Shown here one piece after another: positions 1 through 36,477 of a stretch of DNA of 36,477 bases. Source of the DNA: Planctomycetota bacterium (GTDB lineage: Bacteria; Planctomycetota; UBA1135; GCA-002686595); contig DRLC01000068.1 of assembly GCA_011053145.1 (NCBI GenBank), positions 1-36,477 on the forward strand, read 5' to 3'. The notes under the pieces are model-generated. The model saw only the letters and a list, made by a program, of their open reading frames with translations. It searched no databases and was not told the origin of the DNA. The translations under genes were made by a program, and so were the position numbers. Numbering within the stretch: position 1 is the first letter of the stretch; each line of letters begins with the position of its first letter.

Positions 1-342
1 GCCCTACTCCTGTTCGGCGTCATGCTCTCACCGCCCGACCTCGACGAGCGTCGCCTGACCCGCGTCCTTCCGGGTCTCGTGCTCGTCGGGGCCGCGACCG
101 CTGCCCTGGGCGCCGCGGTTGCGAGCAATGTTCACTGGGCCGTGGAGGCCGGCGCTCCGACCGGGGCCAAGCCCGACGGCATGGGCAACGCGGAACGCAT
201 CGGGATCGGCTTCCTCGCGATGGATCAGTACGTCGTGGCCTTCGAACTGGCGGCGGTCGTGTTGACGGTCGCGCTGGTCGCGGCCGTCTACATCGCGCGC
301 CGTCGCCGGGAGGATCTCGAGCCGCAAGGAGGACAGGACTGA
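1..342 (+). CDS. nuoJ: NADH-quinone oxidoreductase subunit J (C-terminal part, 5' end outside window)
   Basis: Membrane-arm subunit of respiratory complex I, which couples NADH oxidation by quinone to proton pumping. The frame is open from base 1 (the visible part starts ALLLFGVMLS), so the start lies outside the window and only the last 113 residues are seen. The Met at base 22 is internal, not a start. Visible are the end of one membrane segment, a helix near residues 25-45 (LVLVGAATAALGAAVAS), an insert, and a final helix (VVAFELAAVVLTVALVAAVY) followed by a basic tail RRRRED, the usual NuoJ ending. The assignment rests mostly on the unambiguous nuoK directly after it. The stop TGA shares one base with the nuoK ATG, so the two are translationally coupled. 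Confidence 0.9.
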   Translation, partial: ALLLFGVMLSPPDLDERRLTRVLPGLVLVGAATAALGAAVASNVHWAVEAGAPTGAKPDGMGNAERIGIGFLAMDQYVVAFELAAVVLTVALVAAVYIARRRREDLEPQGGQD

Positions 343-644
343 TGGGACTCGGAGCCTACATCGCCGTCTCGGCCGCACTCTTCGCGATCGGGATCGTCAC
401 GATCATCACGCGTCGCAACGTCCTCTACATCCTGATGGGGATCGAGATGATCCTGAACGCCGCGAACATCAACTTCGTGGCCTTCAACCGGTTCGGGGAC
501 AACGGGCTCGACGGTCGTATGTTCGCGATCTTCACGATCATCCTGGCCGCGGCCGAGGCCGCGGTCGCGCTCGCCGTCGTCCTGAACGTGTTCTACCTCT
601 TCAACTCCGTGAAACCCGGCGAGGCGGACCTCCTGCGGGAGTAG
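342..644 (+). CDS. nuoK: NADH-quinone oxidoreductase subunit K
   Basis: Small three-helix subunit of the complex I membrane arm (E. coli NuoK and mitochondrial ND4L family). It is 100 residues, the normal family length. The two membrane glutamates of the proton path are present: E35 in LMGIEMILNAANINFVAF, the family signature, and E72 in ILAAAEAAVALAVVL. A strong Shine-Dalgarno (AAGGAGG) lies about 9 bases before the ATG, inside the end of nuoJ. It is followed by nuoL after 4 bases, so it is a mid-operon gene. Nothing unusual. Confidence 0.97.
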   Translation: MGLGAYIAVSAALFAIGIVTIITRRNVLYILMGIEMILNAANINFVAFNRFGDNGLDGRMFAIFTIILAAAEAAVALAVVLNVFYLFNSVKPGEADLLRE

Positions 645-648
645 GCAC

Positions 649-2934
649 ATGCTCGGACTCTTGGAATTCAATCCGGCCCTCGACTACAAGCTCCTGCTTG
701 CGGTTCCGTTGATCCCGCTGGTCGGGTACGTGCTGCAGATCTTCCTGCGGAACCGGTTGCCGCACGGGGACAAGATCCTCACCGGGGGCATGTTCGCGGT
801 GGCCTGCATCACGGTCTACATGGCCGCGAAGGCGATCGCCGCGACCCACCACGGCGAGCCCTTCCTGCACCATTCGTCCGAGGTCGGGATGCAGTTCGGC
901 TGGCTCTACAACAGCGCGAACGTCTCGAGTCAGGCGAACATGATCGTCGGCGTCTTCTACGATCCCCTCGGGGCGGCGATGCTCGCGGTGGTCGGGGTGA
1001 TCTCGTTTTGCGTGCACCTCTACAGCCAGGGGTACATGCACGGGGACCGGCGCTACGCGATCTTCTTCGCGAACATCTCGCTCTTCACGTTCGCGATGCT
1101 CTCCCTGGTCCTCTCGGACAACATCCTCTTCCTGTTCGTCTTCTGGGAGATCATGGGCTTGATGAGCTACCTGCTCATCGGTCACTTCAGCCACGATCCG
1201 AGCCAACCCTTCTTCCACCGCTGGGCCACATGGGCGTCGAAGAAGGCCTTCCTGACGACCCGCGTGGGCGACGTGTGCCTCTTCGTCGGGATCTTCATCT
1301 TCTACCGGAACTTCCGCGAATTCTGGGCGACGAGCGCGGCGGCCCAGGCGGCGCTTCCGGACTTCCATCCGCTGCGCTTCACCCACATGTGGGAGATGGG
1401 GCGCATCGTCGTCGAGGAGAACGGCGGGGTCTTCCCGACCTGGATGACGGTCGCGGGGCTCTTCGCATTCGGAGGCACGGTCGGCAAGTCGGCGCAGTTC
1501 CCGCTGCACATCTGGCTTCCCGACGCGATGGCGGGCCCGACGCCCGTCTCCGCGATGATCCACGCGGCGACGATGGTCGCGGCCGGGGTGTTCCTGCTCG
1601 GTCGCCTCTTCCCGCTGCTCTCGCCGGACGTCCTCGCGGTCGTGACCTTCTTCGGGTCGATCACCGCGCTCTTTGCGGCGGTCATCGGGATGACCTGCTA
1701 CGACATCAAGGCGGTGCTCGCCTACTCGACGATCTCCCAGCTCGGGTTCATGGTGGCCGCGGTGGGTCTCGGCGGCGTCTTCGCCGGGATGTTCCACATG
1801 ATCACGCACGCCTTCTTCAAGGCCTGCCTGTTCCTGTCCGCCGGTTCGGTGATCCACGGCTGCCATCACGTCCAGGACATGCGTGTGATGGGCGGGCTGC
1901 GCAAGAAGATGCCGATCACCTTCCTGTGCATGTTGGCCTCCACCTGTGCGATTGCGGGCCTGCCCTTCTTTTCGGGGTTCTATTCCAAGGACGCGATCCT
2001 GCTCGCCGACTGGGCGAACCTCCTGCAAGGGGAGTTTTTCGGAGGTTGGGCGGTGATGGCGCTGATCTGCCTCGCGGTCGGCGCGCTCTTCACCTCGTTC
2101 TATATGTTCCGCCTGATCTTCATGACGTTCTTCGGGGAGTACCGGGGGGACAAGAAGGAGCACCGCTACTCCGCGATGCTGGCGGCCGAAGGCTTCGAGG
2201 GCCCACCGCCGCACGGTCACGATGACGACCACCACGATGACCACGGCCATGACGCGCACGAGGACCACGGGCATGAGGTGCACGAGTCTCCGCTCCCGAT
2301 GGTCGTCTCCCTGTGCGTCCTCGCCGCGGTCGGTCTTCCGGGTATCGCGGCGCTCGTGAACGGCTGGGCCGAGCACCTGCTCGAGCCCGCGAACATGTAC
2401 GGCTCCGCCGTCGGGGAGTGGGTCCTCGGACGTCTCCCGGAGGGTATTGCCGACCACGCGAGCCACATCGGGCACGAGTCCCACAACATGGCCCTACTCG
2501 TCTCGACGATCGTCGCCTGGGGCGGCCTTGCCGGGGCGATCTTCCTCTATCTGATGCGCCCGGACCTGCCGTCCCGCATCGCGTCCAAGTTCGGTCTGGC
2601 CTACGTCGCCGTGCGGCGTCGGTTCTTCGTCGACGAGGTCGTGGACGCGACCGTGCTGCGTCCGACGATGCGCCTCGCCCTGGTCCAGCGCTGGATCGAC
2701 GAACACGTGGTCGACGGCCTGGTCCTCGCCATCGGGCGCCTTGGAAGGGCCGGCGGCTCGATCTCCGCCTGGGTCGACCGAACCATCGTGGACGGCGCCG
2801 TGAACGCCGTCGGACTCATCTCTCAATCCTTCGGATCCGCCCTCCGCCTCCTGCAGACGGGCCGCGTGCAGCAGTACGCCGCCCTGGCCGTGGGTGGAGG
2901 GATCCTGACCGCCGCCTGGCTGATCCTCAGCTGA
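649..2934 (+). CDS. nuoL: NADH-quinone oxidoreductase subunit L
   Basis: Largest antiporter-like proton-pumping subunit of complex I. At 761 residues it is clearly longer than E. coli NuoL (613). The antiporter core is intact: FVFWEIMGLMSYLLIG with the conserved membrane Glu, GKSAQFPLHIWLPDA with the pumping Lys at about residue 280, and HAFFKACLFLSAGSVIH. An acidic, histidine-rich stretch occupies residues 522-546 (about eleven His among Asp, Gly and Glu) in a loop before the final membrane segments. The long C-terminal part carries further helices and ends in a TM near residues 742-760. A GGGAG Shine-Dalgarno precedes the ATG. It is followed by nuoM after 15 bases. Confidence 0.97.
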   Translation: MLGLLEFNPALDYKLLLAVPLIPLVGYVLQIFLRNRLPHGDKILTGGMFAVACITVYMAAKAIAATHHGEPFLHHSSEVGMQFGWLYNSANVSSQANMIVGVFYDPLGAAMLAVVGVISFCVHLYSQGYMHGDRRYAIFFANISLFTFAMLSLVLSDNILFLFVFWEIMGLMSYLLIGHFSHDPSQPFFHRWATWASKKAFLTTRVGDVCLFVGIFIFYRNFREFWATSAAAQAALPDFHPLRFTHMWEMGRIVVEENGGVFPTWMTVAGLFAFGGTVGKSAQFPLHIWLPDAMAGPTPVSAMIHAATMVAAGVFLLGRLFPLLSPDVLAVVTFFGSITALFAAVIGMTCYDIKAVLAYSTISQLGFMVAAVGLGGVFAGMFHMITHAFFKACLFLSAGSVIHGCHHVQDMRVMGGLRKKMPITFLCMLASTCAIAGLPFFSGFYSKDAILLADWANLLQGEFFGGWAVMALICLAVGALFTSFYMFRLIFMTFFGEYRGDKKEHRYSAMLAAEGFEGPPPHGHDDDHHDDHGHDAHEDHGHEVHESPLPMVVSLCVLAAVGLPGIAALVNGWAEHLLEPANMYGSAVGEWVLGRLPEGIADHASHIGHESHNMALLVSTIVAWGGLAGAIFLYLMRPDLPSRIASKFGLAYVAVRRRFFVDEVVDATVLRPTMRLALVQRWIDEHVVDGLVLAIGRLGRAGGSISAWVDRTIVDGAVNAVGLISQSFGSALRLLQTGRVQQYAALAVGGGILTAAWLILS

Positions 2935-2949
2935 CCCTCTCTCGCTGCC

Positions 2950-4488
2950 ATGCAAGAGCACATCCTCTCCTGGATCACGTTCCTTCCCCTGCTGGGGATG
3001 ATCGCGATCCTGTTCGCGCCCAAGACGAACACGTCGCTGATCAAGGGGATCTCGCTGGTGGCCACCGGGCTGCCCTTGGTCCTGGCCACCTGGCTCTACT
3101 TCGGCCTGTTCGACAAGCTCGATCCGGGGCTGCAACTCACCGAGCGCATCATGTGGATCGGTGCGATCAAGGCGGAGTACTACGTCGCGGTGGACGGGCT
3201 CTCGTTGGCGCTCGTGTGGCTCACGACGCTATTGCTCTTCATCGGTGTGCCGGCGAGCTTCGGGATCACGAAGGCGCAGAAGTCCTACTACGCGCTCTTG
3301 CTCCTGCTCGAGGTCGGAATCCTCGGTGTCTTCATCGCCCAGGACTACTTCCTCTTCTATGTGTTCTGGGAGATCATGCTGCTCCCGATGTACTTCCTGA
3401 TCGGGATTTGGGGTGGGCCCAGGCGCGAATACGCGGCGATCAAGTTCTTCCTGTACACGCTGACGGGATCCGTCCTGATGCTGATCGCGATCGTGGCGCT
3501 GCGCCTCGATATGGGGGCCCTCGGCTCGGCCGCGCCCTTCTCGATCCCCGCGATGCAGGAGATGGCCCAGCAGGGTCGCCTGATCGGTTCTGGGCTTCCC
3601 TTCGGCGGCGAATTGCTCGGGATGCAGTTCACCACCTGGGTCTTCTGGTTCCTCTTCATCGGCTTCGCGATCAAGGTTCCTGTCTTCCCGTTCCACACCT
3701 GGCTGCCCGATGCACACGTGCAGGCTCCGACGCCGATCTCGGTCATCCTGGCCGGCATCCTCCTGAAGCTCGGTGGCTACGGGATGATCCGCGGATGCTT
3801 CCCGATCGTTCCCGACGCCTTCGGCCAGTTTTCGTACGCCCTGGCCGTCCTCGGCGTGATCAGCATCGTGTACGGGGCCTTCGTCGCGCTTGGTCAGACG
3901 GACTTCAAGCGCATGGTCGCCTACAGCTCGGTCTCCCACATGGGCTACGTGCTGCTCGGGATGGCGGCCCTCGAGAACTGGGGAATGAGCGGCGCGGCGC
4001 TCCAGATGTTCAACCACGGCACCTCGGCGGCCGTGCTCTTCCTGATCGTGGGGGTCGTCTATGAACGAGCCCACCACCGCGACCTGAACAACTTCGGCGG
4101 GCTTTCGCAGGTCATGCCGCGCTATTGGGCGCTGACCACCCTGGGTTTCTTCGCGGCGCTCGGCCTGCCCGGTCTGGCGGGCTTCGTGTCGGAAGCGATG
4201 ACCCTGCTCGGGGCCTACAACTCCCCGCACGAGGGCTTCAAGACGCTCGTGATCATCTCCGTGGTCGGGATCGTCATCACCGCGGCGTTCCTCCTGTGGG
4301 CGATGCAGCGGGTCTTCCTCGGTGACCTGAATCTCAAGTACAAGGACTTCAAGGACCTGACGGCCCGCGAGATCTTCTGCCAGGTGCCGCTCCTGTTCCT
4401 CTGCGTCCTTCTCGGCCTCGCTCCCTGGCTTCTGCTCGACTGGATGAAGCCCTCGATCGAGCTCCTCGTCAAGAACCTCGGGGGCTGA
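2950..4488 (+). CDS. nuoM: NADH-quinone oxidoreductase subunit M
   Basis: Second antiporter-like proton channel subunit of complex I (ND4 family). It has 512 residues, the normal length, with about 14 predicted membrane helices. Key residues are present: the helix-5 glutamate E141 in FYVFWEIMLLPMYFLIG, K242 in IKVPVFPFHTWLPDAHVQAP, and the FKRMVAYSSVSHMGY segment shared by NuoL, M and N. No clear Shine-Dalgarno lies before the ATG, so translation is probably helped by ribosomes finishing nuoL 15 bases upstream. The order L-M-N is the standard one. Confidence 0.97.
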   Translation: MQEHILSWITFLPLLGMIAILFAPKTNTSLIKGISLVATGLPLVLATWLYFGLFDKLDPGLQLTERIMWIGAIKAEYYVAVDGLSLALVWLTTLLLFIGVPASFGITKAQKSYYALLLLLEVGILGVFIAQDYFLFYVFWEIMLLPMYFLIGIWGGPRREYAAIKFFLYTLTGSVLMLIAIVALRLDMGALGSAAPFSIPAMQEMAQQGRLIGSGLPFGGELLGMQFTTWVFWFLFIGFAIKVPVFPFHTWLPDAHVQAPTPISVILAGILLKLGGYGMIRGCFPIVPDAFGQFSYALAVLGVISIVYGAFVALGQTDFKRMVAYSSVSHMGYVLLGMAALENWGMSGAALQMFNHGTSAAVLFLIVGVVYERAHHRDLNNFGGLSQVMPRYWALTTLGFFAALGLPGLAGFVSEAMTLLGAYNSPHEGFKTLVIISVVGIVITAAFLLWAMQRVFLGDLNLKYKDFKDLTAREIFCQVPLLFLCVLLGLAPWLLLDWMKPSIELLVKNLGG

Positions 4489-4505
4489 GGCCCGGACCCA
4501 TCGCC

Positions 4506-6035
4506 GTGAACGACTACCTCGTACAGCTCGGACGCATCGCCCCGGAGGCGGTCCTGACGGTGCTCGCCCTCGTCATCCTGACCTGGGATCTGGTGACCAA
4601 GGGACGTGACTGTCGGCGGCTCGCCTACGGCACCCTGGCGGGGCTCGGCCTCGTCGTCTGGCTCCTCTGCGGCCAGTGGGCGAGCCTCGGGGAAACCGGA
4701 GCGGTCAGCGCCTTCGGCATGGTCACGGTTGACCGCTTCGGCACCTTCTTCAAACTCTTCACCGCCCTCGCGTTGATGGTCGTCGTGCTGCTCGTGCTCT
4801 TCGACCGGCGCGAGCGAAAGCACGGGATCGGGGAGTACTACTTCCTGCTGATCGGTGCGGCGATCGGGATCTTCTTCATGGTCAGCACGAACAATCTGCT
4901 GCTGCTCATGCTGGGACTCGAACTCCTGTCGCTGGCGAGCTACTCGCTCGCCGGATTCCACAAGGGATCCCAGCGTTCGGCCGAGGCGTCCCTGAAGTAC
5001 ATCGTGTTCGGCGGTCTCTCGGCGGGAATCATGCTGTACGGCATCAGCCTCCTGTACGGTCTGACGGGTACGATCGATCTATCGGTCATGGGGCGCGGCG
5101 GCGAGGGGGGCTACCCCGTGGGGCTCGTCGCGCAGTTCGCGGTCAGCCCCATTCCGGTCGCGGTAGCGGTCGTGCTCGTCCTCGCGGGCTTCGCGTACAA
5201 GGCTTCGATCGTTCCGTTCCACTTCTGGACGCCGGACGTGTACGAGGGCGCCCCCACGCCGGTCACGACCTTCCTCGCCGTCGCCTCCAAAGCGGCCGGC
5301 TTCGCGGCACTCCTGCGCTTCGTCGGCGCGTTGTTCCTCGTGGACGGGGTCCAGGAGGCGGTGCACGCCTACGGCGCGCGTATCGGTCTTCTGCTCGCGA
5401 TCCTGTCAGCGGTCACGATGACCCTCGGGAACCTCTCGGCGATGCGCCAGCGCAGCCTCAAGCGCCTCTTGGCCTACTCCTCGATCGCCCACGCCGGCTA
5501 CGTCCTGATGGGCCTCGCGGTCATGACCGAGGCCGGTTTCTCCGCATCGGTCTTCTACCTCGCCGCCTACTACTTCATGAACCTCGGTGCGTTCGCGTTC
5601 TTGCTCTACTTCGAGGGCGAGACGAACTCGGACGAAATCGACTCCCTGAAGGGAATGGGGTGGAGGCACCCGGTTGTCGCGTGGGCGATGGTGGCCTTCC
5701 TCGTGAGCCTCGCCGGCCTGCCGCCCACCGTCGGCTTCTACGGGAAGCTCTTGCTCTTCTACGAGGGCGTCGACGCTGGCCTGGGATGGCTGGTCTTCAT
5801 CGCGGCCCTGAACAGCGTCATCTCGCTCTTCTACTACTTCCGCGTCGCGAAGGCGCTCTTCCTGACCGAGCCGGTCGAACGCGTCCCGAACCGCCAGCCG
5901 GCCCTCACCGGCCTGATCGTCGGGCTTTCCGTGCTCACGGTCGTCACAGGAATCTTCAACTCGGCCCTCCAGCGCTGGTCCGGTGAAGCACCGCGTGCGC
6001 TCGGGATCTCGGACCAGCTCGAGGAGCCCCACTGA
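4506..6035 (+). CDS. nuoN: NADH-quinone oxidoreductase subunit N
   Basis: Third antiporter-like subunit of complex I (ND2 family), normally the last nuo gene. It has 509 residues. Motifs seen: LMLGLELLSLASYSLAGF with the conserved Glu, K232 in FAYKASIVPFHFWTPDVYEG, and LKRLLAYSSIAHAGYVL. The start is GTG at 4506, 17 bases after the nuoM stop; no ATG near it gives a full N-terminus and no clear Shine-Dalgarno is seen, so coupling to nuoM is likely. It closes the nuo block; the gene 19 bases downstream is not a known complex I subunit. Confidence 0.96.
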   Translation: MNDYLVQLGRIAPEAVLTVLALVILTWDLVTKGRDCRRLAYGTLAGLGLVVWLLCGQWASLGETGAVSAFGMVTVDRFGTFFKLFTALALMVVVLLVLFDRRERKHGIGEYYFLLIGAAIGIFFMVSTNNLLLLMLGLELLSLASYSLAGFHKGSQRSAEASLKYIVFGGLSAGIMLYGISLLYGLTGTIDLSVMGRGGEGGYPVGLVAQFAVSPIPVAVAVVLVLAGFAYKASIVPFHFWTPDVYEGAPTPVTTFLAVASKAAGFAALLRFVGALFLVDGVQEAVHAYGARIGLLLAILSAVTMTLGNLSAMRQRSLKRLLAYSSIAHAGYVLMGLAVMTEAGFSASVFYLAAYYFMNLGAFAFLLYFEGETNSDEIDSLKGMGWRHPVVAWAMVAFLVSLAGLPPTVGFYGKLLLFYEGVDAGLGWLVFIAALNSVISLFYYFRVAKALFLTEPVERVPNRQPALTGLIVGLSVLTVVTGIFNSALQRWSGEAPRALGISDQLEEPH

Positions 6036-6054
6036 GCGCCAGAGGTCGATCGCC

Positions 6055-6780
6055 ATGGTCCGTAGCCCCTCCCAGCCCCTCGCTTCCTTGATCTTGGATG
6101 AGCCTTCGTCCTGGGCGCGTCTGAGGGCCGGAGTTCACGCGCACGTCGCGTGGATGAGCATGGAAGAGCGAGCGGAGCTCTCCCGGGTCATCTACCCGGA
6201 TCTGTTCTCGGAGTACGACGCGCGCTTTCTGTCCGCCTTCGTGCGCTCCCTCCCCGCGGACCTTTCGGACGATTTTTGCGCTTGCGAGGAGACCTGGGCC
6301 CGGGACGAGTACCTGCACTACGTCGGGTTCCGGATCGCCTACTCGGCCCTCAGCGGGCTCTCCGAGGAGGAGATCGATGAGCGTATGGAGGCACGCGAAT
6401 CCGAGGTCGACTTCCGGCCGCTCGAAGCGCTCTTCGAGGACGAGTTTTCCGTCGCGTGTCTCGTCGCATACGACGAACTCGCGACCGTGCGTGCCTATCG
6501 AGCGAACGCGGCGGTCTACGAGAAGCTCGGTCCCGATATGGTCGACTTCGTGCGGCGCGTAACGGCCGACGAAGGCCGACATTACCGCAACTTCTTCGCG
6601 CTCTTGCGCGACCGCCACCGCGATCGCCTCGGAGACGTCGACCGCGTGCTCGACAGGATCCGCGAGCACGAGGGGGTGCCCTACGGCAACACCTTCGTCC
6701 TCGACCACGACGACGACGTATGGTCGGAGGAGATCTTCGACGATGCGATGGCGACGCTACGGCGCCATCTGCACGTCTGA
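6055..6780 (+). CDS. Ferritin-like diiron protein, distantly like acyl-ACP desaturase
   Basis: A 241-residue, mostly helical, acidic protein with no signal or membrane segment. Two ExxH motifs fit a diiron four-helix bundle: E85-Y-L-H88 and E173-G-R-H176 (DEGRHYRNF), with E141 (AYDELATVRAY) placed like the third-helix ligand of acyl-ACP desaturases (family pattern ...EENRH...QERATF...DEKRH). The helix-1 Glu is less clear; E37, E38 and E41 are candidates. The second motif and its spacing support the fold; the substrate is unknown, and fatty-acid desaturation, another oxidation or oxygen scavenging are all possible. ATG 6055 is preferred because the upstream in-frame start at 5983 would overlap nuoN by 53 bases. 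The gene lies 19 bases after nuoN and may be cotranscribed with it. Confidence 0.6.
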   Translation: MVRSPSQPLASLILDEPSSWARLRAGVHAHVAWMSMEERAELSRVIYPDLFSEYDARFLSAFVRSLPADLSDDFCACEETWARDEYLHYVGFRIAYSALSGLSEEEIDERMEARESEVDFRPLEALFEDEFSVACLVAYDELATVRAYRANAAVYEKLGPDMVDFVRRVTADEGRHYRNFFALLRDRHRDRLGDVDRVLDRIREHEGVPYGNTFVLDHDDDVWSEEIFDDAMATLRRHLHV

Positions 6781-6797
6781 GCCTTCCGCTGGGGTGC

Positions 6798-7553
6798 TCA
6801 GGCGCCCGCGCCGACCGGATCGCGATCCACCGCGAGGCCGACCTCGAGTTCCTCGAACCAGTCGAGGAAGCGCTTGACGTCGTCACCGCGGAAGATGCGC
6901 CCATGCTGGGGACACATCAGGTCGATGTCCAGCTCGCGGACCCGAGCGATCCAGTCGTTCTTCGCACGGTTCGAAGGCATCCAACGTTCGTGGAACATCT
7001 TCATCTTGTCCACATGGCTGTCGAAGTCCTTCACGAACATCGGCGAGTCCGCGGGTTCGAGAGCCGCACCCACGTCGCCGCTCATCAGGATCTTCGCCTT
7101 CGGGTCGTAGACGTTGTGGTTTCCCGAGGAGTGCATGTAGTGGGCCGGGATGAACTGCAGTTCGACACCGTCGAGGTCGATCGACCCGCCTTCGTCCGCG
7201 ATGGGGACGAACTCGATGTTGTCCATCCCGAAGTGACGAATGAAGCCCTCCCAGAGCCAGGGGGCATGGAGCTTGGCGTCGGGCAGCGTTTGGTTCCACA
7301 GTCCCAGGGACGAGATGATGTCGGGGTCCTGGTGGGACGCGAAGAGGTCGGTGATCTGTTCGATCCTGGCGTAGTGCAGGTTCGCGCCGAGCATCGGCGC
7401 AAAGATCTCGATGCCGCCGGGATCGATCAGGAGTACACGTCGTCCGGCGCGGACCATGTACTGGTTCGTGTCGATGACTCGCTCCGGTTTGCCGGGATCG
7501 CGGCCGAAGACGAACCACTGGTGCCCCTGGTCAAAGAGTTCGATCACATTCAT
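6798..7553 (-). CDS. ODP-family diiron protein (metallo-beta-lactamase fold, flavodiiron-like)
   Basis: A 251-residue protein matching the flavin-free ODP (oxygen-binding diiron protein) branch of the flavodiiron/metallo-beta-lactamase superfamily. Ligand positions seen: H74-x-D76-x-D78-I79 (SHQDPDI, where true flavodiiron proteins have HxExDH), H141 in AHYMHSSGN, D160 in MSGDVG and H217 in CPQHGRIF. Loss of the last His of the first motif is typical of ODP. There is no flavodoxin domain. ODP of Treponema denticola is a known iron and oxygen sensor for a chemoreceptor. Here the ATG overlaps the stop of an MCP-like gene by four bases (ATGA), so the two are coupled and probably act together. 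It ends 17 bases from the convergent diiron gene. Confidence 0.82.
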   Translation of the reverse strand: MNVIELFDQGHQWFVFGRDPGKPERVIDTNQYMVRAGRRVLLIDPGGIEIFAPMLGANLHYARIEQITDLFASHQDPDIISSLGLWNQTLPDAKLHAPWLWEGFIRHFGMDNIEFVPIADEGGSIDLDGVELQFIPAHYMHSSGNHNVYDPKAKILMSGDVGAALEPADSPMFVKDFDSHVDKMKMFHERWMPSNRAKNDWIARVRELDIDLMCPQHGRIFRGDDVKRFLDWFEELEVGLAVDRDPVGAGA

Positions 7554-8257
7554 TCGTTCGTACCTGTGGTTCCAAGGACCTCCTCGCGGATGTCCGTGAT
7601 GCGGTCGAGTCCGGCGCGGAGGATCGTCTGGATCTCCTGGGATGCGCGTTCGAGGTCTTCCGCGACCTCGGAGAGATCCGCGCGGTAGGCGCCTGTTCGG
7701 GAGGCCTCGATGCGGCAGATCGAGGACACGGTGAGGGCGCTTCGCACCGTGGCGCGGAGGTGTTTCAGGTGGCCGGCGAGGGCTCCGAGGTGCTCGTCGA
7801 GCGTCTCCAGTCCGGCCTCGAGCTGGCGCCGGTTCGCTTCCGCGGCGGGACGGAGGGTCTCGACGTGTTCGGCCTCGGCCGCATCCTCGAGGATCCGGCG
7901 AAAGCGGGTCCCACGGTCCACGCACTTGAGGTGCCGCGCGGCTTCCTGGGTGACCCGCACGGACTCGTCCGCGACATGGTCGGCTGTCCGCAGGACGCTC
8001 CTCGTGATGTCCTCGATGTGGTTCGTGATCGGCTGGAAGCGCCGGGCGAGTTCTCCCGCCTGGGCCGAGATGATGCGGGCGTTCTTTGCGGCCAGGGACA
8101 CCGTCCAGGCGATGTTCGTGATCCGGTGCAGGTCCGCGGCGATCGTCGATGTGCCGACGATGATGACGTCCTGTTCGTTGTCCTGTTTGCTCAAGCCAGG
8201 TCCTCGCTCGCAATGCAGCTCTTCGAGGGCCGGGTCGGGGCTCCGACCGCGGTCCAC
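7550..8257 (-). CDS. Soluble protein with MCP-like signalling tip, partner of ODP
   Basis: An all-helical cytoplasmic protein with no TM or ligand-binding domain. Residues 46-85 (counted from GTG 8257) resemble the hairpin tip of methyl-accepting chemotaxis proteins: ITNIAWTVSLAAKNARIISA then QAGELARRFQPITNHI, compare the MCP pattern IAxQTNLLALNAAIEAARAGExGRGF. A second, weaker tip-like stretch lies near the C-terminus (SSICRIEASRTGAYRADLSE). Only a short helix precedes the first tip, so it is not a standard symmetrical MCP hairpin. The start is uncertain: GTG 8257 (235 aa) or TTG 8194 (214 aa), the latter with GAGG about 8 bases upstream. It overlaps the ODP gene by four bases. No cheA or cheW is in the window, so its output is unknown. 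Confidence 0.62.
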   Translation of the reverse strand: MDRGRSPDPALEELHCERGPGLSKQDNEQDVIIVGTSTIAADLHRITNIAWTVSLAAKNARIISAQAGELARRFQPITNHIEDITRSVLRTADHVADESVRVTQEAARHLKCVDRGTRFRRILEDAAEAEHVETLRPAAEANRRQLEAGLETLDEHLGALAGHLKHLRATVRSALTVSSICRIEASRTGAYRADLSEVAEDLERASQEIQTILRAGLDRITDIREEVLGTTGTNE

Positions 8258-8403
8258 CGCCTGGGGTAGCGGTGACTGGGTATCGGCAGGATCCGCGAGT
8301 TCCTTGTGGGGGCTGTTTGCAGAACTTTCGGGTCGTCTCCGTCCGCGCGTGGATCGCCCCCCCGGGGTGGGGAGAAGCGGAGGAGGGGCGCTGGCCTGGG
8401 GTC

Positions 8404-8436
8404 GGGCCCCCGGCCTTCTGGCCCGCGGGGGGGCCC
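8404..8436 (-). terminator. Strong GC hairpin downstream of the methyltransferase gene
   Basis: A perfect 8-bp stem (8404-8411 with 8429-8436, GGGCCCCC/GGGGGCCC) encloses a second GGCC-TTCT-GGCC hairpin (8412-8423). It begins 11 bases past the stop of the minus-strand methyltransferase gene, where a terminator is expected. There is no T-tract after it on the minus strand, so intrinsic termination is not certain; it could act as an mRNA 3' stabiliser. The rest of 8258-8446 is GC-rich with no gene visible. Confidence 0.4.
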
Positions 8437-8446
8437 AGAGGGCCGC

Positions 8447-9127
8447 TCAGGCCTTCTCGGCGTGGATCCAGAGCGTGCCGGCTTCGTGCAGCTTGCGTTT
8501 CGCCTCCACGTCCGGGCTGCACTCGTCGCAGCCCTCGGCGGAGAAGCCGCGAGAGTCGATGACCCGCTCGGTCGTGACCCCCGTGAAGCCGGCGCGTTCG
8601 AACGCGGCGCGCCAGCCGGCCTCGTCCAGTCGGTGGAGGTCGAGCTCCATGATCTCCGCCCAAGGCGCGGAGGCTTCGCTCTCGTGGTAGTAGTCCACGA
8701 GAACGTCGCTCTTGCCGCCGGGTTTGAGCACGCGGAAGGCCTCGGAGATCGCCTTGTCGAGGTCTTTCGCGTAATAGAGGGCTTCCATCGAGAAGATCCT
8801 GTCGAACTCGGCGTCCTTGAACTCGAGGTTCTCGAAGCTGCCCCAGTCGTAGCGCGACCGGATCGTGAAGCTGTGGAGCTCGTCGGCTTTCGCGATCATC
8901 TTCGGCGAAGCATCGACCCCGATCGCCTGGACCCCCGCCTCCGTTTGGGCGAGCAGCCGCGTGGCCCAGCCGTTTCCGCAGCCGAGATCGAGGATGCGTT
9001 CACCCGCTCGGATCCCCATGCGCTCGATGACCTGGCGCACGACGTCGCCGTGCCCCTCTTCCATTCCCTTGTCGCGGCCCTCTTCGGCCCAGCGATCGAA
9101 CGTTTCGACGACCTTCTCGTCACTCAT
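8447..9127 (-). CDS. Class I SAM-dependent methyltransferase
   Basis: A 226-residue cytoplasmic protein of the Rossmann-type methyltransferase class. Motif I is ILDLGCGNG (residues 45-53), the acidic residue after strand 2 is in AIGVDAS, and a post-motif with FDRIFSMEALYY and FRVLKPGG follows, the pattern of the Methyltransf_11/UbiE-like group. The C-terminus has a CxxC pair (GCDECSP) that may be structural. The substrate cannot be read from sequence. ATG 9127 (MSDEKVVETF) is chosen; the open frame continues upstream to 9277 but that part is low-complexity and overlaps the next gene. It lies 98 bases after the glycosyltransferase gene on the same strand and could be read through from it. Confidence 0.8.
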   Translation of the reverse strand: MSDEKVVETFDRWAEEGRDKGMEEGHGDVVRQVIERMGIRAGERILDLGCGNGWATRLLAQTEAGVQAIGVDASPKMIAKADELHSFTIRSRYDWGSFENLEFKDAEFDRIFSMEALYYAKDLDKAISEAFRVLKPGGKSDVLVDYYHESEASAPWAEIMELDLHRLDEAGWRAAFERAGFTGVTTERVIDSRGFSAEGCDECSPDVEAKRKLHEAGTLWIHAEKA

Positions 9128-9225
9128 GGCGATGTGGATGGCGGTTGGGGGGAATCGTTCCCCGAAGGATCGGGATTCTATGCGGAGCGCGGCGGCGGGG
9201 GGGAAGGCGTTTTCCGCTCTCCCGG

Positions 9226-10395
9226 TCAGGCACGGGCGGCTATCCGGGAGAGGAGCGTGTCGAGTGGAGCGAGGCATGCTTCCCAGTCGTAGCGCTCCTC
9301 CACGAACGCCCGGCCGCGATCTCCGAGGGCGCGCGCCTCGTCGGGGCGTTCGATCAGGCCGAGGATCGCCTCGGCTTGCTCCTCGGCCGAATCGGCGAGG
9401 AGGAAGTCGCGCCCCGGCCGCCCCTCGACCCCCTGGGTCGCGGAGGTCGTCCCGACGACGGGGAGCCCCATCGCGAGGGCCTCGAGGACCTTGTTCTGGA
9501 TCCCGCGCGCGATGCGGAGCGGGGCCACGGAGATGCTCGCGCGTCGCAGCCAGTCGCTGGGGTCATCGACGAATCCGGTGACTTCGACGCCGTCCATCCG
9601 ACCGAGTTCCTGCACCTCGGGGGTCGGATGCGCGCCGACGATCGAGAAGCGAGCCTGCGGCGCGCGCTCCCTCACGCGCGGGAAGATCTCCTCGCAGAAC
9701 CACCGGCACCCATCGACGTTCGGGTAGTAGTTCATGACCCCGACGAAGACGAGGTGCGCCGGTTCAGCCTCCTCGGGAGCCGGCCGGTAGGCGTCGAGGT
9801 CGACGCCGTTGCGCAGGACCGAGGAGGGGGCCCCCGGGATCTCGCGTTGGAAGATCTCTTCCTCGAGCGGTGTGCAGAAGATGTTTTCGTCGACGGCGTG
9901 GGCGAGTTCGACCTCGAACGCCCGCAGGGTGCGCGCCTCGCGTGCGTAGACCCAGCGCATCGGGAAGCGCGTCCGTTCGGCGTACTGGCGCCACTTGTCC
10001 GAGTCGAGCTCGGCGAAATGCATCACACGCGGGACATCGTGGCGCAGGAAGAACGCCCCCATGGAGGAGGAGTAGGCATACGCGAGGTCTGTGTCGGCGA
10101 TCCATCGATCCACCTGGGCCTGGAGCGCGGCCGAGCCGAAGACATTGAGCGTCATCGGGCGCCGGCCCAGGAGGCCGGGCAACGACGCGAGCTTGCTCTT
10201 CGGCCGAAACGTCGCGATCTCGAAGCCTCGCCGCGCGAGCTCGCGGGCCGCATCGCGGTCTCCTTCGTCATGCTCGAAGGCGACCACGCGCACGCGGTGG
10301 TCGCGAGCCATGCGCTCGATCAACCTCCAGGTCGTGATCTTGTCGCCCCGGTTGGGGGGGAAGGGGACGCGCTGGGAGAGGAAGAGGATGTTCAA
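9226..10395 (-). CDS. Glycosyltransferase family 4, PEP-CTERM/exosortase-associated (stp1) type
   Basis: A 389-residue cytoplasmic GT-B glycosyltransferase. The N-terminus LFLSQRVPFPPNRGDKITTW is close to the RxPxPPxxGDKIR signature of the stp1 sugar transferases found with exosortase/EpsH exopolysaccharide loci. The C-terminal donor site is normal for GT4: QNKVLEALAMGLPVVGT then EGRPGRDFLLADSAEE. The start is TTG at 10395, inside a TTGA overlap with the stop of the lipoprotein gene upstream; the next Met is about 29 residues in and would remove the signature. It is the last gene of a five-gene operon. Exosortase and PEP-CTERM substrates are not in the window; it probably builds a surface or exopolysaccharide glycan. 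Confidence 0.78.
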   Translation of the reverse strand: MNILFLSQRVPFPPNRGDKITTWRLIERMARDHRVRVVAFEHDEGDRDAARELARRGFEIATFRPKSKLASLPGLLGRRPMTLNVFGSAALQAQVDRWIADTDLAYAYSSSMGAFFLRHDVPRVMHFAELDSDKWRQYAERTRFPMRWVYAREARTLRAFEVELAHAVDENIFCTPLEEEIFQREIPGAPSSVLRNGVDLDAYRPAPEEAEPAHLVFVGVMNYYPNVDGCRWFCEEIFPRVRERAPQARFSIVGAHPTPEVQELGRMDGVEVTGFVDDPSDWLRRASISVAPLRIARGIQNKVLEALAMGLPVVGTTSATQGVEGRPGRDFLLADSAEEQAEAILGLIERPDEARALGDRGRAFVEERYDWEACLAPLDTLLSRIAARA

Positions 10396-11075
10396 AGCTC
10401 GAAGCGTTCCTCAGGGCGTGTCGGGGTCTCGGGCAGGTCGCTCACCTTGACGTCCTCCGCATAGATCCCCGAGAGGGCCTGGTTATAGCGTCCGTCCCGG
10501 AACCACGTGCGCCAGGGACCGGTGCGTTTTCCGTTCTCGAAGGCCCCTTCCCAGCGAACTCGCCCATCCTCCGCGGTGGCCCGCTCCGCGACGCGTAGAC
10601 CGTGCTCGAACCGCGTCTCGAGCTCGATGCCGCCCGTCGGCCAGTACTTGCGGCTGATCCCTTCGAGTTCGCCGGTGTCGTCGTAGTGCATCTCCGACCG
10701 CAGGGTTCCCGTCCCGTACCACCAACGCCAGGTCCCCACGAGGTGCCCGTCGACGTAGGTCCCGCTGCTCGCGGGACTGCCGGTGTCGAACCAGTACTCC
10801 CAGAGTCCGTCGTGGCGTCCCTCGATATAGTTTCCGCGCGAGTGCATCTTCCCGTCGGGATGCCAGGTGAGCCAGGTGCCCGTGCGGCGTCCGTCCAGGT
10901 ACCGACCGACGGACTTCGGTGTGCCGTCGGGGTAGAAGGTTCGCCAGGTTCCTTGGGGGATTCCATCGACGAGTACGATCTCGGCCCAGACGGTGCCGTC
11001 CGCATAGCGCGTCACCCGCCGGCCGTCCGAGCAGCCGATGAGCAGGAGGGCGGTGAGCGCGAGGGCCCACTTCAC
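10392..11075 (-). CDS. MORN_2/YwqK-type repeat lipoprotein
   Basis: A 227-residue predicted lipoprotein: signal MKWALALTALLLIGCSDG with a lipobox ending at the Cys. The mature part is about eight tandem units of roughly 23 residues on the pattern G-x-W-x-x-(W/F)-x-x-(D/T)-G followed by G-x-Y-x-(D/E)-G, for example GTWRTFYPDGTPKSVGRYLD and GTWLTWHPDGKMHSRGNYIE. These are MORN_2 repeats as in proteins annotated YwqK antitoxin-like, although an antitoxin role is not supported here. The start is GTG 11075 with a GGGGAAGA Shine-Dalgarno; it overlaps the upstream sulfatase-like stop as GTGA. Its stop overlaps the TTG of the glycosyltransferase gene. The role is unknown; presumably it acts in the cell envelope with the sulfatases and glycosyltransferase. 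Confidence 0.75.
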   Translation of the reverse strand: MKWALALTALLLIGCSDGRRVTRYADGTVWAEIVLVDGIPQGTWRTFYPDGTPKSVGRYLDGRRTGTWLTWHPDGKMHSRGNYIEGRHDGLWEYWFDTGSPASSGTYVDGHLVGTWRWWYGTGTLRSEMHYDDTGELEGISRKYWPTGGIELETRFEHGLRVAERATAEDGRVRWEGAFENGKRTGPWRTWFRDGRYNQALSGIYAEDVKVSDLPETPTRPEERFEL

Positions 11076-12412
11076 GGATCTTCCCCCACGTAGCCCAGGC
11101 CGCTGAACTGCTCCTGGATCGAAGGGGGCAGGGCCTCTTCGGGGGCGTGTTCGAAGTCTTCCGCCCTGGTGTGCGCCTCCTCGAGGAGGGTTTCGAGGGT
11201 CTCTGTCAGCCGTAGAACCTCTTCGGGATGCTCGCCTGCGACGTCCGTGGTCTCGCCCGGATCCTCGGACAGGTCGTACAGCATGGGCGCTCCCCCGAGG
11301 GGGCGGACGAGCTTCCACCTTCCTTCGCGCACCCCTTCTAGGCGAGCGAGCGGACTCATGCGGGTCTCGATCAGGGCTGTGCGCCGCATGCCGCTCGGCT
11401 CGCCGGTGAAGAGCGGAACGAGGGTGGCCCCGGCTGCCTGCGACGGGGTGGGGAGTTCGAGCAGGTCGAGGAGGGTCGGCAAGAGATCGATGCTGCGGAC
11501 CTGGGCCGTGATCCGCGTCGGGGCAATCCCCGGAGCGCGCAGGATCATCGGGATCCGCGTCACCTCCGAGAAGAGCGTCGCTCCGTGCCCCGTGCCTCCG
11601 TGCTCCAGGAACTCCTCCCCGTGGTCCGCGACGAGGACCACGATCGTCTCCTCCGCAAGCCCCGCCTCCTCCAGCGCGTCGAGCACCCGCCCGACCTCGT
11701 GGTCCGTCGCGGCGATCTCGCCGTCGTAGAGGTCGAGCTGGTGCTGCAGGGCATCGTGCGTGGGGTCGAGGAAGTGCTCGGTGAAGCCCGGCGCCTCCAT
11801 GTAGTCCGAGTGCGGATCGAAAAAGTGCAGCCACAGGAGCCATGGCCTGCCGTCGTCGACCGCGGCCTTGCGCTCGAGGAAATCGATCCCGCCGTCCGCG
11901 ATCACATCGGCCGTGCGCGCTCGGTCGGGATCCACCTTCGGGTAGGCAAAGGTGTCGTCGAAGTGGACGAAGCCCTGCTGGAGTCCGTGGCGCGTCGTGC
12001 AGAAGAGGTGGCTGACGACGCACGCTGTGTCGTAACCGTGGGCGAGCAGGAGCTCGGTAAGCGTCGTGAAGGAGTCGTCGAGGCGCGAGCCGTACCCCCA
12101 GCATCCGTTCGTCGTCGTGTAGGTCGACGTGAAGAGGCTGGCCATGGCCGGCAGGGTCCAGGGCGCCGAAGCGGTCACGTCCTCGAAGACCACGGCTCCC
12201 GTCGCGAAGGCGTCGATGCGGGGAGAGGTGGCCCGCTCGCAGCCGTACGTCCCGAGCTGGTCGGCGCGCAGCGTGTCGATGCTGATGAAGAGCACGTTCG
12301 GCCTGCTCGGGGTGGAGGCCGATCCGCAGGCGCTCGCCGCCAGCGCGCACGCGAGGAGGATCGAGGGGAAGCGGGCGGGGTTCGTTTCGGAGGGGACCAC
12401 GGTGCGGGCCAT
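11072..12412 (-). CDS. Sulfatase-like hydrolase, predicted lipoprotein, lacking the standard CxPxR motif
   Basis: A 446-residue alkaline-phosphatase-superfamily protein of the sulfatase type. The hydrophobic leader ends near C29 (CALAASAC), a weak lipobox, so export with lipidation is likely. Metal-binding elements are present: SIDTLRAD (D46, D51) and ADHGEEFLEHG. At the formylglycine position it reads S82-A-P-W-T86, followed by LPAMASLF: Ser instead of Cys and Thr instead of Arg. So it is not a canonical Cys-type sulfatase; Ser or another nucleophile may serve, or it may act on a phosphodiester or phosphonate. The C-terminal YDLSEDPGETTDV is the usual sulfatase ending. It starts 42 bases after the arylsulfatase stop. 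Confidence 0.8.
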   Translation of the reverse strand: MARTVVPSETNPARFPSILLACALAASACGSASTPSRPNVLFISIDTLRADQLGTYGCERATSPRIDAFATGAVVFEDVTASAPWTLPAMASLFTSTYTTTNGCWGYGSRLDDSFTTLTELLLAHGYDTACVVSHLFCTTRHGLQQGFVHFDDTFAYPKVDPDRARTADVIADGGIDFLERKAAVDDGRPWLLWLHFFDPHSDYMEAPGFTEHFLDPTHDALQHQLDLYDGEIAATDHEVGRVLDALEEAGLAEETIVVLVADHGEEFLEHGGTGHGATLFSEVTRIPMILRAPGIAPTRITAQVRSIDLLPTLLDLLELPTPSQAAGATLVPLFTGEPSGMRRTALIETRMSPLARLEGVREGRWKLVRPLGGAPMLYDLSEDPGETTDVAGEHPEEVLRLTETLETLLEEAHTRAEDFEHAPEEALPPSIQEQFSGLGYVGEDP

Positions 12413-12454
12413 TCTATCGGAGCGATCGGTCGCGAACTGACGCGGAGAGCCGGC

Positions 12455-13939
12455 TCAACGTCGACCGTGTTCGGCGGGCGCTTCGGCCTCGCGCTTCTTT
12501 CCGCGGCCCCGGCGGGTCCCGCGAGGCCGCTTCGGAGCTCGCTCCGGTCCCCACTCCTCGGGAGCGACGAAGTCTTCGGGTTGGCCCCCATCGGTGGGCA
12601 GGGCGAGCTCGGGAACCGATTCGGATCGGTAGGCGTCGAGGCGCGCCTTCAGTTTCGCGACGACCTCCGGATGGTCCAGGGCGAGATCCTTCGACTCGGT
12701 CGGGTCCGCGACGATGTCGTAGAGTTCGATCCGCTCCCGGCCCTCTCGTCGGTGGTGGGATAGGAGCTTCCAGCGACCCTCGCGCACGGCTCCGGAAACA
12801 TGGTTGATGCCGAGCAGCATCTCCGTGCGCGGGCTGGGAGCCTTGCCGCTCAGGGTCTCCCACTGATCGATCCCATCGAGCGCCGGGTTGCCCTCGAGGT
12901 CTGCGCCGGCGATCCCCGCGAGGGTCGGAAAGAGGTCGACGACGTGGAGGAGACCCTCGACCTTCGAGCCCGCCGGGATGCGCGTGGGCCAGCGAGCCGC
13001 GGCCGGCACGCGCACACCTCCCTCGTAGAAGTCTCCCTTGCGTCCGTGCAGCGGCTGGTTCGCGATGTGCCCGACCTCCTGCTGGCCGCCGTTGTCCGAC
13101 AGGAACAGGACCAGCGTATTCTCCCGCATTCCCTCTCGATCGATGGCTTCCAGGACCTCTCCGATCACCGAGTCCATGTGCGCGATCAGGGCCGCGTAGG
13201 CTGCGAAGTCCTCGTCGGCGAACTCCTTGCGGTACCGTCGCATCCATTCGCGGGGCGGCTCCAGAGGTCCGTGGGCAGCCGTGAACGGGACGTAGAGAAA
13301 GAGCGGGCGAGCCGGGTCGCGCTCCTCGATGAGGCGGATGCACTCCTTCCCGATCAGGGCGGTCGCGTGGCCGCGTTCGTGGATCGTCTCGTCGTCGCGG
13401 TGCCAGTCCACACCGTGCATGCGCTCGTGGCGCCGGTAGTCGACGCTGCCGGTGAAGCAGCCGTACTGGTGTTCGAAGCCCCGGCGCGTCGGGAGGAACG
13501 CCTCTTCGCTGAACCCCAGGTGCCACTTGCCGACGATCGCGGTTTCGTATCCCGCGTCCCGCAGCACCTCGGAGAGTAAGCGCTCACCGGTGTCCAGCCC
13601 GTGTGGGCTCCAGGGGCGCAGAACCCCGAATTGCAATCCGTAGCGGATCGGATAGCGCCCGGTCAGGAGCGCCGCACGCGTCGGGGTGCACAGCGGCTCG
13701 ACGTAGAACGAGTCGAGCTCGACCCCCTCCTCGACGAGGCGATCGATGTTGGGTGTGTCGACGAGGTCGGAGTGGTAGCCGACGGAATTCCAGCCCACGT
13801 CGTCCGCGAGGAACAGGACGATGTTGGGCCGCGGGGGCGGACCGGAATCCGGCTCCTGCGGAACGACAGGAGGCGATGGCGCGGCCGCACAGGCCGCAGC
13901 CAAGAGAGCGCACAGGGACACGGGACCGTTCAGCTCCAT
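12455..13939 (-). CDS. Exported arylsulfatase (formylglycine type)
   Basis: A 494-residue sulfatase removing sulfate esters, probably from a polysaccharide, outside the cytoplasm. The leader has a Cys (LLAAAC, C17) fitting a lipoprotein signal. Catalytic elements are standard: the D46-D47 metal site in LFLADDVGWNSVGY, the C84-T-P-T-R88 motif (CTPTRAALLTGRYP), where Cys is converted to formylglycine, VGKWHLG, and LSDNGGQ. The C-terminus is a long basic tail (KRPRGTRRGRGKKR) with no known function. The ATG at 13939 overlaps the upstream oxidoreductase by 10 bases; GGAGG lies only one or two bases before it, so coupling rather than free initiation is likely. No maturase gene for formylglycine is in the window. 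Confidence 0.88.
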   Translation of the reverse strand: MELNGPVSLCALLAAACAAAPSPPVVPQEPDSGPPPRPNIVLFLADDVGWNSVGYHSDLVDTPNIDRLVEEGVELDSFYVEPLCTPTRAALLTGRYPIRYGLQFGVLRPWSPHGLDTGERLLSEVLRDAGYETAIVGKWHLGFSEEAFLPTRRGFEHQYGCFTGSVDYRRHERMHGVDWHRDDETIHERGHATALIGKECIRLIEERDPARPLFLYVPFTAAHGPLEPPREWMRRYRKEFADEDFAAYAALIAHMDSVIGEVLEAIDREGMRENTLVLFLSDNGGQQEVGHIANQPLHGRKGDFYEGGVRVPAAARWPTRIPAGSKVEGLLHVVDLFPTLAGIAGADLEGNPALDGIDQWETLSGKAPSPRTEMLLGINHVSGAVREGRWKLLSHHRREGRERIELYDIVADPTESKDLALDHPEVVAKLKARLDAYRSESVPELALPTDGGQPEDFVAPEEWGPERAPKRPRGTRRGRGKKREAEAPAEHGRR

Positions 13940-15264
13940 TCCTCCCGGTAGTGGGGGAGGAGAAGCTCGCCCGCCTCGGGGCGGTTCGGGAACACGAGAC
14001 GGCGGCCGTCCCACTCCAGGGTCTCGTGCGGATAGGAAAGCGCGACGTTGCCGAGCAAGACGATCTCGGTCAGGTGGGTCGAGTATTCGAACGGTGCGCT
14101 CGTCGCGCCCATGCCCAGGCAGGCGTTCACCCACTGGTGCCAGTGGTTCTCCGTTTCGACCTCGGGGACTTCCACCTCGAAGCGCTCCTTCGGGAACAGG
14201 AGCGGGACCTCGTAGGGACTCGCGAGCAGCGCGCCGTTCGTCCCGAGGAACAGGCAGGCGTTGTCGTAGACCTTCTCCGGAGCGCCGATCTCGTCGAGGA
14301 GTTCGCGCCAGACCTTCTTGCCGCCGTCGTGCCAGACGAGGCGAAGGCCGCTCTCGATCGTGTGGCGCGTCGGGGCGAACTGGTACTCGACCCGCGACCA
14401 CTCGGGATAGGTCTCGGCATTCGGCGCGGGGCCGTCGGAGCGCAGCGTGAGCGGATGGCCGAGTTCGAGGAACCACACCGCCGGATCCATCAGGTGACAG
14501 CCCATGTCGCCCTGGGCTCCCGTGCCGAAGTCCCGCCAGCCGCGCCAGGCGAAGGGGTGGTACGAGCCCTTCTTGTAGGGGCGATACGGCGCGACGCCGA
14601 GCCACAGCTCCCAGTCGAGCTCCTCGGGGACTTCGTCCTCACCCTCCGGCCGGTCGCATCCCTGGGGCCACCATCCGTGGGGACGATCGGTCCACACGTG
14701 GGCCTCGTAGACCTTCCCGATGTGTCCCTGGCGGAAGAGCGCAAGCGCCTGGGCATAGGGTGTGTTCGAGTGGTTCTGGATGCCCATCTGGGTCCAGACG
14801 CGTGCACGAGAAGCGAGGTTCGCGATCGCGCGCGCCTCCGCCACGGTCCGTGTGAGCGGCTTCTGGCCATAGACGTGCAGGCGTCGGGCGAGGGCCTCGG
14901 TGATCACCGGCGCGTGCATGTGATCGGGGATCGTCACGTGCACCGAATCGATGCGTCCTTCCTCCTCGCGGAAGAGTTCTCGCCAGTCGCGATAGAGCCG
15001 GGCCTCGGGGTAGAGCTCCGCGGCCTTTTCCAGGTGTCCCCGATCCACGTCGCAGAGGGCTGCCACTTCGACCTCGGGATGCGCCGCGATCTGCGCGAGG
15101 TCTCCGGCGCCCTGCCCGCCGACACCGATCCCGGCGTGGCGCAGTTTTCCGCTGGTCGTGCGGCGCGCACCGGTGGTGCGACACCCGGAGAGCGCAAGCG
15201 CGGTGGCGGCGGAGGTGGCTTGGAGGAGCCTTCTTCGGGAGAGGTCGATGAGCGGGTTGGACAT
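13930..15264 (-). CDS. Tat-exported Gfo/Idh/MocA-family oxidoreductase
   Basis: A 444-residue NAD(P)-dependent sugar oxidoreductase of the Gfo/Idh/MocA family. The N-terminus is a twin-arginine signal (SRRRLLQ at residues 9-15) with a lipobox (ALALSGC, C28), so it is folded with its cofactor in the cytoplasm and then exported and anchored. The Rossmann motif is GIGVGGQGAGD, followed by VAALCDVD; the conserved EKP-type motif appears as GQKPLTR. The C-terminal domain has the family pattern (FGTGAQGDMGCHLMDPAVWF). Such Tat-type members are abundant in Planctomycetota and Bacteroidota and are linked to glycan degradation. It is the first gene of the minus-strand operon and is divergent from gdhA. 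Confidence 0.87.
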   Translation of the reverse strand: MSNPLIDLSRRRLLQATSAATALALSGCRTTGARRTTSGKLRHAGIGVGGQGAGDLAQIAAHPEVEVAALCDVDRGHLEKAAELYPEARLYRDWRELFREEEGRIDSVHVTIPDHMHAPVITEALARRLHVYGQKPLTRTVAEARAIANLASRARVWTQMGIQNHSNTPYAQALALFRQGHIGKVYEAHVWTDRPHGWWPQGCDRPEGEDEVPEELDWELWLGVAPYRPYKKGSYHPFAWRGWRDFGTGAQGDMGCHLMDPAVWFLELGHPLTLRSDGPAPNAETYPEWSRVEYQFAPTRHTIESGLRLVWHDGGKKVWRELLDEIGAPEKVYDNACLFLGTNGALLASPYEVPLLFPKERFEVEVPEVETENHWHQWVNACLGMGATSAPFEYSTHLTEIVLLGNVALSYPHETLEWDGRRLVFPNRPEAGELLLPHYREEWS

Positions 15265-15530
15265 GGCCGTCTGGTGGAAAACGGAGGGATGGGTCCCGTG
15301 CACCGTACTCGCCGATCCACTTCCCCGCGAGTCCCTGGCGCCGGCGGAGTCCGGATCCGTTGGTCGCCGTCTCGCCCCGGCGCTCCCCGCCCCGAGAACC
15401 ACGGGAAAGCTTGTCCGCGTTCCGCGTTTCACCCTTTCGAGGCTTCCGGATGGGAGCTAGCTTGTTCGGCCGACCCACGGCCGATTCCTCCCGTGGGGGT
15501 TCCCCAAGACCACACCCTGGAGCGCTCCTG
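15265..15530. promoter_or_regulatory. Divergent intergenic region between the Gfo/sulfatase operon and gdhA
   Basis: Both flanking genes start outward from this 266-base gap, so both promoters and any shared control site should lie here. I see no convincing -35/-10 pair, riboswitch fold or long dyad. The only local signal is a GGAG Shine-Dalgarno about 8 bases before the gdhA ATG. The gdhA frame stays open back to 15360, but that stretch reads as low-complexity Arg/Ser/Pro sequence, not family sequence. Confidence 0.4.
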
Positions 15531-16889
15531 ATGTCCAACTCGGATCTCGTGCAGAAAGAAGTCGACACCTTCATGGCCTCTCTGAAGGAGCGCAACCCGG
15601 GTGAGCCCGAGTTCCACCAGGCGGTCCACGAGGTGACCGAGTCCCTGATGCCGTTCGTGCTCGAGCACGAAAAGTACCGCAAGGCGCGCATCCTCGAGCG
15701 GATGACCGAACCGGACCGGATCCTCACGTTTCGGGTGACCTGGGAGGACGACAACAAGGAGATCCAGGTCAACCGGGGCTGGCGCGTGCAGTTCAACAAC
15801 GCGATCGGTCCCTACAAAGGCGGCTTGCGCTTCCACCCGACCGTGACCCTGAGCGTCCTCAAGTTCCTCGGCTTCGAGCAGGTCTTCAAGAACAGCCTGA
15901 CCACCCTGCCGATGGGGGGTGGAAAGGGTGGCTCGAACTTCGATCCGAAGGGCAAGAGCGACAGCGAGGTGATGCGCTTCTGTCAGGCGCTCATGGTGGA
16001 GCTGTATCGTTACATCGGTTCGGACCGTGATATCCCCGCCGGCGACATCGGAGTCGGTGCGCGTGAGATCGGCTACTTGTTCGGCCAGTACCGGCGGCTC
16101 GAGAACCGCTTCACCGGGACGATCACCGGCAAGGGACTGTCGTTCGGCGGCAGCTTGATCCGCGCCGAAGCGACCGGGTTCGGTGCGGTCTACTTCGCTG
16201 AGAACATGCTCGCGAAACGCGGAGAGGGGCTCGATGGCAAGACCGCGGCGGTATCCGGCTCCGGGAACGTGGCGCTCTACGCGATCCAGAAGCTGGCGGA
16301 GAAGGGCGCGCGCGTCGTGACCGCTTCGGACTCCTCGGGCTTCATCCACGACCCGGAGGGGATCCGAGACGAGAAGTTCGAGTGGCTGCGCGAACTCAAG
16401 GAGCAGCGGCGCGGCCGAATCCGGGAATACGCCGAGAAGTTCGGCTGCGAGTTCGTCGAGGGCCAGCGTCCCTGGGGGGTCCCCTGCGAGCTGGCCTTCC
16501 CCTGCGCGACCCAGAACGAGGTCAACCGCCAGAACGCCGAGGACCTCGTCAAGAACGGCTGCATTGCCGTCACCGAGGGCGCCAACATGCCGAGCGACCT
16601 GGACGCGATCCGCGTGTTCCAGGAGGCGGGCATTCTCTTTGCGCCCGGTAAGGCGGCGAATGCCGGCGGGGTTGCTGTTTCGGGCCTCGAGCAGAGCCAG
16701 AACGCGATGCGCATCTCCTGGACCCGCGAGGAGGTGGATCGCCGCCTGCAGGACATCATGCGCAAGATCCACGACCGCTGCATCGACTTCGGGGCGAACG
16801 GAAGCGATGCGCCGAACTACGTCAAGGGCGCCAACATCGCCGGCTTCATCAAGGTCGCCGACGCGATGCTCGCCTACGGCGCGGTCTGA
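15531..16889 (+). CDS. gdhA: Glutamate dehydrogenase, small hexameric (NADP-type)
   Basis: Interconverts 2-oxoglutarate plus ammonium and glutamate, linking carbon and nitrogen metabolism in the cytoplasm. The 452 residues match the short NADP-type family (E. coli GdhA, 447). Signature elements: PYKGGLRFHP with K96, LPMGGGKGGSNFDPKGKSD with catalytic K132, RDIPAGDIGVGAREIGY, and the dinucleotide loop GSGNVALYAIQKL (about 243-255). FPCATQNEVN and AANAGGVAVSGLEQSQN are also family-typical. The ATG at 15531 has GGAG at the right distance. It is followed after 25 bases by the selenoprotein gene on the same strand, so cotranscription is likely. Confidence 0.95.
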   Translation: MSNSDLVQKEVDTFMASLKERNPGEPEFHQAVHEVTESLMPFVLEHEKYRKARILERMTEPDRILTFRVTWEDDNKEIQVNRGWRVQFNNAIGPYKGGLRFHPTVTLSVLKFLGFEQVFKNSLTTLPMGGGKGGSNFDPKGKSDSEVMRFCQALMVELYRYIGSDRDIPAGDIGVGAREIGYLFGQYRRLENRFTGTITGKGLSFGGSLIRAEATGFGAVYFAENMLAKRGEGLDGKTAAVSGSGNVALYAIQKLAEKGARVVTASDSSGFIHDPEGIRDEKFEWLRELKEQRRGRIREYAEKFGCEFVEGQRPWGVPCELAFPCATQNEVNRQNAEDLVKNGCIAVTEGANMPSDLDAIRVFQEAGILFAPGKAANAGGVAVSGLEQSQNAMRISWTREEVDRRLQDIMRKIHDRCIDFGANGSDAPNYVKGANIAGFIKVADAMLAYGAV

Positions 16890-16914
16890 TTTTCGATCCC
16901 ACGGAGGACCTGGC

Positions 16915-17265
16915 ATGGCCAAGCGAATCGACTGGTACTACCACCGCAAGGGGTGAACGAGCTGCAAGCGTTCCGACGCCTTCCTGGAGGGTCGGGACAT
17001 CACCGTTCGTGAAACGGTGAACGCGACGAAGGAGCGCTTCGGCGCCGACGCGCTCCCCGAGCTCTTCGAGGGGGCGGCGAAGGTCGTCGTCGCCAAGGGC
17101 AAGAAGGCGCTCGTCTTCGACATGCGAAAGAGTTCCGCGGAAGATGCAGACTTCCAGAAGGCCGTTCTCGGCCCTTCGGGGAATCTGAGGGCTCCGGCGG
17201 TCCGGGCCGGGAAGAGCTGGCTCGTGGGTTTCCACGAGGAATCCTGGCTCGATCGGTTCGGCTGA
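16915..17265 (+). CDS. Selenoprotein of ArsC-like thioredoxin fold, UGA (Sec) at residue 14
   Basis: Reading through TGA at 16954-16956 gives one 116-residue protein: MAKRIDWYYHRKG-U-TSCKRSDAFLEG and onward to a normal stop at 17263-17265. The UGA is exactly where the first Cys of a CxxC redox motif belongs (U14-T-S-C17), at the end of the first beta strand as in ArsC, Spx and thioredoxin-fold proteins. A cis-Pro-like NLRAPAV follows near residues 95-101. The initiation site is excellent: GGAGG 8 bases before ATG 16915, which would be pointless for a 13-residue peptide. A bulged hairpin follows the UGA (separate entry). It is probably a thiol/selenol reductase rather than a true arsenate reductase. 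A nonsense mutation or pseudogene is the alternative, less likely because both halves keep family-like sequence. Confidence 0.85.
16970..16998 (+). promoter_or_regulatory. Candidate bacterial SECIS hairpin after the UGA codon
   Basis: Thirteen bases after the UGA, 16970-16977 pairs with 16991-16998 (one G-U pair), G16978 is bulged, and 16979-16981 pairs with 16988-16990, leaving a six-base loop UCCUGG. This gives 11 base pairs with a single bulge three pairs below the loop, the same place as the bulged U in the E. coli fdhF element. The loop starts 25 bases from the UGA. Differences: the bulged base is G and the loop does not begin with the GGU typical of E. coli. The pairing was done by hand. 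Confidence 0.6.
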
Positions 17266-17361
17266 GATCCGGATAGGAGGCCCGGAGCGCGCTCGAAGGG
17301 GGGGCTCGCGGCGTGGCGGGGAGGACTTCGGTCGATCGGGGCTCCCGGCCGATGAGTGGGC

Positions 17362-18027
17362 ATGGTCTTCGTCCGGCTCCACATGACCCCCTCCCCGCTC
17401 TCCTTCGAGACGTCGATGCCGGCTCGGGACGCGCTCGAAGAGTTTCGACGCCGCCGCATTCGGCACGCTCCCGTACTCGAGCGGGGTGCGCTCCTCGGGA
17501 TCGTGACCGAGCGGGATCTCGTCCGCGTCCTGCCGGGCACGGTCGCGGACTACGAGGGGGCCCAGGGGTTGCGCGCCTCGAGGACGACGGTCGCAATGGC
17601 GATGACGAAGAATCCGATCTGCGTCTCCCCGAACGACCACATCGACGACGTGGCCAGGCTCCTGCGCGACAAGAAGATCAGCGCCGTGCCGGTCGTCTCG
17701 GATTCGAAGCTCGTGGGGATCCTGACTTCCTCCGACCTCTTCGACGCCTTCGAGGCCATGTTCTCCGGTCAGCCCGGGAAGCGCTTCACCCTGCTCCGCC
17801 CCCCGGGGGCGAACTACAACCCCGGCTTCGATCTTGTGCGCTGCGCCGTCGATCTCGGAATCGAGCTCCACTCGCTGGTCCGCGCCGGCCACTCCAGGGG
17901 AGGCGAGGTCCTCACGGTGTACGTCGAGGGCGACGTGGACCGGCTCGAGGAGTTTCGCACCCGTGCGGAAGACAACGGCTACGTGCTTCTCGAGAAGGAC
18001 GACCGGCGCCTGAAGCGCCCCGCTTGA
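17362..18027 (+). CDS. CBS-pair protein with C-terminal ACT-like domain (AcuB-like)
   Basis: A 221-residue cytoplasmic protein. Two CBS motifs form a nucleotide-binding Bateman module: residues 2-60 (MTPSPLSFETSMPARDALEE, HAPVLERGALLGIVTERDL) and about 82-130 (MTKNPICVSPNDHIDDVARL, SAVPVVSDSKLVGILTSSDL). The last 80 residues (NPGFDLVRCAVDLGIELHSL, then VLTVYVEGDVDRLEEF) look like an ACT-type regulatory domain, as in AcuB-like proteins. It probably senses adenine nucleotides and an amino acid or other small molecule; the target is unknown, though gdhA nearby makes nitrogen or carbon control plausible. The start is ambiguous: ATG 17362 gives the typical CBS N-terminus, GTG 17356 adds two residues; neither has a good Shine-Dalgarno. 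Confidence 0.8.
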   Translation: MVFVRLHMTPSPLSFETSMPARDALEEFRRRRIRHAPVLERGALLGIVTERDLVRVLPGTVADYEGAQGLRASRTTVAMAMTKNPICVSPNDHIDDVARLLRDKKISAVPVVSDSKLVGILTSSDLFDAFEAMFSGQPGKRFTLLRPPGANYNPGFDLVRCAVDLGIELHSLVRAGHSRGGEVLTVYVEGDVDRLEEFRTRAEDNGYVLLEKDDRRLKRPA

Positions 18028-18037
18028 GGGGACGTCG

Positions 18038-19474
18038 TCAGGGCAGCGTCTTCGAGTAGTTGTCCAGCAAGACTCGATACCAGATCCGGTTGGAGCCGCC
18101 GTCGGTCCCGACCGCGTCCACCTGGAAGATGTAGAAGCCGTCGCGGAGCCCCGCTGCTTCCGTGTCCAGCGTGAATTCGAACGGTGGTGCGGACACCGTC
18201 CTGCTGGTCACGAGGCTCGGCGGATCGAACCCCGCGTCGAGGATCGAGAGTACCACATGGTCGATTCCGTCTCCGTCGAGGGAGCCCACCTCGGGATCGT
18301 CGACTGCCGCAGCGAACTTGACCACGCCACTGACCGGATCCTCGCGGGGTGGGGAGAGGACGTCGACGATCGGAACGACGTCGGTGACGGGCGAAGCGAG
18401 GGGGTCGAGCGTGACGGCCAGCGTGATCGGATCGCCCGGCTTCGTCACGTTTTCGATCGAGATCCCCCCTGCGCTCAGATCATCGAACACCTCACCGGGG
18501 GCGAGGCGCGCGTCGATGGCCTCGTCGCCCGGGGAGCCCTGGTTCATGTCGAGCAGGATCAGATCATCGAACGGATTCGAGGAAGCGATCTGGATCACCG
18601 CCCCGTCCGCGAGGGTCGGTTCGGTCGCGCGCTGGTAGACCCAGTAGTCGCTCGTGTTGTCCCGGCGGATGCGGAGGGCGGAGGGAAGGCCGATTCCCGG
18701 CGTTTCCAGCGGGGCGAGCTGGTAGGTGCCCGACTGGGTGACCGAGAGGATGTCCCCCTGCTGGATCCATCCCGAGCGCAGCTTGAAAGGAGCACTCGAG
18801 TGCAGGAAGCGGTTCCAGAGTTGGCCCGTCCCCATCGGGTCGAACAGGTCGCCGTAGCGCACGAGGGTTCCAGGCCCCAGTGGGTCCCCGTCCCAAAAGT
18901 CCGCGTGCGGTCGTCCGATCGTGTGGCCGATCTCGTGCACGACCACACGCTCGAGGGTGTTCGACATCCAGGCCGTGCGTACCCACCCGTGGGCGGCCGC
19001 GCCGTTCCAGAGCTTGGCCGAGAAGATCACCTCACGGTCGTAGGACGAGACCGCAACGCCGGCGAGCTTGGCGGCCCGCAGTGCATCGGCGCGGATGTGG
19101 ACCTGGGAGGTCTCCGGGTCGTATTCGCTCGCCCGACGCGGGATCAGAAGCGGCGGCCAGGGGATGTCGATCTCGAGCTGGAGTCTGCCGTTGCTGTCGA
19201 CGCGATAGGCATCCGAGACGGTGTCCGCGATCCGTTGGACCTGGGAGAGGCCGTCCGGCGTCGAAGCGAACAGGGCCGGCTCGTCGAGGTACTCGACGAC
19301 GAGGAAGAGGACTCTCTTGGTCCCGAGGAACGGATAGTCGAGCACGTTGCCGGACACCACGGGCTGGGTCGAGCCGCTGGGGGCGTCCGTACCCCCGCCG
19401 CCTCCGCCGCACCCGATCAAAGCCAGGCCGGCGAGCAGCGGGAGAAGAGGGTGGTGGGGGCGAAGAGGGGACAC
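18038..19474 (-). CDS. Metzincin-like zinc metalloprotease, predicted lipoprotein
   Basis: A 478-residue secreted protein. The leader ends in ALIGC (C22), a good lipobox, followed by a run of six Gly that would act as a tether linker. The zinc site is complete: HEIGHTIGRPH with H180, E181, H184 and H190, and a Met-turn-like FDPMGTG (M214) follows, as in metzincins; SSAPFKLRSGW after it recalls the M6/M11 peptidase families. The C-terminal 200 residues look like beta-sandwich domains (for example VDVLSPPREDPVSGVVKFAA) that may bind substrate or cell wall. The start is GTG 19474 with no visible Shine-Dalgarno; no other start preserves the signal. It converges on the CBS gene with a 10-base gap. 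Confidence 0.72.
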   Translation of the reverse strand: MSPLRPHHPLLPLLAGLALIGCGGGGGGTDAPSGSTQPVVSGNVLDYPFLGTKRVLFLVVEYLDEPALFASTPDGLSQVQRIADTVSDAYRVDSNGRLQLEIDIPWPPLLIPRRASEYDPETSQVHIRADALRAAKLAGVAVSSYDREVIFSAKLWNGAAAHGWVRTAWMSNTLERVVVHEIGHTIGRPHADFWDGDPLGPGTLVRYGDLFDPMGTGQLWNRFLHSSAPFKLRSGWIQQGDILSVTQSGTYQLAPLETPGIGLPSALRIRRDNTSDYWVYQRATEPTLADGAVIQIASSNPFDDLILLDMNQGSPGDEAIDARLAPGEVFDDLSAGGISIENVTKPGDPITLAVTLDPLASPVTDVVPIVDVLSPPREDPVSGVVKFAAAVDDPEVGSLDGDGIDHVVLSILDAGFDPPSLVTSRTVSAPPFEFTLDTEAAGLRDGFYIFQVDAVGTDGGSNRIWYRVLLDNYSKTLP

Positions 19475-19748
19475 GGGGAAGCTGGGCGCTCAGGGGGTGC
19501 AATCCGGGACAAGGATACCCGAGCCGTGTGGGACGAGTGCTCGGAGCTTCAGCGGGGGCGTCCAGGAGCGTTTCGAGCCGGAAGGGCTGACTGCGGCCAG
19601 GAGCCCGGCCTTCCCACCCCTAGGCTCCGAGCTCCCTCGGGTATCTCCCGATCGAGCAGGTTTTCCCTCCCGGTGTTACCACTAGGGCAGTCCCGCGGGC
19701 CCGAGGGCCTCGTACGGGTGCTTCCTTCTCCGTCCCCTTCCCTGCGCC
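19475..19748. promoter_or_regulatory. Divergent intergenic region between metalloprotease and FG-GAP genes
   Basis: A 274-base non-coding gap between the start codons of two genes pointing away from each other, so both promoters are expected inside it. No clear sigma-70 boxes, dyad operator or RNA fold stands out; the stretch near 19660-19690 (GTTTTCCCTCCCGGTGTTAC) is the least GC-rich part. Confidence 0.3.
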
Positions 19749-21083
19749 ATGTCCCGACGTCCCCATTCGAGCACCCTCCGCCGTCTCCCCCTCTGCGGTG
19801 CCCTCGCGTTGGCCCTCGCCGCCCCGGCCTGGGCCCAGGCGCGCACCCCGCGCCTCCTGGTCGACCACCCCGGAACCAAGCGCAACAACTACTTCGGGCT
19901 CGATGTCTGGGTGCTTCCAGACTTCGACGGGGACGGGCTCGCCGAATGGGCCGTCGGACGAGGGGGAACTGCGAACGGACGCGCGACGCCCGAGGTGAAG
20001 GTGTTCTCCGGAGCCGACGGCTCCCTGATCCACAAGATCGCCGGTTTCGGGACGATCAACGGCCTGTTCCTGGAGTCCTTCGCGGGGCTCGGCGACGTGG
20101 ACGGTGACGGCGTGGGGGACTACGCCTACGGCAGCGCAAACGCGACCGTCGGGAACCGGCCGAACGTCGGCAAGGTGCAGGTCATCTCGGGCGCGACGGG
20201 GACCGTGATCTATGTTCGCGACGGGATCACGAACTTCGGGGGCTTCGGAGCCAGCCTCGCCGGCGTCGGGGACACGAACGGAGACGGCATACCCGACCTC
20301 GTGGTCGGAGCTCTCGGGACGCTCAACGAGAACGCGTGGATCCTGGATGGGAGAAACGGGGCGGTTCTCCACCGCGTGCCCGGTCCCAAGGGGCTCGGCG
20401 ACATCGAGTTCGGCTACTCGGCCGCGGCGATGGGGGATCTCGACGGGGACGGGATGGGGGACTTCGCGGTCGGGACGCACTCGGGCCAGCTCGTCGAGTT
20501 CTTTTCGGGGGCGAGCGGCAGGATGCTCTTCCAGGCGGCCGGCTCGGCCTCCTTCGGGCGCTCGCTCGCGAACCTCGGAGACATCGATGGCGACGGACTC
20601 TCCGATCTTCTCGTCGGCGAGCCCCTCGCGAACAGCGTCTCGATCCTTTCGGGTGCGGACGGAACCCTCCTGCACCGGTTGACCTCGCCCGACGGAGTGC
20701 GCTTCGGGGAGGCGGTCGGCCTGGCGGGAGACGTGGATCGAGACGGGCGCGGGGATCTGCTCGTCGGTGATCCCGAGTTCCTGAACCGCAGCGGTCGCGT
20801 GCAGGTCTTCTCGACCCGTGCGAGCATGGAAGGCCGAGCGGGGCTTCTCTTCGAGATCGTCGGCCCCGTGAACGGAGACCGGCTCGGTGCGAGTGTCGCG
20901 GGAGGACTCGACTTGGATGGCGACGGCCGCGCGGACTTCGTCACCGGCGCACCCGGGGCCGAGATCGCGAAGAAGCGGTCGGGGGACGCGGCCTCGTGGT
21001 CAGGCTTCCGCCGCCGCGGTGCGCGCGACCAGGGCCCCGACGTCGCCGATCAGGGATCGCCGAGCGGGGGGATCAAGGACTAG
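19749..21083 (+). CDS. Secreted FG-GAP (integrin-alpha-like) beta-propeller protein
   Basis: A 444-residue exported protein: Sec signal with basic n-region (MSRRPHSSTLRRLP), hydrophobic core and AWA-QA cleavage site. The mature part consists of about six to seven FG-GAP blades, each with a calcium-loop motif D-x-(D/N)-G-D-G-x-x-D: PDFDGDGLAEWAVG, GDVDGDGVGDYAYG, GDTNGDGIPDLVVG, GDLDGDGMGDFAVG, GDIDGDGLSDLLVG, GDVDRDGRGDLLVG, LDLDGDGRADFVTG. It probably forms a calcium-stabilised propeller for surface adhesion or protein binding. After the last blade the final 35 residues are basic and low-complexity, with no sorting signal; they could reflect a frameshift or decay of the C-terminus. No Shine-Dalgarno is seen. 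Confidence 0.83.
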   Translation: MSRRPHSSTLRRLPLCGALALALAAPAWAQARTPRLLVDHPGTKRNNYFGLDVWVLPDFDGDGLAEWAVGRGGTANGRATPEVKVFSGADGSLIHKIAGFGTINGLFLESFAGLGDVDGDGVGDYAYGSANATVGNRPNVGKVQVISGATGTVIYVRDGITNFGGFGASLAGVGDTNGDGIPDLVVGALGTLNENAWILDGRNGAVLHRVPGPKGLGDIEFGYSAAAMGDLDGDGMGDFAVGTHSGQLVEFFSGASGRMLFQAAGSASFGRSLANLGDIDGDGLSDLLVGEPLANSVSILSGADGTLLHRLTSPDGVRFGEAVGLAGDVDRDGRGDLLVGDPEFLNRSGRVQVFSTRASMEGRAGLLFEIVGPVNGDRLGASVAGGLDLDGDGRADFVTGAPGAEIAKKRSGDAASWSGFRRRGARDQGPDVADQGSPSGGIKD

Positions 21084-21090
21084 CCGGATG

Positions 21091-21105
21091 GGGACAGGGA
21101 GTCCC
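21091..21105. terminator. Short hairpin between convergent genes
   Basis: GGGAC (21091-21095) and GTCCC (21101-21105) can pair around the loop AGGGA, in the 30-base gap between the convergent FG-GAP and acyl-CoA dehydrogenase genes. The position fits a shared terminator; the stem is short and no T-tract follows on either strand. Confidence 0.25.
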
Positions 21106-21113
21106 GGTGTGGA

Positions 21114-23534
21114 TCACGCTCGCTTGCGGGCGAGCTTCCCCGCGTCGAAGGAGTCCACCTGGACGGCTTCGCCGCGAGCGGCCTCCGCTGCCTCGATCCG
21201 CGCCCGCTCTTCGGCGCTGATGATGCCCGCTTCGGCGGCGCGCTCCACGAGGGTGGCCTTCGGCTTGCGGTCGAGTTCCTTGGCGCGCGTCGCGGCGTGG
21301 ATCTTCGACCAGGCGTCCTTCGCGGCGAGGATCTTGCCGAGCGTCTCCTCGAGGAAACCGAGGCCGGCTTCTCCATCGGCGGGCACATACATCGAGGTGG
21401 TCAGGCGCTCACGCAGCTCGCCGCCCTCGACGAGGGCACGGGCGACCTTGGCCCCCAGGTGGTCGCTCGGCGGCGCGGAGCGGCGGCCGAGCGGGAAGAT
21501 GACAGGGCGCAGCAGGCGCGCGACCCAGCGGGCGGGGAGGTTTCGGAGGACGCCGTCGAGGGCGATCTCCACGCGATACAGCGCGTCCTCCACGGACCAA
21601 CGCATGACGTCGACGTCCGCCGCCGGGCTGCCCTCGTCGTGGAAGCGCTTCAGGGAAGCCGAGGCGAGGTACATCCATGCGAGCGCGTCGGCGAGCCGGC
21701 CGGTGATCGTTTCCTTGCGCTTGAGGGAACCCCCGAGCGTGCCCATCGCAACGTCTCCGAGGAGTGCGAACGAGGCCGATGCGCGCGTGAGGCGCCGGTA
21801 GTACGGGGCCGCGACCCCGGGAGGCGCGGTGGCGAGGGCGCCGTTCGTCAGTCCGAGCACGAGGGATCGCACTGCGCTCTGGACCACGAACCCGACGTGC
21901 CCGAAGAACGCACGGTCGAAGAGCGGGACATCGTCCTCGAAGGCACCGCGCATCTCGTCTTGGACGAATGGGTGGCAGCGGATGGCGCCCTGGCCGAAGA
22001 GGATCATCGAGCGCGTGAGGATGTTGGCGCCCTCGACGGTGATTGCGATCGGGAGCGCCGTGTAGCCGCTCGCGAGAACGTTGCGCGGGCCCATCGAGAT
22101 CCCCGCCCCGCCGACGATGTCCATCGCGTCGTTCGTGGACTTGCGCATCGCCTCGGTCAGGTAGCACTTCACGATCGCGGAGGCGACGGCGGGCTTCTCG
22201 CCCATGTCGACCGCGGCCGCGGTCATGCGACGCGCGCCCTCCATCATGTAGGCGCGCCCGGCGATCCGCGCGAGGGGCTCGGCGATGCCCTCGAACCTGC
22301 CGATCGGCATCCCGAATTGCTTGCGCACCGTCGCGTAGGCGCCCGTCGTGCGCACCGCGAGCTGGACCGCGCCTGAAGCCATCGAGGGCAGGGACACGCC
22401 GCGTCCCGCCGAGAGTGACTGCATGAGCATCAACCACCCCCGGCCGGCGTTCTTGCGCCCGCCGATGATGAAGTCGAGCGGCACGAAGATGTCCTTGCCG
22501 TGGGTCGGGCCGTTCATGAAGGCCGAACCCATCGGATCGTGGCGTTCGCCGACCTCGACCCCGGGGAGGTTGGTCGGGATCAACGCGCAGGTGATCCCGA
22601 GCTCCTTGCGGTCACCGAGAAGCCCGTCGGGATCGCGCAGCTTGAATGCGAGTCCGAGCACGGTCGCCACCGGGGCGAGGGTGATGTAACGCTTGTTCCA
22701 GGTGAGACGCATGCCGAGCACCTCCTCGCCTTCGAAGGTGCCCTTGCAGACGATGCCCTCGCTCGTCATCGACCCGGCGTCGCTGCCCGCGCCCGGCTCG
22801 GTCAGAGCGAAGCACGGGACCTCTTCCCCGGTCGCGAGGCGGGGCAGGTAGTGATCCTTCTGCTCCTTCGTGCCGTAGTGCAAGAGCAGCTCCGCGGGGC
22901 CGAGGGAGTTCGGGACCATCACCGTCACGCAGAGGGGAACCGAACGGCTGGAGAGTTTTGCGACGACAGCCGAGTGTGCCACCGCCGAGAACCCCAGCCC
23001 GCCGTACTCCTTCGGGATGATCATTCCGAAGAACCCCTCGTGCTTCAGGAGCTCCCACACCTCGCCGGGGAGGTCCCCCGCTCGGTTCGTCTCCCAGTCG
23101 GTGACCATCTGGCAGACGCGCTCGCAGGGCCCGTCGAGGAACGCCTGCTCCTCGTCGGTGAGCTTCGCGGGAGAGATCCCGTGCAGCCGGTTCCAGTTCG
23201 GAGCACCGGTGAAGAACTCCGCCTCCCACCAGACGGTCCCCGCCTCGATCGCGATGCGCTCGGTCTCGCTCATGCGCGGCAGGATCGGCTTGATGAGCGG
23301 CAGGAGATGGCGGGTTACGAACGCCTGGCGGAGCGGACGCAGGCCCGTGATCGCGGCGAGGGCGACGAGGAACAACCCCAGGAACACGAGTCCCGCACCG
23401 GGGGAGCCGCCGCCGGAAACACGCCACAGCCCGAGGAGCAGGACGAAGAGCGGCAGGATCCAGCCCAGCCATGTCCGGCCCAGGAAGAACAGCGTCAGAC
23501 CGACGAGGATCGCTGCAACGAGGAACATCCACAT
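21114..23534 (-). CDS. fadE: Acyl-CoA dehydrogenase, FadE type
   Basis: First step of fatty-acid beta-oxidation: FAD-dependent oxidation of acyl-CoA to trans-2-enoyl-CoA. The 806 residues match the long FadE family (E. coli, 814), not the 380-residue standard enzymes. The N-terminus has membrane helices (about 2-25 and 28-65, LFFLGRTWLGWILPLFVLLL), as FadE is membrane-bound. Acyl-CoA dehydrogenase motifs: CFALTEPGAGSDAGS, LTWNKRYITLAPVATVLGLA, RTTGAYATVRKQFGMPIGRF and TVEGANILTRSMILFGQGAI. The last 270 residues fit the FadE-specific C-terminal domain (DUF1974). ATG 23534 opens a hydrophobic N-terminus; no clear Shine-Dalgarno. It is followed by a convergent gene 31 bases away. Confidence 0.93.
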   Translation of the reverse strand: MWMFLVAAILVGLTLFFLGRTWLGWILPLFVLLLGLWRVSGGGSPGAGLVFLGLFLVALAAITGLRPLRQAFVTRHLLPLIKPILPRMSETERIAIEAGTVWWEAEFFTGAPNWNRLHGISPAKLTDEEQAFLDGPCERVCQMVTDWETNRAGDLPGEVWELLKHEGFFGMIIPKEYGGLGFSAVAHSAVVAKLSSRSVPLCVTVMVPNSLGPAELLLHYGTKEQKDHYLPRLATGEEVPCFALTEPGAGSDAGSMTSEGIVCKGTFEGEEVLGMRLTWNKRYITLAPVATVLGLAFKLRDPDGLLGDRKELGITCALIPTNLPGVEVGERHDPMGSAFMNGPTHGKDIFVPLDFIIGGRKNAGRGWLMLMQSLSAGRGVSLPSMASGAVQLAVRTTGAYATVRKQFGMPIGRFEGIAEPLARIAGRAYMMEGARRMTAAAVDMGEKPAVASAIVKCYLTEAMRKSTNDAMDIVGGAGISMGPRNVLASGYTALPIAITVEGANILTRSMILFGQGAIRCHPFVQDEMRGAFEDDVPLFDRAFFGHVGFVVQSAVRSLVLGLTNGALATAPPGVAAPYYRRLTRASASFALLGDVAMGTLGGSLKRKETITGRLADALAWMYLASASLKRFHDEGSPAADVDVMRWSVEDALYRVEIALDGVLRNLPARWVARLLRPVIFPLGRRSAPPSDHLGAKVARALVEGGELRERLTTSMYVPADGEAGLGFLEETLGKILAAKDAWSKIHAATRAKELDRKPKATLVERAAEAGIISAEERARIEAAEAARGEAVQVDSFDAGKLARKRA

Positions 23535-23744
23535 GATGAGATTCGAGGGGGAGGGGGGCGAGCTGGACCCGTACGGAACGCTGCTACCCTATCGGACGCT
23601 TCCGAGGCTTTCCCAAGCCCGCTGGCGCCGGCCGGGCCCATAGCGGGCGGCTCCGCGGAGACTCGGTCCTCCGGGTCCTCCCGGCGCGCGGGCCTCCCGA
23701 GGATCTCGTTCGCGTCGTCCGATTTGCAGTCTCGTATTTCTGCC

Positions 23745-23762
23745 CTTCGAAACGGTTCGAAG
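23745..23762. promoter_or_regulatory. Perfect inverted repeat upstream of fadE
   Basis: CTTCGAA (23745-23751) and TTCGAAG (23756-23762) form a perfect 7-bp dyad with spacer ACGG. It lies 211 bases upstream of the fadE start and 54 bases past the end of the DUF2238 gene, in a locally less GC-rich patch. It could be a regulator's operator for fadE or a hairpin ending the DUF2238 transcript; no T-tract follows on the minus strand. Apart from this, 23535-23815 shows no gene. Confidence 0.35.
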
Positions 23763-23815
23763 CGCGCCTCCCGAGCGGACAGGGCTCGAATCGCGCGCGC
23801 CCGATCCGCCGAAGT

Positions 23816-24427
23816 TCATTCGAGCACGCCCATGCGAGCGAGCTGCCGATCCTGGATGCGTGCGAGGAGGAGCTGCGCGCAAATCGCCCCGAGGAGGGCG
23901 CAAAACATGTCCCACTGCGTGTCCCAGGGATCCCCCTGCGTCCCGAGGAAGGCCTCCGCCGCCTCCCCCGTGAGGACCGCGGTCCACCACTCGATGAACT
24001 CGTAGAAGACGCTGAACGAGAGCGCGAGCGCCGTCGCGATCGTGAAGAGCCAGCGACCCGGTCGCAGGGGCGAGGTCCGCAGCAGGATCTCGCGTGCGAG
24101 GAGCGCGGGGACGAAGCCCTGTGCGAGGTGCCCGAGGCGGTCGTAGGGGTTGCGAGCGAGGTCGAATGCATCGCGCACCCAGTCGCCGAGCGGTACCTCC
24201 GCGTAGGTGTAGGCGCCTCCCAGGGCCAGGATCGTCGCGTGGATCCCGAAGAGAACGAGGAGCAGGGAGGTGAGGGGGAAGCGACGTGCCGACGCCAGGA
24301 GGATCGGCGTCGCGAGAACGATCGGGGCAACCTCGAGCGCCCAGGTGAGCCGGTCGGCCGGTCCCAGGAACGAGAGGGCGAGGAGCACGGCGAACCATGC
24401 CAGAAGGGGAATGAGGCGGCGATCCAC
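23816..24427 (-). CDS. DUF2238/YjdF-family integral membrane protein
   Basis: A 203-residue polytopic membrane protein close in length to E. coli YjdF (209). It has about five or six helices and the family-specific polar pattern: GAYTYAEVPLGDWVRDAF, NPYDRLGHLAQGFVPALLAR, SFSVFYEFIEWW and FLGTQGDPWDTQWDMFCALL. The conserved Asp, His, Glu and Trp in or next to membrane helices suggest binding or transport, but the function is unknown. GTG 24427 is preferred because it gives the family N-terminus and leaves a promoter gap before the divergent gene; ATG 24511 would add 28 residues and overlap that gene's start. Confidence 0.8.
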   Translation of the reverse strand: MDRRLIPLLAWFAVLLALSFLGPADRLTWALEVAPIVLATPILLASARRFPLTSLLLVLFGIHATILALGGAYTYAEVPLGDWVRDAFDLARNPYDRLGHLAQGFVPALLAREILLRTSPLRPGRWLFTIATALALSFSVFYEFIEWWTAVLTGEAAEAFLGTQGDPWDTQWDMFCALLGAICAQLLLARIQDRQLARMGVLE

Positions 24428-24457
24428 GGGGGCAGGGGGCGCCGGGAGGGCGCTCGA

Positions 24458-24476
24458 GGAACCGTCATAAGGTTCC
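24458..24476. promoter_or_regulatory. Inverted repeat between divergent genes (candidate operator)
   Basis: GGAACC (24458-24463) and GGTTCC (24471-24476) form a perfect 6-bp dyad around GTCATAA, in the short gap between the DUF2238 gene (start 24427) and the divergent HAMP-like gene. Its position suits a shared operator. Short dyads arise by chance, and if the DUF2238 protein starts at 24511 this stretch would be coding. Confidence 0.3.
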
Positions 24477-24509
24477 GAATGTCCGCGGTCGATGAAAAGG
24501 CCGAACGCC

Positions 24510-24998
24510 ATGAAGAACCGCCGCAAGAACAAGCTTCCCGATTCGCCCTTCCAGTTCCGCTTCGGCATTGCGATCGCCGGGGTCTCCTTCGTCGTGGTGG
24601 TCGTGCACGCGGCCGTGATCCACCTGACCCTCGGCGACCTGCTCGGGGAAGCAGCCGCCCAGCGGCTCCTCGTCGCCACCTTCGCGACCCTCGCCGCCGG
24701 CCTTCCGTTGGCCGCCGTGGCCGGGGCGCGCATCCTGTTCCCCGTCGCCGGCCCGTTGGCTCGCGTTCGCTCCCACCTGCGTGCGGTGCTCGACGGAGAG
24801 AAGCCCCGGCCTCTGGTGCTTCGCCGCGGCGACCCGCTCGGGGACGTGGCATCGATGCTGAACCGGATCCTCGAAGAGCGCGGCACGGTGCCTGAGCCCG
24901 CGAAGGGCGCTCAGCCTGCCGCGACTTCGCTCGAGGGTCCTCCTCCGGCACTCCCCACCGAGCCGGAGTACGACGACACGCCCGAGTACCTCGTCTGA
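24510..24998 (+). CDS. Two-TM protein with HAMP-like domain
   Basis: A 162-residue membrane protein. A basic N-terminus (MKNRRKNK) is followed by TM1 (about 18-40, IAIAGVSFVVVVVHAAVIHL), a short outside loop and TM2 (about 53-77). Next comes a HAMP-like segment, residues 75-125 (LFPVAGPLARVRSHLRAVLD, then LRRGDPLGDVASMLNRILEE), with the Pro and GD(x)E-like positions of HAMP linkers. The C-terminal 38 residues are Pro-rich and acidic with no output domain, so it may relay a signal by interaction or be structural. ATG 24492 (six residues longer) is an alternative; 24510 is preferred because AAAAGG lies upstream of it. Confidence 0.65.
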   Translation: MKNRRKNKLPDSPFQFRFGIAIAGVSFVVVVVHAAVIHLTLGDLLGEAAAQRLLVATFATLAAGLPLAAVAGARILFPVAGPLARVRSHLRAVLDGEKPRPLVLRRGDPLGDVASMLNRILEERGTVPEPAKGAQPAATSLEGPPPALPTEPEYDDTPEYLV

Positions 24999-25119
24999 CG
25001 GCGCGGCGGCCCGGGTCGGCATCGGATCCTCGCGAATGGAATCGGGGTGCCCTCGTATGGGCGCCGAATCCGCGGTATCACGAGCGCGGATCGGACCCTC
25101 CACCCCTACGAGCTCCCCC

Positions 25120-26064
25120 GTGACCCCCGCCGTCCGCCTCTCCGGCGTCACCAAGACGTTCGGCTCCCATACCGCCGTGCAGGACCTCTCGATCGAGGTT
25201 CCGCGCGGCGCTCTCTACGGTTTCATCGGCCCCAACGGATCCGGCAAGACCACGACGATCCGGATGATCCTGCACATCCTCGCACCGGACGAGGGGAGGA
25301 TCGAGGTGCTCGGCCAGCAGGGCACGCGGGCCGCGAACGACCGCGTGGGCTACCTCCCCGAGGAGCGCGGCCTCTACAAGAAGATGACCGTGCGCCGGCT
25401 CCTGACCTATTACGCGTCGCTCAAGGGAATGGGCGGGCGTGCGGCGAAGCGCGAGATGGACGCCTGGCTCGAGCGTTTCGAACTCACCGACTGGATCGAC
25501 AAGAAGACCGAGGCCCTGTCGAAGGGGATGAGTCAGAAGGTCCAGTTCATCGCGACGGTGATTTCGAAACCAGAGCTGATCATCCTCGATGAGCCCTTCT
25601 CCGGTCTCGATCCGGTCAATCTCGAGGTCCTGCGCAAGGCGATCCTCGATCTCAACGCGTCCGGATCGACGGTGATCTTCTCGACCCATGACATGACGGT
25701 TGCCGAGCAGATGTGCGATCAGCTCTTCATGATCTTTCGCGGCAAGAAGGTGCTGGACGGGACGCTCGAGGAGATCCAGGCGCAGTATGGGCAGGACACG
25801 CTGCGTGTGCGCACGGACGGGGGAGTTCGGGCCCTGGAAGAGATCGACGGCGTCGAGCAGGTGCTCGACCTCGGCCGCGTCCAGGAGGTGCGCTTCGCGG
25901 GGGATCCCCAGGACCTTCTGCGCGCCCTGTGCGAGCGCACACGCGTCCACCACTTCGAAGAGGCTCGGCCGACCCTACACGACATCTTCATCCGCATCGC
26001 GGGCCCCGACGCCCGCGCGGATCTTCAGGCTGGACCCGGCACGCGGGAGGCGCTGCTCCGATGA
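25120..26064 (+). CDS. ABC transporter ATP-binding protein (NatA-like)
   Basis: A 314-residue ATPase of an ABC-2 type exporter. Walker A is GPNGSGKTT (37-45), the signature is LSKGMSQK, Walker B with the catalytic Glu is LIILDEPFSGLDP, and the H-loop is STHDM. The C-terminal 90 residues form the extra domain common in NatA/EcsA-like ATPases. It is coupled by an ATGA overlap to the membrane subunit gene, so the pair forms one exporter; NatAB-type systems move sodium or unidentified substrates. GTG 25120 gives the family N-terminus (TPAVRLSGVTKTFG); ATG 25036 would add 28 residues of unfamiliar sequence but cannot be excluded. Confidence 0.9.
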   Translation: MTPAVRLSGVTKTFGSHTAVQDLSIEVPRGALYGFIGPNGSGKTTTIRMILHILAPDEGRIEVLGQQGTRAANDRVGYLPEERGLYKKMTVRRLLTYYASLKGMGGRAAKREMDAWLERFELTDWIDKKTEALSKGMSQKVQFIATVISKPELIILDEPFSGLDPVNLEVLRKAILDLNASGSTVIFSTHDMTVAEQMCDQLFMIFRGKKVLDGTLEEIQAQYGQDTLRVRTDGGVRALEEIDGVEQVLDLGRVQEVRFAGDPQDLLRALCERTRVHHFEEARPTLHDIFIRIAGPDARADLQAGPGTREALLR

Positions 26065-27377
26065 ACAAGATCTTCGCCATCGGCCGTGCCGAGTACCTCC
26101 AAGCCGTACGCTCCAAGGCCTTCCTGGTCGGAGTCTTCCTGATGCCGGTGATGATGGCCGGCAGCATCCTTGTCCAGGTCGCCCTCAAGGATCAGGTCGA
26201 TCTCGAACTGCGGCGCTGCGCTGTCGTCGATCCGACCGGGGAGCTCATGGAGGTTCTCGAGCGAGCGGTCGTCGAGCGCAACGAGGCGATCTTCGAGACG
26301 GATGAGGAGACCGGGGAACGCAAGCAGATCCGGCCCGAGTTCGCGCTCGAACGCTTCGTTCCCACCGAAGGGGAACGGGCGGACATCGTCCTCTCGAAGC
26401 GTGTCGAGGACGGGGAGCTGACGGGGTTCCTGATCCTCTCCTCCGGGATCCTCGATCCGGATGCGGTCCCGACGGAAGACGCGCTCGTGTACCACACCGA
26501 CGAACCCACCTTCACCGAACTCCCGAACTGGCTCGAGAGCGTGGTGAACAGCGAGGTACGCCGACGCCGCTTCGAGGCAGCGAAACTCGACCCGACGCTG
26601 GTGGCGAGGCTCAACCGCGCCGTACCGATGCGCACCTTCGGCTTGGCACACCTGCGCAAGGACGGCACGGTCGCCGAGGCGGAGGAGGAGAACAAGGCGC
26701 GCACCTTCGGCGTGCCGGCCGGGGCGCTGTTCTTGCTCTTCATCCTGGTGATGACCAGCGCGCCGCAACTGATGAACCAGGTCCTCGAAGAGAAGATGCA
26801 GCGCATCAGCGAGGTCCTCGTTTCGGCGGTGACCCCGTTCCAGCTCATGCTCGGAAAGCTCCTCGGATCGGTGGGTGTGTGTTCGACCCTCGCGTTGCTG
26901 TACCTGGGGGGCGTGTTTTGGTCGACCCACCACTACGGCGTTGCGAGCTTCGTCCCGCTCTCCACCTACGGGTGGTTCCTCTTGATGATGCTCTTCGCGC
27001 TCCTGATGTACGGATCGCTCTTCAGCGCGCTCGGTTCGGCCTGCTCGGAACTGCGTGACGCCCAGAGCATGATGATGCCCGCGATGCTCGTTCTGATGAT
27101 CCCGATGTTCGCGTGGTCGGCCGTTCTCGAGGCCCCCAACGGAAGCGTCGCCACCGCGCTGACCTTCTTTCCGACCGCGACCCCGATGATCCTCTTGATC
27201 CGGCTGCTGGCGCCTCCGGGGCCACCGCTCGTCGAGGTCCTCGGCGGCGTTGCCATGTGCATCGTCACGACCCTCGCACTAGTCTGGGCGAGTGGAAAGA
27301 TCTTCCGAGTGGGCGTCCTCGCCCAGGGGCAGGCGCCGAGCTATCGCAAGCTCATCGGCTGGATCCTGTCGAAGTAG
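26061..27377 (+). CDS. ABC-2 type exporter permease (NatB-like)
   Basis: A 438-residue membrane partner of the ATPase encoded just upstream, with which it overlaps by four bases. The architecture is typical of NatB/ABC2_membrane_3 proteins: an N-terminal helix (AFLVGVFLMPVMMAGSILVQ, about 18-37), a large extracytoplasmic domain of roughly 180 residues, then about five or six helices from residue 225 on. The conserved EEKMQRISEVLVSAVTPFQL precedes the helical block and SELRDAQSMMMPAMLVLMIP follows within it. The substrate cannot be inferred. The stop is 18 bases before the next gene, so the flavoprotein may be in the same transcript. Confidence 0.88.
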   Translation: MNKIFAIGRAEYLQAVRSKAFLVGVFLMPVMMAGSILVQVALKDQVDLELRRCAVVDPTGELMEVLERAVVERNEAIFETDEETGERKQIRPEFALERFVPTEGERADIVLSKRVEDGELTGFLILSSGILDPDAVPTEDALVYHTDEPTFTELPNWLESVVNSEVRRRRFEAAKLDPTLVARLNRAVPMRTFGLAHLRKDGTVAEAEEENKARTFGVPAGALFLLFILVMTSAPQLMNQVLEEKMQRISEVLVSAVTPFQLMLGKLLGSVGVCSTLALLYLGGVFWSTHHYGVASFVPLSTYGWFLLMMLFALLMYGSLFSALGSACSELRDAQSMMMPAMLVLMIPMFAWSAVLEAPNGSVATALTFFPTATPMILLIRLLAPPGPPLVEVLGGVAMCIVTTLALVWASGKIFRVGVLAQGQAPSYRKLIGWILSK

Positions 27378-27395
27378 CGCGGCGGAGCGACGGCG

Positions 27396-28679
27396 ATGAA
27401 CGCCGGGCGATCGGACTGCGACGTGCTCGTCGTCGGCGCGGGTGCGGCGGGGCTCTGGGCCGCGGCTCGCGCGGCCGAGGGAGGTGCGCGTGTATGTCTC
27501 TTCGAGAAGACTCCTCGCGCCGGTACGAAGGTGCTCGCCAGCGGAGGGACGCACTGCAACCTGACGACGACCCTGCCTCCCGAGGATGCGGCTCGACTCT
27601 TCGGTTCGGCGGGAGCGCGGTTCCTGCGCCACGCGTTTCGAGCGCTGCCCCCCGCGGCGGTCCGCGAACACTTCCGAACGCTCGGCGTCGAGACCGTCGA
27701 GGCACCGCTCGACAAGGTCTTCCCGGCGAGCGGACGTGCGCGGGACGTGCGCGACGCACTCCGTGCTTGGGCGCTTCGTGCTGGAGCCCGACTGCGCCTC
27801 GACTCCGCCGTCGTCGGGATCGAGGCACCGGACCCGGGCGGCCCGTGGGGCGTGCGGCTCGCGTCCGGGGAACGGGTTCTCACACGCTTCCTCGTTCTCG
27901 CGGTGGGGGGCAGGAGCTTCGCCCGCACGGGAACGAGCGGAGACGGGTACCGGTGGCTTCGCGAGCTCGACCTCCCCATCGTGGAGCCCGTCCCCGCCCT
28001 CGTCCCCCTCACGAGTCCCGCCGGGTGGGTCCATGAACTCTCGGGGATCTCCCTCCAGGATGTGGAGGTCCGCCTCGCCGAGCCGGGAGGCAAGACGATC
28101 GCCCGCCGCTCTCGACCGATCGTCTTCACGCACACAGGGATCTCGGGACCTGGGGCGATGGACCTTTCGGAGCACGTCGCCCGCGCCGGCCGGCCCCTCG
28201 AAGCACGACTCGATCTTCTGCCCGCCGTCGAGCGCGAGGAAGTGCGCGCGCTCCTGATCCGCTTCGGCTCGGTCCCAGGCCGTCCCGGAATCGGCCGCGC
28301 CCTCGCCCAGTCCGGTCACGTCTTTCCGCGCCGCCTCGTGGCCGCACTCGCGCGTCAGGCGGGATTCGAGCGTCCGCCCTCCTGCGCGGACCTCGCCCGC
28401 GCGAGCCGCCACCGCCTCGTCGAGGCGCTCAAGGGACTCGCGGTCCCGATCGACGGGACCCTCGGCTTCGACCGCGCCGAGGTCACCGCGGGAGGTCTCG
28501 CCCTCGGGGCGGTCGACCCGGGCACGATGCAGGTGCGCTCTCGCCCCGGCCTTTTCGTCTGCGGGGAACTTCTCGACCTCCAGGGCCCGATCGGCGGCCT
28601 GAACTTCCAGGCTGCCTTCGCAACCGCCGAACTCGTGGGGAGAACGCTCCAACGAACCGTTCCTGGCGCCGTTTCCTAA
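27396..28679 (+). CDS. HI0933/BaiN-type NAD(P)/FAD-dependent oxidoreductase
   Basis: A 427-residue flavoprotein. The FAD Rossmann motif is DVLVVGAGAAGLWAAARAAE followed by CLFEKTPRAGTKVLASGGTHCNLT, the family hallmark (usually GrKlliSGgGRCNvTN). The end, GLFVCGELLDLQGPIGGLNF then QAAFATAELVG, is the second FAD-contact region of this family. Members are widespread and mostly uncharacterised; some gut members act in bile-acid metabolism (BaiN), which should not be assumed here. The ATG 27396 has a CGGAG Shine-Dalgarno about 8 bases upstream. Confidence 0.88.
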   Translation: MNAGRSDCDVLVVGAGAAGLWAAARAAEGGARVCLFEKTPRAGTKVLASGGTHCNLTTTLPPEDAARLFGSAGARFLRHAFRALPPAAVREHFRTLGVETVEAPLDKVFPASGRARDVRDALRAWALRAGARLRLDSAVVGIEAPDPGGPWGVRLASGERVLTRFLVLAVGGRSFARTGTSGDGYRWLRELDLPIVEPVPALVPLTSPAGWVHELSGISLQDVEVRLAEPGGKTIARRSRPIVFTHTGISGPGAMDLSEHVARAGRPLEARLDLLPAVEREEVRALLIRFGSVPGRPGIGRALAQSGHVFPRRLVAALARQAGFERPPSCADLARASRHRLVEALKGLAVPIDGTLGFDRAEVTAGGLALGAVDPGTMQVRSRPGLFVCGELLDLQGPIGGLNFQAAFATAELVGRTLQRTVPGAVS

Positions 28680-28792
28680 CCGAGGTGCCACCGCTACGAT
28701 GCCGCCGAGGCTTCTCCGTGGATACGGAGGGTTCTTCCTTCGGCTGCGGTTCGAATGAGCCGAACAGGCATCGGGGATCAGCGAGACCTTCC

Positions 28793-30181
28793 ATGGATCG
28801 GGCGCACTTCTACGAAAGGGACTACTACGGGACGACGTTCCTGCACCCGCTCGCCGCGGCCTCGATGATCCTTCTCGGGATCATGACGCTGGCGTTGCCG
28901 CGGAAGTACGCACTCCTCCCGCTCCTGCTCCTGATCAATTTCATCCCGTGCTCGCAGCGGATCGCGATCGCCGGCCTCGATTTCAACCTACTGCGGATCA
29001 TGATCATCTTCGGGTGGACGAGGATCCTGATGCGGGGAGAGTTCAAGGACATGGGCCTCGTCAAGCTCGACAAGCTCATGCTCGCCTGGGCGGCGTCCGA
29101 AACGCTGATCTACGTTCTGCAGTTCAAGAACTTCGGCGCGCTCGTGACGATGAGTGGGCGCATGATGGAGGCCGTCGGCGGGTACTTCATGGTGCGGGCT
29201 TTCGTGCGTTCCTGGGCGGACTTGAAGGCGCTCGCCCAGTGCATCTGCATCATCTCGATCCCCGTTGCGATTTTCTTCGTGATCGAGAAGAACACGGGGC
29301 GGAACTACTTCTCCATCTTTGGTGGTGTCCCCGAATACACGCACGAGAGGGAAGGCAAGCTCCGAGCGATGGGCGCGATCGCGAACCCGATTCTGGCGGG
29401 CTGCATGTGGGGGGCCTTCCTGCCTTTGATGGCCGCCCTTCTATGGCAGAAGGGCTCGCAGTTCCTAGGCGCCTGGGGAGTTCTGAACGGGCTGGTCGTC
29501 GTCGTCGCCTGCGCATCGAGCACGCCGCTCGCGTCCGTGATGGCCGCAGGGCTCGGCGGCTTTCTCTTTCTGCATCGCCGAAAGATGCACGAGATTCGGA
29601 AGGCGATCATCTGGGGCAGTATCGGGATGCACCTTTTGATGGAGACCCAGGGGCACCCACTTTGGCACCTGTTGGCGCGCATCGACCTCGTCGGGGGGTC
29701 GACCGGGTGGCACCGTTACAATCTGATCAACCAGTGGATCCACCGCTTCTGGGAATGGGCGCTGCTCGGAACCAAGACTACGGCGCACTGGGGATGGGGC
29801 CTCTGGGACGTCACGAACCAGTTCGTTCTCGAGTCGGTCCGGGGTGGGCTGCTGACGCTGATCGTCTTCGTCTGGATGATCGGGACCGCGTTCCGCTACG
29901 TCGGCCCCCTGTGGCGCTGGACGGAAGGAAACCGTGCCGAGGTTGCGATGGCCTGGGCGCTCGGCTGTTCGCTCTTCGCTCACATCTCTTCGTTCATCGC
30001 TGTTTCCTACTTCGGGCAGATGGTGATCGTGTTCTACATGCAGATCGCGCTGATCGCCGGGCTCTATGCCGCGATGAAGAGGGCCCAGGCCGAAGGGACC
30101 GAGGAGGTTCGGGAAGAGGGGGAGACCGCCGAGGTCGCCTCGGTTCCTTATCGGAGACGCAGGCCGCTGCTAGGCGCCTGA
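28793..30181 (+). CDS. O-antigen ligase/Wzy-like polytopic membrane protein
   Basis: A 462-residue inner-membrane protein with about 10-12 predicted helices and a large polar loop near residues 310-350. The layout and motifs (early TMs with PLLLLINFIPCSQR; loop with GWHRYNLINQWIHRFWEWAL, compare the R...W loop of Wzy/WaaL proteins; TM block VLESVRGGLLTLIVFVWMIG) fit O-antigen ligases and exopolysaccharide polymerases. It probably acts in surface glycan assembly; neither activity can be told apart here. ATG 28793 is used; an in-frame alternative at 28685 adds 36 unfamiliar residues. Its stop is only 3 bases from that of the convergent sigma-fusion gene. Confidence 0.65.
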   Translation: MDRAHFYERDYYGTTFLHPLAAASMILLGIMTLALPRKYALLPLLLLINFIPCSQRIAIAGLDFNLLRIMIIFGWTRILMRGEFKDMGLVKLDKLMLAWAASETLIYVLQFKNFGALVTMSGRMMEAVGGYFMVRAFVRSWADLKALAQCICIISIPVAIFFVIEKNTGRNYFSIFGGVPEYTHEREGKLRAMGAIANPILAGCMWGAFLPLMAALLWQKGSQFLGAWGVLNGLVVVVACASSTPLASVMAAGLGGFLFLHRRKMHEIRKAIIWGSIGMHLLMETQGHPLWHLLARIDLVGGSTGWHRYNLINQWIHRFWEWALLGTKTTAHWGWGLWDVTNQFVLESVRGGLLTLIVFVWMIGTAFRYVGPLWRWTEGNRAEVAMAWALGCSLFAHISSFIAVSYFGQMVIVFYMQIALIAGLYAAMKRAQAEGTEEVREEGETAEVASVPYRRRRPLLGA

Positions 30182-30184
30182 CCC

Positions 30185-33100
30185 TCAGGGCCAGTGGACC
30201 CCCGCGGAGGGGTCTTCCGGCACGATCACGTCCCGGCGAACCCAGTCGGTTCCGTCGAGTCCCTCGATCCGCAGCGTGGAGCCGGCGGGCGCGGCGGGAA
30301 TGCGCTGGGCTCCGCCGGCGTCCCGTTCCGTCGCGAGTTCGATCGGGCGCTCGAGGGGCGTCGAGGCGAGAGAGACCAAGAAGACGCGCAACCGGGGACC
30401 GGAGTCGGGGTGTTCGACCGGGAGCGCGGCACTCGGAAGGGAGACCTGGAGTGGCCCCTGCTCGGGGACGTCCACCTCGAGTGCGAGGGGAAGGGAGCCG
30501 GGCGCTTCGCGCAGCAGGAGTAGAGCGGGTCCGACATGGCGGCGTGCGAGCAGGCGGCCCGCCTCCACGTAGGAGGCTTCGAGTTCGGGCGCGTTCGGGT
30601 CACCGAGTGGGACGAGCGTGGCGGAGGTGAAGGAGGGATCCGGCGCACCGCCGCGGAGGCACTCGATGCTCAGGGCGGGGGGATCGGTCGGCAGCGTCAG
30701 GGTGCGGCTCTCCCCGGGTTCCAGATCCAACGCATAGGTGGAGCCCCGCCAGCGCAGCGAGAACGGGCCCGGTGCGAGATGGGGCAGGATCCGGACGCGC
30801 TCGGCGCCTGCGATGCCGAGGCTGCCGAGCGATCCCGGGACGACGAGCCGTGTCCCAGAGCCCGCGTCGAGCCGTGCCGTTTCGGAGGGGTCGGGGGCGG
30901 CCTTGCCGTCGAGTTCGAGGCGCAGTCGGGCAAAGGGGACGAGGGTCATGCGCAGGGTCCGGCCATCCGGCTCGAGTGGATCGTCCCGGAAGTCGTAGGA
31001 GGCCGCGATCCCGACGCCGAGCCGCTCCGCTTCGACGCGAAGCGGCAACCCGCCCGCGCCCGCCGTGGGGAGCTCGACCCGCCCGTCCGCATCCGTGAGG
31101 TAGCGGAGCGCGGCTTCGCGGCCCTGATTCCGGACGACCAGCGTGACGAGGGCATCCGGCACCGGGACACCCGCCGGATCGACCGCGACCACGGAGAGGA
31201 CCGGCGGCAGAGACGACGTGGAATGTTCGCAAGCTTCGGCGACAGCATCACCAGACGCCTCGAGTTGTACCGAGAGGCCGCTCGCAGGCGCCGCCGCGGA
31301 GACGTTGGCGAGGACGAGGCGACCCTCCAGAGGGCCGTCCGTGGCGATGAGCTGCAGGTCCCCCGGCGGCAATTCGAACTCGAAATGCCCTTCCGGCCCA
31401 GCGTGGACCGATGCGATGCGCTGTCCGGCGCGGAACGCGTGAAGAACCGGATCGTGCGGCGCAGCTTCGCTCGGGGGGACGAGATCTCCGGTGAGTCGGA
31501 CGAGCTCCGGGCCGGTGATCCGCCCCAGGTCGAGGGAGGCGTCGGGGAGCAGTTCGACCTCCAGGGGAGTCCCCGAAGGGCCGGCGAGGATCCGGGCTGG
31601 GCCGCTCCGCGCGCGTTCGAATCGAAAGCGTCCCATCTCGTCGGTGACGGAGATGCGGGCCGGCGTCGCCCCAACCCCAGCGACCGGGGCCTCGATCAGG
31701 GAGACCGTGGCTCCTTCGAGCGCTGACCCGCCGGGATCCACCAGGGTTCCCTCCACGACCGTGGTCGCGGGCGCGCTCAGCACGATGCGGGAGTGCCGGG
31801 TCCGCGGGTCGATGCGCACGGTCCGGCGATCGAAGCGATACCCGTCCGAACCCCCATCCGCGCTCAGTTCGAGGTCGATCGGCACCCCGGCTGGGAGGCC
31901 GGTGAGGGATGCCTGTCCGACGTTGTCGAGGTGCGTCTCACGCGCGAGCGTGTCCCCCGTCCCGAAGATCGCATCCACCCGCGGCCGCGCACGGATCGCG
32001 AGGCCGGGCAGTGGGTTCTCGTCGGCGTCCACGAGGGCCACGTCGAGCGTCCCCTCGGCGAGCATTCCGACCTGCAGCACGGCGCCCTCGGGCAGCTCGA
32101 ACAGCTCCTCGGGGTCGACCCGGCGCGGCAGGTAGTCCGGTCGGGTCAACAGGAGCTCCGTCTGGGCCGTCGCGATCTCACGCGCGGCTTCGGGGAGGCG
32201 GAGCACAAGGCCTCCTCCGTGGCCGCTCTCGCCGAGTCCGAGGCTCTGGGGCACGAGCCGGCCGGAGGGGTCGCGCCCGTGGAACACGACCTCGACCCGC
32301 ACCCCCTCGAGGGCCGCCTCGTTCACGGCATCGAGGACGAGCAGGGAGTTCAAACGCTCGGGACGGTCCGCCATCGGGGTCGAGCGCCCGAGGAAGGCCC
32401 CCGCCTCCCGGCCGGGCCGATCCACGATGGTCAGGGGCCTTCGGTGCCCCCACGGCGTTCGGCCAGCGGCGACCTGGGAGCCGTCGCCGAGGAGCCACCA
32501 GATGCCCCCGAGCGTGACGGCGGTGAGTCCTGCGGCCTGGACGAGGGCGATCGCCCCAGCGGACAGGCCTGCCGTGCCCCCGAGGGTGTGCGATGCGCCG
32601 GTGCCGGCCGCGGCCTCCCCACCGGAGGGCCCGGGAGCGGGCGGGATCGCGCCCTGGGGGTCGTGGGCCATGAGCAGCAGCAGCGCTCCGAGGGGCATGC
32701 CCGCCTCTTCCTCGTCGAATTCCGCCGCGAGCTTTCGGCGCAGGTGGCGCATGGCACGCTGGATCTGGGAGCGCACCGTCGAGGGGGTGATCCCGCGCGC
32801 CCGCGCGACCTCCTCGGTGGAGAGCTCCTCGAAGTAGCGCAGGACGACGGTCGTGCGGTAGGGCTCGTCGAGCTCGAGCACCGCTTCGACGATCTGGCGC
32901 CGCATCGACGCCTTCTGAAGGGCTTCGGCGGGGGAGGGGACCTCGGCCACGCGCCGACTGACACGCTCCTCGCGCTCACGCCGGGCGCTCTCCTGGCGCC
33001 CGCGCTGGAAGACAGCGTTGCGCGCAACGGTCCGCAGCCACTGGCGCATCGCCCGGGGCTCCCGCGGACCCGATTCCAGGGCGCGCACGAAGGTCTCCTG

Positions 33101-33202
33101 GACCGCGTCCTCGGCCCGGTGGGGGTCGCGGACGAGGCTCCGGCACAGGGCGCGGATCCAGCCGGCGTTCTCGAGCAGGGCTTCGGCGTTGGGGGGCGGC
33201 AT
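30185..33202 (-). CDS. ECF sigma factor fused through one TM helix to carboxypeptidase-regulatory-like domains
   Basis: A 1005-residue protein. Residues 10-75 are sigma region 2 (RSLVRDPHRAEDAVQETFVR, MRQWLRTVARNAVF) and 100-160 region 4 (LDEPYRTTVVLRYFEELSTE, ITPSTVRSQIQRAMRHLRRK, a complete helix-turn-helix). After a Gly/Ala/Pro linker, residues 213-238 form a single membrane helix (AGAIALVQAAGLTAVTLGGI). The remaining 765 residues look extracytoplasmic, with several units like carboxypeptidase regulatory or Ig-like sandwiches (VVEGTLVDPGGSALEGATVS, LSVVAVDPAGVPVPDALVTL). So the sigma factor is membrane-tethered to what may be a sensor. No anti-sigma gene adjoins. ATG 33202 has GAGG upstream; the frame stays open far beyond, but that is antisense to glpD. 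Confidence 0.85.
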   Translation of the reverse strand: MPPPNAEALLENAGWIRALCRSLVRDPHRAEDAVQETFVRALESGPREPRAMRQWLRTVARNAVFQRGRQESARREREERVSRRVAEVPSPAEALQKASMRRQIVEAVLELDEPYRTTVVLRYFEELSTEEVARARGITPSTVRSQIQRAMRHLRRKLAAEFDEEEAGMPLGALLLLMAHDPQGAIPPAPGPSGGEAAAGTGASHTLGGTAGLSAGAIALVQAAGLTAVTLGGIWWLLGDGSQVAAGRTPWGHRRPLTIVDRPGREAGAFLGRSTPMADRPERLNSLLVLDAVNEAALEGVRVEVVFHGRDPSGRLVPQSLGLGESGHGGGLVLRLPEAAREIATAQTELLLTRPDYLPRRVDPEELFELPEGAVLQVGMLAEGTLDVALVDADENPLPGLAIRARPRVDAIFGTGDTLARETHLDNVGQASLTGLPAGVPIDLELSADGGSDGYRFDRRTVRIDPRTRHSRIVLSAPATTVVEGTLVDPGGSALEGATVSLIEAPVAGVGATPARISVTDEMGRFRFERARSGPARILAGPSGTPLEVELLPDASLDLGRITGPELVRLTGDLVPPSEAAPHDPVLHAFRAGQRIASVHAGPEGHFEFELPPGDLQLIATDGPLEGRLVLANVSAAAPASGLSVQLEASGDAVAEACEHSTSSLPPVLSVVAVDPAGVPVPDALVTLVVRNQGREAALRYLTDADGRVELPTAGAGGLPLRVEAERLGVGIAASYDFRDDPLEPDGRTLRMTLVPFARLRLELDGKAAPDPSETARLDAGSGTRLVVPGSLGSLGIAGAERVRILPHLAPGPFSLRWRGSTYALDLEPGESRTLTLPTDPPALSIECLRGGAPDPSFTSATLVPLGDPNAPELEASYVEAGRLLARRHVGPALLLLREAPGSLPLALEVDVPEQGPLQVSLPSAALPVEHPDSGPRLRVFLVSLASTPLERPIELATERDAGGAQRIPAAPAGSTLRIEGLDGTDWVRRDVIVPEDPSAGVHWP

Positions 33203-33327
33203 ATCTCCTCGCGTACCAGGACGCAGCCGACGCGTCCGGTGTCCCATCGGACGCCGGAATAGTTCGCGGATGGTGGTGGGGAACAGGAAAAGGCCCCGGC
33301 GAGCGAGGGAATCGGTCCCGGTGCCCC

Positions 33328-34998
33328 TCAGCGGGAGGGGGTCGTGCGCTCCCCACGCCAGGCCTGGCGCGCGTGGAGTTCGGCGCGGGCCTCGGCGAGC
33401 TCGCGGTCGCGGCGTTCGCCGTCCCAGGTCAAGAGGCGCGCCATTTCGTCCGCGATGCGTTCGGCACTGGAGAGGGCGGTCTCCAGGGGTTCGAATCCCG
33501 CGTCGGTCCTTCGGAAGAGGACGTCGCGAAGCCCGAGGGCATCCTCGTGCTCGATCGCCCAGCGCACCTCGCCGAGGCGGGTGGCGGGATCGAGACGCTC
33601 CATGCCCCGCGGGGTGTCGGAAACGAGCCTGCCCACCGCCCCGCGCAGGGACCCATACCGCCGCTCCCAAACCTCGGTGATCCCGTCCTCTTCCAGATCC
33701 CAGCCCGCGGGAAGCCCGGCGGTCGTGAGATGGGACCAGAGGGGGCGGATCGAGCGCTCGCCGAGGGCGCCGACGAGTCGCAGGTCGCGCGTCGGGGAGT
33801 GGCGGGTCCGGTCGCCCCGTCCGAGATCCTGGGCGAGGCGCGCGCCGACCTCCTCCGCCATGGCCCGGTAGGCCGTGAGCTTTCCACCCGCGATCGTGAG
33901 GAAAGGCCCTTCGAGGGCGATGCGTTCCTCCCGCGAGCGGGCCGAGGGGTCGCGTTTGTTCGCCGCCAGCAGCGGGCGCAGCCCGGCCCAGGTCGCGACC
34001 ACATCCGACCGCGTGAGGGCGGCATCGGGGACGAGAGCGTTCGCCGAGTCGAGCAGGTAGCCGACCTCCGCGGCCGTCGCGCGCGGGGGCTGGGCCGGAT
34101 CGGCGTCGATGTCGGTCGTGCCGATCACCGTGTAGCGTGGCCAGGGGATCAGGAACAGCACGCGTCCGTCGACGGCGGAGTGCAAGATCACCGCGCCGTC
34201 CGTCGGGAGGCGCTCGCGCGGCACCGTGATGTGGGAGCCGCGCGTCGGCTGGATCCAGGTCGAGCCTGTGAGCCCGCACATGCCGCGCAGGGCATCGGTT
34301 CCGGGACCCCCTGCGAGGACGATGCGGCGCGCTCGTGCCGAGAACTCGCGTCCCTCGATGCGGTCGATGAGGCGGACCTCGGTCTCCTCCGATCCACGTT
34401 CGACACCGACGGCTTCGGTCCAAGAGAGGGCGACGGCGCCGCGCTGCATCGCAGTGCGCACGACCGCGAGTGTTAGCCGGGCGTCGTCGGTCGCTCCATC
34501 GAGGTAGCTGCCCCCGCCGACGAGTCCTTCTCCGCGCACGCCGGGAATCGCACGGCGCACCGCGGCCGGGTCCAGGGACCGGGGCCATCCGAGAATGCGC
34601 GGGATCGAGACGGCGGTGTAGAGCAGGAGCCCGGCGCGCAGCTTCCATTTCGGGACCGGGCTCGTCTCGTGGATCGGGAAGGTGAAACGCTCGGGCCAGA
34701 CGAGTCCGGCCGCGTTCTCGAGGAGTAGGGCGCGCTCGAGGCACGAGGTGCGCACGAGGTGGAACTCGAACTGTTCGAGGTAGCGGAGGCCCCCGTGGAC
34801 GAGCCGAGACGACGCGCTCGACGTGGCCGACGCCCAGTCCCCCCGTTCGATCAAGGCGACCTCGAGGCCGCGGGCGACGAGATCGAGTGCGATCCCGGCC
34901 CCGGTGATCCCTCCGCCCAGGACCAGTGCGTCGAACGTCTGCTCCTCGAGCTTGGAAAAACGTTCCGTTCGCGGCGGATTGGGTTTGGGCTTCGGCAT
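33328..34998 (-). CDS. glpD: FAD-dependent glycerol-3-phosphate dehydrogenase
   Basis: Oxidises sn-glycerol 3-phosphate to dihydroxyacetone phosphate at the inner membrane, passing electrons to quinone. It has 556 residues, within the usual range (E. coli GlpD, 501), with some C-terminal extension. FAD motif: DALVLGGGITGAGIALDLVA (GGGITG at 28-33). Family signatures: ASATSSASSRLVHGGLRYLE and PTRGSHITVP, then LIPWPRYTVIGTTDIDAD, and FLTIAGGKLTAYRAMAEE. The C-terminal GlpD domain (GSLRGAVGRL, WAIEHEDALGLRDVLFRRT) is complete. A GAGG Shine-Dalgarno lies 5 bases before the ATG. It is followed after 125 bases by the sigma-fusion gene; no glycerol kinase or facilitator is in view. Confidence 0.93.
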   Translation of the reverse strand: MPKPKPNPPRTERFSKLEEQTFDALVLGGGITGAGIALDLVARGLEVALIERGDWASATSSASSRLVHGGLRYLEQFEFHLVRTSCLERALLLENAAGLVWPERFTFPIHETSPVPKWKLRAGLLLYTAVSIPRILGWPRSLDPAAVRRAIPGVRGEGLVGGGSYLDGATDDARLTLAVVRTAMQRGAVALSWTEAVGVERGSEETEVRLIDRIEGREFSARARRIVLAGGPGTDALRGMCGLTGSTWIQPTRGSHITVPRERLPTDGAVILHSAVDGRVLFLIPWPRYTVIGTTDIDADPAQPPRATAAEVGYLLDSANALVPDAALTRSDVVATWAGLRPLLAANKRDPSARSREERIALEGPFLTIAGGKLTAYRAMAEEVGARLAQDLGRGDRTRHSPTRDLRLVGALGERSIRPLWSHLTTAGLPAGWDLEEDGITEVWERRYGSLRGAVGRLVSDTPRGMERLDPATRLGEVRWAIEHEDALGLRDVLFRRTDAGFEPLETALSSAERIADEMARLLTWDGERRDRELAEARAELHARQAWRGERTTPSR

Positions 34999-35105
34999 AT
35001 CGTCCTCGGGCTCGGTTGCATGGTAGGTTTCGGTACGTCCCCTTCCACGGGGGCGGACGAACGCTTCTTGCGAGCGACCTCTCTCCCGACTTCCAGACCA
35101 CCGTC

Positions 35106-35762
35106 ATGCGCTCTCGTATTCCGATCCTTCTCCTCGGCGCCGTACTCAGCTCCTGCTCGGTCGGCCGCTTCCACGCTCGGCAGGAGGTGAACTGGTTCCG
35201 GAGCGGCTTCTATGGGGGTGCGATGGCTGGAGTGGCCAGCACGGGCGACTCCAGCGCCGACTTGGACCGTGCTCTTGCGAAGCGGGGCTACTCCACCGAT
35301 TCGAGCCTCGACGACTCCGATTCCGCCTACAACATCTACGGCGGGTACCGCTTCGAGAGTTCCTTCGCGGTCGAACTCGGCTACGTGAACCTCGGGCAGA
35401 CGAGTTCGACGATCAACGCGACTCCCCCCGACCTGAACCTCTTCCTCGACGATGTGGCCGACGTGCACCCCGTCCTCGGACGCGGATTCCAGCTCTGCGG
35501 CCGTTGGTTCGCCGTCGACCGCGAGCGCGTGAACCTCTCCGTCAGCGCCGGCTTCTGGGTCTGGAACGCGGACATCGACGCCCAGGCCGGCACCGGCGAG
35601 GTCAGCCGCAGCGACCGCAGCGGCATCGATCCGACGATCGGCGTCGCGGCCACTTTGGGCCTCACCGACCGCCTCGACCTCCGCGCGGCCTGGGACCGCT
35701 ACTACCTCGACGGCGATTCCGCCGACGCCTTCTGGCTCGGCGTTCAGTGGGGCGTGCTGTAG
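35106..35762 (+). CDS. Small outer-membrane beta-barrel-like protein with lipoprotein signal
   Basis: A 218-residue exported protein. The signal MRSRIPILLLGAVLSSCSVG ends in a lipobox-like SSC (C17). The mature part alternates polar and hydrophobic residues in strands typical of 8-stranded barrels of the OmpA N-terminal/Opacity type: YNIYGGYRFESSFAVELGYV, RVNLSVSAGFWVWNADIDAQ, IGVAATLGLTDRLDLRAAWD, and an end ...FWLGVQWGVL, although the last residue is Leu and not the classic Phe. A barrel with a lipid anchor is unusual; C17 might instead be part of a Sec signal. The gene is divergent from glpD (107-base gap). No Shine-Dalgarno is seen. Confidence 0.7.
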   Translation: MRSRIPILLLGAVLSSCSVGRFHARQEVNWFRSGFYGGAMAGVASTGDSSADLDRALAKRGYSTDSSLDDSDSAYNIYGGYRFESSFAVELGYVNLGQTSSTINATPPDLNLFLDDVADVHPVLGRGFQLCGRWFAVDRERVNLSVSAGFWVWNADIDAQAGTGEVSRSDRSGIDPTIGVAATLGLTDRLDLRAAWDRYYLDGDSADAFWLGVQWGVL

Positions 35763-35765
35763 ACG

Positions 35766-35836
35766 GCCCCTCGAAACGGGGCACTGAACCCAGGCATCAC
35801 CCAAGGTCGATCCGCAAAGCCGCCGGTCGAACCGGG
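35766..35836. terminator. Two small hairpins between convergent genes
   Basis: In the 82-base gap between the barrel gene and the convergent helicase gene, GCCCC (35766-35770) pairs with GGGGC (35778-35782), and CCGGT (35824-35828) with ACCGG (35832-35836). They begin just after the barrel stop, where a terminator is expected. Stems are only 5 bp and there is no clear T-tract, so this is a weak call. Confidence 0.25.
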
Positions 35837-35844
35837 CGGGTCCT

Positions 35845-36477
35845 TCAGAAAGGGGCCCGTTCCGGTGGAATCTCGAGCACCGGGCTCGAGCGCCCGAGTG
35901 TTCGCGGAGCGTTTTCGCTCGCATCGTCCACGGGGGTCCACCCTCGGAAGGGGCGATCAAGTCCACGGCGGCGGACATCGGCGCCCATGGACATGTGGGC
36001 GATCGCCGCGGAGATGCAGCGGTCCGTGTCGCCGATCACGAGATCGCTGCAACGCTCCGCGTTCTCGCCATCCGCTTCGAAGACGCTTCTCACCGGGAGT
36101 TCGCGCAGGAAGGCGCGGTGGCGCGGGTCGATGATCCGCTTGTCGAGCACGAAGACGCAGCCGCGGTCGCTCTCGCGCCGCATCAGCCGTCCGAATCCCT
36201 GGCGGAACTTCGCGAGGGCTCGTGGCATGTAGATCTCGCGCCGCTGGCCGGATGTCCCGAGGGCGGCGCACTGCGCACGGTGGTAGGGGTCGGGTACGCC
36301 GTATGGCAGGCGCACGAGCACGACGTATTCGAGCGTTGCACCCGGGAAGTCCGTCCCGTACCAGAAGGTGTCGAGGCCGAACAGGATCGAGTCGGTCTGC
36401 GAACGAAAGAGTTCGGCCAGCTCCTCCTTCGAGTTGCCGCGCATGCGCTGGTACCAGAACGGGAGCGAGCGGGCGGC
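35845..36477 (-). CDS. DinG-like ATP-dependent helicase, C-terminal part (5' end outside window)
   Basis: The last 210 residues of a superfamily 2 helicase of the DinG/XPD type; the frame stays open to the window end, so the Met at 36444 is internal. Seen are helicase motifs V and VI of the HELICc2 domain: LFGLDTFWYGTDFPGATLEY with LVRLPYGVPDPYHRA (DinG pattern SFWEGVDxPG...RLPFxxPxDP), and ALAKFRQGFGRLMRRESDRG followed by VFVLDKRI with the arginine finger. The nucleotide-binding half and the iron-sulfur or exonuclease parts are out of view, so the exact subfamily is uncertain. The final 60 residues are an unfamiliar tail. Confidence 0.82.
   Translation of the reverse strand, partial: AARSLPFWYQRMRGNSKEELAELFRSQTDSILFGLDTFWYGTDFPGATLEYVVLVRLPYGVPDPYHRAQCAALGTSGQRREIYMPRALAKFRQGFGRLMRRESDRGCVFVLDKRIIDPRHRAFLRELPVRSVFEADGENAERCSDLVIGDTDRCISAAIAHMSMGADVRRRGLDRPFRGWTPVDDASENAPRTLGRSSPVLEIPPERAPF

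Follow-up and report, generated by a model that had tools for sequence, protein, structure and literature searches.

A gene in the planctomycete contig analysed here (the window, 36,477 nucleotides) encodes a selenoprotein of the known NF041106 family, with an ArsC/Spx-type thioredoxin fold and a UxxC motif. The whole reading is that of a known-family selenoprotein gene whose UGA at 16954 is decoded as selenocysteine (Sec) through SelB and a stem-loop, and whose product is likely a small oxidoreductase; we put its probability at about 95%. The original prediction, which took this UGA for the Sec codon of an ArsC-like selenoprotein, is borne out by the match to NF041106, the Sec machinery of the genome, the codons found in homologues and a SECIS-like stem-loop. 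Sec insertion at codon 14 is inferred from these comparisons, which themselves show the gene, the conserved UGA/Cys position, the machinery and the RNA structure. The Sec finding is correct and well supported and adds a selenoprotein to a planctomycete genome; the family itself is already catalogued and is common in planctomycetes.

The reading frame opens with ATG at 16915, closes with TGA at 17263-17265 and is broken solely by the TGA at codon 14 (Table 1). With the first TGA translated as U, the product begins MAKRIDWYYHRKGUTSCKRSDAFLEG..., the motif being U14-T-S-C17. The sequence thus confirms a single frame, interrupted only by a TGA where the first Cys of a CxxC motif would stand, before it runs on to a proper stop. 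A strong ribosome-binding site had also been announced, with a spacing of eight bases; the GGAGG is present, and the measured distance is seven. A gene caller without Sec handling would return a 13-residue fragment or a truncated protein. Current NCBI pipelines, the NF041106 family having already been described, possess a model for it.

Table 1. Positions of the selenoprotein gene, its elements and its upstream neighbour in the window.
Feature	Coordinates	Strand	Basis
Selenoprotein gene of the ArsC family (NF041106), 116 residues; coordinates include the stop TGA	16915..17265	+	Recovered in the whole-genome search, the match containing a single TGA
In-frame TGA at codon 14, predicted to encode the selenocysteine of UxxC	16954..16956	+	Aligned codon is TGA in 87/101 distinct loci
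TGC, Cys17, putative resolving residue of UxxC	16963..16965	+	Cys in all 112 TGA-form loci
Shine-Dalgarno-like GGAGG	16903..16907	+	Seven bases 5' of ATG, read directly from the sequence
Predicted bacterial SECIS stem-loop	16970..16998	+	Folding energy, family-wide z, compensatory changes
gdhA, glutamate dehydrogenase, upstream neighbour (context only)	15531..16889	+	ORF and sequence

In profile comparison, the 116-residue protein with Cys substituted for U scored 127.9 bits against the NCBIfam model NF041106 ("ArsC family (seleno)protein"), whose cut-off is 85. The alignment to NF041106.1 covers model positions 1-106 of 107 and spans the TGA. The active site also fits the family, with UxxC here and either Sec (TGA) or Cys as the first residue in relatives. 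Scores for the related families fall short of their thresholds: 16.6 bits versus 159 for SpxA and 15.6 versus 75 for Spx/MgsR in NCBIfam, and 14.4 versus a gathering cut-off of 24 for classical ArsC in Pfam (PF03960). Among proteins of solved structure, profile comparison placed Spx first (E 9e-8 to 1e-5). When the AlphaFold2 model of the protein (mean pLDDT 82, pTM 0.77) was submitted to Foldseek, Spx and ArsC-related proteins were the best folds, with modest TM-scores (0.44-0.50), and the top matches were Spx in complex with either YjbH or the alpha C-terminal domain of RNA polymerase.

The position of Sec as first residue of UxxC, the ArsC/Spx fold and the invariance of the second Cys suggest that the protein is a small selenol-disulfide oxidoreductase. 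Sec14 would attack the oxidised substrate and Cys17 would resolve the resulting selenenyl-sulfide. Taken by itself, such a redox role is probable, judging from the motif and the modelled fold.

Spx uses its own CxxC as a redox switch, and the profile and Foldseek matches to Spx could mean that the protein is a redox-sensing regulator of the Spx kind, which would bind RNA polymerase and use Sec as its sensor residue. The two proteins share the thioredoxin-like ArsC/Spx fold and the position of the CxxC motif (PDB 3l78, 1z3e, 6gho). They differ in that Sec replaces the first Cys here, in scores that lie far under the Spx cut-offs, and in a shorter C-terminus: the protein has 116 residues versus about 131 and ends soon after the last core helix. 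We regard a regulatory function of this kind as unlikely. Extending it to the NF041106 family at large, as a planctomycete Sec-based redox sensor that would exert Spx-like transcription control through contact with RNA polymerase, is likewise unlikely. If true, it would to our knowledge make the family the first transcription regulator of such a kind to contain Sec.

The ArsC-family fold, the family name and the Pfam ArsC match, though below cut-off, might instead denote an enzyme that truly reduces arsenate and serves to detoxify arsenic. In classical ArsC, the arginine just before the conserved proline binds arsenate. An alanine occupies this position here, an arginine in Spx. The best solved relatives are Spx, and none of the clustered neighbours, as far as these were named, was recognised as belonging to an ars operon. 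The UxxS selenoprotein "Arsenate reductase 1" (PMC2398784, PMC1088965) belongs to the same ArsC superfamily and likewise carries Sec at the catalytic cysteine position, but its motif differs from the UxxC found here, which is that of Spx, and the present protein stays below the Pfam ArsC cut-off. Classical arsenate reduction is made less likely by UxxC in place of UxxS and by the alanine before the conserved proline, and we consider it quite improbable. The small oxidoreductase remains the preferred function.

Relatives are numerous. Of 81 genomes from the same family as the source, 58 gave a match, nearly always with exactly one internal TGA. Across the phylum, 80 of 392 genomes pass the NF041106 cut-off; most of these carry one TGA and about ten carry none. 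A scan of named genomes returned at least 560 relatives, and the best 80 of these were nearly all from Planctomycetota where the record names a phylum. In 129 aligned loci, codon 14 is TGA in 112, TGC or TGT in 16 and GAC in one. Removal of duplicates and of one unrelated ArsC left 101 distinct loci, almost all from Planctomycetota: 87 have TGA, 13 have Cys and a single one has Asp. Homologues with Cys or U at residue 14 had been named as support for the original prediction; TGA or Cys is indeed what they have, with the exception of the single Asp paralogue. The latter belongs to a planctomycete (G124; loci L060, G124:C12, and L061, G124:C5) that harbors a UGA copy as well as this paralogue, in which Asp (GAC) takes the place of Sec.

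The TGA column is common to 26 distinct close sequences. Beyond the TGA, codon changes between relatives concentrate at third positions (0.367 versus 0.16 per codon at first and second positions). This bias, along with an NF041106 match that spans the TGA, indicates that the open frame past the TGA does not occur by chance. Relatives compared with the window after the TGA gave pN/pS values of 0.33-0.56, with synonymous sites near saturation. As judged from these alignments, purifying selection acts on both sides of the UGA.

The distribution of the two gene forms was compared with that of selA and selB in 32 genomes picked by gene form (22 TGA-form, 10 Cys-only). Both genes score above cut-off in all 22 TGA-form genomes but in only one of the 10 Cys-only genomes (Fisher P 3.6e-7, uncorrected for kinship; six of the Cys-only genomes belong to one taxonomic family). 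The other Cys-only genomes comprise seven with neither gene, one with selB only and one with selA only. Most Planctomycetota with a family member have retained UGA, and the shift to cysteine is found mostly where the Sec machinery has been lost. Two genomes stand out: G213 (L058) has the Cys form and yet retains selA and selB, and G009 (L062) has the Cys form with selA present and selB not above cut-off. Such genomes may represent steps on the way to losing Sec, or their assemblies may be incomplete.

A Cys codon mutated or misread to TGA, leaving the gene dead or its product free of Sec, would account for a lone TGA standing where 13 relatives have a cysteine codon. Sequencing error, named as a refutation in the original prediction, is excluded because TGA occupies the same codon in 87 distinct loci. 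The fixation of TGA at this codon, the purifying selection beyond it and the way its presence tracks selA/selB leave this explanation, as pseudogene or error, a negligible chance.

The source assembly (4.05 Mb, 400 contigs, 91.5% complete) was searched for the genes of Sec incorporation whose absence would have weighed against the prediction. All are there: tRNA-Sec (73.7 bits; called SeC(tca) by ARAGORN), selB (342 bits) and selA (495.5 bits), all three above cut-off, and a truncated selD. The selD score, 124.5 bits, is just under the cut-off of 125 because the contig ends within the gene (contig C253, minus strand, bases 1-395). The complement expected of a genome with bacterial selenoproteins, tRNA-Sec, SelA, SelB and SelD, is thus found here, with selD incomplete. 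This selD carries an in-frame TGA of its own (...YAACAGUAAK...), at what we take to be the usual SelD Sec site, making it a second selenoprotein gene in the genome.

TGA is the commonest stop in the window. It ends 14 of the 18 ORFs examined, the selenoprotein gene included, and is therefore not reassigned genome-wide. Decoding of codon 14 as something other than Sec, such as Trp, or by leaky readthrough, has nothing beyond the open frame in its favor and can be dismissed in view of this use of TGA as terminator, the Cys rather than Trp that replaces it among relatives, and the presence of tRNA-Sec(tca).

Sec decoding in bacteria calls for a SECIS element just 3' of the UGA. In the proposed mechanism, SelB carrying Sec-tRNA would bind the stem-loop at about 16970-16998 and the UGA would be decoded as selenocysteine; the terminal TGA, assumed to have no SECIS signal, would stop translation. 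The apical loop lies at about 16983-16986, 26-29 bases past the UGA, a distance within the usual bacterial range. In the window gene, folding of 48 bases counted from the UGA yields -18.6 kcal/mol, versus -12.5 +/- 2.5 for synonymous recodings. When this 48-base test was applied across the family, TGA genes and Cys genes were not clearly told apart. Sliding 30-base windows, compared with within-gene synonymous shuffles in 86 TGA genes and 13 Cys genes, revealed a stability peak at +13 to +42 in the former (4.3 kcal/mol; z -1.63 on average, standard error 0.09), no other position attaining a z of -0.7. The Cys genes show no peak at +13 to +42 (z -0.39, standard error 0.27).

Compensatory changes in the stem were counted in 35 close relatives and amounted to 26 cells versus 12.4 in shuffles; none of 500 shuffles reached 26. 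A control slid by +2 nearly equals the consensus SECIS pairing on some measures, the pairing being only moderately better. The window's own minimum-energy pairing was tried as family consensus and proved weak; an alternative inner stem did better. The SECIS element is thus seen mainly as positioned stability, with modest compensatory change. The stem-loop at +13 to +42 behaves as expected of a SECIS, its stability far exceeding that of synonymous shuffles in the TGA genes but not in the Cys genes. An Rfam scan and a tRNA scan of the window gave no match.

ArsC-like selenoproteins were listed by 2006 (PMC1794560). The 2008 selenoproteome of the Global Ocean Sampling described "Arsenate reductase 2" (cd03032), with UxxC and 42 Sec sequences (PMC2398784); a UxxC arsenate-reductase-like selenoprotein also figures in a 2022 review (PMC9312934), and a table in a 2026 review lists "Arsenate reductase-like protein, NF041106, UxxC", citing the 2008 paper (PMC13188914). 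Selenoproteins of planctomycetes in general were reported in 2016 (PMC4807772). The protein described here shares with NF041106/"Arsenate reductase 2" the model, UxxC motif, single Sec, length and fold; nothing but its genome and the gene order around it, with gdhA upstream, sets it apart. Novelty can therefore not be claimed for the family, published in 2008 and present as NF041106 in the 2026 review.

The 25-base gap after gdhA, which ends at 16889, was confirmed, and the two genes are possibly co-transcribed in this genome, which would say nothing about function. The suggestion of coexpression with gdhA did not stand: gdhA adjoins no other family member examined (1.5-5 kb flanks). Since this neighbour is not conserved, its adjacency was discarded as a functional clue and lends no support to a shared function. 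A conserved operon partner was likewise ruled out, neighbours being lineage-specific. Among neighbours named by eye, a pyroglutamyl-peptidase-like gene lies 5' on the same strand in nine loci (L077, L078, L080, L085, L087, L101, L108, L110 and L121), and a dNTP-triphosphohydrolase-like gene adjoins the family member in six.

Elsewhere in the window, positions 30185-35107 of the minus strand hold a 1640-codon open frame, seemingly an ECF-type sigma factor with a long C-terminal extension. At its 5' end this open frame overlaps, in a different frame, a glycerol-3-phosphate-dehydrogenase-like ORF (33328-34998), which probably places the true start around 33.2 kb.
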